Shown here: in pieces, positions 1 to 64,000 of the stretch
Layout: each line of letters opens with the position of its first letter
Numbering within the stretch: position 1 is the first letter of the stretch
Origin: Pontixanthobacter rizhaonensis
GTDB lineage: Bacteria; Pseudomonadota; Alphaproteobacteria; Sphingomonadales; Sphingomonadaceae
Length of the DNA: 64,000 bases
Direction: 5' to 3'
Assembly: GCF_012972675.1 (NCBI RefSeq)
Contig: NZ_JABCRE010000002.1
Location: forward strand, 361,001-425,000
The notes under the pieces: generated by a model
Told to the model about the DNA's origin: nothing
Seen by the model: the letters and a program-made list of their open reading frames with translations, nothing else
The model's database searches: none
Program-made: the position numbers and the translations under genes

Positions 1-492
1 ATACCCTGCGAACAATGTCGCAGCAAAGCCGCCCAGACGCTTCATATCACCCCAATCGGGGAAATAATCGATCACATAGATCACGGTAAAACCGATACCG
101 CCAAGTACGATCGGCAAGATCAAACGGGCAAGAATGACCACAACGGCCATTTCCTTGTTGCGGTAACCCGCATGAGCGAGCTTTTGCTGGATGATCTCGA
201 TCTGGCTCTGTTGCAGCACTTTCATGCCGGACAGAGCGTCTTTCATCTTTTCCGTCTGTTCGGTTTTCCGAACAAGGCTGGCGCGTTTCTTGGCTGTGCT
301 GTGTGTAATGCCAGCTTTCAACTCGTCACGCCGGGAATTCAGCGCCTTTACGCGCTTCGCCATCGGATCTTTTACAGTGACGGCTGCGTAGATCGCAAGC
401 ACCACCATAAAGGCAGCGACACCCGCGAGTAGCGTACCGGCAAGAACAACATCAACACCGAGAAGGGTTGGTCCAGGAGCTTGGCCTATCAT
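1..492 (-). CDS. tadC: TadC-type Flp pilus inner-membrane protein, 3' end beyond window
   Basis: Inner-membrane platform protein of the Tad (Flp) pilus, which works with TadB beneath the secretin to assemble the pilus. The first 164 codons are present, starting at the ATG at 492 (MIGQAPGPTLLGVD) and running off the left edge. A membrane segment lies near residues 17-37, then a basic and helical cytoplasmic stretch, then a second hydrophobic region near residues 125-145. The GSPII_F domain typical of the family would lie mostly outside the window. It starts 18 bp after the tadB stop and is surely co-transcribed with it. The call rests on position after TadB and on the N-terminal architecture; the name is well supported by context, the exact length is unknown. 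Confidence 0.85.
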   Translation of the reverse strand, partial: MIGQAPGPTLLGVDVVLAGTLLAGVAAFMVVLAIYAAVTVKDPMAKRVKALNSRRDELKAGITHSTAKKRASLVRKTEQTEKMKDALSGMKVLQQSQIEIIQQKLAHAGYRNKEMAVVVILARLILPIVLGGIGFTVIYVIDYFPDWGDMKRLGGFAATLFAGY

Positions 493-510
493 ATCCTACA
501 CATCCCTCGC

Positions 511-1482
511 TTAAATCTCGAAATTGACCATTTTGGCCATGATGAATGCGCCAATGGCCATCCACACGCCGCCGCCGAGGCCCGTCACAATCAAGCGTTC
601 ATCGGTAAAGAACCCGCCAACATAGCCTGGGTTAATCCACCAAATCATGCCGAACACGATAAAGGGCAGGGAACCAACAATGTATGCGGAGGCCTTCGAT
701 TCAGAGCTCATCGCTTTAATCTTGAGCTTCATCTGTGACCGTTTGCGCAGCACGTCGGACAGGTTGGACAGAGTTTCTGCCAAGTTACCGCCGGTTTCCC
801 GTTGGATTGCCAGCGTGATACAGAAGAAGTTGAATTCCGGAATACCCAGCCTGTCGGCTGCATCTTGCAGGGATTCGTCCATCGACTTACCGATCCGGAT
901 ACGTTCGGTAATGCCTTTAAATTCATCACCAACAGGGCCGGGCAGTTCTTGTGCCACAACGCTCAGTGTTTCGGTTACCGGCAAACCAGAGCGAAGTCCG
1001 CGCACCAGCAGTTCAATCGCATCAGGGAATTTCGCGTTGAAATCGTTAGTTCGTTTGTTGATCATGAAGCCGACGACCAAATGCGGCAAGCCAGCACCAA
1101 TGACCAATCCGACGCCTAACGACAGCAAAGCTGCACCGCTGCGCAGGTAAATCGCGATAGCAATTACCAGCGCGATACCGAATGTCGCGTAGAAATATTG
1201 CGAAACGGTCCAGCCTTTGCCGGTCCGGTCAAGGCGGATGGCCAAGGCTTCGATGCGAGAGGTTGAGCCCGCGACCTTATGCGCCTTGGGCTTCCGCGCG
1301 GCGATCGCTTTTTTCAGTTGCGATTCAACCTTGGTGTCGGTGCTTTCCGAGTGACGAAAGCGAACGGCGTCCAAACGCCGTTGGCCTTCTTTCACAGCGG
1401 ACGGTCCGGCAAGCAGCGAATAGCCGAGTACCATCAGGGCCATTAGCCCTCCGCCTACCAGCAGGAGCTGTATAATGCTCAT
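511..1482 (-). CDS. tadB: Tad pilus assembly protein TadB
   Basis: Inner-membrane platform protein of the Tad/Flp pilus, 323 residues. An N-terminal membrane segment (about 5-25) is followed by a charged linker rich in Lys/Arg/Ala (30-90), two hydrophobic segments (about 100-145), the GSPII_F-type cytoplasmic domain (about 155-275, with FPDAIELLVRGLRSG and ETGGNLAETLSNLSDVLR) and C-terminal membrane segments. This layout and length are those of TadB. The preceding gene on the same strand is cpaE, 76 bp away; in most Tad loci the ATPase gene cpaF/tadA lies in this gap, but here there is no room for it. A ribosome-binding site (GGAAAGG) lies about 10 nt before the ATG. Confidence 0.92.
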   Translation of the reverse strand: MSIIQLLLVGGGLMALMVLGYSLLAGPSAVKEGQRRLDAVRFRHSESTDTKVESQLKKAIAARKPKAHKVAGSTSRIEALAIRLDRTGKGWTVSQYFYATFGIALVIAIAIYLRSGAALLSLGVGLVIGAGLPHLVVGFMINKRTNDFNAKFPDAIELLVRGLRSGLPVTETLSVVAQELPGPVGDEFKGITERIRIGKSMDESLQDAADRLGIPEFNFFCITLAIQRETGGNLAETLSNLSDVLRKRSQMKLKIKAMSSESKASAYIVGSLPFIVFGMIWWINPGYVGGFFTDERLIVTGLGGGVWMAIGAFIMAKMVNFEI

Positions 1483-1558
1483 GCTATTGACCTGCCTTTC
1501 CTTCGTTCATTGCACCTCTGGATGAGTCCAAAGGCGGCGGGAGAGTGCGTAAAATGAA

Positions 1559-2848
1559 TTACGCGTCAGCTCCGGCGGGTTCGGATTTCTTCGATTTCTT
1601 CTTCGCAAGAAGCGATTTCAGATCAAAGCTGCCCAGCAGAGATTTCTTGGCTGGCTGTTGGCCTTCCAATTCCTCTTCACTGGCGCCCATCACGCGGTCG
1701 GCCAGCTGTTTGACCACTGCGGTCACTTTGCTGGACGGGTTGGCATGGACAAATGTCTGTCCCAGCTTCGCCGCATTGGTGGATGCCTTGATGTCGTAAG
1801 GGATGGTGAAGTCGATACTGCGTTCGATTGACGCCTCGAAATCAGCCTTGCTGATCTCTCCGGTGCCGCCCTGTACTTTGTTGGCGACCACAATCGGCAA
1901 TGCGTGCGCAGCGTTGGTTTTCAGCCAAGCCAGAATACGGATTGTATCGCGGGCTGATGCCAAGGTCATCTCTGTCGCCAGAACCACAACATTCACATCT
2001 GCCAGCAAATGCGGGAAGTTGATCAGCATGTTCCGTGGCAAATCGATCATCGTCATTTCGAATGCTTGGCGGAATTCTTCCTCCAGCTGAACGAATGCCG
2101 ACCCATCGGTCATCAGTGGTGCGTTAATCGGTGCCTCAGCAGACAAGATCGCTAGATTGTCATTCGCCCGCACCATAGCACGTTCGATAAACAGCCCGTC
2201 GATCCGGCTGGGATTGTCGATTGCATCTGTCAAACCGCGACCCGGCTCCAGATCAAGCGCGAGTGCGCCCGTCCCGAAGTGGACATCAAGATCGAGCAAA
2301 GCAGTCGGCAGTTCATGCTCGGCGCTGAACAGCCACGATAGCGATGTGGCCAGTGTAGAGGCACCGACCCCGCCGCGTGTTCCAACGATAGCAGCCGATA
2401 CATGGCGCTTGGCGGATTCTGGATCGCTTGTGCGCGGCGCAGCAAAGACTGCCTGCGCTTGGTTGAGCGAATCCCGCAATGCGCCTGCAGATAGCGGCTT
2501 CAGAAGATAATCATGAATGCCGCTCGACAGAAGATCGCGGTACAAGCGAACGTCGTTCACTTGGCCGATTGCGATCACGACAGTGCCAGGCTCGCAAACC
2601 TCTGCAAGGCCGTTAATATCAGTCAGCGGATCGCCGCTTTCCGACAGATCGACCATCAGGATGTTAGGGCTGGCCGCGACGGACAAAGACTGCACAGCAT
2701 TACGCAAGCCGCCTTTGGCACATTTCTCTGGCTGCCAGCCCATTTCGATAACGACTGGACGCAACACGTCCAATGCCGCTTCGTCGCAAATGAATGCTGC
2801 AAAGGGATCGCGATTTGCGCCCGCACTTGGTTTCCAAGGTGCGTTCAT
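1559..2848 (-). CDS. cpaE: Pilus assembly protein CpaE/TadZ (MinD-like ATPase)
   Basis: ParA/MinD-superfamily protein that positions the Tad secretion machine, 429 residues. The N-terminal part (about 15-135) looks like a receiver-type domain (MVDLSESGDPLTDI; YLLKPLSAGALRDSL), as is usual for TadZ/CpaE. The ATPase domain follows with a deviant Walker A, GTRGGVGAST, near residue 155 and the Walker-B-like LLDLDVHFG. The C-terminus is rich in Lys/Ser and likely flexible. It lies 3 bp after cpaD and 76 bp before tadB in the same operon. Family and role are well known; polar localisation here is inference. Confidence 0.93.
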   Translation of the reverse strand: MNAPWKPSAGANRDPFAAFICDEAALDVLRPVVIEMGWQPEKCAKGGLRNAVQSLSVAASPNILMVDLSESGDPLTDINGLAEVCEPGTVVIAIGQVNDVRLYRDLLSSGIHDYLLKPLSAGALRDSLNQAQAVFAAPRTSDPESAKRHVSAAIVGTRGGVGASTLATSLSWLFSAEHELPTALLDLDVHFGTGALALDLEPGRGLTDAIDNPSRIDGLFIERAMVRANDNLAILSAEAPINAPLMTDGSAFVQLEEEFRQAFEMTMIDLPRNMLINFPHLLADVNVVVLATEMTLASARDTIRILAWLKTNAAHALPIVVANKVQGGTGEISKADFEASIERSIDFTIPYDIKASTNAAKLGQTFVHANPSSKVTAVVKQLADRVMGASEEELEGQQPAKKSLLGSFDLKSLLAKKKSKKSEPAGADA

Positions 2849-2851
2849 GAC

Positions 2852-3508
2852 TTAACCCCCTTCGCTTGAACTAGTGTTTGAAAGACCACCAGCGCCTGTC
2901 GGAGCTTGCTCTCGATAAGAATCGATCGCTTTGGTCGATGTGGTAACGGTGGTTTGACTGTCCCCGGCTTGACCCCGGATCAGATCTTCTGGGTTGGCGA
3001 TCATGGCAGCCATATTGCTGTTGATCGAACACCCGTAATTCGGGTTCGTACCGTTATTATAGTTGGAGTCTGAGTAGGCTTCCCAATCCGGACATCCCGG
3101 TACACTCGCGCTGGAGCGTGTGATGACGACGCGGGCGTTGCCTGGATTGACATAGCCGGTCGTGACAGGGGCACCCTGACTTACCAAAATACCGTGGCGA
3201 GCCGCCAAGGCGCTGATGGCGTCGCGAGTGGACTTGCCCATCATCGGATCTTCGATAGAAACACGGTCACCGTAGCGCAGGTCCATGGCTTCGAACCAAC
3301 CAGCAAGACGCTGCTGTTCCGGGATAGAAAGTCCGCCCGCACCAGCACGCACATCAAGAGTATAGTTCGTCCGTTCGACCACAGGCTGCTTGACGCTTTC
3401 CAAGCTGCGATTGGTGGCCATGCCGCCGCACCCAGCCAGTGTGAGGCCGATAGAGAGAGCCAACGCACCGGCCAGCTTACTGTTTTTTCCGATCAACATC
3501 GTATTCAC
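2852..3508 (-). CDS. cpaD: Pilus assembly lipoprotein CpaD
   Basis: Outer-membrane-associated lipoprotein of the Tad pilus, 218 residues, thought to help the CpaC secretin. A lipoprotein signal is visible: basic start, hydrophobic core and lipobox LAGC with Cys near position 27. The family features GDRVSIEDP and the C-terminal CPDWEAYSDSNYNNGTNPNYGC segment match CpaD. The tail is Ser/Thr/Gly-rich. It sits 2 bp after cpaC and 3 bp before cpaE, so translation is probably coupled. No sign of damage. Confidence 0.93.
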   Translation of the reverse strand: MNTMLIGKNSKLAGALALSIGLTLAGCGGMATNRSLESVKQPVVERTNYTLDVRAGAGGLSIPEQQRLAGWFEAMDLRYGDRVSIEDPMMGKSTRDAISALAARHGILVSQGAPVTTGYVNPGNARVVITRSSASVPGCPDWEAYSDSNYNNGTNPNYGCSINSNMAAMIANPEDLIRGQAGDSQTTVTTSTKAIDSYREQAPTGAGGLSNTSSSEGG

Positions 3509-3510
3509 CT

Positions 3511-5067
3511 TTATTGGTTGAGGCTGAAGCCAGGTGTGGCTGGGGCTTTGGCACTGCGTTCTTTGGCTTTGCCGCGTTCTTGGGAAGAACCGGCACCTGG
3601 CAGAACAGCGGCAGGATCAATGCGCGACACTGCTGGTGGCGGTGCATCAGAATTGCGTGCTGTCGGTCCCGCACGGGTGCCGCCTGTCACGCCATCGCTT
3701 GCTGTATAGCCGAGCAATTGTTGCAATTCGCTCGCCGCACGGAAGCCGTCTGTTGGCAGAACGATGTCTTTGTCGTTAACCGGTTTCACCAGATACGGCG
3801 TGACAACAATTACCAACTCGGTTTCACCCTTACGGAAAGAGCGTGAGCGGAACAGGTTGCCGAGGATTGGCACGTCGCCAACACCGGGGGTCTTATCCAG
3901 CGTGTTTTGCGCATTGTTGCTCATCAGACCAGCGATCATGAAGCTTTGGCCAGATCCCAGTTCCACTGTCGTTTCCGCGCGGCGGATCGTCAGGGCAGGG
4001 ATTTGGAAGCCGTTCAGCGTCACAGCACCTTGGCTTGAAAGCTCGGATACTTCCGGGCGGACACGGATCGAAATCCGGCCATTTGCAAGCACAGTTGGAG
4101 TATACGCCAAGCTGACACCGAATTTGCGATATTCAATCGCAGTGGTGCCAAGGCCCTGGCTGATGGGAATAGGGAATTCGCCGCCCGCCAGGAAGTCAGC
4201 AGTCTCACCAGACAGTGCGGTAAGATTGGGCTCTGACAGTGTAGTGATAAGGCCATTACGTTCGGCAAGATCAAGTGCGCCGGCCAGGTCGAGACCAAGA
4301 AACTTTCCGAAACCAGAGAGTGTCGAACCAGTCCCTTGGGCAGTCACTACCGATGTACCGGCAGATCCTGCGGTAACGCCGGTGAATACACCGCCGCCGA
4401 CGTTATATTGTGGGATCGCCCCGGTACGGCCATTGCCGATACCGAATTTGAAACCGCTGGTTCCATCGAAGGATGCCAGATTGGCACCGACTTCGCGAAC
4501 CCAGCTGCGGCTTACCTCAGCGAAACGAACGCGCAGGTTTACCTGCAGCGGTGTCGCCATTTTAAGGCGGCTGATGACGTTGACGTCATCACCCACAAAG
4601 GCCTGAACCAGACGCTCTGCTTCAGCGGCATCTTCTGGTGCTGCAACGGTTCCGGTCAGCAACATGGTGTTAGTACCCATTGTTGAGACGGAGACTTTCG
4701 CTTGCGGCATAGCCAGCCCGAGCATCTGATCGACGCTGTCGAGGTTGGAACCGACGCGAACATTGGCGGACCAAATAATATCGCCGCGGGCATTGCTGGC
4801 ATACACGGTGGTTTCACCGCCCGTTTTGCCGAACACGTAAAGCTGGCGCTGGGACTTGATTTGCACATCCGCAACTGAGTCGTCGGCGATGAATACATCG
4901 GCCATTACGCCGGGCACGTTGACCAGTTCACCGCGGCCGATGGACAGAACAACATCCCCCCGTGGCTTTTGAACAGACTGGGCATTCGCTGCGCCAGCCG
5001 GAATTCCGGCGATTGGCGCAACGGCCAAGCTGGCCAGTAATAGTGTTGCAGTAAGGCGGCGTGCCAT
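3511..5067 (-). CDS. cpaC: Pilus secretin CpaC (RcpA)
   Basis: Outer-membrane secretin channel for the Flp pilus, about 518 residues. With the ATG at 5067 the protein begins MARRLTATLLL, a standard Sec signal peptide ending near AANAQS, and has a good ribosome-binding site (AGGGG, 7 nt upstream). The frame stays open to an ATG at 5169 that overlaps the cpaB stop (ATGA) and has its own weak GAGGG; that start would add 34 polar residues before the signal peptide, so I prefer 5067. The N-terminal domain (GDVVLSIGRGELVNVPGVM) and a BON-like part precede the secretin core (LRVRFAEVSRS; LSALSGETADFLAGGEFPIP; VPILGNLFRSRSF). The tail is Pro/Ala-rich. Confidence 0.93.
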   Translation of the reverse strand: MARRLTATLLLASLAVAPIAGIPAGAANAQSVQKPRGDVVLSIGRGELVNVPGVMADVFIADDSVADVQIKSQRQLYVFGKTGGETTVYASNARGDIIWSANVRVGSNLDSVDQMLGLAMPQAKVSVSTMGTNTMLLTGTVAAPEDAAEAERLVQAFVGDDVNVISRLKMATPLQVNLRVRFAEVSRSWVREVGANLASFDGTSGFKFGIGNGRTGAIPQYNVGGGVFTGVTAGSAGTSVVTAQGTGSTLSGFGKFLGLDLAGALDLAERNGLITTLSEPNLTALSGETADFLAGGEFPIPISQGLGTTAIEYRKFGVSLAYTPTVLANGRISIRVRPEVSELSSQGAVTLNGFQIPALTIRRAETTVELGSGQSFMIAGLMSNNAQNTLDKTPGVGDVPILGNLFRSRSFRKGETELVIVVTPYLVKPVNDKDIVLPTDGFRAASELQQLLGYTASDGVTGGTRAGPTARNSDAPPPAVSRIDPAAVLPGAGSSQERGKAKERSAKAPATPGFSLNQ

Positions 5068-5165
5068 AGTCTTGCCCCTAGGTTGAGTATTGGAAGCTGT
5101 TGCGCTTCCGGCTGAAAATATGTGAGCGCTGGATTTGGACGCTGAACGAAATTCGCTTTTCATGG

Positions 5166-6206
5166 TCATTCACCCTCGCTTGATGTGATCACCGATGTTC
5201 TGCCGCCGGATGCCACTGGAACTTGCGATGTTGTTTTTCCGCGCGTTACCCGAACTGATGGGCCTGCAGTGATCGGTTTGCCCGCTGGGACACCGATAGC
5301 TGCCGGCGCAGGTGCACTGCGTTTTTCGATTTTCTCGACGGTCTTGCGTTGGAAGCGTGAAACGTCACCACCGGTTTGGAAGGTTGTTGCACCTTCTGTC
5401 GGGCGGGTCGCTGCTTGTGTCAGCAGACGCTCTTCTTCTTCCGGTGTGGCATCGTCAGGGATTTTGACAGCGCCAGAAGCAATCGCTTTTTCAAGCTCGC
5501 TTTGGTTGTCAGCAATCGAACGGAGCGACAGGCTCAATGTACCAAGTGTCTGCGCAACAGCCACTTTTTCAGCAATGCGCGGTGTCACTTCCAATGTAAC
5601 CGTACGGAAGGCGCGAACAACAGTTTTGCCGTCTTGCGTTTCCTGTGTGGTTGATTGGTCGGTCGCCAATACGCGGATATTGCTGAGGATTGTTTCGGAT
5701 GCCTTCATGCCGGCACCGCCATTTTCGCCCTTAACTGTCTGCGTCAGCACCATGTCTACACGGTCACCCGGGAAGACAAAGCCAGCCACACCAGTCTTGG
5801 CGGAAACAGGAACGGTTACTGCGCGAAGGCCAGGGCCGAGCGCCGCAGCAAGGAAGCCGCGATCGCCGGGCTTGACCAGCGAACCTTGTGTTACTGGCTC
5901 GCCTGCGGTCACTTGGTGGCGCACCACTGTGCCAAGCAATTGTTGAACGTCAGATTCGCCATCAATGAAATAGGCGTCCTGTACCAATTCTTCCGGCCAC
6001 ATCTGGAAGCTGATCGCATCCGCGGTAATAATAGTACCGGCTGGCAGACTGCGCTGCGCGACGAGTACCTTAGGACCCTTCGGTGTTGGAGGAGCTGCTT
6101 CTGCCTGCGGAGATCCGGCCCCGGCAAACATACTACGTGCTGCAAAAGCGGTACCGATCGCAATGATCAGCGCCCCAATCAGCAGAACCATCTTCTTCCT
6201 ATCCAT
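5166..6206 (-). CDS. cpaB: Pilus assembly protein CpaB (RcpC)
   Basis: Periplasmic Tad pilus protein, 346 residues, believed to link the secretin to the inner-membrane parts and perhaps bind peptidoglycan through its SAF domain. An N-terminal membrane anchor (about 5-24) is followed by the SAF/RcpC region (VLVAQRSLPAGTIITADAISFQMWPEEL, here residues about 47-75; GEPVTQGSLVKPGDRGFLAAAL). The C-terminal third is low-complexity and basic. The stop codon overlaps the upstream-most possible cpaC start. The gene follows cpaA after 99 bp. Confidence 0.93.
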   Translation of the reverse strand: MDRKKMVLLIGALIIAIGTAFAARSMFAGAGSPQAEAAPPTPKGPKVLVAQRSLPAGTIITADAISFQMWPEELVQDAYFIDGESDVQQLLGTVVRHQVTAGEPVTQGSLVKPGDRGFLAAALGPGLRAVTVPVSAKTGVAGFVFPGDRVDMVLTQTVKGENGGAGMKASETILSNIRVLATDQSTTQETQDGKTVVRAFRTVTLEVTPRIAEKVAVAQTLGTLSLSLRSIADNQSELEKAIASGAVKIPDDATPEEEERLLTQAATRPTEGATTFQTGGDVSRFQRKTVEKIEKRSAPAPAAIGVPAGKPITAGPSVRVTRGKTTSQVPVASGGRTSVITSSEGE

Positions 6207-6305
6207 GGCTATTCTAGCCCCCTAATTCGGCCCGCAAACACAGCGGGAATGAGTTGATTTTAGTTACAGTTTGTCGTGATACGCGCAGATTGGTTAAAAT
6301 CGGGT

Positions 6306-6797
6306 TCACCCCAAACCTGCAATTGTGCCGCTGGGCGGCATATATTGTGTTCCCAGCACCCAGAGGCCCCCGGCAGAGATCGCCACACCGTATGGAATGG
6401 CGAGCCGATCTTTTTGGCGGCGCATGATGTGCCATGCGCCCATGACGATTGTCAGCACGCCGCCGACTAGCGCCATCATGATCAGCAATTGCAGAAATGC
6501 GTTGGGTTCAATCCAAAGCGCCAGGGCTGTCAGCAGTTTTACATCGCCGCCGCCCATTGCTTTGACAGCGAAGAGACCGGCCAGAACTACGAATGCAGCC
6601 AGAGCAACGCCAAGTTGCATGGCCACATCAGGCCAAAGCGACAGGCCGCTAGACCACCAGAACAGCGGCGCGCCAATGACGATGGCAATGTTCAGCCAAT
6701 TGTCGATTTGACGGCGGCGGATGTCCGTAAATGCGGCGAAAAGCAATGCGATTGCCAACGCTGCGAGCAGTCCGTAGTGGAAGTATTCACCAAGCAT
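6306..6797 (-). CDS. cpaA: Prepilin peptidase CpaA (TadV), A24 family
   Basis: Membrane aspartic protease that cleaves the Flp prepilin leader, 163 residues. Family signature residues are visible: the first catalytic Asp in FTDIRRRQIDN (about 20-30) and the second in the AMGGGDVKLL motif (about 85-94). At least four hydrophobic segments are present and there is no N-methylation domain, as expected for the short CpaA/TadV type. The start is the ATG at 6797 with GGGGG 5 nt upstream; the frame is open further upstream but that stretch (SCCCWLLFSK and so on) does not look coding. First gene of the Tad operon in this window; no flp pilin gene is adjacent. Confidence 0.9.
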   Translation of the reverse strand: MLGEYFHYGLLAALAIALLFAAFTDIRRRQIDNWLNIAIVIGAPLFWWSSGLSLWPDVAMQLGVALAAFVVLAGLFAVKAMGGGDVKLLTALALWIEPNAFLQLLIMMALVGGVLTIVMGAWHIMRRQKDRLAIPYGVAISAGGLWVLGTQYMPPSGTIAGLG

Positions 6798-6802
6798 TTT
6801 AG

Positions 6803-6830
6803 CCCCCAAAGGTATCTTTGTTGAAGGGGG
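6803..6830 (-). promoter_or_regulatory. Hairpin that may cover the cpaA ribosome-binding site
   Basis: On the minus strand CCCCC (6830-6826) can pair with GGGGG (6807-6803), and AAAG with CTTT inside it, leaving a 4-nt ATAC loop and a 6-nt bulge on one side. The GGGGG is the only Shine-Dalgarno-like element for the cpaA ATG at 6797. The pairing is seen in the sequence; a role in limiting pilus expression is inference. Confidence 0.4.
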
Positions 6831-6904
6831 TGCTACAGACGATGGCTTACTAAATAGTAACCAACAGCAACAAGACGGTATTAAGGCAAAGGCCCGCACA
6901 TCGA

Positions 6905-7864
6905 ATGACAGCCAAAGTAATCGACCGGCGCAGCATACCTTCACAGGCGGTAGAGAGCGTGTGGACAGCGCCCGACGGCCATGCAATCCGGCGGATTGAT
7001 TGGGCGGCCAAAGATCAATCTACACCCCCTAAAGGATCGATTTTATTCTTTCCTGGGCGGGGTGATGCTTATGAAAAATATCTGGAATCTTTGCAGCAGT
7101 GGTACGATTCCGGCTGGCAGGTAACTGCCGCTGATTGGCGCGGGCAAGCTGGCTCTGGCAGGCTGGGCGATGATGCCGTTACTGGCCATATTGAAGATTT
7201 TTCGATCTGGATTGACGATTTGGCTGCTTTCTGGAGCGATTGGAAGGCTTCCAACCCTGGGCCGCACGTGTTGGCAGGACACTCTATGGGCGGGCATCTT
7301 GTACTGCGCGGGGTAGTGGAACAGCGGGTACGGCCCGACGCCATGTTCCTGTCTGCGCCGATGCTGGGCTACTTCGGAAATGTGTTGCCGCGATCTGTGA
7401 TGCATGCAGGTGCGAAGCTGATCAGAAAGTTTCGGGGCGATACCACGCAGGCATGGGTGTGGAGCGAAAAGCCCGGCGAAGTTCCAATTGGCCGGATCAA
7501 TTTGCTCACCCATGACAAAGACCGGTACGAAGATGAGCTTTGGTGGCGCGATAACCGGCCTGAGATTGTTATGGGGCCGGGCAGCTGGGGCTGGGTTGAA
7601 CGCGGCTATGCATCAATGGATGTCATATTTGCGCCCAACCGGTTGGAGGCTGTTGATATTCCGGTGCTGATGGTCGCGACGACCAATGACAAATTGGTTG
7701 ATTATCGCGCGATCGAAGAAGCAACGGATCGCTTGCCGAAGGGGGAACTGCTGTGCTTCGGTAAAGAGGCGCATCATGAAATTTTGCGTGAAACTGATGC
7801 CGTGCGGGACCGTGCAATGAACGGTATTGCCGAATTTTTGGACCGCGTTTTTTCGACCAGATAA
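6905..7864 (+). CDS. Alpha/beta hydrolase, lysophospholipase/monoacylglycerol lipase type
   Basis: Predicted cytoplasmic serine hydrolase, 319 residues, of the Hydrolase_4 (PldB/monoglyceride lipase-like) family. The nucleophile elbow GHSMGG is at about residues 125-130 (Ser127); the catalytic Asp is in TTNDKLVD (about 262) and His in KEAHHEI (about 289). The oxyanion region LFFPGRGDAYEKY is near residue 50. It is divergent from cpaA across about 107 bp and ends 1 bp before the next gene, with which it likely forms an operon. The natural substrate cannot be read from the sequence. There is no clear ribosome-binding site before the ATG at 6905. Confidence 0.85.
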   Translation: MTAKVIDRRSIPSQAVESVWTAPDGHAIRRIDWAAKDQSTPPKGSILFFPGRGDAYEKYLESLQQWYDSGWQVTAADWRGQAGSGRLGDDAVTGHIEDFSIWIDDLAAFWSDWKASNPGPHVLAGHSMGGHLVLRGVVEQRVRPDAMFLSAPMLGYFGNVLPRSVMHAGAKLIRKFRGDTTQAWVWSEKPGEVPIGRINLLTHDKDRYEDELWWRDNRPEIVMGPGSWGWVERGYASMDVIFAPNRLEAVDIPVLMVATTNDKLVDYRAIEEATDRLPKGELLCFGKEAHHEILRETDAVRDRAMNGIAEFLDRVFSTR

Positions 7865-7865
7865 T

Positions 7866-8972
7866 ATGACCGAGACTACGCCAATCTATGATTTTGCGAT
7901 TGTTGGCGCAGGCATGGCTGGCGCCAGCTTGGCGGCTGAGCTCGCCGGTTCAGCCACCGTCGCTATGCTGGAGGCTGAGGATCAGGCAGGATATCATGCA
8001 ACCGGCCGTTCGGCAGCGTTCTGGGAAGAATGTTATGGCGGTCCAGATATCGTCCCTTTGACGTTGGCATCCGGTCCATTCCTGAACGACGGCGGCTTTC
8101 TTACACGGCGCGGAGCGCTGTATATCGGCCGCAATGAAGACAGCGCTCAACTCGATCATTTTCTTGAACGCTTTGAGGGGACCGGGGCAAGTATAAGCCG
8201 TGTGGAACAGGCAGAGATTACCGCAAAAATTCCGGGATTGAGACCGCAATGGACGGGCGCGATTTGGGAACCGGCCTGCGCGGATATCGATGTCGGCAGC
8301 TTGCACGCGCATTATCTGTCAGCCGCAGCGCGGGCGGGGGCTGTGCTCAAAACCCGCTTCCGGGTGGCCAGTCTGGCTATGGCAAACGGTGTCTGGACCA
8401 TCACGAGCGAGGCCGGTTCCGTTATATCTGCCCGCCGGATTATCAATGCGGCAGGGGCATGGGCGGATCAAATTGCCGGGCTGGCTGGCTGCGAACCTGC
8501 GGGCATATCGCCCTTGCGGCGTACAGTGGTGCAGCTGCGTACCAACCCGCAGCCATCTTCTGAAATGCCATTGGTCCTGGATGTGTCGGGCCGGTTTTAC
8601 TTCAAGCCCGAGGCTGGGAGAGTATGGCTTAGCCCGCATGACGAGACACCTTCCGAACCGTGCGATGCTGCACCCGAAGAACTGGCCGTGGCCGAAGCAA
8701 TAGAGCGGCTGCAAAGTGTGGTCGATTGGAACGTGACGACTGTGGAGCGTAAATGGGCGGGGTTACGCAGTTTCACACCTGATCGCTTGCCGATCTATGG
8801 CGCAGATCAGCATAATTCTGATTTTATCTGGTTTGCCGGGCAGGGCGGGTTTGGCATCCAGACAGCTCCGGCGGCGGCCAGATTGATGGCCGCACGGCTG
8901 CTCGGCAATGAAACTCCAGATGATCTCGCAGCAATAGATGTAACAAAATACACAGCGGATCGGTTTGGCTAG
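7866..8972 (+). CDS. FAD-dependent oxidoreductase (DAO family)
   Basis: Flavoprotein of the D-amino-acid oxidase/glycine oxidase superfamily, 368 residues. The Rossmann dinucleotide motif VGAGMAGASLAAEL sits at about residues 12-25, and the family C-terminal motif RSFTPDRLPIYG ... FAGQGGFGIQTAPAAARL is intact. The frame is open from 7827 but the ATG at 7866, just after the hydrolase stop, is the natural start. Likely oxidises an amino- or imino-acid; the substrate is unknown. No membrane segment is seen. Confidence 0.87.
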   Translation: MTETTPIYDFAIVGAGMAGASLAAELAGSATVAMLEAEDQAGYHATGRSAAFWEECYGGPDIVPLTLASGPFLNDGGFLTRRGALYIGRNEDSAQLDHFLERFEGTGASISRVEQAEITAKIPGLRPQWTGAIWEPACADIDVGSLHAHYLSAAARAGAVLKTRFRVASLAMANGVWTITSEAGSVISARRIINAAGAWADQIAGLAGCEPAGISPLRRTVVQLRTNPQPSSEMPLVLDVSGRFYFKPEAGRVWLSPHDETPSEPCDAAPEELAVAEAIERLQSVVDWNVTTVERKWAGLRSFTPDRLPIYGADQHNSDFIWFAGQGGFGIQTAPAAARLMAARLLGNETPDDLAAIDVTKYTADRFG

Positions 8973-9028
8973 ATTTTCCAGTTTGAGCGGGTAGGATGCG
9001 GCGCACACTATCACACAGGAGAATGAAC

Positions 9029-9211
9029 ATGGCTCATCGTTTTGAAATTCGTAACAACAAGAAGGGCGAGTTCGTGTCCTATTTCATGTATAATTCGGAA
9101 ACGATCTGGTGGACCGAAGGCTACAGCTCGAAAGCAAGCGCCAAAAATGCCATCGAGTCCGTTCTCAAAAACGGCCCTGGCGCTGAAGTGGTCGATACAA
9201 CCACAAGCTAA
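9029..9211 (+). CDS. DUF1508 (YegP-type) small protein
   Basis: A 60-residue protein with one DUF1508 repeat: RFEIRNNKKGEFVSYFMYNSETIWWTEGY-type core, then SKASAKNAIESVLKNG. YegP relatives often have two such repeats; this one has a single copy. The start at 9029 is chosen because AGGAG lies 7 nt upstream; an in-frame ATG at 9023 would be too close to it. Monocistronic, followed directly by a hairpin terminator. Function of the family is not established. Confidence 0.85.
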   Translation: MAHRFEIRNNKKGEFVSYFMYNSETIWWTEGYSSKASAKNAIESVLKNGPGAEVVDTTTS

Positions 9212-9232
9212 GACATCTTGAAATTTGCAATG

Positions 9233-9269
9233 AAGGCTCGGTCCGAAATGGCCGGGCCTTTTGTGTTTT
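9233..9269 (+). terminator. Rho-independent terminator after the DUF1508 gene
   Basis: AAGGCTCGG pairs with CCGGGCCTT around a short loop, followed by the T-rich tract TTTTGTGTTTT. It lies between two convergent genes and touches the 3' end of rnhA. Confidence 0.7.
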
Positions 9270-9702
9270 ATCGAACCGAATCGGCTTGATCGGAAGCCAA
9301 TTGATCGACCCGTTCGTTTTCCGGATGGCCGCTATGCCCTTTTACCCAGTGCCAATGAACGGTGTGGCGTGCAGATGCTTCTATCAGCTCGTGCCATAAA
9401 TCGGCGTTGCGTACCGGCTTTTTACTAGCGTTAACCCAGCCCCGCTTTTTCCAGCCTTCGACCCATTTGGTCATGCCATCTAAGACATATTTGCTGTCTG
9501 AATACAGATCGACCTCGCATGGCTCGATCAGCGCTTCTAAGCCTTTGATCGCTGCGGTCAGTTCCATACGGTTATTGGTTGTGTCCGCATCGGCACCCGA
9601 AAGTTCTTTTTCGTGCTTACCCATGCGCAGCAAGGCACCCCAGCCGCCGGGTCCAGGATTGCCTTTGCAGGCGCCGTCAGTAAAAATTTCAACGCGTTTC
9701 AT
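9268..9702 (-). CDS. rnhA: Ribonuclease HI
   Basis: Degrades the RNA strand of RNA-DNA hybrids, 144 residues, the normal length. Active-site carboxylates are visible: Asp in [17 protein letters not shown] (about residue 8), Glu in [10 protein letters not shown] (about 47), Asp in LYSDSKYV (about 69) and the C-terminal Asp in [10 protein letters not shown] (about 133). Last gene of an ispH–thrB–rnhA series, 3 bp after thrB. Confidence 0.96.
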
Positions 9703-9705
9703 GGG

Positions 9706-10704
9706 TTAGCCGTTGGCGGTTTGGTCGGGAATGTGAAAGGCGTTTTGTCCCAATGCGTCATAATGGTTCAGCCTGCGAACAAAGGCCATTGGATCCTTGC
9801 GGGCGACAAGCGCTGTGTCAGGCGTATCGATCCAGTCAAAAGTGCGTGTGGCGATGAACCGCATGGCAGCCCCTTTTGCCAAGATCGGCAAAGCTTCTTG
9901 TTCGGCTGGCGTGAGCGAGCGGGAGGACAAATACCCGCCGATCAATCCTTTCGAGATGTCGGAATGAAATTGTGTGCCATCGTCTGAAAAGCACCATGCG
10001 GCATGAGTAACAGCCAAATCATAAGCGGCGATGTCGCTGCACGCGAAATAGAAATCAATCAGGCCGCTGACTGTGTCATTCAACATCAGTACGTTGTCGG
10101 GGAACAGATCGGCGTGAATTGTCCCTTTGGGCAAGTGTTCCGGCCAATCATCAATCAATGTGGGCAGATGAGACTGGATTGCGGCCAGTAGGTCGGGGTT
10201 GATCGCCGCAATCGCGTCATCCCCGCATTGTTCAAACAGCTTACCCCAATCGGCGGGGCGCAAATCATTGGCTCTCGTGGCTGAAAAGTCCTCTGAGGCG
10301 GTATGGATTTGCGCCAGTGCCTGCCCAACGGCGTGGGCTTGCTGCGGGGTGGGCTCATCGATTGATACGCCTGGCAGAAATTCGATCAGTGCCACAGACT
10401 TTCCATCGAGGTCGCGATACGCATTGCCCGCCCGGTCATGGATGGTGGCCGGTACCGGGCAATGTTTGGCGGCGAGATGGTCCAGTAGGCCCAAGAAAAA
10501 TGGCAATTCCCGCACATCAATCCGGCGCTCATACATGGTCAAGATAAAGCGTGCGCCTGTGCCATCAACGCCGGTCGTTTCGATCAACCAGTTACTGTTG
10601 GATACGCCCTCCGCGATTCCCTTGGCAGAAACCAGTTTGCCGACATCATACTGGCCAATCAGATCGGCCAACACTTCCGCTCCAAGATGCGTATACACTG
10701 CCAT
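9706..10704 (-). CDS. thrB: Homoserine kinase (APH-fold, ThrB type II)
   Basis: Phosphorylates L-homoserine in threonine synthesis, 332 residues. This is the choline/aminoglycoside-kinase-like form found in alphaproteobacteria and pseudomonads, not the GHMP form. The catalytic loop HADLFPDNVLM (about 195-205) and the metal-binding GLIDFYFAC (about 215) are intact; N-terminus MAVYTHLGAEVLADLIGQYDVG matches the family. The ATG at 10704 lies 14 bp after the ispH stop; the longer open frame would run back into ispH. Likely co-transcribed with ispH and rnhA. Confidence 0.95.
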   Translation of the reverse strand: MAVYTHLGAEVLADLIGQYDVGKLVSAKGIAEGVSNSNWLIETTGVDGTGARFILTMYERRIDVRELPFFLGLLDHLAAKHCPVPATIHDRAGNAYRDLDGKSVALIEFLPGVSIDEPTPQQAHAVGQALAQIHTASEDFSATRANDLRPADWGKLFEQCGDDAIAAINPDLLAAIQSHLPTLIDDWPEHLPKGTIHADLFPDNVLMLNDTVSGLIDFYFACSDIAAYDLAVTHAAWCFSDDGTQFHSDISKGLIGGYLSSRSLTPAEQEALPILAKGAAMRFIATRTFDWIDTPDTALVARKDPMAFVRRLNHYDALGQNAFHIPDQTANG

Positions 10705-10717
10705 TTGTGCGCGCCAG

Positions 10718-11692
10718 TTAGTCCAGCAATTGACGGGGAAGTTTGAACACCATCTTTTCTTCGGCGGTGACCAGAGTATGCTCTTCAACGTCGCGCCATT
10801 CGGCGATTTTATCGACCACTTCCCGGACCAATTCTTCCGGCGCGGAAGCCCCGGCGGTCAGGCCCAAAGTGCCCACGCCTTCCAGCCAAGCGGGATCAAT
10901 GTCGCTCGCCCGGCGGATAAGTTTGGCGTCGGTCCCGCATTTCTCGGAGACTTCGACCAAACGGACTGAATTGGAACTGTTTCCAGCACCGATCACCAAG
11001 ACCAAGTCACTTCCCGGCGCGATTTGTTTTACCGCAGCTTGGCGGTTGGATGTGGCGTAGCAAATATCCTCGGCCTTGGGCCCGACGATTTGCGGGTATT
11101 TGACTTGCAGCGTGCGGACAATCTCGGCTGTATCATCAACCGACAAGGTGGTCTGGGTGAGGAAGGCAAGCGGAGTGTCTGCGGCAAAGTCCAGCGCCTT
11201 AACGTCTTCTACAGTTTCAACCAACGTCATCATGCCTTCAGGCACTTGACCCATTGTTCCGATAACTTCTGGATGGCCGCTATGGCCGACGAATACGATG
11301 TGCCGATTGGCTTCTATCTGGCGTTCTGCCTGACGATGGACTTTGCTGACTAACGGGCAAGTCGCGTCAAGATAATCCAAACCGCGGCGCTGTGCTTCTG
11401 CCGGGACCGCTTTGGGAACGCCGTGGGCGCTAAAGACAACGGGCGCGCCATCCGGCACTTCGTCCAATTCCTCGACGAAAATCGCCCCTTTGGCTTTCAA
11501 ACCATCAACAACGAACTTGTTGTGAACGATTTCATGCCGGACATAAACCGGCGCGCCATATCGTTCGAGCGAGCGTTCGACGATCTCGATCGCACGGTCT
11601 ACACCGGCACAAAAACCGCGTGGGGCGGCTATCAAAAGGGTCAGCGCTGGTTTCACAGCGCCATTCTTGGGGGATTGCAAGGGGGCGTTCAT
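10718..11692 (-). CDS. ispH: 4-hydroxy-3-methylbut-2-enyl diphosphate reductase
   Basis: Last enzyme of the MEP isoprenoid pathway, making IPP and DMAPP; an iron-sulfur protein of 324 residues. The three cluster cysteines are in PRGFCAGV (about 28), DATCPLVSK (about 111) and [10 protein letters not shown] (about 211). The substrate-binding motifs HEIVHN, SAHGVP and GHSGHPEV are intact. First gene of the ispH–thrB–rnhA unit and divergent from a lipoprotein gene across 71 bp, which must hold both promoters. Confidence 0.96.
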
Positions 11693-11763
11693 ATGACAGC
11701 CTCTAGCGTTTTGCGACGCGCGCCGCTAGAGCCGCGACGTTCGATTTTAAAGGGTTTACCTGC

Positions 11764-12414
11764 ATGACACTTCGCCGACCGATCTTTTCTGCACTTATCA
11801 TGGTGGCTGCGCTGGCTGGTTGTCGCGGCGAAGGTGACTTAGTCGTCGACCAAGGTGTTGGTATCACAGCAATACGCTCCACTTGTCCGGCTGTTGGTGT
11901 ACCTGACTATACCGGAGATGTTACCACTTTCAGAACAGCGGGCGCGACCACAGCAGATCAAATCGATGTCGTGGCGGCGATCACGAATGTTCGCAGCACG
12001 TGCAATGATACAGGCGACAAAGTCTATTCAGAGGCGACGTTTGATGTTTTGGCGCGGCGTACCGACACACGCGGTGCACGGTCGGTTGAATTGCCGTTTT
12101 TCTCTACCGTGTTGCAGGGCGGTTCTGCTGTTCAGGCAAAACGCATCGGCAGTGTCGTAGTCAATTTTGCAGATGGTGCAGAACGGGCGCAAGCAACGGC
12201 AAAGGCCGGCGCATTTGTTGACCGGGCAGCGGCCACATTACCCGATGATATTCGCGAGAAGATCACCCGGCGCCGTAAAGCGGGTGACCCTGACGCAGCG
12301 CTTGATCCATTGGCTGATCCCATCGTTCGTGCCGCGCTTAACCGTGCCACGTTCGAGCTGCTGGTTGGTTTTCAGCTAACCGAGCAACAATTGGCGCATA
12401 ACGCGACCCGTTAA
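11764..12414 (+). CDS. Predicted lipoprotein of unknown function
   Basis: 216 residues. The N-terminus has a lipoprotein signal with lipobox LAGC (Cys about residue 20). The mature part contains an immunoglobulin-like, beta-rich stretch (VDVVAAITNVRSTC) with conserved-looking Cys residues, then a helical C-terminus rich in Ala/Arg. I do not recognise a named family. It stands between the divergent ispH promoter and argS; the gap to argS is 71 bp. Envelope location is inferred from the lipobox only. Confidence 0.8.
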   Translation: MTLRRPIFSALIMVAALAGCRGEGDLVVDQGVGITAIRSTCPAVGVPDYTGDVTTFRTAGATTADQIDVVAAITNVRSTCNDTGDKVYSEATFDVLARRTDTRGARSVELPFFSTVLQGGSAVQAKRIGSVVVNFADGAERAQATAKAGAFVDRAAATLPDDIREKITRRRKAGDPDAALDPLADPIVRAALNRATFELLVGFQLTEQQLAHNATR

Positions 12415-12485
12415 GCTGCGGAAATTCCGATTCGATTTGAGGGACGGAGTCTTGCGATTCTGGCCAATTCGGCTAGGCGCGCCTG

Positions 12486-14258
12486 ATGTCCGATAACACT
12501 CAAAAATCTGCGTCTTTTGCGCGCACACTTCACGCTGCCTTTGCCGCTAAGGTCAAGGCAGTTCTGGCTGAACTAGAAGCAGACGGAACGCTGCCGGCTG
12601 GCACGCAATTCGGCAATGTCGCCGTCGAACCGCCGCGCGACCCCGATCACGGTGATCTAGCGACAAATGCGGCGATGGTTCTGGCCAAGCAAGCAAAGAC
12701 AAATCCGCGCGAACTGGCGGGTAAAATCACTGCAAAGTTGATTGCCGATGCGGATATATTGTCCGCCGATATAGCGGGCCCGGGTTTCATCAATATGCGC
12801 CTGTCTGACGCAGCATGGCAGGCCGAGCTGGCTACTATTGCGGCATTGGGTAGCGATTATGGCCGATCCTCAATGGGCGGCGATGCTATTGTCAATGTTG
12901 AATATGTGTCTGCCAACCCGACCGGCCCGATGCATATGGGGCATTGCCGCGGTGCGGTGGTGGGTGACGCGTTGGCGGCTCTGCTGGAATATGCCGGGCA
13001 TCAGGTTGTACGCGAGTATTACGTAAACGATGCGGGGGGGCAGGTGGATGTGCTCGCGCGGTCCGCGCATCTTCGTTATCAAGAGGCGCTAGGCGCCGAT
13101 ATCGGTGCCATCCCCGAAGGTCTATACCCGGGCGATTACTTGGTGCCTGTTGGCAAGGCATTGGCTGCCAAGCTTGGTGATCAGTTCCAGAATGCTCCAG
13201 AAAGCGAGTGGCTGGACACCTTCCGTACCGAATCTGTCGCTGCAATGATGGACATGATCAAATCCGATCTGGCGTTGCTGGGCATCCACCACGATCTGTT
13301 TTCATCAGAAGCCGCGTTGCAAGCTGCGGGTAAACCCGAAGCTGCGGAAGCGTGGTTGCGGCAGCATGACCTTGTGTATGATGGCGTGTTGGAAGCGCCC
13401 AAGGGCAAGGCACCGCCGGAAGATTGGGAGCCGGTTGAACTGCCTCTGTTCCGCTCGACCAAATTTGGTGATGATCAAGATCGCCCGATTAAGAAGTCCG
13501 ACGGCAAATGGACCTATTTTGGCGCTGACCTGGCATATCATATGCAGAAGGCAGAGAAGGCTGACGCCCTGATTGATGTGTGGGGCGCGGATCACGCTGG
13601 CACGGTCAAGCGGATCAAGGCAGCCGTCGCCGCGCTGGCGGAGGGTGAGGGCAAATCAATCCCCTTCGATGTGAAGCTGGTGCAGATGGTGGCGCTGATG
13701 CGCGATGGCGAGCCGCTGAAAATGTCCAAGCGGTCTGGCAACTTCATCACTTTGGCTGAAATGGTTGAAGAAGTGGGCAAGGATGTTGTCCGTTTCACCA
13801 TGCTTACCCGCAAGCCCGAAGCCCAAATGGAATTCGACTTTGCCAAAGTGGTGGAAGCATCAAAGGACAACCCGGTATTTTATGTCCAATATGCTCACGC
13901 ACGGATTCATTCGACGCTGCGCAAAGGCGCAAATGAAGGCTTCTCACCTTCAGGAAAGCATAATGATTTGCTCGGAGCCGAGGAATTGGAGCTGGTCAAA
14001 CACGCAGCGCAATTCCCCCGTATCGTGGAATCGGCGGCCGCCGCGCGCGAACCGCACCGGATTGCGTTTTACCTCTACGACCTCGCCGGAGCGTTCCATA
14101 CCTATTACAATCTCGGCAATGACAAGCCTGAAAAGCGGTTCATCGTGGCACAGCAGAATGATTTGACCGCGGCGAGACTATTCCTCGCCAGCCAAATCGG
14201 GCAAGTTATCCAAAACGGGCTCGCTTTGCTTGGCGTCGAAGCGGTCGAGGAGATGTAA
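12486..14258 (+). CDS. argS: Arginyl-tRNA synthetase
   Basis: Class I aminoacyl-tRNA synthetase charging tRNA-Arg, 590 residues, usual length. The HIGH-type motif is HMGH in NPTGPMHMGHCRG (about 143-155); the KMSKS-type motif is KMSKR in PLKMSKRSGNF (about 415). The N-terminal Arg-N domain and the C-terminal DALR anticodon-binding domain (IHSTLRKGANE onward; YYNLGNDK) are present. It starts the run argS–SPOR–nagZ–scpAB, with only 3 bp before the next gene. Confidence 0.97.
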   Translation: MSDNTQKSASFARTLHAAFAAKVKAVLAELEADGTLPAGTQFGNVAVEPPRDPDHGDLATNAAMVLAKQAKTNPRELAGKITAKLIADADILSADIAGPGFINMRLSDAAWQAELATIAALGSDYGRSSMGGDAIVNVEYVSANPTGPMHMGHCRGAVVGDALAALLEYAGHQVVREYYVNDAGGQVDVLARSAHLRYQEALGADIGAIPEGLYPGDYLVPVGKALAAKLGDQFQNAPESEWLDTFRTESVAAMMDMIKSDLALLGIHHDLFSSEAALQAAGKPEAAEAWLRQHDLVYDGVLEAPKGKAPPEDWEPVELPLFRSTKFGDDQDRPIKKSDGKWTYFGADLAYHMQKAEKADALIDVWGADHAGTVKRIKAAVAALAEGEGKSIPFDVKLVQMVALMRDGEPLKMSKRSGNFITLAEMVEEVGKDVVRFTMLTRKPEAQMEFDFAKVVEASKDNPVFYVQYAHARIHSTLRKGANEGFSPSGKHNDLLGAEELELVKHAAQFPRIVESAAAAREPHRIAFYLYDLAGAFHTYYNLGNDKPEKRFIVAQQNDLTAARLFLASQIGQVIQNGLALLGVEAVEEM

Positions 14259-14261
14259 GTA

Positions 14262-15095
14262 ATGACACAGAATGACTTCGGGCAAAATGATAATGGCCGC
14301 GATGGGGCCGGGCAGGACGGCGAAACGTTCGATCATATTGACGATGCAGGCGATGATACAATCATCGAAAATGAAGAACTCTCTCTAGTGGAAGATGATG
14401 GGCCTCTGCCGTGGCTCGAATCTGATTATGATGACGAGGAAGAAGGCGTTGATACTGGCCGCTTGGTTGGCCTCGCGCTGCTGGGGGCGCTGCTGTTAGC
14501 GCTGATCCTCGGCACGATTTACTTCTTCAGCAATCGCGGGCCTGATCCTGAACTGGTCGCTGATGGCAGCACCATAGAAGCGCCTGAAGGCCCGATGAAA
14601 GAACGCCCTGCGGATGCGGGCGGCAAAGAGTTTGCCGGTACTGGCCAGGTCGCACCCGCTGTTGGTGACGGCCAAACAACTGAAGGCCGCTTGGCTGATG
14701 GCAGCAATGGCGGCGGCGGCGATGGTGATGGCGACCGCAACGGGGCTGGCGATACTGATGGCGCAAAGCCAAGCATTGATACAGCGACAACGGCGAATGC
14801 CGGGGCCACCAATTCTGGATCGGCTAATGCCAACGCGGATGGCGGTGCTGCATCTTCGCCTAGCGGTGTTGGTGTTCAAGTCGGTGCGTATTCCACCCGC
14901 GAAAGCGCGGTTGAAGGCTGGAACCGGCTGACGCGTCAAACCGATGCTCTCAAAGGCGTGAAATACCGTGTTCAGCAAGGGCAGGCGGATATCGGCACAG
15001 TGTTCCGTCTGCAAGCTGTTGCGGGGGATAAAGCATCAGGCGATCGCCTCTGCCGCGCGCTGAAAGCTGACGGAATTGCCTGTCAGGTAAAATGA
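14262..15095 (+). CDS. SPOR-domain membrane protein
   Basis: 277 residues. An acidic cytoplasmic N-terminus (1-66) is followed by one membrane segment (about 68-90), a long Gly/Asp/Ala-rich flexible linker (about 90-205) and a C-terminal SPOR domain (VGVQVGAYSTRESAVEGWNRL to GIACQVK). SPOR domains bind denuded glycan strands at the septum, so a division-linked role is likely from the family. 3 bp after argS and 114 bp before nagZ. The highly biased linker is typical for these proteins. Confidence 0.88.
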   Translation: MTQNDFGQNDNGRDGAGQDGETFDHIDDAGDDTIIENEELSLVEDDGPLPWLESDYDDEEEGVDTGRLVGLALLGALLLALILGTIYFFSNRGPDPELVADGSTIEAPEGPMKERPADAGGKEFAGTGQVAPAVGDGQTTEGRLADGSNGGGGDGDGDRNGAGDTDGAKPSIDTATTANAGATNSGSANANADGGAASSPSGVGVQVGAYSTRESAVEGWNRLTRQTDALKGVKYRVQQGQADIGTVFRLQAVAGDKASGDRLCRALKADGIACQVK

Positions 15096-15209
15096 TTTGG
15101 GTTGAGGAGGCGGTGAAACGCCGCTTCCTCGCCAATTCATCCTCATTTTCCACATTCTGCGGGATCAATCCGCTTGCGCAATGCGTAAGTGGCTGCAACG
15201 CTGCACAGT

Positions 15210-16229
15210 ATGACGCCCGCAATATTTGGACTGGCTGGAACAGCTCTGACGCCCGACGAGATCGCCTTTTTTAAGGAGGCTGACCCGGCTGGATACATCC
15301 TGTTTGGCCGAAATTGCGAAACACCTGAACAGCTGCGCATTTTAACCGACTCGCTGCGCGCCCTTCATGGCCGTGACCGGCTCTTGATATCGATTGATCA
15401 GGAAGGCGGGCGGGTCGCGCGGTTGCGTCCGCCATTATGGTCTCCCTTCCCGGCGGGTGAAGCGTTTGACCATCTGTATCAAATTGCGCCTGCTAGCGCG
15501 ATTGAAGCAGCACGGCTTAATGCCTTTGCCATGGGTCTGGAACTGGCAGAAATGGGAATCTCGGTCGATTACCACCCGCCGCTCGATGTCCGCCAGGAAG
15601 GTGCACACGATGTTATCGGGGATCGCGCCTTGGGGCATGAACCCAAGCAGGTGGCCGCTTTGGGCCGGGCCATTCTCGATGGCTTGGCACGCGCCGGGGT
15701 GGCGGGTTGTATCAAGCATATGCCCGGTCATGGCCGGTCGATGACAGATACCCATAAGGAAATGCCGACTGTTACGGCGACAGCAGCAGAGCTGGAGTGG
15801 GATATTGCGCCGTTTCGCGCTTTATCAGACGCCCCTATCGGCATGACCGGCCATTTGCTCTTTACCGAATGGGATACGGATAATCCGGCCACCCTTTCCA
15901 AAACCGTGATCAAGGACGTCATTCGCGGATCTATCGGGTTTGATGGGCTGCTGCTCACCGATGACATTGATATGGAAGCCTTGTCTGGCACCGTTCCCGA
16001 ACGGTCGGAACGCGCCATTGCTGCGGGCTGTGATCTTGTCCTCAATTGCTGGGCCAAGATGGACCATATGACCCAGATGGTGGAGCGGCTTCCCTCTATA
16101 TCAGAGCGTGCAGCAGAGCGTCTTGACCGCGCGCTAAGCTATACCGATGATCGGCGCGTTAGCGGCGATAAGGCCGAGCTTTTGGCGAAGCGTGACGCAC
16201 TGCTAGATTTGGTGAAAGCCGCCGCATGA
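15210..16229 (+). CDS. nagZ: Beta-N-acetylhexosaminidase NagZ (GH3)
   Basis: Cytoplasmic enzyme of cell-wall recycling that removes GlcNAc from muropeptides, 339 residues. The GH3 NagZ signature KHMPGHGRSMTDTHKEMP (about 163-180, with the catalytic His/Asp dyad) and the nucleophile Asp in LLTDDIDMEAL (about 250) are intact. The ATG at 15210 is preferred; a GTG at 15189 in frame is an alternative. The stop overlaps the scpA start by ATGA. Confidence 0.95.
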   Translation: MTPAIFGLAGTALTPDEIAFFKEADPAGYILFGRNCETPEQLRILTDSLRALHGRDRLLISIDQEGGRVARLRPPLWSPFPAGEAFDHLYQIAPASAIEAARLNAFAMGLELAEMGISVDYHPPLDVRQEGAHDVIGDRALGHEPKQVAALGRAILDGLARAGVAGCIKHMPGHGRSMTDTHKEMPTVTATAAELEWDIAPFRALSDAPIGMTGHLLFTEWDTDNPATLSKTVIKDVIRGSIGFDGLLLTDDIDMEALSGTVPERSERAIAAGCDLVLNCWAKMDHMTQMVERLPSISERAAERLDRALSYTDDRRVSGDKAELLAKRDALLDLVKAAA

Positions 16230-17047
16230 GCACAGGCGATCTGATGTTTCCGGAAGGGCAGGGGGCCTCTACCGACACCGAATGGATCGGTGCAGGTGCT
16301 GCCGATACAGAAGATAACGCGCTGTATCTGGAGCTGGATGGCTGGGCAGGGCCGCTCGATCTGCTGCTTGATCTGGCCCGGCGGCAGAAAGTAGATTTGC
16401 GCGCGATTTCCATTCTGGATCTGGTCGATCAATATCTGAACTATATTGACCGTGCCGAAGCGCTGAAGTTGGAATTGGCAGCGGACTATCTGGTCATGGC
16501 AGCTTGGCTGGCTTTCCTGAAATCATCCATGTTGCTGCCCAAGGAAGAGCAGGAAGATCCCAGCCCCGAAGAGCTGGCTTTGAAGCTGCAATTGCGGCTG
16601 CAACGGTTGGGCGCAATGCGGGAAGCCGCCGCACGCCTGATGGCGCGCGACCGGATCGGCCGTGATGTTTTCATACGCGGCGCACCAGAAGGGCTCCGCA
16701 CTGATCGTAAGACGCAGTGGCAATGCGATTGGTATGCGCTCATCCAGGGATATGGCCAGGTCAAGGCACGCACCGCGCCGGCCGTGCACATGGTGCGCGA
16801 ACGGCCGGTGATGACGCTGGATAGTGCGCTTGACCGGGTGTCCAATATGCTGGGCGTGACGCTTGATTGGATGACGCTGGAGGAATTTCTGCCGCCCCAT
16901 GCAGAACCGCGCTTGCGGCGGTCCGCTTTGGCATCGAGTTTTGTCGCGGCGCTGGAATTGGCCCGGATGGGCAAGGCGGAAATCGCCCAGGATGATATTT
17001 TCGGACCGCTGAGGCTACGCCGCCTGACAGAGCGTGCAACAGCATGA
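16226..17047 (+). CDS. scpA: Segregation and condensation protein A
   Basis: Kleisin subunit that bridges SMC heads in chromosome condensation, 273 residues. The family start DGWAGPLDLLLDLARRQKVDLRAISILDLVDQY-type region is at about residues 32-65, followed by the AADYLVMAAWLAFLKSSMLLP helix. Overlaps nagZ and scpB by 4 bp each, so expression is coupled. The N-terminal 30 residues are variable. Confidence 0.95.
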   Translation: MSTGDLMFPEGQGASTDTEWIGAGAADTEDNALYLELDGWAGPLDLLLDLARRQKVDLRAISILDLVDQYLNYIDRAEALKLELAADYLVMAAWLAFLKSSMLLPKEEQEDPSPEELALKLQLRLQRLGAMREAAARLMARDRIGRDVFIRGAPEGLRTDRKTQWQCDWYALIQGYGQVKARTAPAVHMVRERPVMTLDSALDRVSNMLGVTLDWMTLEEFLPPHAEPRLRRSALASSFVAALELARMGKAEIAQDDIFGPLRLRRLTERATA

Positions 17048-17667
17048 ATGATGATAAGCCCGAGCCGCTTGTAAGAGCAGTTGAGGCGACTTTGTTTGCA
17101 GCTGAAGAACCAATGAGTGTCGATGCGCTTGCATCGCATTTGGGCGATGAAGAGAAAGCCACGATCAGGGCGGCCCTCCGGCAATTGGCAGCGCACTATC
17201 AGGACCGGGGCATCCATTTGGTGGAGCGAAGTAAGCGCTGGCACTTCCAAACCGCCGCTGATCTTGCGCATTTGTTGCGGACAGAGCGAGAGCAGGTCCG
17301 CCGCCTGTCGCGTGCAGCCACCGAAGTGTTGGCGATCATCGCGTATCATGAACCGGTTAGCCGGGCAGAGATCGAATCGATCCGGGGCGTTCAAACCGCC
17401 AAAGGTACATTGGACGTGTTGATGGAAGCTGGGTGGGTGAGGGCTGCCGGCCGCCGCGAAGTTCCCGGCAGGCCGGTTATTTACGCCACCACCCCGGAAT
17501 TTTTGGAGCATTTCGGGCTTCAAACCCGCCGTGATTTGCCCGGGCTTGATGAATTGCGCGCGGCCGGTCTGCTTGATCCGGTGGATGATGCGTATAATCT
17601 ACTGACAGGTCTGGATGATACGGATGCGCCGGCGGCTGACGACACGCCGATAGAACAAGCTGACTAG
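17044..17667 (+). CDS. scpB: Segregation and condensation protein B
   Basis: Winged-helix partner of ScpA in the SMC complex, 207 residues. The family elements VRAVEATLFAAEEPMSVDALA, FQTAADLAHLLR and the second winged helix EVLAIIAYHEPVSRAEIESIRG are all present, ending in LPGLDELRAAGLLD. The C-terminal 25 residues are acidic. Begins within the last bases of scpA (ATGA). Confidence 0.95.
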   Translation: MNDDKPEPLVRAVEATLFAAEEPMSVDALASHLGDEEKATIRAALRQLAAHYQDRGIHLVERSKRWHFQTAADLAHLLRTEREQVRRLSRAATEVLAIIAYHEPVSRAEIESIRGVQTAKGTLDVLMEAGWVRAAGRREVPGRPVIYATTPEFLEHFGLQTRRDLPGLDELRAAGLLDPVDDAYNLLTGLDDTDAPAADDTPIEQAD

Positions 17668-17749
17668 TCGCAGAGGTGCTGGCGTTCTGGTTCAATCATC
17701 CCTATATTGGCCTATAGCAGAGATGCCTTACACAGATTGGAATTGAATA

Positions 17750-17983
17750 ATGTCGCTCGGCCCTTGGCAGCTTATTATCATTGCCCTGGTTATTCTCGTC
17801 CTGTTCGGACGCGGACGTATTTCAGAAATGATGGGTGATTTCGGTAAGGGAATCAATAGCTTTAAGAAGGGCATGAGCGAAGATGAGGCGGCTGAGGAAA
17901 AGGCTAGCGGTTCATTAGAGGCGCCCGCTAAGGACGCTGCTGCAACCGACAGCTCTAAGAGTAAAACGTCTGATCCTTCATAA
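17750..17983 (+). CDS. tatA: Sec-independent translocase TatA
   Basis: Pore-forming subunit of twin-arginine transport, 77 residues. MSLGPWQLIIIALVILVLFG forms the membrane helix, followed by the amphipathic helix (GRISEMMGDFGKGINSFKKGM) and an acidic tail. The FGRGR hinge is intact. 82 bp after scpB and 23 bp before tatB. Confidence 0.96.
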   Translation: MSLGPWQLIIIALVILVLFGRGRISEMMGDFGKGINSFKKGMSEDEAAEEKASGSLEAPAKDAAATDSSKSKTSDPS

Positions 17984-18006
17984 TCTTCTAAGGTACCGCC
18001 TTCCCC

Positions 18007-18468
18007 ATGTTTGACATCGGTGCCCTTGAACTTCTGGTTTTGGTAGTCGTCGCGATTATCGTGATCGGCCCCAAAGACATGCCCGCAGCACTGCGAGTCG
18101 TTGGCCGATGGGTCGGCAAGTTGCGCCGTGCTTCTGCTCAATTCCGGACTGGCTTCGATAATATCGTCCGTGAGGCCGAGATGGAGGACATGGAGAAGAA
18201 GTGGAAAGAGCAAAACGCGAAGATTATGGCGGAAACGCCTCACAGTGAAATGGAGCCGCTCCCCGCAGATGCGGAATCGGCTGTGCCCTCTAAAGAACAG
18301 TCTGATACAGGGCCCTCGCAAGCCGCTGCTGCAAAGCCCAAACCATCGGCTACCTTGACTAAGAAAAGCGCGGCCAAGAGCGTGAAGAAGCCGTCTGCCA
18401 AGGTTAAACCGGCAAAGCCGCAAGCCAGTGAGCCGATGTTGCCGCTTGATAAGACGGACTCGGAGTAG
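18007..18468 (+). CDS. tatB: Sec-independent translocase TatB
   Basis: Substrate-receptor partner of TatC, 153 residues. Starts MFDIGALELLVLVVVAIIVIG with the conserved polar Glu in the membrane helix, followed by GPKDMPAALRVVGRWVGKLRR. The C-terminal 80 residues are Lys/Ala/Pro-rich and likely disordered. Five bases separate it from tatC. Confidence 0.96.
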   Translation: MFDIGALELLVLVVVAIIVIGPKDMPAALRVVGRWVGKLRRASAQFRTGFDNIVREAEMEDMEKKWKEQNAKIMAETPHSEMEPLPADAESAVPSKEQSDTGPSQAAAAKPKPSATLTKKSAAKSVKKPSAKVKPAKPQASEPMLPLDKTDSE

Positions 18469-18473
18469 ACGCG

Positions 18474-19265
18474 ATGGCGCTTGGCGTGGATGATATCGAT
18501 GAAACGCAAGCACCGCTGCTGGATCATTTGATCGAGCTACGCGGCCGCTTGGTTCGCTGCGTTATTGCCTTGGTTATCGGGTTCGGAATTGGCCTGTATT
18601 TCGCCAACGAAGTGTATGGCTTTTTGGTGCGCCCGCTGGAGGCTGCATTTCCTCCAGGTGAGGGAAAACTGATCTATACTAAGCTGTACGAGGCATTTTT
18701 TGTCCAGCTTAAAGTCGCGTTGTTTGCCGGCTTCTTCATGACATTCCCGATCATTGCCAATCAGTTGTGGGCGTTCGTTGCCCCCGGTCTGTATGCCAAA
18801 GAGAAAAAGGCATTTTTGCCATTTCTGTTTGCGACGCCTGTTTTATTCGGGGCGGGCGCTGCGCTTGCATATTATATTGTGATGCCAACTGCGTTTCGAT
18901 GGTTCATCGGCTTTGAAGGGGTAACCGGCGGGATCGAGCTGGAGGCGTTGCCGGCTGCGGGCGAGTACCTCTCTTTAGTCATGCAGTTTATTCTGGCGTT
19001 CGGCATCAGCTTTCTGCTGCCGGTTTTACTTCTGCTGCTGAACAAGGCGGGTATTGTCGATCGCCAACAGCTGGCTGGTGCGCGGCGCTATGTGATTGTG
19101 CTGGTGGTGGCTTTGTCGGCAATTGTTACGCCGCCAGATCCAGGATCGCAGTTGATCCTTGCAGTGCCGCTGCTGTTCTTGTTCGAGGGATCTTTGCTGA
19201 TCATGCGGTTCAGCGAACCCAAGAAGGCAGACAGCGATACCGAAGAAGAACCGGAAAGCGCGTGA
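18474..19265 (+). CDS. tatC: Sec-independent translocase TatC
   Basis: Polytopic twin-arginine signal receptor, 263 residues with six hydrophobic segments. The family start LLDHLIELRGRLVRC and the loops NEVYGFLVRPLE and FVAPGLYAKEKKAFLPF are intact, and the ALSAIVTPPDPGSQL signature is near residue 215. Last gene of tatABC; followed by a hairpin terminator. Confidence 0.97.
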   Translation: MALGVDDIDETQAPLLDHLIELRGRLVRCVIALVIGFGIGLYFANEVYGFLVRPLEAAFPPGEGKLIYTKLYEAFFVQLKVALFAGFFMTFPIIANQLWAFVAPGLYAKEKKAFLPFLFATPVLFGAGAALAYYIVMPTAFRWFIGFEGVTGGIELEALPAAGEYLSLVMQFILAFGISFLLPVLLLLLNKAGIVDRQQLAGARRYVIVLVVALSAIVTPPDPGSQLILAVPLLFLFEGSLLIMRFSEPKKADSDTEEEPESA

Positions 19266-19275
19266 TCAGTCTGCA

Positions 19276-19298
19276 CAATCAAGCGAGGTGATTGTTTT
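19276..19298 (+). terminator. Small terminator after tatC
   Basis: CAATCA and TGATTG form a 6-bp stem around a 7-nt loop, followed by TTTT. Starts 11 bp past the tatC stop. Short stem, so efficiency is uncertain. Confidence 0.5.
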
Positions 19299-19421
19299 GG
19301 CAGCTTGGGTATTCGGTTAGCCTAGACACCGGTTTAAAGCTGTGGGGTCTTATATTGCTGACCGCTAGGATTCAATCGCATCCAAGTGTGTCGCGACCAG
19401 TTCTTAAAATCCTGACGAGAC

Positions 19422-19449
19422 CAAAAAAAACGGGGCCAAAAGGCCCCGT
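19422..19449 (-). terminator. Strong terminator of the small secreted protein gene
   Basis: Perfect 8-bp stem ACGGGGCC/GGCCCCGT (19430-19437 with 19442-19449) with an AAAA loop; on the minus strand it is followed by eight T. The T run lies only on this strand, so it ends transcripts of the gene at 19473-19706. Confidence 0.85.
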
Positions 19450-19472
19450 TCTAATTTCGTTATCAGTAAGTC

Positions 19473-19706
19473 TTATGGGCTTACTGGAACATCGTCATCA
19501 TTGTTATCGCCAGCGATAACGATACCAGCGATGATTGCAGCAGCAGCCAGAAGCGCGAGAATGATGCCAGCACCACCCTTACCACCAAGCTCGCTTTCAC
19601 CTTCAACAGGTGCAGCAGTACGCTCAGCTTGTACGCTTTGTGCGACGGCTGGCGACGCAACCAGAGTAACAGCTGCAGTTGCAGCAAGTGCGTTACGGAA
19701 CTTCAT
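19473..19706 (-). CDS. Small exported or membrane protein, unknown function
   Basis: 77 residues. A clear signal peptide (MKFRNALAATAAVTLVASPAVAQS, cut near residue 22) is followed by a short polar part with GGKGG, one very hydrophobic helix (IILALLAAAAIIAGIVIAG, about 50-68) and the acidic tail DNNDDDVPVSP. The start at 19706 has a good ribosome-binding site (GAGGAG) and the gene has its own strong terminator, which argues for a real, well-expressed transcript. I do not recognise a named family. The Gly-helix-acidic-tail layout suggests insertion in the inner membrane after export; that is inference. Confidence 0.8.
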   Translation of the reverse strand: MKFRNALAATAAVTLVASPAVAQSVQAERTAAPVEGESELGGKGGAGIILALLAAAAIIAGIVIAGDNNDDDVPVSP

Positions 19707-20016
19707 TATTGTCTCCTCAGAGCTCTCTATTTGTTTCAATCTCGTAGCCTCAATAGGTGAGTACGTTGTATGAGGCAACCCTAAATGTTGTATCAAGATG
19801 TTCGTCGTGTGGCCGAATTGTAACAGTGAACCGAACCCATATCGATTTGAATAACCGGCCAAAATTGCGTTTGACAGCCGCAAACCCTCCGTAGGGTTAA
19901 CTATTTGTCTCACACCAAGCCCTCATGGCAGGGTTATCATTTCATTTTAGTTAACATCCCTGGAAATCAGCCATTTCTAGTTGGATGGTTGGATTTTCCC
20001 GACGAAACGACGTCAA
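19707..20016. other. Gap without a gene
   Basis: About 310 bp upstream of the 77-residue protein gene and downstream of the amidohydrolase, both on the minus strand. It must hold the promoter of the small gene. No convincing ORF, RNA gene or repeat was seen, and I could not settle on a -35/-10 pair. Confidence 0.5.
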
Positions 20017-21690
20017 TTACTGACCCGCAGCAAAGACCTCTCTTCCTCCCACCCAAGTGGCAAGTACCTTCGTTTGGCGGATATCCGCGGGCGAAGAGAG
20101 CAAAATGTCGCGATCAATAAACAGAAAGTCAGCATGTTGTCCCGCGACCAGCTTCCCGAATCGTCCATCGGCGAATCCGGCGAAGGCACCATCGCTGGTA
20201 AATCCGGCCAGCGCTTGTTCCCGGCTGACCGCTTCCTTTACACGCCAACCGCCAAACGGTTGCCCGTCAGCACCGGTTCGCGACATTGCGGCTGCCAGCC
20301 CAGCGAAAGGATCGGGTGATTCGACAGGTGCATCCGATCCGAAAGCCAATCGGGAACCTGCACCAAGCAGGCTACGCCAAGCGTATGCGCCTTCTAATCT
20401 TGCAGGATCCAATCGCGCTTCTGCCATTTCCCTGTCAGAGGTTTGATGAACGGGTTGCATCGAGGCGATAATTCCATGCTTGCTGAATGCGGCGATGTCT
20501 GCGGGGTCGACAATCTGGGCGTGTTCGATACGCCAGCGCCGATCCCCTTCATACGTATCTGCCAATTCATCAATTGCCTGCAATACCTCGCTATTGGCAG
20601 CATCACCAATTGCATGGATGGCTAGCTGAAATTCATCCAAGGCGGCGCGGCTCATCAGATTGCGCAGCTGGGCGCCGGTTTGCAAAGGCAATCCTGTGTT
20701 TGCCGGGTCGTCCTGATATGGCTGTTTCAGCCACGCTCCGCGCGATCCGAGCGCACCATCCAGATAGAGTTTGACGCCGTTTAAGCGCAGTTTGTCTTGA
20801 TATAACCACGGGGATGGGCCGGGGCCGCCAATCAGCTCCATAGCTTCTGTGCCAGCGGCATAAGACATAATCCGGATGTTGAGCCACCCGCCGTCGCCAG
20901 CGCGCCGGAAAGACTGCCAATCCTCAATCGATGTTCCCATATCGGCGGCAGCTGTAATGCCGAAGCTGAGCAGAATATTCTGGGCTTTAGAAAGGGCTAG
21001 ATCGCGATCCTCTGGTCGCGGTTTCGGAACCGATGATTGGACCAAGGCGCTGGCATTATCGACAAAAACGCCCGTTGGGTTACCGGCACTGTCGCGGATT
21101 ATCTTGCCGCCAGCTGGTGATTTGGCAGTTTTATCAACCCCTGCAAGTTGCATAGCCTTGCTGTTGGCCCAGCCAGCATGCCCGTCGACGCGTTCCAGCC
21201 ACACGGGCTTATCGCCGACTACCGCATCCAGTTCAGCAGCGGTGGGGAACCGGTTAAGACCCCATTTCTCTTGGTTCCACCCGCGCCCGATAATCCAGCG
21301 ATTGGCCGGATTCTCCGCTGCGTATTGAGCGATGGCAGCTTGCGCTTCTTGCAGCGAACTCGTTTCTGAAAGATCGAGCGTTAGCGCTCCGAACCCCAGC
21401 CCCATCACATGGAGGTGCGAGTCGATTAGGCCGGGAATGACATAACGGCCTTTGCCATCAAATCGGAAGTCAGTGTCGCGGGGCAATTCATCTTGGCGCT
21501 TGAGGACCTGCTTAATACGCCCATCATCATCAATCCATAAGGCAGTGAAGCGTTCAACCTTACCGTCTTCGCCGACTGTTATGCCTTGGATATTGTCCAC
21601 CAGCGTATCGGCATGAGCGGGTACAGAAACCGTCAATGCAGCCATGGCTAGCCCGGTGATCGTCTTGCGAGATGGTGTCAGTCTTATCAT
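20017..21690 (-). CDS. Exported amidohydrolase (YtcJ/amidohydrolase 3 family)
   Basis: Metal-dependent hydrolase of 557 residues with a Sec signal peptide (MIRLTPSRKTITGLAMAALTVSVPAHA). Metal-binding motif PGLIDSHLHVMG is at about residues 75-86; further conserved parts are RGWNQEKW, YLDGALGSRGAWL, AIHAIGDAANSEVL, RIEHAQIV and FGSDAPVESPDPF. Length and order match YtcJ-like amidohydrolases. Substrate unknown; export to the periplasm is inferred from the signal. The frame is open upstream to 21942 but that stretch overlaps the next gene and is not plausible. Confidence 0.88.
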   Translation of the reverse strand: MIRLTPSRKTITGLAMAALTVSVPAHADTLVDNIQGITVGEDGKVERFTALWIDDDGRIKQVLKRQDELPRDTDFRFDGKGRYVIPGLIDSHLHVMGLGFGALTLDLSETSSLQEAQAAIAQYAAENPANRWIIGRGWNQEKWGLNRFPTAAELDAVVGDKPVWLERVDGHAGWANSKAMQLAGVDKTAKSPAGGKIIRDSAGNPTGVFVDNASALVQSSVPKPRPEDRDLALSKAQNILLSFGITAAADMGTSIEDWQSFRRAGDGGWLNIRIMSYAAGTEAMELIGGPGPSPWLYQDKLRLNGVKLYLDGALGSRGAWLKQPYQDDPANTGLPLQTGAQLRNLMSRAALDEFQLAIHAIGDAANSEVLQAIDELADTYEGDRRWRIEHAQIVDPADIAAFSKHGIIASMQPVHQTSDREMAEARLDPARLEGAYAWRSLLGAGSRLAFGSDAPVESPDPFAGLAAAMSRTGADGQPFGGWRVKEAVSREQALAGFTSDGAFAGFADGRFGKLVAGQHADFLFIDRDILLSSPADIRQTKVLATWVGGREVFAAGQ

Positions 21691-21700
21691 GGAATCCTCG

Positions 21701-22594
21701 TTATCTCGGCAGTCTGCGGATGAGCGCGCTGGTATCTTGGCGCGCGCCGCCTTCCAACGCCTGTACATCTGCATAGAGCCGGTCAACCAACTGTGTGACG
21801 GGGCTTTCCAAGCCCAATCGATCAGCCTCTTGAAGCGCATAGGCCAAATCCTTGCGCATCCAATCAATGGCAAAGCCGAAATCAAATTCGTCAGCGACCA
21901 TTGTCTTCCAGCGATTTTCCATTTGCCAGCTTTGTGCCGCACCGCCCGATATGGCGGAGAGTACCTTATCAGCGTCTACACCCGACGCCTGGACCAATCG
22001 AACCGCTTCGCTCAGCCCGCCCAACGCACCGGCGATACACATTTGATTGGCCATTTTGGCAGTCTGCCCGGCGCCAGCTTGGCCGATATGGACGATTGTT
22101 TTGCCATAGGCCTGCATAATGGGTTCGGCAGTTGCAAATGCATCGTCCGTGCCGCCACACATAATCGCCAAGGCACCATTTTCCGCGCCTGCCTGACCAC
22201 CTGAAACCGGTGCGTCCACAGCGGCAATATCCTTGGCGGTGCACCATTCAGTCGCTTTCCGGGCCATATCAGGAGACACGGTGGTGTGGTCAATCAGAGT
22301 GCTGCCAGCCTGCATGGCAGACAGCGCGCCATCTTGGTCGCTCAGGACTTGTTCCAAATCATTATCATTGCCGACACAGACGATCACTATATCGCGGCCA
22401 GCTGCCGCCTCTGCCGGTGTTTTGCCGACAGCGGCCTTCAGTCCTTCGGCAGTTAATGCAGTTTGCAGTGCATCTGCGCGGGCCGCAGTCCTGTTATAGA
22501 TTGCAACGTCATATCCGGCTCTTACCAGATGTGCAGCCATCGGACGGCCCATCACGCCCAGGCCTAGAAATGCGAGTTTTGGTTTGCTGCTCAT
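21701..22594 (-). CDS. NAD(P)-dependent beta-hydroxyacid dehydrogenase (3-hydroxyisobutyrate dehydrogenase-like)
   Basis: 297 residues. Starts with the family dinucleotide motif FLGLGVMGRPMAAHLVRAGY (about residues 8-27); the substrate-binding segment VDAPVSGGQAGAENG (about 120) and the catalytic Lys in GQTAKMANQ (about 172) are intact. Members act on 3-hydroxyisobutyrate, tartronate semialdehyde or similar; which one cannot be told. It lies 10 bp before the amidohydrolase on the same strand and probably shares its transcript. Start at 22594 chosen because upstream frame overlaps the divergent gene. Confidence 0.9.
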   Translation of the reverse strand: MSSKPKLAFLGLGVMGRPMAAHLVRAGYDVAIYNRTAARADALQTALTAEGLKAAVGKTPAEAAAGRDIVIVCVGNDNDLEQVLSDQDGALSAMQAGSTLIDHTTVSPDMARKATEWCTAKDIAAVDAPVSGGQAGAENGALAIMCGGTDDAFATAEPIMQAYGKTIVHIGQAGAGQTAKMANQMCIAGALGGLSEAVRLVQASGVDADKVLSAISGGAAQSWQMENRWKTMVADEFDFGFAIDWMRKDLAYALQEADRLGLESPVTQLVDRLYADVQALEGGARQDTSALIRRLPR

Positions 22595-22693
22595 GGTGCT
22601 GGAGTAGGCAATCTGGCTGGCAAAGCAAATGCATAGGGGGTTAAACCCAATCATGTGTTCCCCAGAAACATCATTTCGCCTAGTTGAAGCTGC

Positions 22694-23923
22694 ATGAGTG
22701 AAAGAGCAACAGATCGCCTGACTATCGACAATGTACGCGCTGCGGCGGAGCGAATTAAGGGCTCTGTCGTCCATACGCCGACCATGCATTCTATTACTCT
22801 TTCAGAGATTACCGGTGCGGAAGTTTGGCTGAAGTTCGAAAACTTGCAGTTTACTGCGGCTTATAAAGAACGCGGCGCTCTCAATGCGTTGCTGCTTTTG
22901 ACGGATGAACAACGCGCAAAGGGCGTCATTGCGGCATCTGCTGGCAATCATTCACAGGGGCTGAGCTATCACGGCCGCCGGTTGGGTGTACCCGTAACGA
23001 TCGTTATGCCGCGCACGACCCCCACTGTGAAGGTGATGCAGACCGAGGCGGTTGGCGGCAATGTGGTGTTGGAAGGCGAAACATTTGATGATGCCTACGC
23101 CCACGCCCTTGAGCTGGAGCAAGAACGCGGGCTGACTTTCGTCCACCCGTTTGATGATCCCGACGTGGCAGCAGGGCAGGGCAGTGTGGCGCTCGAAATG
23201 TTTGCCGATGCCCCTGAGCTAGACTGCATCGTAACTCCAATTGGCGGCGGCGGCCTTATGTCCGGTATGGCGACGGTAGCCCGCGCTTTGAAGCCTGACA
23301 TGGAAGTGATCGGCGTTCAGGCAGCGCTATATCCCTCGATGTATGCGCGGCTGAAAGGGCAAGACCTGGCCTGTGGCGGAGATTCTTTGGCGGAGGGGAT
23401 TTCCGTAAAAGCTCCCGGCGAATTCACGTCAGAAGTCATTGCCGATCTGGTCGATGATATTCTGCTGGTAAACGAATCTGTGCTGGAAAAAGCGGTTGCC
23501 TTGCTGCTGCAGATTGAAAAGACTGTTGTCGAAGGTGCCGGTGCGGCTGGATTGGCGGCAGTGTTGGCCAATCCAGAGCGGTTTGCCGGTAAGAAAATCG
23601 GGTTGGTGCTATGCGGCGGTAATATTGACACTCGCTTGCTCGCCAATGTTCTGCTGCGCGATTTGGCGAGAGAAGGGCGGCTCGCCCGATTGCGGATCAC
23701 TTTGCAAGATCGCCCCGGCGCTTTGTATAAGGTGATGGGTGTGTTTGATGATCACAACGTCAACATCATCGAAATCTATCACCAGCGGGTGTTTACTACC
23801 CTACCAGCCAAGGGGCTGATCACGGATATCGAATGCGAGGCCCGGGACCGCGATCAGCTCGACTCGCTCGTCGCTGCGCTGCGGAAAACCGGTTACACAG
23901 TGAAACAAATTGAGCTGAATTAG
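22694..23923 (+). CDS. ilvA: Threonine ammonia-lyase with ACT domain
   Basis: PLP enzyme converting threonine to 2-oxobutanoate, 409 residues. The PLP lysine is in FTAAYKERGALN (about residue 56), the phosphate-binding loop is GGGGLMSGM (about 180) and the C-terminus has one ACT domain (LQDRPGALYKVMGVFDDHNVNIIEI, about 335-360 region). Both the biosynthetic (IlvA) and catabolic (TdcB) names are used for this length; I use ilvA with some doubt. Divergent from the dehydrogenase with about 100 bp between. Confidence 0.9.
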   Translation: MSERATDRLTIDNVRAAAERIKGSVVHTPTMHSITLSEITGAEVWLKFENLQFTAAYKERGALNALLLLTDEQRAKGVIAASAGNHSQGLSYHGRRLGVPVTIVMPRTTPTVKVMQTEAVGGNVVLEGETFDDAYAHALELEQERGLTFVHPFDDPDVAAGQGSVALEMFADAPELDCIVTPIGGGGLMSGMATVARALKPDMEVIGVQAALYPSMYARLKGQDLACGGDSLAEGISVKAPGEFTSEVIADLVDDILLVNESVLEKAVALLLQIEKTVVEGAGAAGLAAVLANPERFAGKKIGLVLCGGNIDTRLLANVLLRDLAREGRLARLRITLQDRPGALYKVMGVFDDHNVNIIEIYHQRVFTTLPAKGLITDIECEARDRDQLDSLVAALRKTGYTVKQIELN

Positions 23924-23932
23924 GACAACTCA

Positions 23933-23953
23933 ATTCGCAAACCCTAAGCGAAT
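23933..23953 (+). other. Short inverted repeat after ilvA
   Basis: ATTCGC and GCGAAT form a 6-bp stem with a 9-nt loop just past the ilvA stop. No T run follows, so it is at best a weak or Rho-assisted end. Confidence 0.3.
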
Positions 23954-24085
23954 GGGAAATTGTGCAAAATAATCAATGATTAACTGTGTTTGATGGTTAA
24001 GGGACTTTTACCGGCGGGCTCAAACGGCCATACATACGGTCTTCGCTTTTGACCGATTCCTCCGCAAAAGGACTTGCCCGAACCC

Positions 24086-24952
24086 GTGACGGCTCCCGTT
24101 CGCTTCCCCCGTTTCTTTGTGACGACACCCGCGCCTTGCCCTTACCTTCCTGGTAAGAGTGAGCGGAAAGTGTTTACAGAACTAAAGGGTGAGCACGCCG
24201 AGCAATTGAACGAGGCGCTGGGCAGAATCGGGTTTCGCCGCAGTCAGACCGTTGCTTACCGGCCCAGCTGTGCCGGTTGCCAAGCCTGTGTTTCAGTGCG
24301 CGTAGCTGCCCATGAATTTGCACCAAGCCAGACGCAACGCCGTAATTTACGCCGCAATAGTGGGCTGATCGCGACGGAATGCCGCCCTTGGGCAACCGAA
24401 GAACAATTCGATTTGTTGCAGCGCTATCTTGGTGTGCGCCATCCCGGCGGCGGCATGACCACGATGGATGAAACCGATTATGCTGACATGGTCGAGCATA
24501 CTCCCGTCACCAGTTATGTGATCGAATATCGGGAACCATCAGAAGATGGCGTAACCCCGGGCAAGCTGGTGGGGGCCTGTCTAACAGACCGGCAGACTGA
24601 TGGCTTGTCGATGATCTATAGTTTCTACGATCCTGACCATGCGTCACGCCCCGGGCTTGGAAATTACATTATCCTTGATCATATCCGCCGCGCGGCGGAA
24701 CAGGGTTTACCTTATGTCTATCTCGGCTATTGGGTCGAAGGATCGGACAGAATGCGGTATAAAGTGCGATATCGTCCACTTGAGCGGCTGACCCGTGACG
24801 GGTGGCAACGTATGACTCCAGAGGAGCAGAACGCGCTCATCGCGCAGACAAGTGCCAATGCGACAGTTTCTAAGCCAGACGGCGCTGCGGACGCGAAAAC
24901 CGTACAAAAGGATGGTACGCCACAGCAGTATCAGACTGCTCAAAATCAATAG
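24086..24952 (+). CDS. bpt: Aspartate/glutamate leucyltransferase (Bpt), N-end rule
   Basis: Transfers leucine to proteins with N-terminal Asp or Glu, marking them for ClpS/ClpAP; 288 residues from the GTG at 24086. The N-terminal domain has the family Cys pattern ([21 protein letters not shown]) and the C-terminal domain contains [29 protein letters not shown] and [17 protein letters not shown]-type core. A TTG at 24074 in frame is also possible but lies only 1 nt from the AAAGGA site; 24086 leaves 13 nt. The last 25 residues are low-complexity and overlap the possible start of tamA. The stop lies inside a 15-bp tandem repeat. Confidence 0.92.
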
Positions 24953-27140
24953 GGCCAAAATCAATAGAGCCGAAAGCAATCAGGACAGCGCGGCCTGTTT
25001 GAAGCGGTTATACGCCGGTTCGGCTGCGCAGGTCGCTGCCGCTTCTTTGCTACTGGCCGCTGTGCCAGCCGCAGCGCAAGACGCATCGGCGCCGCTCACG
25101 CTTGAAGACCTTATCCCCGATTCAGCGGTAGCCAATCCGGAAGAATGGGCGGCTGAAGGCGTCAACCAAGCTGGCGCAGAGGAACCGGAATTACCAGAGC
25201 TGGCCCCGGAAACGCCGATGGCAGAATTGCCCGAATTATCGTTGGACTGGCCCGAGCAATTGGAGATCCCGCCCCTAGAGGCTTTGGACGTTGATCAAGA
25301 CATCCAGTTTGCCGATGTTGAACTGCCGGATGTGCCGCTATCGGATAATGCGACTGTAGAGAAAGTCAGTTCCGAACTGACTATCGTGTTACCGTCTGAA
25401 GATGCCGCATTCCCGATGCGCGGGGAATTTATTGACCGGTTCAAATCTTTGTCGGCCATTACAGAATTGTCGGGCGATGATGAAAGCATCGCCCAACTGG
25501 CTGCACGGGCGCGATCGGATGAAGCGCTGCTAACCGACCTGCTCAGGGTGTACGGTTATTACGATGCGGAAATTACCCGCATTGTGGGCGGAGCCAAAGT
25601 TGGCGAGGCCGAGAGCGATAGAGCGCCGTCCGTCCGGTTCGAAATAATCCCAGGGCAACGCTACAGATTTGGTGCCATCGACTTGGGTGCGCTCGATGAA
25701 GCGCCGGATTATCCATCGCTACGGAAGTCCTTTGCCATTGAAACCGGCGATCCGATGTCCAGCGACGAGATCGTAAGTAACCGTCTCGCTTTGGAAGTAG
25801 CTTTGGGTGAGACCGGCTATCCATTTGCAGAAGTCGGCGCGCCGGATCTGTTGATTGATCATGCTCGGTCTGAAGGTGATCTTTCAGTACCCGTTGCGCC
25901 CAACGGCAAATATCTGATTGCGTCTGTATCCAGTTCGGACCCCGGCTTTCTGTCCGACAAACACCTCTCCAGCATCGCGCGTTTTGATGCCAATGACTTG
26001 TATCAAAGAAGCCTGACAACAGACCTGCGCCGTGCAGTAACAGCAACCGGTCTCGTTTCCTCAGTGACGGTAACACCGCGTGAATTGACGGCCCCCACCA
26101 ATGGGGAGCCGGGCCAGGTAGTGTTGGATGTTGGCCTAACCAAAGCCAAGCTCCGCACGATTGCCGGGGCTATCGGTTATGGCGCTGAAGAAGGCGTGCG
26201 TGTCCAAGCCAGTTGGGAACATCGCAATCTGTTCCCTTCGGAAGGTGCCTTAAAAGTCCGCGGTATTGTCGGCACTCGCGAACAGCTGGGCGGGGTGACG
26301 TTCCGCAAGAATAACTTCGGCGGGCGGGACCGCGTTCTGACGCTCGATGCGTTTATCAGTACGCTCGATAGCGACGCTTTCGATGCGCAGTCGATTGCAT
26401 TGGTTGGGACGTATGAACGGGCATCGACTTTGCTGTTCCAGAAACAGCTGGGATGGAGTGTTGGCTTTGAACTGATTGGGTCACGGGAACGTGCACCGGC
26501 GGTCGGCGGCAGCCAGCAACCAAGGGACACATTCTATGTCGCTGCGCTGCCGGCATCGGTGCTGTATGATACAACAGATAGTCTTTTGAACCCAACCAAA
26601 GGGTTCCGGCTCGGTGGGCGGTTTTCGCCTGAGATATCGCGCACCGGCGGGAAGCAAAGCACTTATATCCGCACGCAGCTCGATGCGAGCTACTATCAAA
26701 GCGTGAACGACCGTTTGGTTATGGCAGGGCGCGTGCGGTTCGGTTCCATACCGGGGGCTCCACTGGACGATATTGCCCCGTCCCGCCGGTACTATGCCGG
26801 GGGTGGCAGCTCTGTACGCGGATACGGCTTCCAACAGATCGGGCCAAGGGATGTTGCCGGCGCGCCTAGTGGCGGTCGTTCGGTTGTCGAAGCAGCGGTG
26901 GAAGCCCGCATCAAAACCGGCTTCTTCGATGGAGCGCTATCCGTCGTGCCGTTCCTTGATGCCGGTTCGATCGGGCCTGATCCTGCACCCAATTTTGACG
27001 ATATTCGTTTCGGCGCAGGCATTGGCATTCGGTATGATAGTGGGTTTGGGCCATTGCGGGTTGATGTCGGTGTCCCGCTCAATCCCGGTCCAGATGACAA
27101 CCCCGTCGCGGTCTATGTATCGCTGGGTCAGGCATTTTGA
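24912..27140 (+). CDS. tamA: TamA-like outer-membrane assembly factor (Omp85 family)
   Basis: Omp85-family outer-membrane protein, about 742 residues; with TamB it helps insert autotransporters and other envelope parts. After a signal-like segment ([24 protein letters not shown]) there is an unusual acidic, Pro/Leu-rich stretch of about 90 residues, then POTRA-type domains ([19 protein letters not shown] to about residue 370) and the C-terminal barrel with [13 protein letters not shown]-type strand, the family [13 protein letters not shown]-like and [15 protein letters not shown] motifs (L6 loop) and final GQAF. Start is unsure: ATG 24912 overlaps bpt and gives a long n-region; TTG 24999 would place the signal peptide at the very N-terminus. 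Confidence 0.85.
24941..24970. repeat. 15-bp tandem repeat at the bpt/tamA junction
   Basis: Two copies of CAAAATCAATAGRGC in a row (24941-24955 and 24956-24970, one mismatch), with a third degraded copy to 24985. The bpt stop TAG is in the first copy. In the tamA frame the unit reads KINRA twice. Confidence 0.8.
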
Positions 27141-30100
27141 TGGCTGAAGCTGAGTTAGCAAATAACGATAAAGAGGCGGCTACACCGGCCAAAACGAGCT
27201 GGAAACGTTGGCTGCTGCGCGGAGTGTTGGGGGTGGGAGCCTTGCTGGTGCTTGGCTTTGCGCTTCTTAATAGCCCGATTGGCAAACGCTTTGTGGCCGA
27301 CCAGATTGCGGCTGTGGCCCCGGCATCAGGATTGCGGTTTGAAGTGGGGCGGATCGAAGGCGATCTGTTCTCTGATGCCAAGCTGTATGACGTGACCGTA
27401 TTCGACCCCAAAGGTGCGTTTTTGACCATTCCAGAAGTGGAGCTCGATTGGCGGCCACTCAGCTGGGTGACGAGCGGGCTCGACGTTCGTAAATTTGCCC
27501 TTCGGCGGGGCACGCTATCACGTTTGCCAGAACTCCTTCCGGGTGATCCGGATGCTCCAATCTTGCCTGATTTCGATATCCAGATTGGCCAATTGGTGGT
27601 GGAGGATCTGACAATCGCGTCCGGTATTGCGGGCGAGGAATCCCACATTGCTAACTTGCAAGCGGAGGCTGATATCCGGTCCGGCCGCGTCTACCTGAAG
27701 GCGGATGGCCAGATCGGTGAGCAAGATACGTTGCAGGCACTGATTGATGTCGAACCGGACGGTGATCTGTTTGATGTGGCCGTTGATTTTCGCGCGCCAT
27801 CGGGCGGAGTGATCGCCACCATGCTTGGCATGGAAACCAGCACGACGGCGAAAGTTCGCGGCGAGGGCACTTGGACTGTATGGGACGGGGCGGCTGTAAT
27901 TCGTCAGGCAGACCAGCGATTGGCAGCCTTCACGATCGAAAATCGCGCCGGGCAATATAGCCTGTTGGGGCAAGTTGATCCTTCCCGCCTGCTGTCCGGT
28001 TTGCCTGCCAGAGCGCTCGGCAATACCGTGTCTGTGGCTGCCAATGGAACGCTGGAAAATAGCATTCTTGGCGGAAAATTGAACATCATTGGCTCCGGCC
28101 TCAGCGCGCAGAGTAGCGGCAGGGTTGATCTGGCGAACAACGCCTTTGACCAGCTCGACATCACGGCATCGCTCCGCGATCCTGGATTGTTTGGGGAAGC
28201 GGTCGTTTTAAACAATGCTGTCCTTGATGTAACGGCTGATGGCGATTTCCGTGATTTGACTGTTGAGCACCGCTTCGCGGCCAGCGAATTGCAATCGGGC
28301 ACCACGATCATCAGTGATATCGTCCAGCAATCGACCGCCCGATATGATGGTACCCGCTTCACTTTGCCTCTGGCGGGATCCGTTGCAAAAATCGTAACCG
28401 GCAACGCGCTGGTCGATCCAAAACTTGTCGGCGGGACTGTCGGTGGAACTTTGGTGTATACTGGCGACCGGCTGCTGTCTGACAATCTGGCGATAGATTT
28501 TCCCAACGCTGCCGCGCGATTGGCATTGCAGGGTAATGTGCAGGCTGGCGCTTACGCTTTGGTTGGCCCTGTTACCGCACGGGGATTGCCGATTGATCAA
28601 GTTGGCCTTGTGGACGGATCGGCGCGGATCGATTTTCGGATTGGTGAAAGCTATCCATGGACGTTGGCTGCGGAATTTGATGCCAATATTCCGCGGGTCA
28701 ATAATGATACGATAGTCAACCTTGCGGGGCCATCGCTTGCCCTGCGTGGCGGGGTCAGGTTGGGCAGTGTCGCGCCGCTCGACTTTCGCAATGTCCGGCT
28801 CACTTCCAACAAGCTCAACCTTTCGCTCAATGGTAAGGTGCGCCCCGGTGCAACCACCATCGCCGGTCGCGGGACCCAGCAGGATTACGGTGATTTCACG
28901 ATTGAGGCCGCGCTGCAAGATGCTGGACCGACGGCTGTATTGGTCTTTGCCAGTCCGCTGCCTGCTGCTGGGCTGGAAAATGTTCGTGTCGCAGTCGCCC
29001 CGACAGAGGAAGGCTTTGCTGTCGATACGGAAGGGCAGTCGCTGCTGGGTGCATTTGATGGATCGCTGACATTCGTGGCTCCGGAAACCGGACCGTCGCG
29101 GATCGACATCCAGCGGCTTAATGTCTGGCAGACCGCAGTAACCGGCAATTTGACATTGGGAGACGGCGGGGCGGATGGCCGCTTGGTGCTGAGCGGGGGC
29201 GGTTTGGATGGCCGGATTGGCCTTGCCGCACGCGAGGGCGGACAAGCTGTCGCCGTCGAAATTAATGCCAGACAAGCCCGTTTCGGGGGCAGCACGCCGA
29301 TTGCTATTAGCCGGGCTGATATTGAGGCAAGGGCCTATCTGAAAGATGGCAATAGCGCCGTTGAAGGCAGCATGAGCGGGCAAGGCCTGACCTATGGTAG
29401 CCTGTTTCTGGGCCGGATTGCCGCGCAGGCAGAGGTTGAGAATGGCCGCGGGAATGCCACCGCATCTGTAGCAGGGCGGCGAGGGAGCCGGTTCAACCTG
29501 CAATTGAATGCCGATTTTGTACCTGAACGCATAGCCGTTGCAGCGCGGGGTAGCTTTGCTGGCCGCACCATCCGTATGCCAAGGCGGGCGGTATTGGCGC
29601 GCGGATCTGATGGCGGCTGGACACTTGAAAAGACCCAAATTTCCTATGGCCAAGGCGGGATGATTGCTTCGGGCCAGTTCGGCGGCGATGGAGCAAACGG
29701 CGAATTGAAGCTCGACAGGATGCCATTGTCGCTGGTTGACTTGGCAGTCGCCGATATCGGGCTTGGCGGTACCATATCGGGGGTTGTCGATTTTCAAAGC
29801 ACTGCAAATGCCGCGCCCACCGGGAATGCACGCGTCAAAGTCGAGAAGCTGACACGCTCCGGTTTGGTTCTGACATCCAAGCCGATTGATTTGGCGATCG
29901 TTGCCCGTCTGACCGCAAACCGTTTGGAGGCAAGGACGGTTATTGATGAAGAGGGGCAAAGAAGAGGCCGCCTGCAAGCGCGAATTTCCGGGATGCCAAA
30001 CGCAGGGGATCTTATCACGCGGTTGGAGCGCGGGGACCTGTTTGCGCAATTGCGTTTCAATGGCCCGGCAGCCGCCGTCTGGCGTTTGGCTGGCGTTGAA

Positions 30101-31324
30101 GGGTTCGATTTAACCGGCCCGCTTAAAGCTGCTGCCAATATCACGGGTTCGCTTGCCGATCCGAAAGTTCGCGGATCTGTTTCCAGCGATGACCTGCGAT
30201 TGCAAAGCTCGCTGTCGGGCACCGATGTCCGCGATGTAAGTATGCGCAGCACTTTTTCCGGTTCACAACTGAAACTGTCCCGCTTCTCCGGCACAACTGC
30301 AGGGGGCGGATCGGTTTCGGGCAGTGGGACCATCGGGTTCCTCGACTTGTCGTCACGTGGCCCGCAGATTGACCTGCGTATCGCTGCAAAGAACGCCAAT
30401 TTGATCAACGCGGCCGGTTTGAATGCCACTGTTACCGGACCGCTTCGGATCGTGTCCAACGGTCTGGGCGGAACAGTGGCTGGCAGAGTGCAGATCAACC
30501 GTGCCAGCTGGAATCTCGGCACCGCTGCCGCTGCGGAACAATTGCCAGAGATCGCGACGAGAGAAATCAATCAGCCTGCCGACATTGCCCCGGCAAAAGT
30601 CATCACCCGGCCATGGCGGTATCTCATTGATGCAAAAGGCGGCAGCCGGATCATGGTCGATGGGTTGGGCCTTGATAGTGAATGGGGCGCAAATATCCGT
30701 TTGCGCGGAACCACCAGCGATCCACGTATTGGCGGGCAGGCCAATGTGGTGCGCGGTTCCTATACATTCGCAGGTAGCCGGTTTGAGCTGACGCGCGGGC
30801 GGATCGATTTCAATCAGAACGAGCCGATTGACCCGCGGCTGGATATCAGGGCGGAAACGGACACTGGCGACATCGATGTGATTGTCAGTGTGCAGGGCAA
30901 CGCTTTGCAGCCGGAAATCACCTTTACGTCCGACCCCGTCTTGCCGGAGGAAGAAATTCTGGCGCAATTGCTGTTTGGCGGATCAATTACAGAATTGTCG
31001 GCAACCGATGCGCTGCAATTGGGGGCAGCACTGGCAAGCCTGCGCGGCGGTGGCGGCGGACTTGATCCGATCAATCAACTGCGCGGCGCCATTGGGCTGG
31101 ACCGCCTGCGCATCGTGAGTGCCGATCCAGCCTTGGGCCGTCAAACAGGTGTTGCCTTGGGTAAGAATATCGGACGCAAGTTCTATATCGAGATTGTGAC
31201 TGACGGGCGGGGATACAGTGCCACCGAAGCAGAATTCCGCGTAACTAGCTGGCTTTCCTTGCTCGGCAGTGTCTCTACCATCGGCAGGGAAAGCGTGGTG
31301 GCAGAGATTAGCCGCGACTATTAG
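27140..31324 (+). CDS. tamB: Translocation/assembly module protein TamB (DUF490)
   Basis: Very long periplasm-spanning protein, 1394 residues, anchored in the inner membrane (segment about 17-38: LRGVLGVGALLVLGFALL). It pairs with TamA and belongs to the AsmA/VPS13-like group thought to move lipids. The body is a long series of beta-rich segments; the C-terminal DUF490 domain shows GSYTFAGSRFELTRGRIDF (about 1210), DPRLDIRAETDTGDIDVIVSV and PEEEILAQLLFGGSITELSA. ATG at 27140 overlaps the tamA stop (TGATG). A 613-codon open frame opposite it is a shadow. Confidence 0.93.
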   Translation: MAEAELANNDKEAATPAKTSWKRWLLRGVLGVGALLVLGFALLNSPIGKRFVADQIAAVAPASGLRFEVGRIEGDLFSDAKLYDVTVFDPKGAFLTIPEVELDWRPLSWVTSGLDVRKFALRRGTLSRLPELLPGDPDAPILPDFDIQIGQLVVEDLTIASGIAGEESHIANLQAEADIRSGRVYLKADGQIGEQDTLQALIDVEPDGDLFDVAVDFRAPSGGVIATMLGMETSTTAKVRGEGTWTVWDGAAVIRQADQRLAAFTIENRAGQYSLLGQVDPSRLLSGLPARALGNTVSVAANGTLENSILGGKLNIIGSGLSAQSSGRVDLANNAFDQLDITASLRDPGLFGEAVVLNNAVLDVTADGDFRDLTVEHRFAASELQSGTTIISDIVQQSTARYDGTRFTLPLAGSVAKIVTGNALVDPKLVGGTVGGTLVYTGDRLLSDNLAIDFPNAAARLALQGNVQAGAYALVGPVTARGLPIDQVGLVDGSARIDFRIGESYPWTLAAEFDANIPRVNNDTIVNLAGPSLALRGGVRLGSVAPLDFRNVRLTSNKLNLSLNGKVRPGATTIAGRGTQQDYGDFTIEAALQDAGPTAVLVFASPLPAAGLENVRVAVAPTEEGFAVDTEGQSLLGAFDGSLTFVAPETGPSRIDIQRLNVWQTAVTGNLTLGDGGADGRLVLSGGGLDGRIGLAAREGGQAVAVEINARQARFGGSTPIAISRADIEARAYLKDGNSAVEGSMSGQGLTYGSLFLGRIAAQAEVENGRGNATASVAGRRGSRFNLQLNADFVPERIAVAARGSFAGRTIRMPRRAVLARGSDGGWTLEKTQISYGQGGMIASGQFGGDGANGELKLDRMPLSLVDLAVADIGLGGTISGVVDFQSTANAAPTGNARVKVEKLTRSGLVLTSKPIDLAIVARLTANRLEARTVIDEEGQRRGRLQARISGMPNAGDLITRLERGDLFAQLRFNGPAAAVWRLAGVEGFDLTGPLKAAANITGSLADPKVRGSVSSDDLRLQSSLSGTDVRDVSMRSTFSGSQLKLSRFSGTTAGGGSVSGSGTIGFLDLSSRGPQIDLRIAAKNANLINAAGLNATVTGPLRIVSNGLGGTVAGRVQINRASWNLGTAAAAEQLPEIATREINQPADIAPAKVITRPWRYLIDAKGGSRIMVDGLGLDSEWGANIRLRGTTSDPRIGGQANVVRGSYTFAGSRFELTRGRIDFNQNEPIDPRLDIRAETDTGDIDVIVSVQGNALQPEITFTSDPVLPEEEILAQLLFGGSITELSATDALQLGAALASLRGGGGGLDPINQLRGAIGLDRLRIVSADPALGRQTGVALGKNIGRKFYIEIVTDGRGYSATEAEFRVTSWLSLLGSVSTIGRESVVAEISRDY

Positions 31325-31941
31325 CCGCCGGCGTAAAGCTTTGCCTCCGCCGCGCGCCGCCGTGATAGCCCGCGCATCACTCGTCCACCAGCGCGGTTCC
31401 AGCGGGAAAATTCGCTTTGGGCAGCGGCATAATCGCCAGCCTTGTGGCGGCGGGTCAATGTCGCACGGGCGATAGCGCCGGTATTGTAGTGGAAGCTGAC
31501 CAGTGCATCGAACTGGCTTTGGGTGGTGGGCACGCCGTCCAATGCGCGCGTCACATCGCTGGCGTAACGGACCAGATCGCGTTCCAAACGATCATCGCAT
31601 TGCTGCTGTGTCCATAGTGTGCCGGGGCCGATGGGGGCATCCAGCCCGTGGCCGGTCGCGCCCCAGCCGATTGTCCAGGGCGCGCCGCCCGTGCCGGGAT
31701 CGGGATAGGCTTCTATCATTCCGTCACTGCGGACGCGCGCGCACCCTTCAAATCGTTTGATCATGGCAATGCCGGCCGGCCCAACCCTTTGATCCGGGTG
31801 AGAACCGGCGGGCGGCGAAGCGCAGGCATCTTGGTTGCCACCTACGCAGTCGAGCGCATTATCGAGCCGGTCAACCTCCGATTGGCGCAAACCACGCCCG
31901 ATAATGGTGCGCAGGGTTTGAAAGATAGGGGCACGTTTCAT
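31321..31941 (-). CDS. Phage-type lysozyme (GH24)
   Basis: 206 residues. A basic N-terminal extension of about 55 residues precedes a GH24 (T4/P1 endolysin) domain. The catalytic triad pattern is visible: Glu65 in IKRFEGC, Asp81 in AYPDPGTG and Thr90 in PWTIGWGATG. The C-terminal part (ALVSFHYNTGAIARATLTRR; FSRWNRAGGRVMRGLSRRR) is the usual GH24 core. No Sec signal or membrane anchor is seen at its start. It is convergent with tamB, the stops overlapping by 4 bp. Such genes are usually phage-derived; here no other phage structural gene is nearby. Start at 31941 chosen as the first ATG with a compact N-terminus. Confidence 0.87.
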   Translation of the reverse strand: MKRAPIFQTLRTIIGRGLRQSEVDRLDNALDCVGGNQDACASPPAGSHPDQRVGPAGIAMIKRFEGCARVRSDGMIEAYPDPGTGGAPWTIGWGATGHGLDAPIGPGTLWTQQQCDDRLERDLVRYASDVTRALDGVPTTQSQFDALVSFHYNTGAIARATLTRRHKAGDYAAAQSEFSRWNRAGGRVMRGLSRRRAAEAKLYAGG

Positions 31942-32240
31942 GGACAGCCTCGCTTTGCCTTTGAAGGAGAGAATCGAGGGGCATCCACTAGGCAGCAAGG
32001 CAGTGAGTAGGAAAATAGTTTTGGTGCTTGTTCAGGATTACATCCTGAAAGCTGTACGAAAGGGACAGGTGGTACACAGTCCAAGGGCAGAAAATCAGGC
32101 TGTTGGCAGCTGCGCCGTTCATTTCCAATGCGGCAGAGCGATAGCTCAACAGGGCCCGAGTAGGACAGGCAACAGTTGTGAGTTGTAAGGCCGGCTGCAA
32201 AAAGTCTGGAGGGTTTTCCTTCTTGGTAGCGGCGAATTAG
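31942..32240. other. Gap without a recognisable gene
   Basis: About 300 bp upstream of the lysozyme gene and downstream of the interrupted ORF. No convincing ORF, tRNA or terminator was found. It must contain the lysozyme promoter, which I could not place. Confidence 0.4.
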
Positions 32241-32870
32241 TTATTCTGAGTTCGACCTGCCACTTTGTGACTCTGCGAGCCTTAGCTCGATCTTATCTAT
32301 GCGCTTCCACGCACCTTCAGAAAATTTTAGATGGTCCTTATAGGCTAGCATAGCCTCGCGACTTGCTGCTGCATCTGCTTGTCGATCGGCGTAGTTTTCA
32401 AACTGACTCATCGAATGACTAACTTGATCGCGCAGATCGGCAAATTCTGCTCGCAGATTTGAGAAATCGCTGTGCAGTGTTTCAACCGTCATTTGTAGTT
32501 CTTTGGGCTTATGTATGAAATCGTCGCGTTGAGTTCTCATCTCGTCTACCGCGTCACGAAATTCGGGCTCAAATGCTCATGCGCGTTCAATGCTAGCTTT
32601 GATTGTTGAAAGCGCTTCCCTTCCTTGGTGGCCATCTATCACGAGCTGGATAGCAAAGATCACCGCGAATATAAAAAAGGCTCCAAAGGGTATCCATGCT
32701 GGAACTGTTAAAAAGTATGCGAAGGCTTCCTGCCACCATACCGGGTCTTGGGCTGAACGTATGTTATTCGCAGTGCCAATTATGTGTGATAGTACACTTA
32801 CTAGGCCCAACGAAAGCGCCACGGCGATCATGACCGCCACCCATCCAAATGAGGCCGCACGCCCAAACAT
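32241..32870 (-). pseudogene. Membrane/coiled-coil protein ORF interrupted by one in-frame TGA
   Basis: A single reading frame of 210 codons including the final stop, with one internal TGA at 32579-32577. Part 1 (32870-32580, 97 residues) has two membrane helices (about 9-31 and 58-82) and ends KASIERA. Then TGA, then 12 in-frame codons (AFEPEFRDAVDE) and the ATG at 32540 of a 99-residue charged, helical part (LHSDFSNLRAEFADLRDQVSHSM) that looks like a coiled coil. The codons after the TGA look as coding as the rest, so the two parts were probably one protein broken by a point mutation. The alternative is two genes 36 bp apart in the same frame. A GAGG site precedes the start at 32870. No family recognised. 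Confidence 0.6.
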
Positions 32871-32924
32871 CTACCTCTTTTATCACTGCTCTAAACGGTG
32901 TCGAGTGTGAGACGAATCTCAAAG

Positions 32925-32953
32925 GTATAATGCCCAGAACTCTTTACAGGCAA
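32925..32953 (-). promoter_or_regulatory. Candidate promoter of the interrupted ORF
   Basis: On the minus strand TTGCCT and TTATAC are separated by 17 nt; the second element ends about 55 bp before the ATG at 32870. Matches to the sigma-70 consensus are only partial. Confidence 0.3.
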
Positions 32954-33100
32954 AAGGAATGGACTCGATAAGCAACCGCTTGAAAGACTACCGCGACAAT
33001 CATGATCAACATCGGCACCAGCAATATTGCAGTACGTCAGCCAAGAACGAGTTCCTCGGTCAGTTTGCTTGGCTAACCTTCGCATTGACCGGCGGTAACG

Positions 33101-33133
33101 AAAAGGCGCCCGGATTTCTTCCAGGCGCCTTTT
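33101..33133 (-). terminator. Terminator of the autotransporter gene
   Basis: AAAAGGCGCC (33101-33110) and GGCGCCTTTT (33124-33133) form a 10-bp stem with a 13-nt loop, 28 bp past the autotransporter stop. Because of its symmetry it may also work on the other strand. The rest of 32954-33100 shows nothing recognisable. Confidence 0.8.
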
Positions 33134-33160
33134 CTTATCGCAATGCGATGGATCAGAGTT

Positions 33161-36100
33161 TTAGAATTTGATCGTTGCGCTGCCCGTGAATGTAGTAGCT
33201 TCCACATTGTCGCGGCCAATGGTGCTATCGACACCCACGCCCAAGCGAACTGGGCCTTCTCCGAAGCTTGCGGACACACCGACTTCGATCCAGTCACGAT
33301 CTGTCGGGGTGTAAGCAAATGCCGCAGTAGGGCCCACGCCTTGAGCGAAATTGGATTGGAACAATTGCGGTCCATCCTCAATTTCCTGAACGAAATCGAC
33401 ACCTGCGTGGAATTGTACCGGGCGATCTTCCAAAGAGGTGAAATCAACCCCGCCACGGATCTGGAAGCTGGTGAAAGTCTCACGGTTGAACGACAGAGCT
33501 GCAAAACCACCGGTTTCTGTAACTGCTGACGATTTCACGCTTGCATAGCGAGTTTCTACACCCGGCGACACAATGCCCAGACCGGTGTCGATGTCATATT
33601 GGAAACCAAGTGCACCAGAAATTCCGGTACTGCCACGATCAGCAACCAAGGTTTGAGAGGTACCGAGAATATCGACTGTACGCGATGTGTCGGTTGAGTA
33701 ATCAGAAATGCTAACTTGCCCCTTGAAAACAAGGTTGTCTGCTTTGGCGCGGCCATAGAGAGTAGCGGCAATCATCTCACTTTCAGCAGTGCTGCCTAGG
33801 GCAACATTTGCATCCAGGTTCGAGTAGTAGAGCGAGCCACCGACCATCACAACATCGCTGACAAACACGTCCAGACCGCCGCCCAAATAGAAACCGTCAA
33901 AGTCTGTACGGGTGGTTTGGAAGCCGGGCATCGAGTCTCCCTCACCTTGAATGTAACCACCTGCGAAATAGACAGCCATATTCTCAGGTACTGCACCTTC
34001 AGTGACATCGCTGCCTTGAAGACCAAGTTCGTTTGCACTCTGCGGCCGTGAAGCGCGAGCTAGATCGCCGGCAACGCCTTGGAACGGAGTGCTGAGCGTA
34101 GCCAATGTCCCGCCAGCGCTGGATTGGCTGGAGGTGGATAGGCGACGGTCGTTGAAGTTCAGCAACTGGGTGAAGTTTTCACCTGTCAGAGTGCGGACTG
34201 CAGTTTCACCGACAGGTGCAAGATTGGTCAGTGTTTGCTGGATTGTTTCAGCAGAGGCAAAGTCGAGTGCATAGAGCTCTGACAATGCTGCATTCGACCG
34301 GTTTTGATCGAGCAACTGAGCATATGCTGCTTGCACTGGATTGGTCGGATCAATTGCTGCGCTATAGCTCGCCGCTGCAATCTCCAGCAGCACCGCGTTT
34401 GCTTCATAAGTATAAGAAGTACTGAGGATGGAAGTGATGTTGTTTTCGGTGAATTCACCAGTCACACCGCCGTCAGCAGTCACAATTGTATATTGTTGGC
34501 CGTTGCCATTGACTTGATCGAACACGCCGGCTCCTACGCTGACCATACCGCCAACATTTGCGATACCTGTAACGTTCAATGTGTCAGACTCGCCAGCAGA
34601 GCCAAGATCAATCATCAGAGTCGAACCCGACGCTAGGATAGCATTCCCGTCAATTGTCAGGGTGTCGATTGTGCCCATTTCACCGGGTGAAATTGCACCA
34701 GCGATGTTGGTCAGGAACGGCGATGCGACGGTGCCGCTGCCGGTTAACATCCCTGAAAAGAGGGTGTAATCTCCCACTGATGACAGGTCGCCATCAACAT
34801 TCACCATACCACCCATTTGGGTGATATCGATTAACACATCCAAATCACCGCCGTCGACGATGTTCAAGCCTGCCAAGCCGGATACCGTCAAGCGATCAAT
34901 TTCGCGTTCACTGCTGAGTGTTGTTGTGCCCGTGTTGGACAGCGTGACATCGAAATAGCGACCGTTGATAACATCACCAGATCCAGTGAAGCCGGGGTCT
35001 ATGTTGTCGGGCACAAAGTTTGTTGCGCCGGGTAATCCGTTTTCGATGGTTGCTGCCGGAAGCGTATTTTGATCTTCTTCAGCTTCCATCTGTGCTTGGA
35101 TCTGACCGGATTCCAAAGTTGTGATGCCGCCCTCAAGCGAAACTTCGGTCACGCCGCCAATAAGATCAGCGCCAGAACCGATATCCGCCCAGCCGAGATT
35201 ATTGTTTAAACCTGCGACAGCTGCGTCGGTCCGCATATCTGCAACCTCTGCAGGAACGCCCGAAGGAGAAGTGACGCCGGTTGCCGTGTTCACACATTCA
35301 TCCGGTCCAAGAGCGGGAGCGCCGATGCCTTCTACGCAGACAAGGCCGAAATCACCGCCTGTACCATCGAGACCTAGTTCAGGGGTAGTTGGAACACCAT
35401 TAATGATATTACCGTCGGCATCAATGGCGCGGTAATTTGGATCAATCAGACTGACCCAGTGATCAGCGTCTTCCCAGTTGCCGTCGCCACCAGCAGTGCC
35501 CACGTAGCGATATGGGTTTGCCGCAGCGATATATTCCCAGAACAGTGCCAGTGGTTGATAGAAGCTGCTGGTACCCAGCGAACTACCTGGGCCGAGCAGG
35601 CTTGATCCACCTGAAAGAACACCAATAACGAGGTCTTCGTCAGTAAAGCTGTTGTTGGCTGCATCCAGGATCAGCGGACCACCAGAATCTCCTCCAGCAG
35701 TGGTACCCTCATTCGGGCGAGCTGCATCGCCATGCATGTTGAAGTCAAAAAAGAAGTCATCAGGCGTTTGGGAGTCGAAATCGAACTGGTAAAGGTTCTG
35801 CGGGAGGTTTGGACCAGCTGGGCCGAAAATTGCATTGTTCCGGTCGTCTAGCGACAGAAACCCGCCCAGTACGTTTTCCGCAGCGCGGCGGCGGAAATCA
35901 ATGCCCTGTACGCTGCCCTCAAATGCGTTACCCGTTCTGCCGTAGCCAGTGATGTTGACGTTATAACCGGTGCCAGCAACAGAATTGATATTTTCCGGAG
36001 CGGGCAAGATCGAGAATAGGACGGCCCACGTCGGAAGGTTGGCCGCAGGAGTGTCTAGCGTGGCCAACGCAACATCAGCTTCAATAAAGCCCCGTGCTTG

Positions 36101-36616
36101 TGGGTTCTGCAATGAACGCGGATCATATTGGATCTGGCTGATGTTGTAGAGGTGGTTCGCTACAGATGTTGAGCGTAACAGCGGGTTAGGCGCTAGTGCT
36201 GCGATTTCAGCTTCGCTCAAGCCATCGGTGCGGAAGACAAAACCGCCGTTCGGGTCAATGAAAGGCGCAAGCCATTCGCGAATTGCTGGTAGGTTATCAA
36301 CGTTGAAGCCGAACGAACTGATGCGCGTACCGTCATTATATGCGGTTGCAGGAAGACTGTTTACACAGTGGGCAGCGAACAGAACTGTCCGTGGGTTAAT
36401 CAGCGTGCCGGTACAAAGACCGAGCCCTGTATCGCCATCTATGCCGCTATTGGACAAAAATTGGCCTACGCCAGCGAATTCATCATCAGTATCGACAATT
36501 TCTTCCGAATCTGTCGTTTCGTTCGGGACAATAGCGTGGGCGGGTGAGCTTATTGCAGCGAGAGCCAAAGCCGCGGTTGCGCTGCTCGCCAGCAAGCGGT
36601 TTGATCGACGTGTCAT
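33161..36616 (-). CDS. Autotransporter with trypsin-like serine protease domain
   Basis: 1151 residues, type V secreted. Signal peptide (LLASSATAALALAAISSPAHA) leads into an S1 (chymotrypsin-like) domain with the catalytic His in LFAAHCVNS (about 79), Asp in EADVALATLDTP (about 190) and Ser in GGDSGGPLIL (about 315). A passenger of beta-helix-like repeats follows (LTVSGLAGLNIVDGGDLDV; GSGTVASPFLTNIAGAISPGEMGTI; GSTLMIDLGSAGESDTLNV), typical of the autotransporter-associated strand and barrel-linker regions. The C-terminal about 280 residues form the barrel, ending in GSATIKF with terminal Phe. Stand-alone gene with its own terminator. Secretion and protease activity are inferred from the intact motifs. 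Confidence 0.9.
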   Translation of the reverse strand: MTRRSNRLLASSATAALALAAISSPAHAIVPNETTDSEEIVDTDDEFAGVGQFLSNSGIDGDTGLGLCTGTLINPRTVLFAAHCVNSLPATAYNDGTRISSFGFNVDNLPAIREWLAPFIDPNGGFVFRTDGLSEAEIAALAPNPLLRSTSVANHLYNISQIQYDPRSLQNPQARGFIEADVALATLDTPAANLPTWAVLFSILPAPENINSVAGTGYNVNITGYGRTGNAFEGSVQGIDFRRRAAENVLGGFLSLDDRNNAIFGPAGPNLPQNLYQFDFDSQTPDDFFFDFNMHGDAARPNEGTTAGGDSGGPLILDAANNSFTDEDLVIGVLSGGSSLLGPGSSLGTSSFYQPLALFWEYIAAANPYRYVGTAGGDGNWEDADHWVSLIDPNYRAIDADGNIINGVPTTPELGLDGTGGDFGLVCVEGIGAPALGPDECVNTATGVTSPSGVPAEVADMRTDAAVAGLNNNLGWADIGSGADLIGGVTEVSLEGGITTLESGQIQAQMEAEEDQNTLPAATIENGLPGATNFVPDNIDPGFTGSGDVINGRYFDVTLSNTGTTTLSSEREIDRLTVSGLAGLNIVDGGDLDVLIDITQMGGMVNVDGDLSSVGDYTLFSGMLTGSGTVASPFLTNIAGAISPGEMGTIDTLTIDGNAILASGSTLMIDLGSAGESDTLNVTGIANVGGMVSVGAGVFDQVNGNGQQYTIVTADGGVTGEFTENNITSILSTSYTYEANAVLLEIAAASYSAAIDPTNPVQAAYAQLLDQNRSNAALSELYALDFASAETIQQTLTNLAPVGETAVRTLTGENFTQLLNFNDRRLSTSSQSSAGGTLATLSTPFQGVAGDLARASRPQSANELGLQGSDVTEGAVPENMAVYFAGGYIQGEGDSMPGFQTTRTDFDGFYLGGGLDVFVSDVVMVGGSLYYSNLDANVALGSTAESEMIAATLYGRAKADNLVFKGQVSISDYSTDTSRTVDILGTSQTLVADRGSTGISGALGFQYDIDTGLGIVSPGVETRYASVKSSAVTETGGFAALSFNRETFTSFQIRGGVDFTSLEDRPVQFHAGVDFVQEIEDGPQLFQSNFAQGVGPTAAFAYTPTDRDWIEVGVSASFGEGPVRLGVGVDSTIGRDNVEATTFTGSATIKF

Positions 36617-36720
36617 GAAAGTGATTCCCCAAAAGTTTTACTGCGTGTTACATCTAACCAGTTCACCGGGGAGTCAACGGATCTTTAAGTATATTCCATT
36701 GAACTTGCGCCATAAATACA

Positions 36721-36751
36721 ACAGCGGCGGCCGAAACCAATCGACCGCCGC
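36721..36751 (-). terminator. Possible terminator after glnA
   Basis: GCGGCGG and CCGCCGC can pair around a 14-nt loop about 45 bp beyond the glnA stop. On the minus strand only a modest T-rich tract (TGTTGTATTTAT) follows, so confidence is low. Confidence 0.45.
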
Positions 36752-36797
36752 CAGAGTTAACAAGTCTGTTGCAGATTAATGCAGAGACTGCTGAGTA

Positions 36798-38207
36798 TTA
36801 TGCACTGTAATACATGTCATACTCTACCGCGCTTGGAGTAGTCTCCCAGCGGCTGACTTCTTCCCATTTCAGTTCTGTGTAAGCCAAGATCTGGTCTTTG
36901 CTGAACACATCGCCCTGCAGCAGGAAGTCATGATCTGCTTCGAGGGCTTCAAGCGCTTCGCGCAAGCTGCCGCATACTGTCGGCACTTCAGCCAATTCGG
37001 CTGGCGGCAGATCATACAGGTTTTTATCCATCGCCTCGCCCGGATGGATCTTGTTCTTGATACCATCGATACCGGCCATCAGCAGAGCTGCTGAGGAGAG
37101 ATACGGGTTGGCCAGAGCATCAGGGAAACGGAATTCAACACGTTTCGCTTTCTCGCCCGCACCGTAAGGAATACGGCAAGAAGCAGAACGGTTACGCGCC
37201 GAGTATGCCAGCAGAACTGGTGCCTCGAAGCCAGGGACCAACCGCTTGTAGCTGTTGGTCGTCGGGTTGGTGAATGCGTTCAGCGCTTTCGCATGTTTGA
37301 TCACGCCGCCAATGTAATACAGGCAGGTGTCGGACAGACCGGCATAGCCATTGCCCGCGAATGTGTTCTTGCCATCATTCCAGATCGACATGTGTGTGTG
37401 CATGCCGCTGCCATTATCATCTTTGATTGGTTTCGGCATGAACGTGGCGGTTTTACCGTAAGCGTGTGCAACCTGTTGAACGACATACTTATAGATTTGC
37501 ATGTTGTCGGCTGTTTCCAGCAGGCTGGCGAAGGTCACACCCAATTCGTGCTGCGCAGCGGCAACTTCGTGGTGATGCTTATCGCATGGCAGACCCATTT
37601 CGATCATCGTCGCGACCATTTCGCCGCGGATATCGACTGCGCTATCGACAGGAGCAACGGGGAAGTAGCCACCCTTTGCGCGGGGGCGGTGGGCCAGGTT
37701 GCCGCTCTCATACTCTTTGCCGGAATTGGTTGGCAGCTCGACATCGTCAAGTGCGAAACCCGACGCGGCGTAGCCGTCTTCAAAGCGAACATCGTCAAAC
37801 ATGAAGAATTCCGCTTCGGTACCGACGAAAATGGTGTCACCAAGGCCGGCAGTCTTGACGAAGGCTTCGGCGCGTTTTGCTGTTGAGCGCGGATCACGGG
37901 CGTAGAGTTCGCCGGTGGATGGTTCCACGATATCGCAGAACAGGATCAACATCGGTGTTGCACTGAACGGGTCGACATAAACCCGGTCGAGGTCCGGGCG
38001 CAGGATCATGTCGGATTCGTTGATGACTTTCCAACCAGCGATGGAGGAACCGTCAAACATCAAGCCGTCTTCCAGCTCGTCTTCACCCAAAACATTGGCC
38101 ACCATTGTCAGGTGCTGCCATTTGCCTTTTGGATCGGTGAAGCGAAGATCCACCCATTCGATCTCGTTTTCTTTGATCTGTGCGAGAACTTCTTTTGCAG
38201 TAGCCAT
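36798..38207 (-). CDS. glnA: Glutamine synthetase type I
   Basis: Makes glutamine from glutamate and ammonium, 469 residues, standard GSI length. Motifs visible: DGSSIAGW (about 50), the metal and ATP regions [23 protein letters not shown] and [27 protein letters not shown], and the adenylylation Tyr in [10 protein letters not shown] (about 398), so control by GlnE is likely. ATG 38207 is preferred, with GGGGAAA 6 nt upstream, over the open upstream frame. It follows glnB by 95 bp, the usual glnBA pair. Confidence 0.97.
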
Positions 38208-38267
38208 AGTGTTTCCCCTGATATTTGAGTGGGTCAATTGAATGAATAAGGGCAGTGAAATTTGTTA

Positions 38268-38295
38268 GATGCGGCCCGCCCCGTGCGGCTGCATC
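38268..38295 (-). other. Inverted repeat between glnB and glnA
   Basis: GATGC and GCATC with adjoining GGC/GGC-type pairs bracket a GC-rich centre in the 95-bp glnB–glnA spacer. Not followed by a clear T run; it may be an attenuating or processing hairpin rather than a full terminator. Confidence 0.3.
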
Positions 38296-38302
38296 ATGAA
38301 TA

Positions 38303-38737
<435 letters not shown>

Positions 38738-38896
38738 CTATCCAAGAACCATGCCAATTATGACAATGATTTTGCAATGGCAGCACGCGCAGTCGCGACT
38801 CGTGGATTCGAGCCGTTTCGCAACTGTAGCCAAGCAAGGGGGGCATTCAACCGCCCTAATCTCAGGGAACAGATTGCCCGCTATCGCGGCACAAGA

Positions 38897-38913
38897 TGCC
38901 TAATTTTTAGGCA
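38897..38913 (-). other. Perfect palindrome over the argC stop codon
   Basis: TGCCTAA-AAA-TTAGGCA is a perfect 7-bp inverted repeat and contains the argC stop codon (TAA at 38909-38907). On the minus strand it is followed by TCTTGTG, so it is a weak terminator at best; the remaining 250 bp to glnB must hold the glnB promoter, which I could not fix. Confidence 0.45.
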
Positions 38914-39839
38914 GAGGGTGTCAGGCCGGTCTGTTCGGGTAAGCCTGCCATAAGATTGAGCGACTGCACCGCCGCGCCGCTTGCACCTTTGCCGAGATTG
39001 TCGAGCCGTGCGATTAAGCGCACATTGTGCGCATCCCCAAACACGTGGAGGGAGAGGCCATCCCACGGCCGCGCATCCTTGCGCAGCAGCAGCTCGGACG
39101 GTGGTGCGTCTCCGAAATCAGCAACCTGAACCAGTGGCGCATCGGCATAAAAATCGCTCAGCACGGTATGCAAAGCCTTCGCATCGGCAGCACCTTCTAT
39201 GGCACCAACCGGAACCGGTATTTCAACCACCATTCCGCGATGTGCGTCAACCACAGCAGGCGCGAAATTGGGGGCATGGTCCAGCCCGGAATACTGCTGC
39301 ATTTCGGGCACGTGTTTGTGACCCAGAGCCAAACCATAACCGCGCCATGCGATGGAGTGATCGCTTTCAAACCGGTCGATCAGGGCGTTGCCGCCACCGG
39401 AATATCCGGAAATAGCATGGACAGAATAGGGCCAGCTGGCTGGCAATAGGTTTGCCCGGAGCAGCGGGGTAAGTAAGGCGAGAAAACCGGTCGGATAACA
39501 GCCGGGATTGCTCACCCGTTTGGCATTGGCAACGGTATCTTGCCCGATCAATTCAGGAAATCCGTATGTCCAGCCATCTGCCACGCGGTGCGCGGTTGAG
39601 GCATCAATTACCCGCGTGGTCTGGTTATCGATCATCGCCACGGCTTCGCGTGCGGCATCATCGGGCAAACACAATATTGCCACATCGCTCGCGTTCAAGG
39701 CATCTTGCCGGGCGGCCAAGTCTTTGCGGTTTTCATCTGATAAAACGACCAGCGAAAATTCCTTGCGACTTGCCAGCCGCTGGCGAATTTCCAAGCCGGT
39801 GGTGCCAGCTGCGCCATCAACAAATACAGAAAGTGTCAC
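38907..39839 (-). CDS. argC: N-acetyl-gamma-glutamyl-phosphate reductase
   Basis: NADPH-dependent third step of arginine synthesis, 310 residues: the shorter type-2 form. Begins at GTG 39839 with the dinucleotide motif VFVDGAAGTTGLEI; the catalytic Cys is in VSNPGCYPTGFLA (about 115) and the His in ALGHKHVPEM (about 180). The start overlaps the stop of the SH3 gene by GTGA, so translation is coupled. Confidence 0.95.
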   Translation of the reverse strand: MTLSVFVDGAAGTTGLEIRQRLASRKEFSLVVLSDENRKDLAARQDALNASDVAILCLPDDAAREAVAMIDNQTTRVIDASTAHRVADGWTYGFPELIGQDTVANAKRVSNPGCYPTGFLALLTPLLRANLLPASWPYSVHAISGYSGGGNALIDRFESDHSIAWRGYGLALGHKHVPEMQQYSGLDHAPNFAPAVVDAHRGMVVEIPVPVGAIEGAADAKALHTVLSDFYADAPLVQVADFGDAPPSELLLRKDARPWDGLSLHVFGDAHNVRLIARLDNLGKGASGAAVQSLNLMAGLPEQTGLTPSA

Positions 39840-40198
39840 GATGCTGGCGCTGATGCAGGTGCTGACAAGGCGGTGATCGGGACATAGCCGGTTGGTCCAT
39901 CCGCACCAACACATCCCCAACACCAGTCACCCGAGAAATCGAGTGCTTCAAAAGAAGAACCCGCAGCCAGAGTAGCCACTGTTTCTGAATCGGTTGAGGC
40001 TTTGAGCAGTAGGGGGGTTTCTGTTGCCCCGATTGCACGTATTTGGGGTTCCACATAATGGGCCACCAAATAACGGTCCGCCAATGCAATATGCGCCAAA
40101 TCGCCGCGAATGGGCAGGCTCCCTTCGTCCGGGTGCACAGTGGGCGCTTTCAGGCCTAGCACCCCTGTAGGAATCCCATATTTCGCTACGTCGCTCAC
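39836..40198 (-). CDS. Bacterial SH3-domain protein
   Basis: 120 residues, no signal peptide. The first half (MSDVAKYGIPTGVLGLKAPTVHPDEGSLPIRGDLAHIALADRYLVAHYV) is not recognised; the second half is a bacterial SH3 domain (LLKASTDSETVATLAAGSSFEALDFSG-type then WCWGCVGADGPTGYVPITAL). The pairing resembles the N-terminal SH3 part of NlpC/P60 peptidases, but the peptidase domain is absent here and the gene ends directly on argC. Confidence 0.8.
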   Translation of the reverse strand: MSDVAKYGIPTGVLGLKAPTVHPDEGSLPIRGDLAHIALADRYLVAHYVEPQIRAIGATETPLLLKASTDSETVATLAAGSSFEALDFSGDWCWGCVGADGPTGYVPITALSAPASAPAS

Positions 40199-40289
40199 GA
40201 CTTTTCTGTGCCCCTAATGCGTGCCGTACACAAGCATATGCCTGTGGAAGGATTGGCGCGCATATACGCTCAAACAGTCTGCGGCAAGT

Positions 40290-41678
40290 TTATGACGCTG
40301 GATAACGCGTTTTGAGCATATGGAACGCTGCGCGCAATCCATAGGCTGCGCCACCTTTTTGCCTGCCGGGTTTGGCAAATGGCCGCCAAGCAAAGGTATC
40401 AAAATGTGCCCATTCGATGCCGTCGCCAACAAACCGGTCGAGGAACAGGCCCGCCACGCTCGCCCCGGCATAGGGGTTGGCGTGGGCGTTGTTGAGGTCT
40501 GCAATATCGGAGTTGAGCCATTCGCGGTAACCATCTGGCAATGGCAAGCGCCACGGTTCGTCATCATGCGCGCGGCCTGCGGCAATCAGATCATCGGCGG
40601 TTTTGTCTTGCCGCGTCATCAGAGCCGGCAAATCCGGGCCAAGAGCGATCCGCGCTGCGCCGGTAAGCGTGGCAAAATCAATCATCAATTCGGGATCATC
40701 TTCGCTGGCACGGGTGAGTGCATCACCAAGTATCAAGCGCCCTTCAGCATCTGTGTTGCCGATTTCAACCGTCAGCCCTTTGCGGGTGGCCAGCACATCA
40801 CCGGGGCGGAAAGCATTGCCCGCAATTGCATTTTCAACGGTTGGGATCAGCAGGTGCAGCCGCAGTTTCAAGCCCGCACGCATAATCAGATCGGCGAGGG
40901 CGAGGGCGTGGGCCGCGCCGCCCATATCTTTCTTCATCAGCTTCATCCCGATGGCGGATTTCACATCCAACCCGCCGGAATCGAATGTCACGCCTTTGCC
41001 GACAATCGCGACACGCGGATGGGATGGGTCACCCCATTCCAGCTGAATAATACGCGGCGCGTGATGCCGCGCTGCCGCGCGGCCAACGGCGTGGATCATG
41101 GGATATTCTTGTTCCAACCGGTCGCCTTTGACCACGTTGATGTCGGCTTTGTATGTTTTGGCAAGGCGCTCCGCCTCTGCTTCCAAAGCCGCCGGACCCA
41201 TATCTTCAGCAGGGGTATTGACCAGATCGCACACCAGATTGACCGCTTCGGCTTCGGCAATGGCGGCATCAATATGCTTGGCCTGTTTGCTCAGCAGGAT
41301 GCGCGGTTCGGTGTCTTTCTCGCTCTTTTTATACCGTTCAAACCGGTATTGCGCGGTGATCCAGCCATGCATTGCGGCCAGCGGTTCACCTGATGCCAAG
41401 CGGTATGTGCCGCCGGGAAGAACCTCAGCCAATTTTGCGAGGCAATAGCTGCCCAGATTTTCGGGATCGGCAATCCCGCCCACTGCAAACCAGCCATCGC
41501 CATCTGAGACAATCGCCGTTTGTGAAGCACCCCCGTCAAACTTCTGACCCGCTAAGGCCGCCCGTTGGCCAGCGGGGAGGGTCTTGGCAAAATCTGCAAA
41601 ACTCTCCTGAGTGACAAGATGGATAGCGATAGCGTCTTGGCCGCGATCGGCCTGAATCAATGCGTCTGGTGTGCTCAT
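40290..41678 (-). CDS. Leucyl aminopeptidase family protein (M17)
   Basis: Metal-dependent aminopeptidase of 462 residues. The M17 metal and catalytic motifs are intact: VGKGVTFDSGGLDVKSA (about 235-250), the lower Asp in MKKDMGGAAH and the NTDAEGRLILGDAL signature (about 315). Starts at ATG 41678 (MSTPDALIQ); ATG 41687 is equally open. Divergent from map with about 70 bp between. Cytoplasmic peptide turnover is the family role. Confidence 0.92.
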   Translation of the reverse strand: MSTPDALIQADRGQDAIAIHLVTQESFADFAKTLPAGQRAALAGQKFDGGASQTAIVSDGDGWFAVGGIADPENLGSYCLAKLAEVLPGGTYRLASGEPLAAMHGWITAQYRFERYKKSEKDTEPRILLSKQAKHIDAAIAEAEAVNLVCDLVNTPAEDMGPAALEAEAERLAKTYKADINVVKGDRLEQEYPMIHAVGRAAARHHAPRIIQLEWGDPSHPRVAIVGKGVTFDSGGLDVKSAIGMKLMKKDMGGAAHALALADLIMRAGLKLRLHLLIPTVENAIAGNAFRPGDVLATRKGLTVEIGNTDAEGRLILGDALTRASEDDPELMIDFATLTGAARIALGPDLPALMTRQDKTADDLIAAGRAHDDEPWRLPLPDGYREWLNSDIADLNNAHANPYAGASVAGLFLDRFVGDGIEWAHFDTFAWRPFAKPGRQKGGAAYGLRAAFHMLKTRYPAS

Positions 41679-41750
41679 CCATCCCATGTAGGCGAAATGT
41701 TGCGCGTTCCAAGCTCGCAATTTGCCAAACGGCACGCTACATGGCCTGTC

Positions 41751-42578
41751 ATGACAGAATATCAGGTAATCGAAGGGACCGAGACCGTCATTCGGGACGG
41801 CACGATCAAGCTACATGGCCCTGCGGGTTTTGAAGGTATGCGCAAAGCGGGGCAGCTCGCCGCGAGTATCCTCGACACTATCGCACCCATGGTGCAGCCC
41901 GGTGTCACAACCGGCGCGATCGATGATAAGGTGCGCGAACTGACATTGGCGGGCGGCGCTGTGCCGGCCACGATGGGATATCGCGGCTATGCGCATAGCT
42001 GCTGCATCTCGATCAACCATGTTGTGTGCCACGGTATCCCCAGCGACAAAGTGCTGAAGGATGGCGATATCGTGAACATCGATGTCACGCCGCTGCTTGA
42101 TGGCTGGCACGGCGATACCAGCCGGATGTATCTGGTTGGCGATGTGCCGCTTAAGGCGCGCAAGCTGGTTGATGTGACGCATGAATGCCTGATGATCGGT
42201 ATTGAGCAAGCGCAACCGGGTAACCGGCTGGGTGATATTGGTGCGGCGATTATGGAACACGCGATGAGCCACCGTTACGGCGTGGTGCGCGAGTTTTGCG
42301 GGCACGGTTTGGGCCGTTTGTTTCATGATGCGCCAGAGGTAGTCCATGCTGCCGAAGCGGGTACCGGTCCGGAACTGCGCCCGGGTATGTTTTTCACCAT
42401 CGAACCGATGATCAATATCGGCAAGCCTTGGGTCAAGCTGCTGAAAGATGGCTGGACAGCGGTGACACGGGACAAGTCCCTGTCAGCGCAGTTTGAACAC
42501 TCGCTGGCTATTACCGAAACCGGCAATGAGATATTCACGCTCAGCCCAAAGGGGTTGCATAAGCCGGGGGATTATTGA
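41751..42578 (+). CDS. map: Methionine aminopeptidase type I
   Basis: Removes the initiator Met, 275 residues. Metal ligands are visible in YAHSCCISINHVVCHGIPSD, VNIDVTPLLDGWHGDTSRMY (two Asp), EFCGHGLGRLFHDAPEV (His), FFTIEPMIN (Glu) and QFEHSLAITE (Glu). The open frame extends upstream to 41565 but the ATG at 41751 gives the normal N-terminus. The 110 bp to ccmB show no gene. Confidence 0.96.
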   Translation: MTEYQVIEGTETVIRDGTIKLHGPAGFEGMRKAGQLAASILDTIAPMVQPGVTTGAIDDKVRELTLAGGAVPATMGYRGYAHSCCISINHVVCHGIPSDKVLKDGDIVNIDVTPLLDGWHGDTSRMYLVGDVPLKARKLVDVTHECLMIGIEQAQPGNRLGDIGAAIMEHAMSHRYGVVREFCGHGLGRLFHDAPEVVHAAEAGTGPELRPGMFFTIEPMINIGKPWVKLLKDGWTAVTRDKSLSAQFEHSLAITETGNEIFTLSPKGLHKPGDY

Positions 42579-42688
42579 CCCGTTTGATCTTGGTCGCGGC
42601 AGCCAGAGCCCGACCGGGCGACGCGCGGTTAGCGCGGTAGCCTAAGGGAGCGAATGCGACCGCCGGCGCTTGAGGCTAAACAAAAAAT

Positions 42689-43342
42689 CTAACCTTCACG
42701 CGCGGCTCTGATCGCTGCACCGCCGGCAAAGGGGCCAGCGGCAAGCAGTAGTAAACTTATCGCCCCGCACAGCGCGATGCCGCTCATCTCGCCGCGGGCC
42801 AAGCTGCCTGCACCGAAAATCAGGATGGGTACTGCAAGCGGGATGAGCATAAGGCCGGATAAAGCTGCGCCGCCCCTTAACCCTGCGGTTAGTGCGGCGA
42901 TCATAACGCCTATCGCAGCTAAGCCGGGTGTTCCGGCCAGCAGACCTAGCAAGACCAGTTTTACGGTATCCCCTTCCAAGCCGAGCAATGCCGCAGCGGG
43001 AAGAGTGGCGACCAGCAAAAGCGGCCCAAAGCTGAGCCAATGGGCGATTATACGAACCGCGACGACCATGTCTTCGGAAATGCCCCGAAGAGCCAGTTGG
43101 TCAAACACCCCCAAATCCAGATCGGGTGCGATCAATCGGTCGAGCGGAAGAATGGCCGCGAGCAACGCCGCCACCCAAATCACCCCGCCGCCGGTTCGTG
43201 CCAGCAGCGGCGCATCGGGACCAACAGCGAATGGATAGAGCATGGCAACTGCAAGGAAGAACAGCACCGGTAGCATCGTGCCGCCCTGCCGTCCCCCGGG
43301 CAGCAGCATCGACAGGTCGCGTTTGAGCAGCTGCCAGATCAT
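42689..43342 (-). CDS. ccmB: Heme exporter CcmB
   Basis: Membrane subunit of the ABC unit CcmAB for cytochrome c maturation, 217 residues with six hydrophobic segments. Starts [17 protein letters not shown], with the family segments LFFLAVAMLYPFAVGPD and LDLGVFDQLALRG. The first four bases overlap ccmA. No ccmC follows. Confidence 0.93.
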   Translation of the reverse strand: MIWQLLKRDLSMLLPGGRQGGTMLPVLFFLAVAMLYPFAVGPDAPLLARTGGGVIWVAALLAAILPLDRLIAPDLDLGVFDQLALRGISEDMVVAVRIIAHWLSFGPLLLVATLPAAALLGLEGDTVKLVLLGLLAGTPGLAAIGVMIAALTAGLRGGAALSGLMLIPLAVPILIFGAGSLARGEMSGIALCGAISLLLLAAGPFAGGAAIRAAREG

Positions 43343-43923
43343 GCTGCAAAGCCCCTGAGATCAAGCGTTGCGGGGGCGGGCAAAGTGATCGGCTGGTGGG
43401 AGGCGATGATGGCAATCCCGCCGGTCGCGCAATATTCCGCAATCAGCGTTTCCACGAGTTGCACGCCGCCAGTATCCAATCCGTTTAACGGTTCATCGAG
43501 CAACCAGATATCAGCATTCTGGTTGAGCAATCTTGCCATGGCCGCGCGCTTTTTTTGTCCGGTCGACAGATAGCGGACGGGCACATCCAAAAGTTCAGCA
43601 ATCCCGAGCCGATCTGCGTGAGCGGTCTTGGTAGAGGCAGAATCCAGCCCGGTCCAAAAGGACAAAGCCTTTCCTAGCGGCAATTGTGTGTCGAGAGCGG
43701 GCCGTTCGTCTACCAATCCCACTGATCCTGTCCGGATAACGTCGCCAGAAAAGGGAGCGAGTAACCCCGCCAAAATCCGCATTAGACTGCTTTTGCCAAT
43801 CCCGTTTGCGCCTTTGATATGAAGCGCATCGCCATTGGTGGTATGCAAGCTGACGCCGCGAAACAGAACGCGATCTCCTCTGCGGCAGGCAATGTCAGTG
43901 GCGGAAAGGCTGCAGGCTTGCAT
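43339..43923 (-). CDS. ccmA: Heme ABC exporter ATPase CcmA
   Basis: ATPase of the CcmAB complex, which drives release of heme from CcmE; 194 residues, the usual short form. Walker A is [10 protein letters not shown] (about 38), signature [15 protein letters not shown] (about 118) and Walker [13 protein letters not shown] (about 138). First gene of the pair; divergent from phhB. Confidence 0.94.
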
Positions 43924-43987
43924 AGGGCAGCGCGATAGGGGAAAGGCAGCGGCTGGACAAGCAAGTGATCAAAGCAAGGATGATCTG

Positions 43988-44290
43988 ATGAGCGTAGCGC
44001 AATTGACCGAAGCAGAACGTACAGCAGCCTTGGCTGAGCTGGCCGACTGGTCGCTCGCGCGTGATGGTGCCGCGATTGAGCGAACGTTCCAGTTTGCGGG
44101 CTTTGTCCAAGCCTTCGGGTTTATGTCCAGCGTGGCAATTCTGGCTGAAAAGCAGGATCACCATCCCGAATGGTTCAATGTGTATAACCGGGTCGAGATT
44201 ACGCTCACCACGCATGATGTGCCGGGCGAGGGGGGCGGATTGTCGCAGCGTGACGTGACGCTGGCCAAAGCGATTGATGCGCTGGTCTAA
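43988..44290 (+). CDS. phhB: 4a-hydroxytetrahydrobiopterin dehydratase
   Basis: Pterin-4a-carbinolamine dehydratase, 100 residues. The active-site motif [23 protein letters not shown]-type core is present (two His then a later His, about residues 58-78), with [13 protein letters not shown] at the C-terminus. Recycles the pterin cofactor or acts in molybdopterin-linked or regulatory roles in bacteria; no phenylalanine hydroxylase gene is nearby. ATG at 43988 preferred. Convergent with the next gene, 3 bp apart. Confidence 0.92.
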
Positions 44291-44293
44291 ATA

Positions 44294-45100
44294 CTAGTCA
44301 CCCAGTGGTTGCAGTGAAGAGCGGACTTGCTTGCGCAATCGGCCCGGCATCCACCGTGCAGCAAATGCGACACGCTTGGCGGTTTTGCCCACGACAGTAT
44401 GCAGAGTGTTGCCATGAACCGCGTTCCACGCCGCTTCCGCCACTTCAACAACTGGCGTGATTTCCATACCGCCTTGGATCACCCGTTCGCGGATGCCTTG
44501 ATTGGTGGTGTGGTTGGGCGTCATGTCGAGCAGGGGCGTGTCGATAAAGCTGGGCATCAGTGACCGGACATTGATCTGGTCGCTTGCCCATTCCGCATCA
44601 AGCGATTCCGTAATCGCCCGCACTCCGAATTTCGTCGCGGCGTAGACTGATCCGCCCGGTGTACCGTAGATACCCGCGGCGCTGGCAGTGTTCAGCAGGC
44701 AGCTGCCGGGGGCGGTCTTTTGCAGATATGGATAGGCTGCTTGGGCGCCGAACAGCACACCTTTTAAATTGATATCCAGACAGCGTTCAATCTCGTCGAC
44801 GCTGTTTTCGGTAAGAGATCCGCCGATAGGTATGCCGGCATTATTCGCCATCACATCGATCCGCCCGCCAGCTGCTGTAGAAAACGCTTCCAAAGCGACA
44901 TCCCAGGCATCGCGGTCACGCACATCAAATTTATGGCTGTAGGAAAAGCCGCCGGGCAGCAAAGCCTCGGTGCCAGCCATTCCCTGAGTATCGATATCAC
45001 CAAGACCGACAAACCAGCCGCGCTCGCCAAAATATTGGGCGATTGCGCGACCAATTCCTGATCCGCCACCGGTGATGAAAATGGCTTTCTTGCCGCTCAT
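44294..45100 (-). CDS. Short-chain dehydrogenase/reductase
   Basis: Classical SDR, 268 residues. The cofactor motif TGGGSGIGRAIA (about 9-20), NNAG (about 88), catalytic Ser in LLNTASAAGIYG and YAATK (about 152-156) are intact. The Asp in DIDTQGM suggests NAD preference. A C-terminal extension (AARWMPGRLRKQVRSSL) is basic. Substrate unknown. GGAGAG lies 6 nt before the ATG at 45100. Confidence 0.9.
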   Translation of the reverse strand: MSGKKAIFITGGGSGIGRAIAQYFGERGWFVGLGDIDTQGMAGTEALLPGGFSYSHKFDVRDRDAWDVALEAFSTAAGGRIDVMANNAGIPIGGSLTENSVDEIERCLDINLKGVLFGAQAAYPYLQKTAPGSCLLNTASAAGIYGTPGGSVYAATKFGVRAITESLDAEWASDQINVRSLMPSFIDTPLLDMTPNHTTNQGIRERVIQGGMEITPVVEVAEAAWNAVHGNTLHTVVGKTAKRVAFAARWMPGRLRKQVRSSLQPLGD

Positions 45101-45143
45101 AATACTCTCCAAGAAATGACTAGCCCGAAAAAGACCGGCCTAA

Positions 45144-45189
45144 CAAAAGACCGCACAAGGACTAGTACCTAAACTAGCCCTGCGCGGTC
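45144..45189 (-). terminator. Terminator of the S9 peptidase gene
   Basis: A long two-part hairpin: outer stem GACCGC/GCGGTC and inner stem CTAGT/ACTAG, followed on the minus strand by TTTTGTT. It lies 25 bp past the S9 peptidase stop. Confidence 0.7.
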
Positions 45190-45213
45190 ACTTTGTCAGC
45201 TATGGTCTGTGCA

Positions 45214-47283
45214 TTAGCCGCCGAGCGCGTCTGCCAGACCTTTCACATGTTCTGCACCTTCGACGATTTGGGCAGTGGACTTACCCACAGTGTCGCCAAT
45301 CGGTTCCGAGCGCCCGCCAAGGCAGGTGGCCAAGAAGTTTTCCGTCACCGCATTGAATGCGATATTATTGTTCGGCTTGGCAAATCCGTGCCCTTCATCG
45401 GGATAAAGAACATAAGTCACCGGAATGCCTTTTTCTTTCATGGCCGCCACAATCTGGTCGCTTTCCGCCTGATTGACGCGCGGGTCATTGGCACCTTGCC
45501 CGATCAGCAGCGGTTTAATGATGTTGCCAGCTGAATAGAGCGGGCTGCGTTCTTTCAGCATGGCCAAGCCTTCAGGCGTGTTCGGGTTGCCCATCCGTTC
45601 GTGGAATTGGGCAATCAGCGGCTCCCAATATGGCGGGATGGTGGCGAGCAGTGTTTCAAGGTTGGAAGGGCCGACAATATCAACGCCGCAAGCGAATTCG
45701 TTCGGGGTGAATGTCAGCCCGGCCAAAGTCGCATAGCCGCCGTATGAGCCGCCCATGATCGCAACCTTGTCGTCTGTGGTGACACCTTTGCTCACCGCCC
45801 AATCGACCGCGTCGATCAGATCGTCATGCATTTTCTTGCCCCACTCCAGGTCACCGGCGGAAATGAATTCCTTGCCGAAACCGGTCGAGCCGCGGAAGTT
45901 CACGCTGAGGACGGCGTAACCGCGATTGGCGAGCCATTGGTGATAGCTGTTGTAGCCATAATTGTCGCGCGCCCACGGGCCGCCATGAACCAACAATACC
46001 ATCGGGACGGGCTTTTCCGGCACGCCGTCACCGGTCGTATCGCTGCCCGGTGGCAAAGTGAGGTAGGATGGCAATGTCAAACCATCACGGCTGGTCAGTT
46101 CCAGCCCCTGCATGGGTTGAAGCGGAGCGCCTTCCAGTTCTGGCCGCGTTACATAGAAATCGGTCAGAGTTTTTGCGGCCCGGTCATAGATGAATGTCTT
46201 GGACGGGGCCGTCAGCGGATCATTCCACACAATCCATTTCTGGTCATCTTCGGTCCTGCTGGAAACGCCGAATTCACCGTCAAGCTTGGTGTCGAGCCAA
46301 TCGAGAGATGCCTTGATGTCAGGATCAATCGCAGTCCATTCGGTTTCCAGATAGGTAAAGGAATAGGCTTCGACTTCGCCGGTTTTTGGATCGGACATTG
46401 CGCCGCCAATATCGGCTTTGTCATTTTCCGCGATGACCGTCTTTTCGCCTGTGGCGACATCTTGAGCAATCAGAGCGGCTGTGTTCCGGCCGCGGCTGTC
46501 GATCCAGTACATGGTCTTGCCATCGGTTGTGAAACCCGCAGGTTGGGTGGTGAGCGAATCTTCCAATCCCGTACTGTCGGTTGCCTCGGTCGCTATCGTA
46601 CCATCGACAATCGGGAAGAAATCCATGCCGCCAGCCGCGTTGGGCCGGATCGCCATGCGGAGCTGCAAATTATCATCAGCCAGAAAACCGGCATAGCCGT
46701 CATTCTGCTGAACAAGGGTCAATTCCCCGGTGTTCAAATCGAGCAAATGGACATCATGGAGCCGTGCGTCACGATTGTTCAGCCCGACCAGCATTTTGTC
46801 GCGAATGGTTTCGGAGGTACCGATCACTTGGACGCGGGTTTTCTCGAAATCGGTTAGAGTGCGTTCGGCACCGGTCGCAAGATCGACGCCGTATAGCAGG
46901 TAATTTTCATCACCGCCTTTGTCTTGAACATATAGCAAACTTTGCGAATCCGGTGCCCAGAAATACTGCGAAATCGGCCGGTCGGTTGCGCTGGTCATAA
47001 CCTTGGCTGCTGACGGGTCGGATGCTGGTGCAATCCACACATTGAGGACATCATTGTCTGGCGCAAGCCAGCTGAGCCATTGTCCATCGGGGCTAATTCG
47101 GCCCCCGGCTTTTGTCGGATTACCAAACAAATGTGCGCGCGGGATTATCGGAGCCGCTTCGGCAGGAGTGGTCATTGTTTGCGGTGCTTCTTTCTGCTGT
47201 GCGTGCGCAGCTACCGGCAGGGCCATGCTCATCGCAATGACAGCGCAGCTGGCGAAAAGTGATTTAGAATTGAACTTCGACAT
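45214..47283 (-). CDS. Exported S9 family (prolyl oligopeptidase-like) peptidase
   Basis: 689 residues. Signal peptide MSKFNSKSLFASCAVIAMSMALPVAAHAQ suggests the periplasm. The N-terminal two thirds form the beta-propeller; the C-terminal alpha/beta-hydrolase domain has the Ser in IMGGSYGGYATLAG (about 525), Asp in GANDPRVNQAES (about 608) and His in DEGHGFAKP (about 640). Probably a dipeptidyl- or acyl-peptidase. Monocistronic, with its own terminator. Confidence 0.92.
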   Translation of the reverse strand: MSKFNSKSLFASCAVIAMSMALPVAAHAQQKEAPQTMTTPAEAAPIIPRAHLFGNPTKAGGRISPDGQWLSWLAPDNDVLNVWIAPASDPSAAKVMTSATDRPISQYFWAPDSQSLLYVQDKGGDENYLLYGVDLATGAERTLTDFEKTRVQVIGTSETIRDKMLVGLNNRDARLHDVHLLDLNTGELTLVQQNDGYAGFLADDNLQLRMAIRPNAAGGMDFFPIVDGTIATEATDSTGLEDSLTTQPAGFTTDGKTMYWIDSRGRNTAALIAQDVATGEKTVIAENDKADIGGAMSDPKTGEVEAYSFTYLETEWTAIDPDIKASLDWLDTKLDGEFGVSSRTEDDQKWIVWNDPLTAPSKTFIYDRAAKTLTDFYVTRPELEGAPLQPMQGLELTSRDGLTLPSYLTLPPGSDTTGDGVPEKPVPMVLLVHGGPWARDNYGYNSYHQWLANRGYAVLSVNFRGSTGFGKEFISAGDLEWGKKMHDDLIDAVDWAVSKGVTTDDKVAIMGGSYGGYATLAGLTFTPNEFACGVDIVGPSNLETLLATIPPYWEPLIAQFHERMGNPNTPEGLAMLKERSPLYSAGNIIKPLLIGQGANDPRVNQAESDQIVAAMKEKGIPVTYVLYPDEGHGFAKPNNNIAFNAVTENFLATCLGGRSEPIGDTVGKSTAQIVEGAEHVKGLADALGG

Positions 47284-47375
47284 TGATAGTCTCCCCAGTC
47301 AAGATGACAACACTTGAAGTGTAAAGTGACATTGACATGGACGCTCCAAATAGCCAGCCTGGATCGACTAACGGC

Positions 47376-47993
47376 TTACAGAACCGGATTATCGTAGCAG
47401 TGCCAGGCAAATATCGCGATTGCACCGCGATGCGGGCTCCACGGCTCGGACAAGGCCCGCACTTGCTTCTCTGTCGGGCGCTCGGCCAGCTCCAAAATCT
47501 TCTGGATCGCGACTTGCACAGCCAAATCACCAGCGGGCCAAATGTCCGGGCGGCCCTCAGCGAACAAAAGATAGATTTCGGCCGACCAGCGACCAATGCC
47601 TTTGATGCGGGTCAGTTCGGCAATGGCGGCCTCATCATCGGCGGGTAGGTTGTCTAGGTCCAACGTATCGCTGACCACAAGCTCGCATAGCGACCGGGCA
47701 TAGCCTTGCTTTTGCCGCGACAAACCGCACGCGCGCAAAGTATCGAAATCGCGCGATAACAGCTCGTCAGGCAGGATATCTTCACCCAGTTCAGCCTCCA
47801 GCTTGTTCCACACCGAAGCGGCGGAGGCGACACTGACTTGCTGGCCCACAATCGTGCGCAGCAATGTGCGGTATCCAGTCGGACGGATGCGGGGTTCTGG
47901 GTATCCGGCAGCGTCCAAACCGCGTGCAAAAGCGGGTTCCAGCGCCACAATATGATCAACCCCTTGCTTGATTTGCTCTGCGGTCAATCCCAT
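47376..47993 (-). CDS. DNA-3-methyladenine glycosylase II-like (HhH-GPD)
   Basis: Base-excision repair glycosylase of the AlkA type, 205 residues. The helix-hairpin-helix LTRIKGIGRWSAEIYLLF is at about 128-146 and the catalytic Asp in DIWPAGDLAVQ (about 155). The N-terminal domain of E. coli AlkA is missing, as in many bacterial relatives. No neighbours in the same operon; 92 bp before the S9 gene start. Confidence 0.9.
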   Translation of the reverse strand: MGLTAEQIKQGVDHIVALEPAFARGLDAAGYPEPRIRPTGYRTLLRTIVGQQVSVASAASVWNKLEAELGEDILPDELLSRDFDTLRACGLSRQKQGYARSLCELVVSDTLDLDNLPADDEAAIAELTRIKGIGRWSAEIYLLFAEGRPDIWPAGDLAVQVAIQKILELAERPTEKQVRALSEPWSPHRGAIAIFAWHCYDNPVL

Positions 47994-48086
47994 TTGTGTC
48001 CCTCTCTGCTTGCCAAATGCGGTCCCGTATTTTAGCAGCCGCGGCGAATGGCCACGATTGGCCTAAATTAATTCTGGAGTGCCTTC

Positions 48087-48404
48087 ATGCCCAAGATGAC
48101 TGTCGTCAACCGTTCCGGTGAAGAATCAACCATTGAAGTGGAAGACGGCCTGACAGTAATGGAAGCCATTCGTGATAACGGCTTTGATGAATTGCTGGCG
48201 CTATGCGGTGGCTGCTGCTCATGCGCGACGTGTCACGTTTATGTTGACCCCGCATTTGCCGAGAAACTGCCGGCGATTTCTGAAGACGAAGACGATTTGC
48301 TGGAAAGTTCCGACCATCGGACAGGGCAATCCCGTTTGTCCTGCCAGCTTCCGCTTACCGCTGATCTGGATGGACTAAAGATCACTATTTCCCCGGAAGA
48401 CTAA
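48087..48404 (+). CDS. 2Fe-2S ferredoxin (adrenodoxin/putidaredoxin type)
   Basis: Small electron carrier, 105 residues. The cluster ligands are in [15 protein letters not shown] (about 40-54) and a final Cys in SCQLPLT (about 87). The motif also contains one additional Cys not needed for a 2Fe-2S cluster. The family serves cytochrome P450 and other oxygenases; a partner reductase is not nearby. Short SD-like GGAG lies 10 nt before the ATG. Confidence 0.93.
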
Positions 48405-48480
48405 GCTTCAGAAGATTGAGTGTTTATCGGCGTAGCGGAACTGCATTGCGCCATCCCTATGCGCATCTTATCTGGTGAGC

Positions 48481-49497
48481 ATGATAGCTATGCCAACGCG
48501 TGCGAACACGCTCGAACTTATTGGAAACACCCCGCTTGTCTTACTGGAAGGCCCCAGCGAGGCGGCCGGATGTGAGATTTATGGCAAGTGTGAATTTGCC
48601 AATCCGGGTGCGTCGGTCAAAGACCGTGCCGCCTTGGGTATCGTCCGCGATGCGGAAGCGCGCGGTGAATTAAAGCCGGGCGGGACCATTGTTGAAGGGA
48701 CCGCAGGAAATACCGGCATAGGCATTGCGTTGGTTGCCAATGCGCTGGGTTATAAAACCATCATTGTGATGCCCGATAACCAGTCCAAGGAAAAGATGGA
48801 TACGTTGCGCGCTTTGGGCGCGGAACTGCTTTTGGTTCCTCCGACGAAATTCGCAGATCCATGCCACTTTGTGCATACATCGCGGCGCTTGGCGGAAGAA
48901 ACCGAAGGCGCTGTATGGGCCAATCAGTTCGATAATATTGCCAACCGCAGGGTGCATATTGATACGACAGCGGCGGAGCTATGGGCGCAGTTGGAAGGCA
49001 AGATTGACGGGTTCACTTGTGCGGCTGGTACCGGCGGAACGATTTGCGGTGTCGGATTAGGGCTGAAGGAATTCGACGAGACGGTGCAGATCGCACTGAC
49101 CGATCCGCATGGCGCCGCGCTCTATAGCTATTATGCCGAAGGTGAGCTGAAATCAGAAGGCAGCTCGGTTGCAGAAGGGATCGGGCAAGGGCGCATCACA
49201 GCCAATCTGGAAGGTGCGCCGATTGATACGCAATTCCGTATTTCGGACGAAGAAGGGCTTGTCTGGGTCGCGCGCTTGCTGCGGGAAGAAGGCCTGTGCC
49301 TTGGTCTGTCATCGGGTATCAATGTTGCCGGTGCGATTGCATTGGGCAAAAGGCTGCAAGAACAAGGCCGGGAGAACCCGCGGGTCGCCACGATTTTATG
49401 CGACACTGGCTTCCGATATCTGTCCTCGCTCTACAATGCTGATTGGTTGAAATCGAAAAATTTACCCGTCTTTGATTGGTTGGAAGAGAGCGCATAA
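48481..49497 (+). CDS. cysK: Cysteine synthase family protein
   Basis: PLP-dependent O-acetylserine sulfhydrylase-type enzyme, 338 residues. The PLP Lys is in NPGASVKDRAAL (about 43), followed by EGTAGNTGIGIA (about 75) and GTGGTICGVGLG (about 182). The usual PTSGNTG is here EGTAGNTG, seen in a branch of alphaproteobacterial CysK. ATG 48481 is chosen; a GTG lies 6 bp upstream and a second ATG 9 bp downstream. 47 bp before the next gene. Confidence 0.88.
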   Translation: MIAMPTRANTLELIGNTPLVLLEGPSEAAGCEIYGKCEFANPGASVKDRAALGIVRDAEARGELKPGGTIVEGTAGNTGIGIALVANALGYKTIIVMPDNQSKEKMDTLRALGAELLLVPPTKFADPCHFVHTSRRLAEETEGAVWANQFDNIANRRVHIDTTAAELWAQLEGKIDGFTCAAGTGGTICGVGLGLKEFDETVQIALTDPHGAALYSYYAEGELKSEGSSVAEGIGQGRITANLEGAPIDTQFRISDEEGLVWVARLLREEGLCLGLSSGINVAGAIALGKRLQEQGRENPRVATILCDTGFRYLSSLYNADWLKSKNLPVFDWLEESA

Positions 49498-49544
49498 TCC
49501 CCAAAGCGATTGACTGAGGCGTTGGCTAGGCTAGCGTTTGGATC

Positions 49545-49901
49545 ATGGTGAAGAAGATGTTCAAGCGGGTCCTCCACGGACCGTCCGCAGATACCGCTGC
49601 CCCGCTGGGCGGGAGCCGTGCGCAATCCATCCAGCGTTTGCAAATCGGCATCAGCGGTATTGTGCTGATGATCTTGCTGGTTGCGTTTGCTGATCTCATT
49701 CAAGACCGCGCTGCCCAAACCGAGGCGACCAGCGTTCCGGAGGCAGCCGCCACAGTCGCTGCAGAAGACGTCGAAGCGCCGCAAAGCGACCCGCTGGCGG
49801 ATGCCGGCGTGGTACCAAATCTGCCTGCGGAACCGACGCCAGCCCCGGAACCTGACCCCGAATTGCTGGAGCCACAAGAACAGGCCAGTGAGGCGGAGTA
49901 A
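49545..49901 (+). CDS. Small single-membrane-span protein, unknown function
   Basis: 118 residues. A basic N-terminus is followed by a membrane helix (LQIGISGIVLMILLVAFADLI, about 32-52) and a Glu/Pro/Ala-rich, likely extended C-terminus (VPNLPAEPTPAPEPDPELLEP). No family recognised. It overlaps the next gene by 14 bp, so the two are made together; both precede the mraZ region. Confidence 0.75.
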   Translation: MVKKMFKRVLHGPSADTAAPLGGSRAQSIQRLQIGISGIVLMILLVAFADLIQDRAAQTEATSVPEAAATVAAEDVEAPQSDPLADAGVVPNLPAEPTPAPEPDPELLEPQEQASEAE

Positions 49902-50643
49902 GCTCGCACTGGCGGGCATTTTTGCCGGTATATTGGCGATCTCATCCGCTTGGTTTGCAATGGATGAGCCGCCAGTTCCGCGCCAAAAACAGCAGCTTGG
50001 CTTGATGACCTCGCTGGCGATCTATTGGTCGGGCGGCGAATTGGCAGATATGCTGACAGAGGAGGGGGAGCCGCATTGGGTGCGCAGCTTCCTTGAAAAG
50101 CAATATGAACTTGTGCTGCTGGATAGTTTTGCAGCCCCAGACGGGCTGGTTCCCAATGCGCAATTGGCGGGGCTAACGCAGCTGGTTTTGGCGCAACCTG
50201 CTGCATTGCCGCCGGCAGATTTGGTCGCCCTTGATGATTGGGTCCGGTCTGGCGGGCGATTGCTGCTGTTTGCCGATCCAATGCTGACCGAAGAAACAGA
50301 TTTCGGGCTTGGCGACAAACGGCGTCCGCAAGATATAGCGACGCTCTCTCCTCTGCTCAAAAGATGGGGACTGGAGGAAGGCTTTGATCCGGCCCAGCTT
50401 GATCTGCCATCGGCAGTGCCGGTCCAAGATGAGGATCTGCCGGTTCACATCTATGGACAGTTTGCGTCCGCCGATGCCAGCGCTTGCACACTCCTTGGTG
50501 AAAGGCTGGTCGCGGATTGTGTGATTGGCGATGGACGAGCGGTCATCATCCTGGATGCGCATATGTTGGCTGCCGATCCTATCGATGCGCAAAAAAACAG
50601 GGCTTTACGCCGCCTTATGGATATCGCCTTTTCCCAAGAATGA
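49888..50643 (+). CDS. Membrane-anchored GldG/DUF4350-like protein
   Basis: 251 residues from GTG 49888 within the upstream gene. One membrane helix (LALAGIFAGILAISSAWF, about 5-22) anchors a soluble domain with a Rossmann-like pattern: LLDSFAAPDGLVP, LVLAQPAALPPADLVALDDWVRSGGRLLLFADP (about 90-125 region) and AVIILDAHML. This resembles the GldG/ABC-transporter auxiliary (DUF4350) group; the match is my recognition of pattern only. The stop is immediately followed by the phased GGGAW array. Confidence 0.7.
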   Translation: MRRSKLALAGIFAGILAISSAWFAMDEPPVPRQKQQLGLMTSLAIYWSGGELADMLTEEGEPHWVRSFLEKQYELVLLDSFAAPDGLVPNAQLAGLTQLVLAQPAALPPADLVALDDWVRSGGRLLLFADPMLTEETDFGLGDKRRPQDIATLSPLLKRWGLEEGFDPAQLDLPSAVPVQDEDLPVHIYGQFASADASACTLLGERLVADCVIGDGRAVIILDAHMLAADPIDAQKNRALRRLMDIAFSQE

Positions 50644-50652
50644 GTGGATTTC

Positions 50653-50741
50653 GGGATGAGACGGGAAAATCGCGGGTTCCGTCGTTCTGATCCGGGATTT
50701 TGTGGGGATTTGGCGGGGATTCGGCGGGAAAAACACGGGAT
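50653..50741 (+). promoter_or_regulatory. Helically phased GGGAW array (eight units), likely MraZ operator
   Basis: Eight GGGAW/GGGTT pentamers on the plus strand start at 50653, 50663, 50674, 50694, 50705, 50716, 50726 and 50737; one turn (near 50684) is empty. Total 84 bp over eight turns gives 10.5 bp each, exactly one DNA turn. Known MraZ boxes are direct repeats of a GGG-centred pentamer with 5-nt spacers. Binding here is inference. Confidence 0.7.
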
Positions 50742-50826
50742 TTGGGCAATTTTGAACAAATTTCGGGCGCTATTGGACTGAGTGTTAAGGATAATTAAGC
50801 AATAAAATCATATCTTTAACGCGCTA

Positions 50827-50860
50827 TCCCCAATGATCCCTTAATTTCCCCTAGTATCCC
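50827..50860 (-). promoter_or_regulatory. Four-unit MraZ box (GGGAW, 10-bp period)
   Basis: WTCCC occurs at 50826, 50836, 50846 and 50856, i.e. GGGAW with 5-nt spacers on the minus strand. Format and number of repeats match the described MraZ binding site, about 150 bp before mraZ. Opposite in orientation to the upstream array. Confidence 0.75.
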
Positions 50861-50891
50861 TGCTTTTCACCAGTTAGAACCGTATTCCATC

Positions 50892-50904
50892 AGACAGACT
50901 GTCT
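50892..50904. other. 13-bp palindrome in the mraZ leader
   Basis: AGACAGACTGTCT is a perfect inverted repeat with a central A, 103 bp before mraZ. Possibly an operator; the loop is too short for a hairpin. Confidence 0.3.
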
Positions 50905-51006
50905 CGTGCCGTGTTCAGCCATGCTGGGCAAGCTACCCGTTCTTATGCGCGGGTGGAAGCGGGAAAGTCATGTCGGAGATGTGGTGCAAACAATCGAGGG
51001 GGCGAA

Positions 51007-51525
51007 GTGGCGGGAGCGCTTCAACATAAATATAGCGGACAGGCCCTCACCATGCTCGGTGATAAGGGTCGTTTCGTCTTGCCCCCGGAATTTCGCAACA
51101 CAGTAAAGCTTTCCAGCGAAGGCCGCACATTGTGCCTCGTTAAAGATGAAGAGTTTGATTGCCTGGTCGGCTTTGGTCTGTCCCGCGAAGATGAATTTGA
51201 AGATATGCTGGACCGCGAGGAAGAGCGCGCGATCCGTCTCAATCGCGATTTCAGCCGGTTGAAGCGGTCCAACCAGCTTTACGGCTATAAGAAAATCCCA
51301 TTTGACGATAGCGGCCGGTTTACCATGCCGGACTATTTGCTTGGTCTCGCAAACATTACGGACTCGCTCTATTTTCAGGGTGCTGGTTCTTCCTTCACAG
51401 TTTGGAATCCAGAAGTTCTCGCCCGTCAGGATGATGGCTGGAGCAATGCCAAGGCCGCCTGTGCTGGGATGGTTGCAGAAGCTGCTGCCAAGGCGGGCAA
51501 AAAAGCAGGCGGGAAGGGCAAATGA
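51007..51525 (+). CDS. mraZ: Transcriptional regulator MraZ
   Basis: DNA-binding AbrB-like regulator at the head of the dcw cluster, 172 residues. It forms rings in E. coli and binds its own promoter. Two SpoVT/AbrB-like repeats are visible: [20 protein letters not shown] and [19 protein letters not shown] (about 95-115). GTG at 51007 has GAGGGGG just upstream; an earlier in-frame ATG at 50911 would add 32 unlikely residues. The C-terminus is Lys/Ala-rich. Overlaps rsmH by ATGA. Confidence 0.94.
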
Positions 51526-52472
51526 CCTACGCCGCTGACACCGTCCCGCATATTCCCGTCCTGCTCGACGAGGTAATCGCCGCGTTGCATCCGCAGCCGG
51601 GTGATGTGATTATTGACGCCACATTTGGTGCGGGTGGATATACGCGAAAACTGCTCGATGCGGGTGCAACCGTTCATGCATTCGACCGTGATCCTGATGC
51701 GATTGAAGCTGGTTCTGCCTGGACAGAAACCCAAGAAAGCCCGCCCCGGCTTATTCTTCATGCCCGCCGGTTTTCCGAAATGGCGACGGCAATGGCTGAA
51801 GCTGGCGTTACCAAGATTGACGGCATCACGATGGATATTGGCGTATCATCCATGCAGCTTGATCAAGCAGAGCGCGGCTTCGCGTTTTCGTTCGACGGCC
51901 CGCTCGATATGCGGATGTCGCAAGAGGGTGAAAGCGCGGCGGATTTTCTGAACTCGGCGTCTGAAACTGCGATTGCGGATGTGCTCTATCACTATGGTGA
52001 AGAACGGCAGTCGCGCCGGGTTGCGCGCGCTATTGTCGCTGCGCGCCCGCTGGAAACCACTGGCGAATTGGCGCGCGTGGTGCGTAAGGCGCTTGGCTAT
52101 CACCCTGGCGCGCCGAAAGATCCTGCGACACGTAGTTTTCAGGCGATCCGCATTCACGTGAATGCAGAGCTGGACGAGCTGAAAGACGGGTTGGCCGCAG
52201 CCGAGCATTTGCTTGGTGAGGGCGGCAGGCTTGCTATGGTGAGTTTTCACAGCCTGGAAGACCGGATTGTGAAGCGCTATTTGCGAGAGGCGTCTTCCAC
52301 CGGTGGCGGATCGCGGCATATGCCCGTACTTGACCGTGCGGCACCCGTTTACGCATCGGTTTCCAAAGCCATTCGCGCGTCTGACAAAGAAGTGAACGAC
52401 AATCCGCGCAGCCGCTCTGCCACATTGCGCCATGCCATTCGCACCGCTGCCCCTGCACGGGAGGTCGCGTGA
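51522..52472 (+). CDS. rsmH: 16S rRNA (cytosine(1402)-N(4))-methyltransferase
   Basis: Methylates C1402 of 16S rRNA, 316 residues. [10 protein letters not shown] (about 10), the SAM motif [11 protein letters not shown] (about 33), [18 protein letters not shown] (about 106) and [16 protein letters not shown] (about 242) are all intact. Translationally coupled with mraZ and ftsL. Confidence 0.97.
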
Positions 52473-53029
52473 TGATCCGCGGAAGCCGTCTACGTCAAAT
52501 TGGTTGGGCAGCGTTGCTGGCCGTGTGCATTGCGGGTTTTGCTGGCCTGACTTTCCGTGTGAATGCGGTGAAGAGCGAAGTTCGCTTGGCCGAGCGTGAG
52601 ATTATCGCGCTGCGCAAAGAAAAAATGATCTTGGAAACCGAGTTCCAAACGCGCGCCAATCAGCAGCAGCTTGCTGATTGGAACCGGATTGAGTTTGGCT
52701 ACCAAGCCCCCAAGGCAGATCAATATCTGGAAAATGAGCGTGAGCTGGCTGATCTAGGGCTGCCGCCTGGTCTTAATGCGCCCAATCCGATCCGGGTGGC
52801 GCGTGCGCCGACCGAAGGCGAAAGTGATAATCTGCCGTCCCTGATTTCCCCGCTGACCGGTGCAGCTTTTGAAGCTGTCACTGCTGACGAAGCCGGTGAA
52901 GAGGTGCTGGGTGATGGCGTACAAGGTGAGGGGGATGCAGAGCCAGCCGAAGCGCCGCGCCAATCACTATCTGATCGGTTGGCATTGGGTAGCCCATTGG
53001 GCGGTCAGCTTGGCGAGGTGTCAGAATGA
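52472..53029 (+). CDS. ftsL: Cell division protein FtsL, long form
   Basis: Bitopic division protein that with FtsB/FtsQ activates FtsWI, 185 residues. Short cytoplasmic start, membrane helix (IGWAALLAVCIAGFAGLTF, about 10-28) then a coiled coil (AVKSEVRLAEREIIALRKEKMILETEF). FtsL is often about 120 residues; here an additional roughly 100-residue acidic, Gly/Pro-rich tail follows. ATG 52472 overlaps the rsmH stop (TGATG). The name rests mainly on position and architecture. Confidence 0.85.
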   Translation: MIRGSRLRQIGWAALLAVCIAGFAGLTFRVNAVKSEVRLAEREIIALRKEKMILETEFQTRANQQQLADWNRIEFGYQAPKADQYLENERELADLGLPPGLNAPNPIRVARAPTEGESDNLPSLISPLTGAAFEAVTADEAGEEVLGDGVQGEGDAEPAEAPRQSLSDRLALGSPLGGQLGEVSE

Positions 53030-54783
53030 ATACGATGGCGGTCAGCACCGCTATGACCAGTGGCAGTGTGCATCTTGTTTCTGCCCGCCAACAATCGCTC
53101 AGCGTCGCTCAATTGCGAGTGCTATGGGTGGCAATTATTTTCGCCATTGTCGCTGCGGCGGCAATTTTGCGGATTGGTTACCTTGGCTTCAGCGACGTGG
53201 GAACGCGTGCGACCTCCTTTGCCGAAGCCTTGCTGCCGCCTCGCGGAGAGCTCACAGATCGTCACGGCGTCCCGCTCGCCCGTGCGTTTCCCGCCTATGC
53301 TTTGTGGTACAATCCCAAAGCGCTTGGCGATCCGGCCGATCCCTTGGTGAAATCCCCGCAAGAAGTTGCACAGCGTTTGGCGCAAATTTTCCCCGGTCTG
53401 GATGTCGACCGCACGGTGCGCAAGCTGGAAGCCGGGCGCGCGACTTATCTGCGCCGCCGCGTGATGCCGGAAGATGCAAACAAGGTGCAATCCATCGGCG
53501 AACTGGCGTTGGAACTGCCTGAGGAAACTGATCGTCACTATCCGCAAGGGTCAATGGGCGCGCATGTTCTGGGTTATGTAAATAATGAAGGCCAGGGCCG
53601 CGTTGGCATGGAGCAAGTGCTGAACGACCGGTTGGTCGATGCGTCGTTACGCGGCGAGCCGGTTCCTCTGTCGATCGATATGCGGGCGCAAGGCGCGTTA
53701 GAAGATGAACTGCGTGCCGGTATGCTGGCCACCAATGCCAAGGGTGCGGCTGGAATTGTTCTTGATGTGGATACGGGCGAGGTAATGGCGCTTGCATCAT
53801 TGCCGGAATTTGACCCCAACAAAGTACGTAGCGAAGATCTTGTTCTTTCCGAAGAGCAAGTGAAGCGCGGCGAAACGCCTGCCAGCTTTAACCGCGTGAC
53901 CAATCAGGTTTATGAACTGGGTTCAACATTCAAGCCGCTGACTGTGGCTGCGGCCATTGATGCCGGGACCGTCCGTGATTTCGGCAGGCGCTACAATGCA
54001 AGGCCGCTTGAAGTGGGTCGGTTTGAAATCACTGATAGCCACTTTCTTGGTAATCATTTGAATGTTCCGGAAACCCTGATCCATTCATCCAACACCGTCA
54101 CTGCGCGGATTGCGGACGAGCTTGGTGCAGAAAAAATGCGCCAAACGATGATCGATTTGGGGATGAGTGAACGCCCTTATATCGAATTGCCCGCACGCGG
54201 ACATCCGATCTGGCCCGGCAATAATTGGCCGCGCCTGCGGAATATGACCGTCAGCTATGGTCACGGTATCGCCGTTACACCGCTGCATCTGGCAAGCGCA
54301 TATGCGGCAATGGTCAATGGCGGTGTTTGGCGTCCGGCTACTCTGCGTAAGGTCGAAGCAGGTGCTGCACCCAAAGGCCGCCGTGTGTTTAAAGCTTCGA
54401 CTTCTTCCCGGATGCGTCAATTGCTGCGGATGATCGCGGTCTATGGGACGGGTAAAAACGCCGACGCCCCGGGCTTCCGCGTGGGCGGTAAAACAGGCAG
54501 CGCGGAAAAGCCGGGCTCAGGCGGCTATCGCAAGACATCGCTGGTTTCGACATTCGCTGCAGCCTTCCCAATGGACAAGCCGCGCTATGTTGTGATTGCG
54601 ATGTTGGATGAACCCAAGGGTACAACAGCAAGCTCTTTCCAACGGACGGCGGCATGGAATGCGGCGCCTATAGTAGGCCGTTTGGTGCCGCGTATCGGCC
54701 CGGTTCTGGGTGTGCGCCCTGATATGTCGCGTGACATTGATATGAGTGATCTAGAGCCACTTCTTCCCGGAGCACGCCGATGA
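53026..54783 (+). CDS. ftsI: Peptidoglycan transpeptidase FtsI (PBP3)
   Basis: Septal class B penicillin-binding protein, 585 residues. Membrane anchor at about 30-50, then the pedestal domain (LPPRGELTDRHGVPLAR) and the transpeptidase domain: active Ser300 in GSTFKP, Ser354-Ser355-Asn356 in HSSNT and Lys489-Thr490-Gly491 in GGKTGSAEK. Overlaps ftsL and murE by ATGA. Confidence 0.97.
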   Translation: MNTMAVSTAMTSGSVHLVSARQQSLSVAQLRVLWVAIIFAIVAAAAILRIGYLGFSDVGTRATSFAEALLPPRGELTDRHGVPLARAFPAYALWYNPKALGDPADPLVKSPQEVAQRLAQIFPGLDVDRTVRKLEAGRATYLRRRVMPEDANKVQSIGELALELPEETDRHYPQGSMGAHVLGYVNNEGQGRVGMEQVLNDRLVDASLRGEPVPLSIDMRAQGALEDELRAGMLATNAKGAAGIVLDVDTGEVMALASLPEFDPNKVRSEDLVLSEEQVKRGETPASFNRVTNQVYELGSTFKPLTVAAAIDAGTVRDFGRRYNARPLEVGRFEITDSHFLGNHLNVPETLIHSSNTVTARIADELGAEKMRQTMIDLGMSERPYIELPARGHPIWPGNNWPRLRNMTVSYGHGIAVTPLHLASAYAAMVNGGVWRPATLRKVEAGAAPKGRRVFKASTSSRMRQLLRMIAVYGTGKNADAPGFRVGGKTGSAEKPGSGGYRKTSLVSTFAAAFPMDKPRYVVIAMLDEPKGTTASSFQRTAAWNAAPIVGRLVPRIGPVLGVRPDMSRDIDMSDLEPLLPGARR

Positions 54784-56273
54784 AGTTGGGCGCTCTTGCT
54801 TCTGCTGCTGGTATCGCAATGCCTGAAGCGTGCGATGCGCTCGTCACCGGTTTCGCGATTGATAATCGTAAGGTTGCCCCCGGGACTGTGTTCGGCGCAT
54901 TCGAGGGTACCCAGGTAAATGGTGAGGATTTCATTCCAGCCGCCATTCAGGCAGGGGCTGTTGCCGTTGTCGCGCGCCCTCAGGCCACGGTGGAAGGTGC
55001 CATTCACATCGTATCGGAAGAACCGCGTCAGACATTTGCGCAGCTGGCGGCGCAGTTCTTCTCTCCTGTGCCAGACAACATCGTGGCGGTGACCGGCACC
55101 AACGGCAAAACATCAACCGCCGAAATGACCCGTCAAATCTGGCGGATGTGCGGACATAGTGCAGCGTCGATTGGGACGCTGGGTGTAACCACGCCTGATG
55201 GATCGGTATCCACTGGCTTGACCACGCCCGACATCGTGACTTTCCTTTCCAATATGAGCGGATTGGCTCGTGAAGGCGTGAGCCATGTCGCTTATGAGGC
55301 ATCCAGCCACGGATTGTCGCAATACCGTAATGAGGGCCTGCACGTTACGGCGGCAGGTTTCACCAATTTCAGCCGCGATCATCTCGACTATCATGAAACG
55401 ATGGAAGAGTATTTTGCGGCCAAGATGCGGCTGTTTGACGAAGTTGTCAGTGACAGCGCAACAGCAGTAGTCTGGACGGGAACTGGCGAGTGGACCGACC
55501 GGGCTATCGACCACGCGCAGCAGCGAAATCTGCGCGTGTTCACGGTGGGCGAGCAGGGGGATAGCGGCCCCAACGGTATCCGTCTGCTCACCCATACGCC
55601 GACCCAATTGGGCCAGGAATTGGAGGTTGAGCATGATGGTAACGTCCGCACAATCACCCTTCCGCTGATCGGTGCGTATCAATCCGCCAACGCTTTGGTT
55701 GCGGCTGGCTTGGCATTGGCAACCGGATGCGACCCGTCTGCGGTGTTCGACGCAGTCTCTCGGTTGCAGCCTGTACGGGGGCGGTTGGAACGGGCAGTGA
55801 TTACCCAAGCAGGCGCTCCGGTATATATTGATTATGCGCATACGCCTGATGCGCTTGAATCCGCGATTTCCGCGCTGAAGCCCCATGTGAAAGGCCGGCT
55901 TATCACAGTGTTCGGCGCTGGCGGTGACCGTGATCAAGGCAAGCGGGCCGAGATGGGCCGGGCGGCAAGCGCCCATTCAGATGTTGTCATTGTTACCGAT
56001 GATAATCCGCGCGGTGAAGATGCCGCTGCCATTCGTGCAGAAATCATGCGCGGCACCACGGGCGCCACCGAAGTTGGCGACCGGCGTGATGCGATCACTG
56101 AAGCCATCACAGCCGCGGCGCGTGATGATATTGTGTTGATAGCTGGCAAGGGCCACGAGCAGGGCCAGATTATCGGTTCCGGAGAAACTATGCGAATTTT
56201 GCCATTTGACGATGTAACTGTCGCGCGTGAATGCGCGGCCAACGTCGGGCCAAAGCTGGAGACGAATTCATGA
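54780..56273 (+). CDS. murE: UDP-MurNAc-L-Ala-D-Glu:meso-DAP ligase
   Basis: Adds the third stem residue, 497 residues. ATP loop VTGTNGKTSTAEM is at about 104-115; FTNFSRDHLDYH and YAHTPDALE are present. DDNPRGEDAAAI contains the DNPR motif linked to meso-diaminopimelate, as expected for a Gram-negative. Overlaps ftsI and murF by 4 bp. Confidence 0.97.
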   Translation: MKLGALASAAGIAMPEACDALVTGFAIDNRKVAPGTVFGAFEGTQVNGEDFIPAAIQAGAVAVVARPQATVEGAIHIVSEEPRQTFAQLAAQFFSPVPDNIVAVTGTNGKTSTAEMTRQIWRMCGHSAASIGTLGVTTPDGSVSTGLTTPDIVTFLSNMSGLAREGVSHVAYEASSHGLSQYRNEGLHVTAAGFTNFSRDHLDYHETMEEYFAAKMRLFDEVVSDSATAVVWTGTGEWTDRAIDHAQQRNLRVFTVGEQGDSGPNGIRLLTHTPTQLGQELEVEHDGNVRTITLPLIGAYQSANALVAAGLALATGCDPSAVFDAVSRLQPVRGRLERAVITQAGAPVYIDYAHTPDALESAISALKPHVKGRLITVFGAGGDRDQGKRAEMGRAASAHSDVVIVTDDNPRGEDAAAIRAEIMRGTTGATEVGDRRDAITEAITAAARDDIVLIAGKGHEQGQIIGSGETMRILPFDDVTVARECAANVGPKLETNS

Positions 56274-57724
56274 ACGCATTGGCAGCTCTTCGTGCGTGGC
56301 CAATAGACCGGCGTGATGCTTTGGGCATGGCGCTGTGGGATGCGGATGCTTTGGCCGTGGCAATGGCTGGCACCGCCAGCGGCGCGTTTCAGGTTTCTGG
56401 TGTTGAAATCGATTCCCGTGATGTCCGTTCAGGCGATTTGTTTTTCGCGTTGAAGGGCGAAACGATGGATGGGCACCGTTTTCTGGATAAGGCGTTTGCC
56501 AATGGCGCGGCTGCTGCGGTTGTCGATCGCCCGGTTGATTATCCGCATATCCTTGTGGCGGACACTAACAAGGCGCTTGAAATGCTGGCTGCTGCTGCGC
56601 GCGATCGCTGCGGTGCGCGCCGGATCGGCGTAACCGGCTCGGTTGGAAAAACGGGTGTTAAAGAAGCCATATTTGCCGCGCTGGACCGGGCCAGCCGGGG
56701 CCATACCCACCGTTCCGTGCGCAGCTATAACAACCATGTTGGTGTCCCGCTGAGTCTGGCAAGAATGCCAGTGCGCAGCCACTATGGTGTGTTCGAGATG
56801 GGCATGAACAATGCCGGAGAAATCTCTGGGCTGACTGCGCAAGTGAAGCCGCATGTGGCAGTGATTACAACAATCGCGCCGGCTCATATTGAAAACCTCG
56901 GCAGTATTGAGGCCATTGCGGATGCGAAGGCGGAAATCTTTGAAGGCGTTATGCCGGGCGGCACCGCCGTTATCCCAGCCGATATTCCGCAATTCGCGCA
57001 GCTGCGTGACGCTGCCAAAGCGCGCGGCGTTTCCATCAAATCCTTCGGCAGAAGCGCTGATGCTGATGTGCGCCTGCTTGATACTATCCCTGCTGCCAAT
57101 GGCGGCGCGTTAGTGACCGCTGATCTGGGTGACAGGCGGCTGTGTTTCACTGTGGCAGAGCCGGGTGAGCATTGGGTCAGTAACGCCCTAGCCGTGATGG
57201 CGGCAGTGCAGGCTGTAGGCGGCGATTTGGGTGCGGCGGGACTGGCTCTTGCGGAAATGGGCGGCCTTAAGGGGCGCGGCGCACGCCATCAGATCGCGGC
57301 ACATAGCGGCAAAGCGCTGATGATTGACGAAAGCTATAATGCGAACCCTGCATCCATGCGGGCCACACTGCGGGCGCTGGGCCAAACGCCTGCCACGCGG
57401 CGGGTTGCCGTGCTTGGTTCGATGAAAGAACTTGGTGATTTTGCACCGCGTTTTCATGGCCAATTGGCAGAGCCTTTGGCCGAAGCCAATGTCGATTATG
57501 CCGTGCTGGTTGGCGATGAAATGAAGGCGCTGGCACAGGACTTGGGGAAAGGCGCAGGCGGGGCGCTTGCAGCCGGACTCAGCTTCGCGCATTGCGAAGG
57601 TCCTGCAGAGGCGATTTCTGCCCTTGAAGAGTTCGGAATTACCGCTGGTGATGCCATTCTGGTCAAGGGCTCGAATTCTGTCGGTTTGGGCAGGTTGGTC
57701 GCGCACTTCACTGCGAGAAGTTAA
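56270..57724 (+). CDS. murF: UDP-MurNAc-tripeptide:D-Ala-D-Ala ligase
   Basis: Completes the pentapeptide, 484 residues. The N-terminal domain VSGVEIDSRDVRSGDLFFALKG (about 46-67), ATP loop GVTGSVGKTGVKE (about 121-133) and SYNANPASMRATL (about 358) are intact. ATG 56270 overlaps the murE stop; 49 bp separate it from mraY. Confidence 0.97.
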   Translation: MNALAALRAWPIDRRDALGMALWDADALAVAMAGTASGAFQVSGVEIDSRDVRSGDLFFALKGETMDGHRFLDKAFANGAAAAVVDRPVDYPHILVADTNKALEMLAAAARDRCGARRIGVTGSVGKTGVKEAIFAALDRASRGHTHRSVRSYNNHVGVPLSLARMPVRSHYGVFEMGMNNAGEISGLTAQVKPHVAVITTIAPAHIENLGSIEAIADAKAEIFEGVMPGGTAVIPADIPQFAQLRDAAKARGVSIKSFGRSADADVRLLDTIPAANGGALVTADLGDRRLCFTVAEPGEHWVSNALAVMAAVQAVGGDLGAAGLALAEMGGLKGRGARHQIAAHSGKALMIDESYNANPASMRATLRALGQTPATRRVAVLGSMKELGDFAPRFHGQLAEPLAEANVDYAVLVGDEMKALAQDLGKGAGGALAAGLSFAHCEGPAEAISALEEFGITAGDAILVKGSNSVGLGRLVAHFTARS

Positions 57725-57773
57725 ACTGCGGTGCGCGCCAAGGTCATACCCAAGGGCGCATAAGGGAAGCTGA

Positions 57774-58844
57774 ATGCTCTATCTGATTGCAGAATGGTTG
57801 AATTTTGAAGGTGTTTTCAACCTGATACGGTACCAGACGTTCCGTTCTGGTGCGACGCTGATCACTGCGTTGATTATCGGGCTGATTATCGGCCCGCGCT
57901 TCATTAACATGCTCCGCGTCCGTCAGGGTAAAGGTCAACCGATCCGTGAAGATGGCCCGCAAAGCCACTTGGCTAAGCGCGGCACGCCGACAATGGGCGG
58001 ATTGATGATTATCATTGCCCTGATGCTGGCGATGCTGCTGTGGATGGATTTACGCAATCCGTTTGTCTGGGCGTGTATGGCTGTGACCGCTGGCTTTGGC
58101 TTGATCGGCTTCCTTGATGACTATGACAAAGTGTCCAAAGGCAGCCACAAAGGCGTGTCAGGCAAAGTCCGCCTGCTGATGGAATTCGTGGTGGCGGGCA
58201 TCGCTTCCTATATCATTGTTAGTCAGATCAATACCAATCTGTATGTACCGTTCTTGTCGGATGTCTCGATTCCGCTGGGGCCGTTTTACTATGTCTTTGC
58301 GGCTGTTGTCATCGTTGGCGCGGGTAATGCTGTAAACCTGACAGACGGGCTCGACGGCTTGGCCACGATGCCGGTGATCATCGCTGCCGGTACCTTCGCA
58401 ATTATTGCCTATCTTGTTGGCCGTGCCGATTTTTCCGAATATCTCGGTATTCCCCACGTTCCTGGCGCAGGTGAACTGGCGATCCTGTGTTCAGCCATCA
58501 TGGGTGCGGGTCTTGCGTTCCTATGGTTCAACGCCCCGCCAGCAGCCGTGTTTATGGGCGATACTGGCAGCTTGGCTTTGGGCGGCGCGCTGGGCGCGAT
58601 TGCTGTCGCATCGCATCACGAAATTGTGTTGGCGATTGTCGGCGGCCTGTTTGTGATGGAAGCCTTGTCTGTCATCATCCAAGTGTTCTGGTTCAAGCGG
58701 ACTGGCAAACGCGTGTTTCGCATGGCGCCGATCCACCATCATTTTGAACAAAAGGGCTGGGCGGAATCGACGGTGGTGATCCGGTTCTGGATTGTATCGA
58801 TTGTTCTGGCTTTGGCGGGGTTGGCAACGCTGAAGCTAAGATGA
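57774..58844 (+). CDS. mraY: Phospho-N-acetylmuramoyl-pentapeptide transferase
   Basis: Inner-membrane enzyme making lipid I, 356 residues, about ten membrane helices. Catalytic regions [18 protein letters not shown] (Asp pair), [10 protein letters not shown] and [11 protein letters not shown] are all visible. Seven bases before murD. Confidence 0.97.
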
Positions 58845-58851
58845 GCCAGAC

Positions 58852-60192
58852 GTGATCACCTCTGATGCCTTCCGCGGCAAACGATATGCCATTCTGGGTC
58901 TGGCCCGATCGGGCCTTGCGGCGGCTGAAGCCCTGCTGGCGAGCGGCGCTGAGGTAACAGCCTGGGACCGGCAAGATGTGGCGCGCGCCGCATTGGAAGG
59001 GCGCGCTGAATTGGTCGATCCGTTGGACATTGATCTGACCGGCTATGACGGCGTTGTTGTGTCACCCGGTGTGCCGTTGAACACACATCCAATCGCAGAA
59101 CACGCCGCCAAGTTTGGCGTGCCCGTAATTGGCGATATTGAATTATTCGCCTTGGCGCGTGGCAGCTTGCCGCAGCACAAGGTCGTGGGAATTACAGGCA
59201 CTAATGGCAAATCCACCACCACCGCTCTGATCGCCCATGTGTTGGAACAGGCCGGGCTTCCCGTGCGGATGGGCGGCAATATCGGCGTGCCAATTTTGGG
59301 TGAAGATCCGCTGCCTGCGGGCGGTGTTTATGTGCTGGAGCTATCCAGCTATCAGATTGACCTGACCCGCAGCCTTGATTGCGAAGTGGCGATTTTGCTC
59401 AATATTACACCCGATCATCTCGATCGGTATGATGGGTTCGCGGCCTATGCGGCATCCAAAGGCAGGCTGCTAAAGATGCAGTCGGAAGATAGCCAGGCTG
59501 TGGTTTCCGCCTCGACCGAAGCAGGCGCAGATCAAGCAAGCGGCCTCAACCAGTTCGTGGCTTTTGTTGATGCTGAAAGCCGTCCTGAAGATCAAAGCCA
59601 ATGGCCCTCGCTACAGGGGCCGCACAATCTAGAGAATTTGCAATGCGCCCGTGTTGCTTGCGAAATGCTGGGGGTTTCTGGTCCCGATATTGAGAGCGGG
59701 ATGCGCAGTTTCCGCGGGCTTCCGCACCGCATGGAATTCGTGTGCGAGCATCGCGGGGTTTTGTTTATCAACGATAGCAAGGCGACCAATCAGGCCTCCG
59801 CTGCCCCGGCGCTGGCAGCTTATCCGCTATCCCCCAACCCGCGCATCCATTGGATTGTCGGGGGGCTGGCTAAGGAAGACGGCTTAGGGGAATGTGAGCA
59901 ATATCTCCCGAATATAGCCGCCGCTTATACCATCGGTGATGCTGGCCCGCGCTTTGCGGAACTTCTGGAAGGTCAGGTAAACGTGCATCGTTCCGAGCTT
60001 TTGTGCGAAGCTGTTAAGCAGGCCGTTGCCCAAGCGGTGCCGGGTGATGTGGTGTTGCTATCACCGGCTTGTGCGAGCTTTGACCAGTTTCGTGATTACG
60101 AAACGCGCGGCGAGCACTTCCGCCAGATCGTGAATGCGCTCACTGCTGATCAATCCGGGGACAGTAACGCTACGGGGATGGATGGCCGATGA
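58852..60192 (+). CDS. murD: UDP-MurNAc-L-Ala:D-Glu ligase
   Basis: Adds D-glutamate, 446 residues, GTG start at 58852. N-terminal AILGLARSGLAAAEAL, ATP loop GITGTNGKSTTTALI (about 112-126), ITPDHLDRY and INDSKATNQASAAPAL are intact, as is LLSPACASFDQF. Overlaps ftsW by ATGA. Confidence 0.97.
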   Translation: MITSDAFRGKRYAILGLARSGLAAAEALLASGAEVTAWDRQDVARAALEGRAELVDPLDIDLTGYDGVVVSPGVPLNTHPIAEHAAKFGVPVIGDIELFALARGSLPQHKVVGITGTNGKSTTTALIAHVLEQAGLPVRMGGNIGVPILGEDPLPAGGVYVLELSSYQIDLTRSLDCEVAILLNITPDHLDRYDGFAAYAASKGRLLKMQSEDSQAVVSASTEAGADQASGLNQFVAFVDAESRPEDQSQWPSLQGPHNLENLQCARVACEMLGVSGPDIESGMRSFRGLPHRMEFVCEHRGVLFINDSKATNQASAAPALAAYPLSPNPRIHWIVGGLAKEDGLGECEQYLPNIAAAYTIGDAGPRFAELLEGQVNVHRSELLCEAVKQAVAQAVPGDVVLLSPACASFDQFRDYETRGEHFRQIVNALTADQSGDSNATGMDGR

Positions 60193-61445
60193 GCACGACA
60201 CAGCCCTATATCCCGCGCAGCGGTGATCACGCGATGGCGACCGAGCGTTTTCAAAGCTCCAAGCGTGCTGAATTACGCATTTGGTGGCGGGAGATTGACC
60301 GGGTTCTGCTGTTTTTAATTTTGGGACTGATGGCCATCGGAACGGCTGCCGTATTTGCGGCTTCACCGGCCAGCGCCGACCGTCTATCAACCGATGAAGT
60401 CCAATTGCCTGAACTTTACTTTTATTGGGCGCATCTGCGGTGGCAGATCATCAGTTTGGGGGTGCTGATTGCCGCCTCTATGCTCTCGCAAGAGAATGCG
60501 CGGCGCATCGGCGTGCTGATCGCAGCGGGCATGATCTTCTGTTTGTTGCTGGTTCCGCTCATTGGTTACGAAGTAAATGGTGCCAAACGTTGGCTCAACT
60601 TTGGTATGCGGTTTCAGCCGTCTGAATTCCTGAAGCCCGGTTTCGCGATTGCGCTCGCGTGGATTTTATCGTGGCGATTGAAAGATCCGCATTTGCCTGT
60701 GCTGACGGTTGTTACGCTTATTATGGGCATGGTAGCCGCGCTGATGATGATGCAGCCCAATCTGGGAGCAACATTGCTGTTTTGCGGCGTGTGGTTCGTT
60801 TTGGTGCTGCTGTCGGGTGTGCCGGTAAAACGGCTTGCAATGCTTATCGGCGGAGCGATGGCTCTGCTTACAGCAACCTATTTTCTGTATGATAATGCGC
60901 GCAACCGGATCGACGCATTTTTGGGCGGTGGTACAGCGTTCGACCAAGTTGATTTGGCCCAGCGGACTTTGCTTGCCGGCGGTTGGACCGGTAGCGGCAT
61001 TTGGCTGGGTGTACGCAAGAACAACCTGCCGGAAGCGCATACTGACTATATTTTCTCTGTGATCGGGGAAGAGTTTGGCCTGATCGCCTGCGCGATTATC
61101 GTGGCGCTCTATCTTGCGATCATAGTGCGGGTGCTGATGCGCCTTGCCAATGAAGACAATTTGTTCACTCTGCTGGCCGGGGCCGGATTGGTCACGCAAA
61201 TTGGCGGGCAAGCCTTCATCAACATTCTGGTGAACTTGCAGCTGTTCCCGTCAAAAGGCATGACATTGCCCTTGGTATCCTATGGCGGTTCGTCCACCAT
61301 CGCGGTGTGTTTGACAGTCGGCTTGTTGCTGGCGATCACGCGGCGTAATCCATATTTGAAACGGCAGTCTCCGGGTCTGCGGACTATTCTGGCTGACCAA
61401 GTACCCAGTTTTGGCGGGAATGACCGCGAGAGGAATAGCCCATGA
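60189..61445 (+). CDS. ftsW: Septal glycosyltransferase FtsW
   Basis: SEDS-family peptidoglycan polymerase that works with FtsI, 418 residues with about ten membrane helices. GAKRWLNFGMRFQPSEFLKP (about 118-137), the EAHTDYIFSVIGEEFGL segment and MTLPLVSYGGSSTIA (about 358) are family signatures. Overlaps murD and murG by 4 bp. Confidence 0.97.
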   Translation: MSTTQPYIPRSGDHAMATERFQSSKRAELRIWWREIDRVLLFLILGLMAIGTAAVFAASPASADRLSTDEVQLPELYFYWAHLRWQIISLGVLIAASMLSQENARRIGVLIAAGMIFCLLLVPLIGYEVNGAKRWLNFGMRFQPSEFLKPGFAIALAWILSWRLKDPHLPVLTVVTLIMGMVAALMMMQPNLGATLLFCGVWFVLVLLSGVPVKRLAMLIGGAMALLTATYFLYDNARNRIDAFLGGGTAFDQVDLAQRTLLAGGWTGSGIWLGVRKNNLPEAHTDYIFSVIGEEFGLIACAIIVALYLAIIVRVLMRLANEDNLFTLLAGAGLVTQIGGQAFINILVNLQLFPSKGMTLPLVSYGGSSTIAVCLTVGLLLAITRRNPYLKRQSPGLRTILADQVPSFGGNDRERNSP

Positions 61446-62653
61446 GCGGCGCAAGCAAACACTTCGTTCTCGCAGCCGGCGGTACTGGCGGGCATCTTAT
61501 CCCGGCATTTGCTCTGGCGATTGAGCTCGACCGCCGGGGCCATCATGTTGCGTTGATCACGGATGAGCGCGGGGCCAATATTCCCGGCAAGCCAGACTTT
61601 CTTCCGGCGCATATTCTACCCGCGGGGCGGATTACCAAAAATCCGCTAAGCTGGGTGCCCGGCCTGCGTTCAATTATGGAGGGGCGGCGTATGGCGCTCC
61701 GCTTGTTTGAAAGTTTTGAACCCAGTGCAGTGATTGGCTTTGGCGGTTATCCCGCTGCGCCGGCATTGTTGGCTTCGACTTCGGCAGATATTCCGAGCTT
61801 GGTGCACGAACAGAATGCTGTTCTGGGCCGGGTCAATCGCTTGCTTGCTGGCCGTGTTCAGGCAATTGCAACTGCGTTCCCGGGGGTTAAGCGGCTGAAA
61901 GCCAAATATGCCGACAAGGTGCATCTGGTGGGCAACCCTGTCCGGCCAGAACTGTTGCAACTGCGTGATGAACCGTTTCCCGCCTTCACTGATGATGGCT
62001 TGTTACGCGTATTGGTGACAGGCGGAAGCCAAGGGGCGAATATCCTGTCCGAAATCGTCCCGGATGGTCTTGCGATGTTGCAACCTGCCTTGCGGTCCCG
62101 CTTGCAAGTCACGCAGCAATGCCGTGCTGAAGATTTGGATGCAGTACGCGAACGATATCGCGCTCACGATATCCCTGCCGAGCTTGGCACCTATTTTGAA
62201 GATATGGCCGCGCGATTGGCAGACGCCCATCTGTTTATCGGGCGCGCCGGTGCGTCCACCATTGCAGAGTTAACTGCCGTGGGCCGTCCGGCAATCTTGG
62301 TGCCGCTGCCAATCGCGACGGATGATCATCAAACCGACAACACCCGTGAAGTTGTCAAAGCGGGTGGGGCCAGGGCGATCAAACAACCCCGCTTTACTGC
62401 GAAGGAACTGGCCAAGCAGATTCAGGCAATGGCGCAGCGGCCAGAGACTTTGGCCACGGCAGCACATGGCGCGTGGAATTGTGGCCGGCCCGATGCGGTG
62501 AAAGATTTGGCTGACTTGATCGAGAGTGCTGGCGGGGCGGATTTGATGGATGTCATTCGTGTGGACGGCAAACACAGGCAAGGGGCAGCCCAAAGCGTCA
62601 AGCCTGCATCCTCTGCAGCCAAAGATGTATCAGCAAAGGTTGGATCAGAATGA
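61442..62653 (+). CDS. murG: UDP-GlcNAc transferase MurG
   Basis: Makes lipid II on the inner face of the membrane, 403 residues. [14 protein letters not shown] (about 13-26), [25 protein letters not shown] and [13 protein letters not shown] (about 264) are intact. A roughly 35-residue Ala/Ser/Lys tail extends beyond the usual end. Overlaps murC by ATGA. Confidence 0.97.
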
Positions 62654-64000
62654 AGGGCGTCGCCACCGATATTGGAACAGTCCATTTTGTGGGTATTGGC
62701 GGGATCGGCATGTCCGGAATTGCCGAAGTGATGCACAATCTGGGCTATTCGGTTCAAGGGTCTGACCTGGCCGAGAGCCCCAGCGTGCTGCGTTTGAGAG
62801 AGCGCGGCATCACGGTGAAAATCGGCCATACCAAGGAAAACGTGGAAGGTGTTGCTGTTGTGGTGACTTCCACAGCCGTTAAACGCACCAACCCAGAGGT
62901 CGCCCAAGCTTTGGAAGACCGTGTGCCGGTTGTCCGCCGGGCTGAAATGCTGGCAGAATTGATGCGTTTGAAAAGCACCGTCGCGGTGGCCGGGACGCAT
63001 GGCAAAACAACGACAACCAGCATGATCGCAGCGTTGCTTGATGCGGGTAATGTCGACCCGACCGTCATCAATGGCGGTATCATTGAACAATATGGTTCCA
63101 ACGCGCGCATGGGCGATAGCGATTGGATGGTTGTAGAAGCTGACGAGAGCGACGGCAGCTTTTTGCGGCTTGATGGCACCATTGCCGTCGTCACCAATAT
63201 CGATCCGGAACATCTTGATCACTATGGTGATTTTGACGGGGTGAAGGACGCATTTGTGGAGTTTATCCATAACGTGCCGTTCTATGGTGCAGCGATCCTA
63301 TGTATCGATCATCCAGAGGTGCAAGCAGTCGTCGGGAAAGTGCGCGACCGGCGCGTAATAACCTACGGGTTCTCGCTGCAAGCTGATATTTGCGGGGTCA
63401 ATATCCGCCCGGTTGATGGCGGTAATGAATTTGATGTTGTGGTCCGCCAGCGCGGCGAAGAAGATCGCCGGATCGAAGGTGTTCAGCTGCCCATGCCCGG
63501 CCGCCACAATGTGCAGAATGCGCTGGCGGCAATTGCTGTGGCAGTGGAAATGGGCTGTGCCGATAATGTCATTCGCGGCGGGTTTGGTGAATTTACCGGG
63601 GTGCGCCGCCGCTTTACCAAAGTGGGCAATGTGTCTGGGGCAGTGATTATTGATGATTATGCGCACCACCCGGTCGAAATTACCGCAGTGTTAAGCGCAG
63701 CGCGCGAAAGCGTGGACGCCAAGGGCAAAGGCCGTGTCATAGCGGTGATGCAGCCACATCGTTATACGCGGCTCAATGATTTGATGGATGACTTCCAGAA
63801 CTGCTTCAATGATGCGGACCAAGTGTATGTCACGCCGGTCTATGAAGCGGGTGAGGAACCGATCGACGGGGTGAATTCCGATACGTTGGTATCGGGCTTG
63901 AAATCGCGCGGACATCGTTTTGCTGCCACAGTGGCCAGCGAAAGCGATCTTGCGAAGACTATCGCAGGTGATTTGGAAGAGGGCGACATCGTGGTTTGCC
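62650..64000 (+). CDS. murC: UDP-MurNAc:L-Ala ligase, 3' end beyond window
   Basis: First amino-acid ligase of the stem peptide; 450 codons present, cut by the right edge, perhaps 20-30 short of the full length. [15 protein letters not shown] (about 12-26), ATP loop [13 protein letters not shown] (about 114-126), [10 protein letters not shown] and [11 protein letters not shown] are intact. It overlaps murG and probably continues into murB, ddl, ftsQ and ftsA outside the window. Confidence 0.96.

Follow-up and report, generated by a model that had tools for sequence, protein, structure and literature searches.

The MraZ box of Escherichia coli was reportedly described by Eraso et al. in 2014. 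The sequence upstream of E. coli mraZ (NC_000913.3), cagtgggaaattgtggggcaaagtgggaataagggg, contains one plus-strand box of GGG-centred units at 10-bp steps, which ends about 10 nt before the start codon. The MraZ box of Burkholderia cenocepacia comprises four repeats with a 10-bp period over the start site (PMC7761207), and an MraZ box has also been reported in Mollicutes (Fisunov et al. 2016, cited in PMC8475190). Repeats of 10-bp period and a ring-shaped MraZ are features of both of these boxes and of the MraZ complexes 9sz7 and 9r4j; the available portions of these sources describe a single box, located at the promoter or start site, and mention no upstream array, register or IHF site. In other Alphaproteobacteria the box consists of three to five plus-strand CCCAT units. 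Many of these (seen in loci L127–L192) have a TTGAC-N17-TAT promoter visibly woven into the box, so that repressor ladder and core promoter use the same bases, and upstream arrays are very rare there (0/22 in the class sample). A literature search found no paper on sphingomonad mraZ promoters.

The locus described here lies within a 64-kb window, the whole stretch of Pontixanthobacter rizhaonensis DNA that was analysed. It shares the repeat period of the boxes above, but differs from E. coli in that the box is on the minus strand, about 150 nt away from the start codon, and that an array of opposite polarity lies further upstream. The box (50828–50860, minus strand) consists of four GGG units, each exactly 10 bp from the next, upstream of mraZ (GGGATACTAGGGGAAATTAAGGGATCATTGGGG), where at least three are expected of an MraZ box. 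It is the sole minus-strand run of at least four units in the window and was absent from the initial annotation. Among 94 relatives from the same family, 93 have a recognisable box. Its polarity is that of the CCCAT boxes, and similar minus-strand GGG ladders are frequent across other Alphaproteobacteria; the difference from the plus-strand box of E. coli is one of lineage, and polarity is no published criterion for an MraZ box.

The box overlaps the predicted core promoter. A predicted −35 element (50851–50856, plus strand, CTAGTA; family consensus CTTnCA) is woven into it, and a predicted −10 element (50874–50879, plus strand, TTAGAA; family consensus TTAnnA) follows after 17 bp. The box columns, the CTTnCA within them, the 17-bp spacer and TTAnnA keep fixed spacing in 90 genomes, and the two central −10 positions are T in 98% and A in 100% across the family. 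Read as −35 and −10, the two conserved elements would place the box on the −35.

The auxiliary array (50653–50741, plus strand) begins directly after the stop codon, at 50643, of a DUF4350/ABC_transp_aux gene and lies 266–354 bp before the GTG start of mraZ at 51007. The initial annotation placed an eight-unit GGGAW array here, ahead of mraZ, and the sequence bears this out: units start at 50653, 50663, 50674 (GGGTT), 50694, 50705, 50716, 50726 and 50737, with steps of 10, 11, 20, 11, 11, 10 and 11 bp and one empty turn. Two further GGG trinucleotides (50744 and 50765) do not keep the phase of the array and lack a following A. None of 20,000 dinucleotide-preserving shuffles of the surrounding 184 bp (50644–50827) gave eight phased units; the longest run was five, reached five times. 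The array is the sole plus-strand run of at least four units in the window. The pattern GGGA-N5..8-GGGA-N5..8-GGGA has seven matches in the 2.79-Mb genome, five of them upstream of mraZ (three in the array, two in the minus-strand box), and 12 of 15 matches in eight genomes of the genus are likewise upstream of mraZ.

With eight GGG units at 10–11-bp steps upstream of mraZ, the array resembles an MraZ box. It is, however, classed as auxiliary because it lies approximately 145–235 bp before the predicted start site, away from the core promoter. The suggestion that the array itself is the MraZ box was discarded, since a conventional four-repeat box is present 90–120 bp downstream on the other strand.

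Array and box are built from a common unit: a G/C base, GGG, A, then A/T. The A following GGG is present in 92% of array units, where A or T had been required, and in 89% of box units, where nothing had been required, and the two unit profiles correlate at 0.81 outside the GGG. The A/T positions that follow GGGA are weakly conserved in relatives (0.26, 0.17, and 0.07 bits). Given the match between the array unit and conserved MraZ box units, MraZ is the most likely ligand of the array, as judged from sequence. In loci L142, L146 and L131 the box has T before GGG and the auxiliary units likewise have T; across the core genomes, covariation of this base between box and array is weak (r=0.25) and is not treated as main evidence. 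L131, from another family of the order, also carries a second CCC ladder in the orientation of its MraZ box; this lies approximately 195 bp further upstream and forms an auxiliary array of different arrangement.

The product of mraZ (51007–51525, plus strand) has an MraZ domain (Pfam MraZ, 25.2 bits; cut-off 23) and a double-AbrB-like fold, with a DKGR and a DDSGR motif, one in each half. Its predicted model (pLDDT 90) matches solved MraZ structures in Foldseek (E 1e-8), including the cryo-EM complexes 9sz7, 'MraZ in complex with 4 box promoter', and 9r4j, 'with its promoter'. It is considered a divergent MraZ because the NCBIfam MraZ equivalog cut-offs are missed widely (49 vs 162 bits). This divergence is a trait of MraZ in the family, whose members are missed by the NCBI equivalog models, and one relative has two mraZ-like genes (G243:C1:1286441 and 1886254). 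The gene that follows in the division and cell-wall cluster, rsmH/mraW (51522–52472, plus strand; Pfam Methyltransf_5, E 2.7e-88), is retained in three genomes, each 99% complete, from one genus of the family (L200, L201, L202; 2.1 Mb) in which mraZ was undetected and neither box nor array occurs upstream of rsmH. Loss of mraZ together with box and array fits an MraZ operator, in what is a single AT-rich genus.

Of the 94 core relatives, 74 have a plus-strand pair of GGGA motifs at a 10–11-bp step upstream of the box, compared with 3.4 expected from shuffles, while a minus-strand pair occurs in only one of the 94; the orientation of the array is therefore fixed. The shuffles and the relatives together rule out chance as its source. 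Outside the core, phased pairs were detected in three of 20 distant family members and two of 20 genomes from other families of the order. The box is present and the pair undetected in approximately 20 of the 94 core relatives, and the array is therefore not essential. Distances between G-runs in the 94 genomes peak at 10–11, 20–22, 30–33 and 40–43 bp, in agreement with the helical phasing proposed in the initial annotation. The conservation in relatives that it called for holds for phasing and presence, but not for the number of copies, which ranges from one to eight with a single pair as the most frequent state. Eight is indeed the longest strict run found, followed by seven and six, and if all units in one phase are counted there are nine in two relatives and eight in three others. 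The exceptional length attributed to the array is thus the extreme of a continuum, and the idea of a unique eight-copy element was dropped.

In 93 relatives, the stretch between array and box holds 137 GANTC sites, the targets of CcrM methylation, about double the 72 expected. They peak 130–150 bp before the box anchor, and the window has an example at 50718. The excess arises in part because GGGATTC contains GATTC.

The array lies 110–190 bp upstream of the box, and its distance from the box is quantised. Taking the conserved CCC of the box as reference, and one value per genome for the array unit nearest the box, this unit is found at approximately −110, −121, −132, −143, −155, −165 or −176 (±2), with almost none between. 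The resulting register (R=0.77, 73 genomes) exceeds the maximum of 0.37 reached in 5,000 random rigid shifts. It hardly changes when each genus is represented by a single genome (R about 0.77 for 36 genera, against a shift maximum of 0.61) and recurs in the same phase in 16 held-out genomes (R=0.84). Measured as controls, the mraZ start codon gives R=0.06, and the upstream gene's stop codon R=0.18 in the register-tested genomes. Pairwise alignment of the linkers for indels met with sequences that are too diverged, and the fixed-length window makes gaps cancel. Linkers from different genera do not align, and it is therefore unlikely that part of the register was simply inherited from a single long ancestral array whose linkers acquired few indels.

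Between array and box is an IHF-like site (50806–50818, plus strand, AATCATATCTTTA). The consensus for IHF is WATCAANNNNTTR, of which the site matches eight of nine specified letters; it is a predicted site, identified by sequence match. The family pattern, AATCA.....TTA, is placed 22 bp before the first box unit. At exactly the offset seen in the window, at least seven of nine consensus letters are found in 50 of 90 relatives, compared with 0.75% at other offsets. Conservation is only moderate, as the remaining 40 relatives score below seven. The site is present in 47 of 73 genomes with the GGGA pair and in 10 of 20 without it, nearly as good a representation, which makes it independent of the array; it may therefore also serve the promoter by itself. 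IhfA and IhfB are both encoded in the genome.

Between promoter and mraZ, a structured 5′ leader RNA of approximately 92 nt (50888–50979, plus strand) begins at the predicted transcription start, near 50886, and contains three covarying helices. Its double-sided changes number 58; shuffles give 18.7 and slid controls no more than 23. The RNA was observed in the mraZ leaders of core-family loci L002–L122, and its covariance model matches the mraZ leader in 20 of 21 core-family loci left out of model building. The model gave no convincing match in the distant family members or other families searched (best E 0.34), and Rfam has no match for 50888–50979. A leader RNA, UpsM, occupies the corresponding place in Rhodobacter (PMC5089854), a likeness of position alone. 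The covarying mraZ leader RNA is unreported.

A repression loop would require just such an arrangement: an array inverted relative to the box, held in register with it and separated from it by an IHF-like bend. Loops of this kind with separated operators are known for lac and gal, and IHF-bent promoters are known among sigma-54 promoters. The mraZ locus resembles these in that its two operators stand apart, in helical register, on either side of a bend site; it differs in that the ligand would be MraZ, that each operator is a ladder of direct repeats, the two having inverted polarity, and that the loop is predicted from sequence. The best reading of the locus, with a probability slightly above even, is a bipartite MraZ operator acting as an IHF-assisted repression loop. 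MraZ would repress its own cluster from the minus-strand box over the −35. A box-bound MraZ ring, or ring pair, would use its free subunits to grip array units upstream; a ring not filled by the four box units, or two stacked rings, could hold array units simultaneously. IHF would fold the DNA back between array and box, and the closed loop would give tighter silencing of the promoter than the box achieves by itself, such that the division and cell-wall cluster would be repressed as MraZ accumulates. More array units, as in this genome, would be expected to raise local MraZ occupancy and ease loop closure.

It is rather unlikely that the array instead binds another protein, an activator touching RNA polymerase or MraZ across the IHF bend. 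Activator architectures typically have such an upstream distance with an IHF site between, so the layout of the locus is typical of an activator, and the need for a particular face of the helix would produce the register and fixed orientation just as a loop would. However, the array unit matches that of the MraZ box, no candidate regulator was found, and a separate regulator would usually have other targets, whereas the tripled copies are nearly confined to mraZ. If MraZ is accepted as ligand, the array could still be an extra site that acts without looping, titrating MraZ or nucleating its binding, with units gained and lost. The wide variation in copy number, from one to eight, speaks for such a site, and a ring contacting several units at once would need them phased. 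This phasing is internal to the array, though, and leaves unexplained why array and box are separated by whole turns across very unequal linkers; the unlooped site is accordingly judged unlikely.

Two further explanations have very little probability. The window's array copy has A/T stretches every 10–11 bp, as would be expected of phased A/T tracts in intrinsically curved DNA with GGG as a mere separator. Relatives keep GGGA and conserve the following A/T positions weakly, a unit profile that disfavours A-tract curvature, and several of their pairs, for example GGGGatggtgcGGGac, have no A tracts; we give curvature little credence. Equally improbable is that the repeats are due to chance or are decayed and functionless, their register inherited from an ancestral array with little indel. 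The divergence of the sequences, too great for reliable measurement of linker indels, leaves some room for this. Against it stand the 74 of 94 genomes with a pair where 3.4 were expected, the upstream stop codon, whose distance covers almost the same stretch and is out of register, and the agreement of the held-out genomes.

The IHF-assisted loop, as the preferred reading, bears on a general feature of MraZ. MraZ is among the most conserved bacterial regulators, and the three or four boxes usually present cannot occupy every DNA-contacting subunit of its rings. A second array of up to eight units in register with the box makes it possible to test directly whether spare subunits bridge DNA, and the series of copy numbers among sister species, from one unit to eight, is a ready-made titration. 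In sphingomonads, an MraZ ring would shut the division and cell-wall cluster by reaching across an IHF bend to bridge two operators whose polarities are opposite. This would be the first looped MraZ operator, with the number of array units setting how strong the loop is in each species, a proposal for which we consider the chances evenly balanced.
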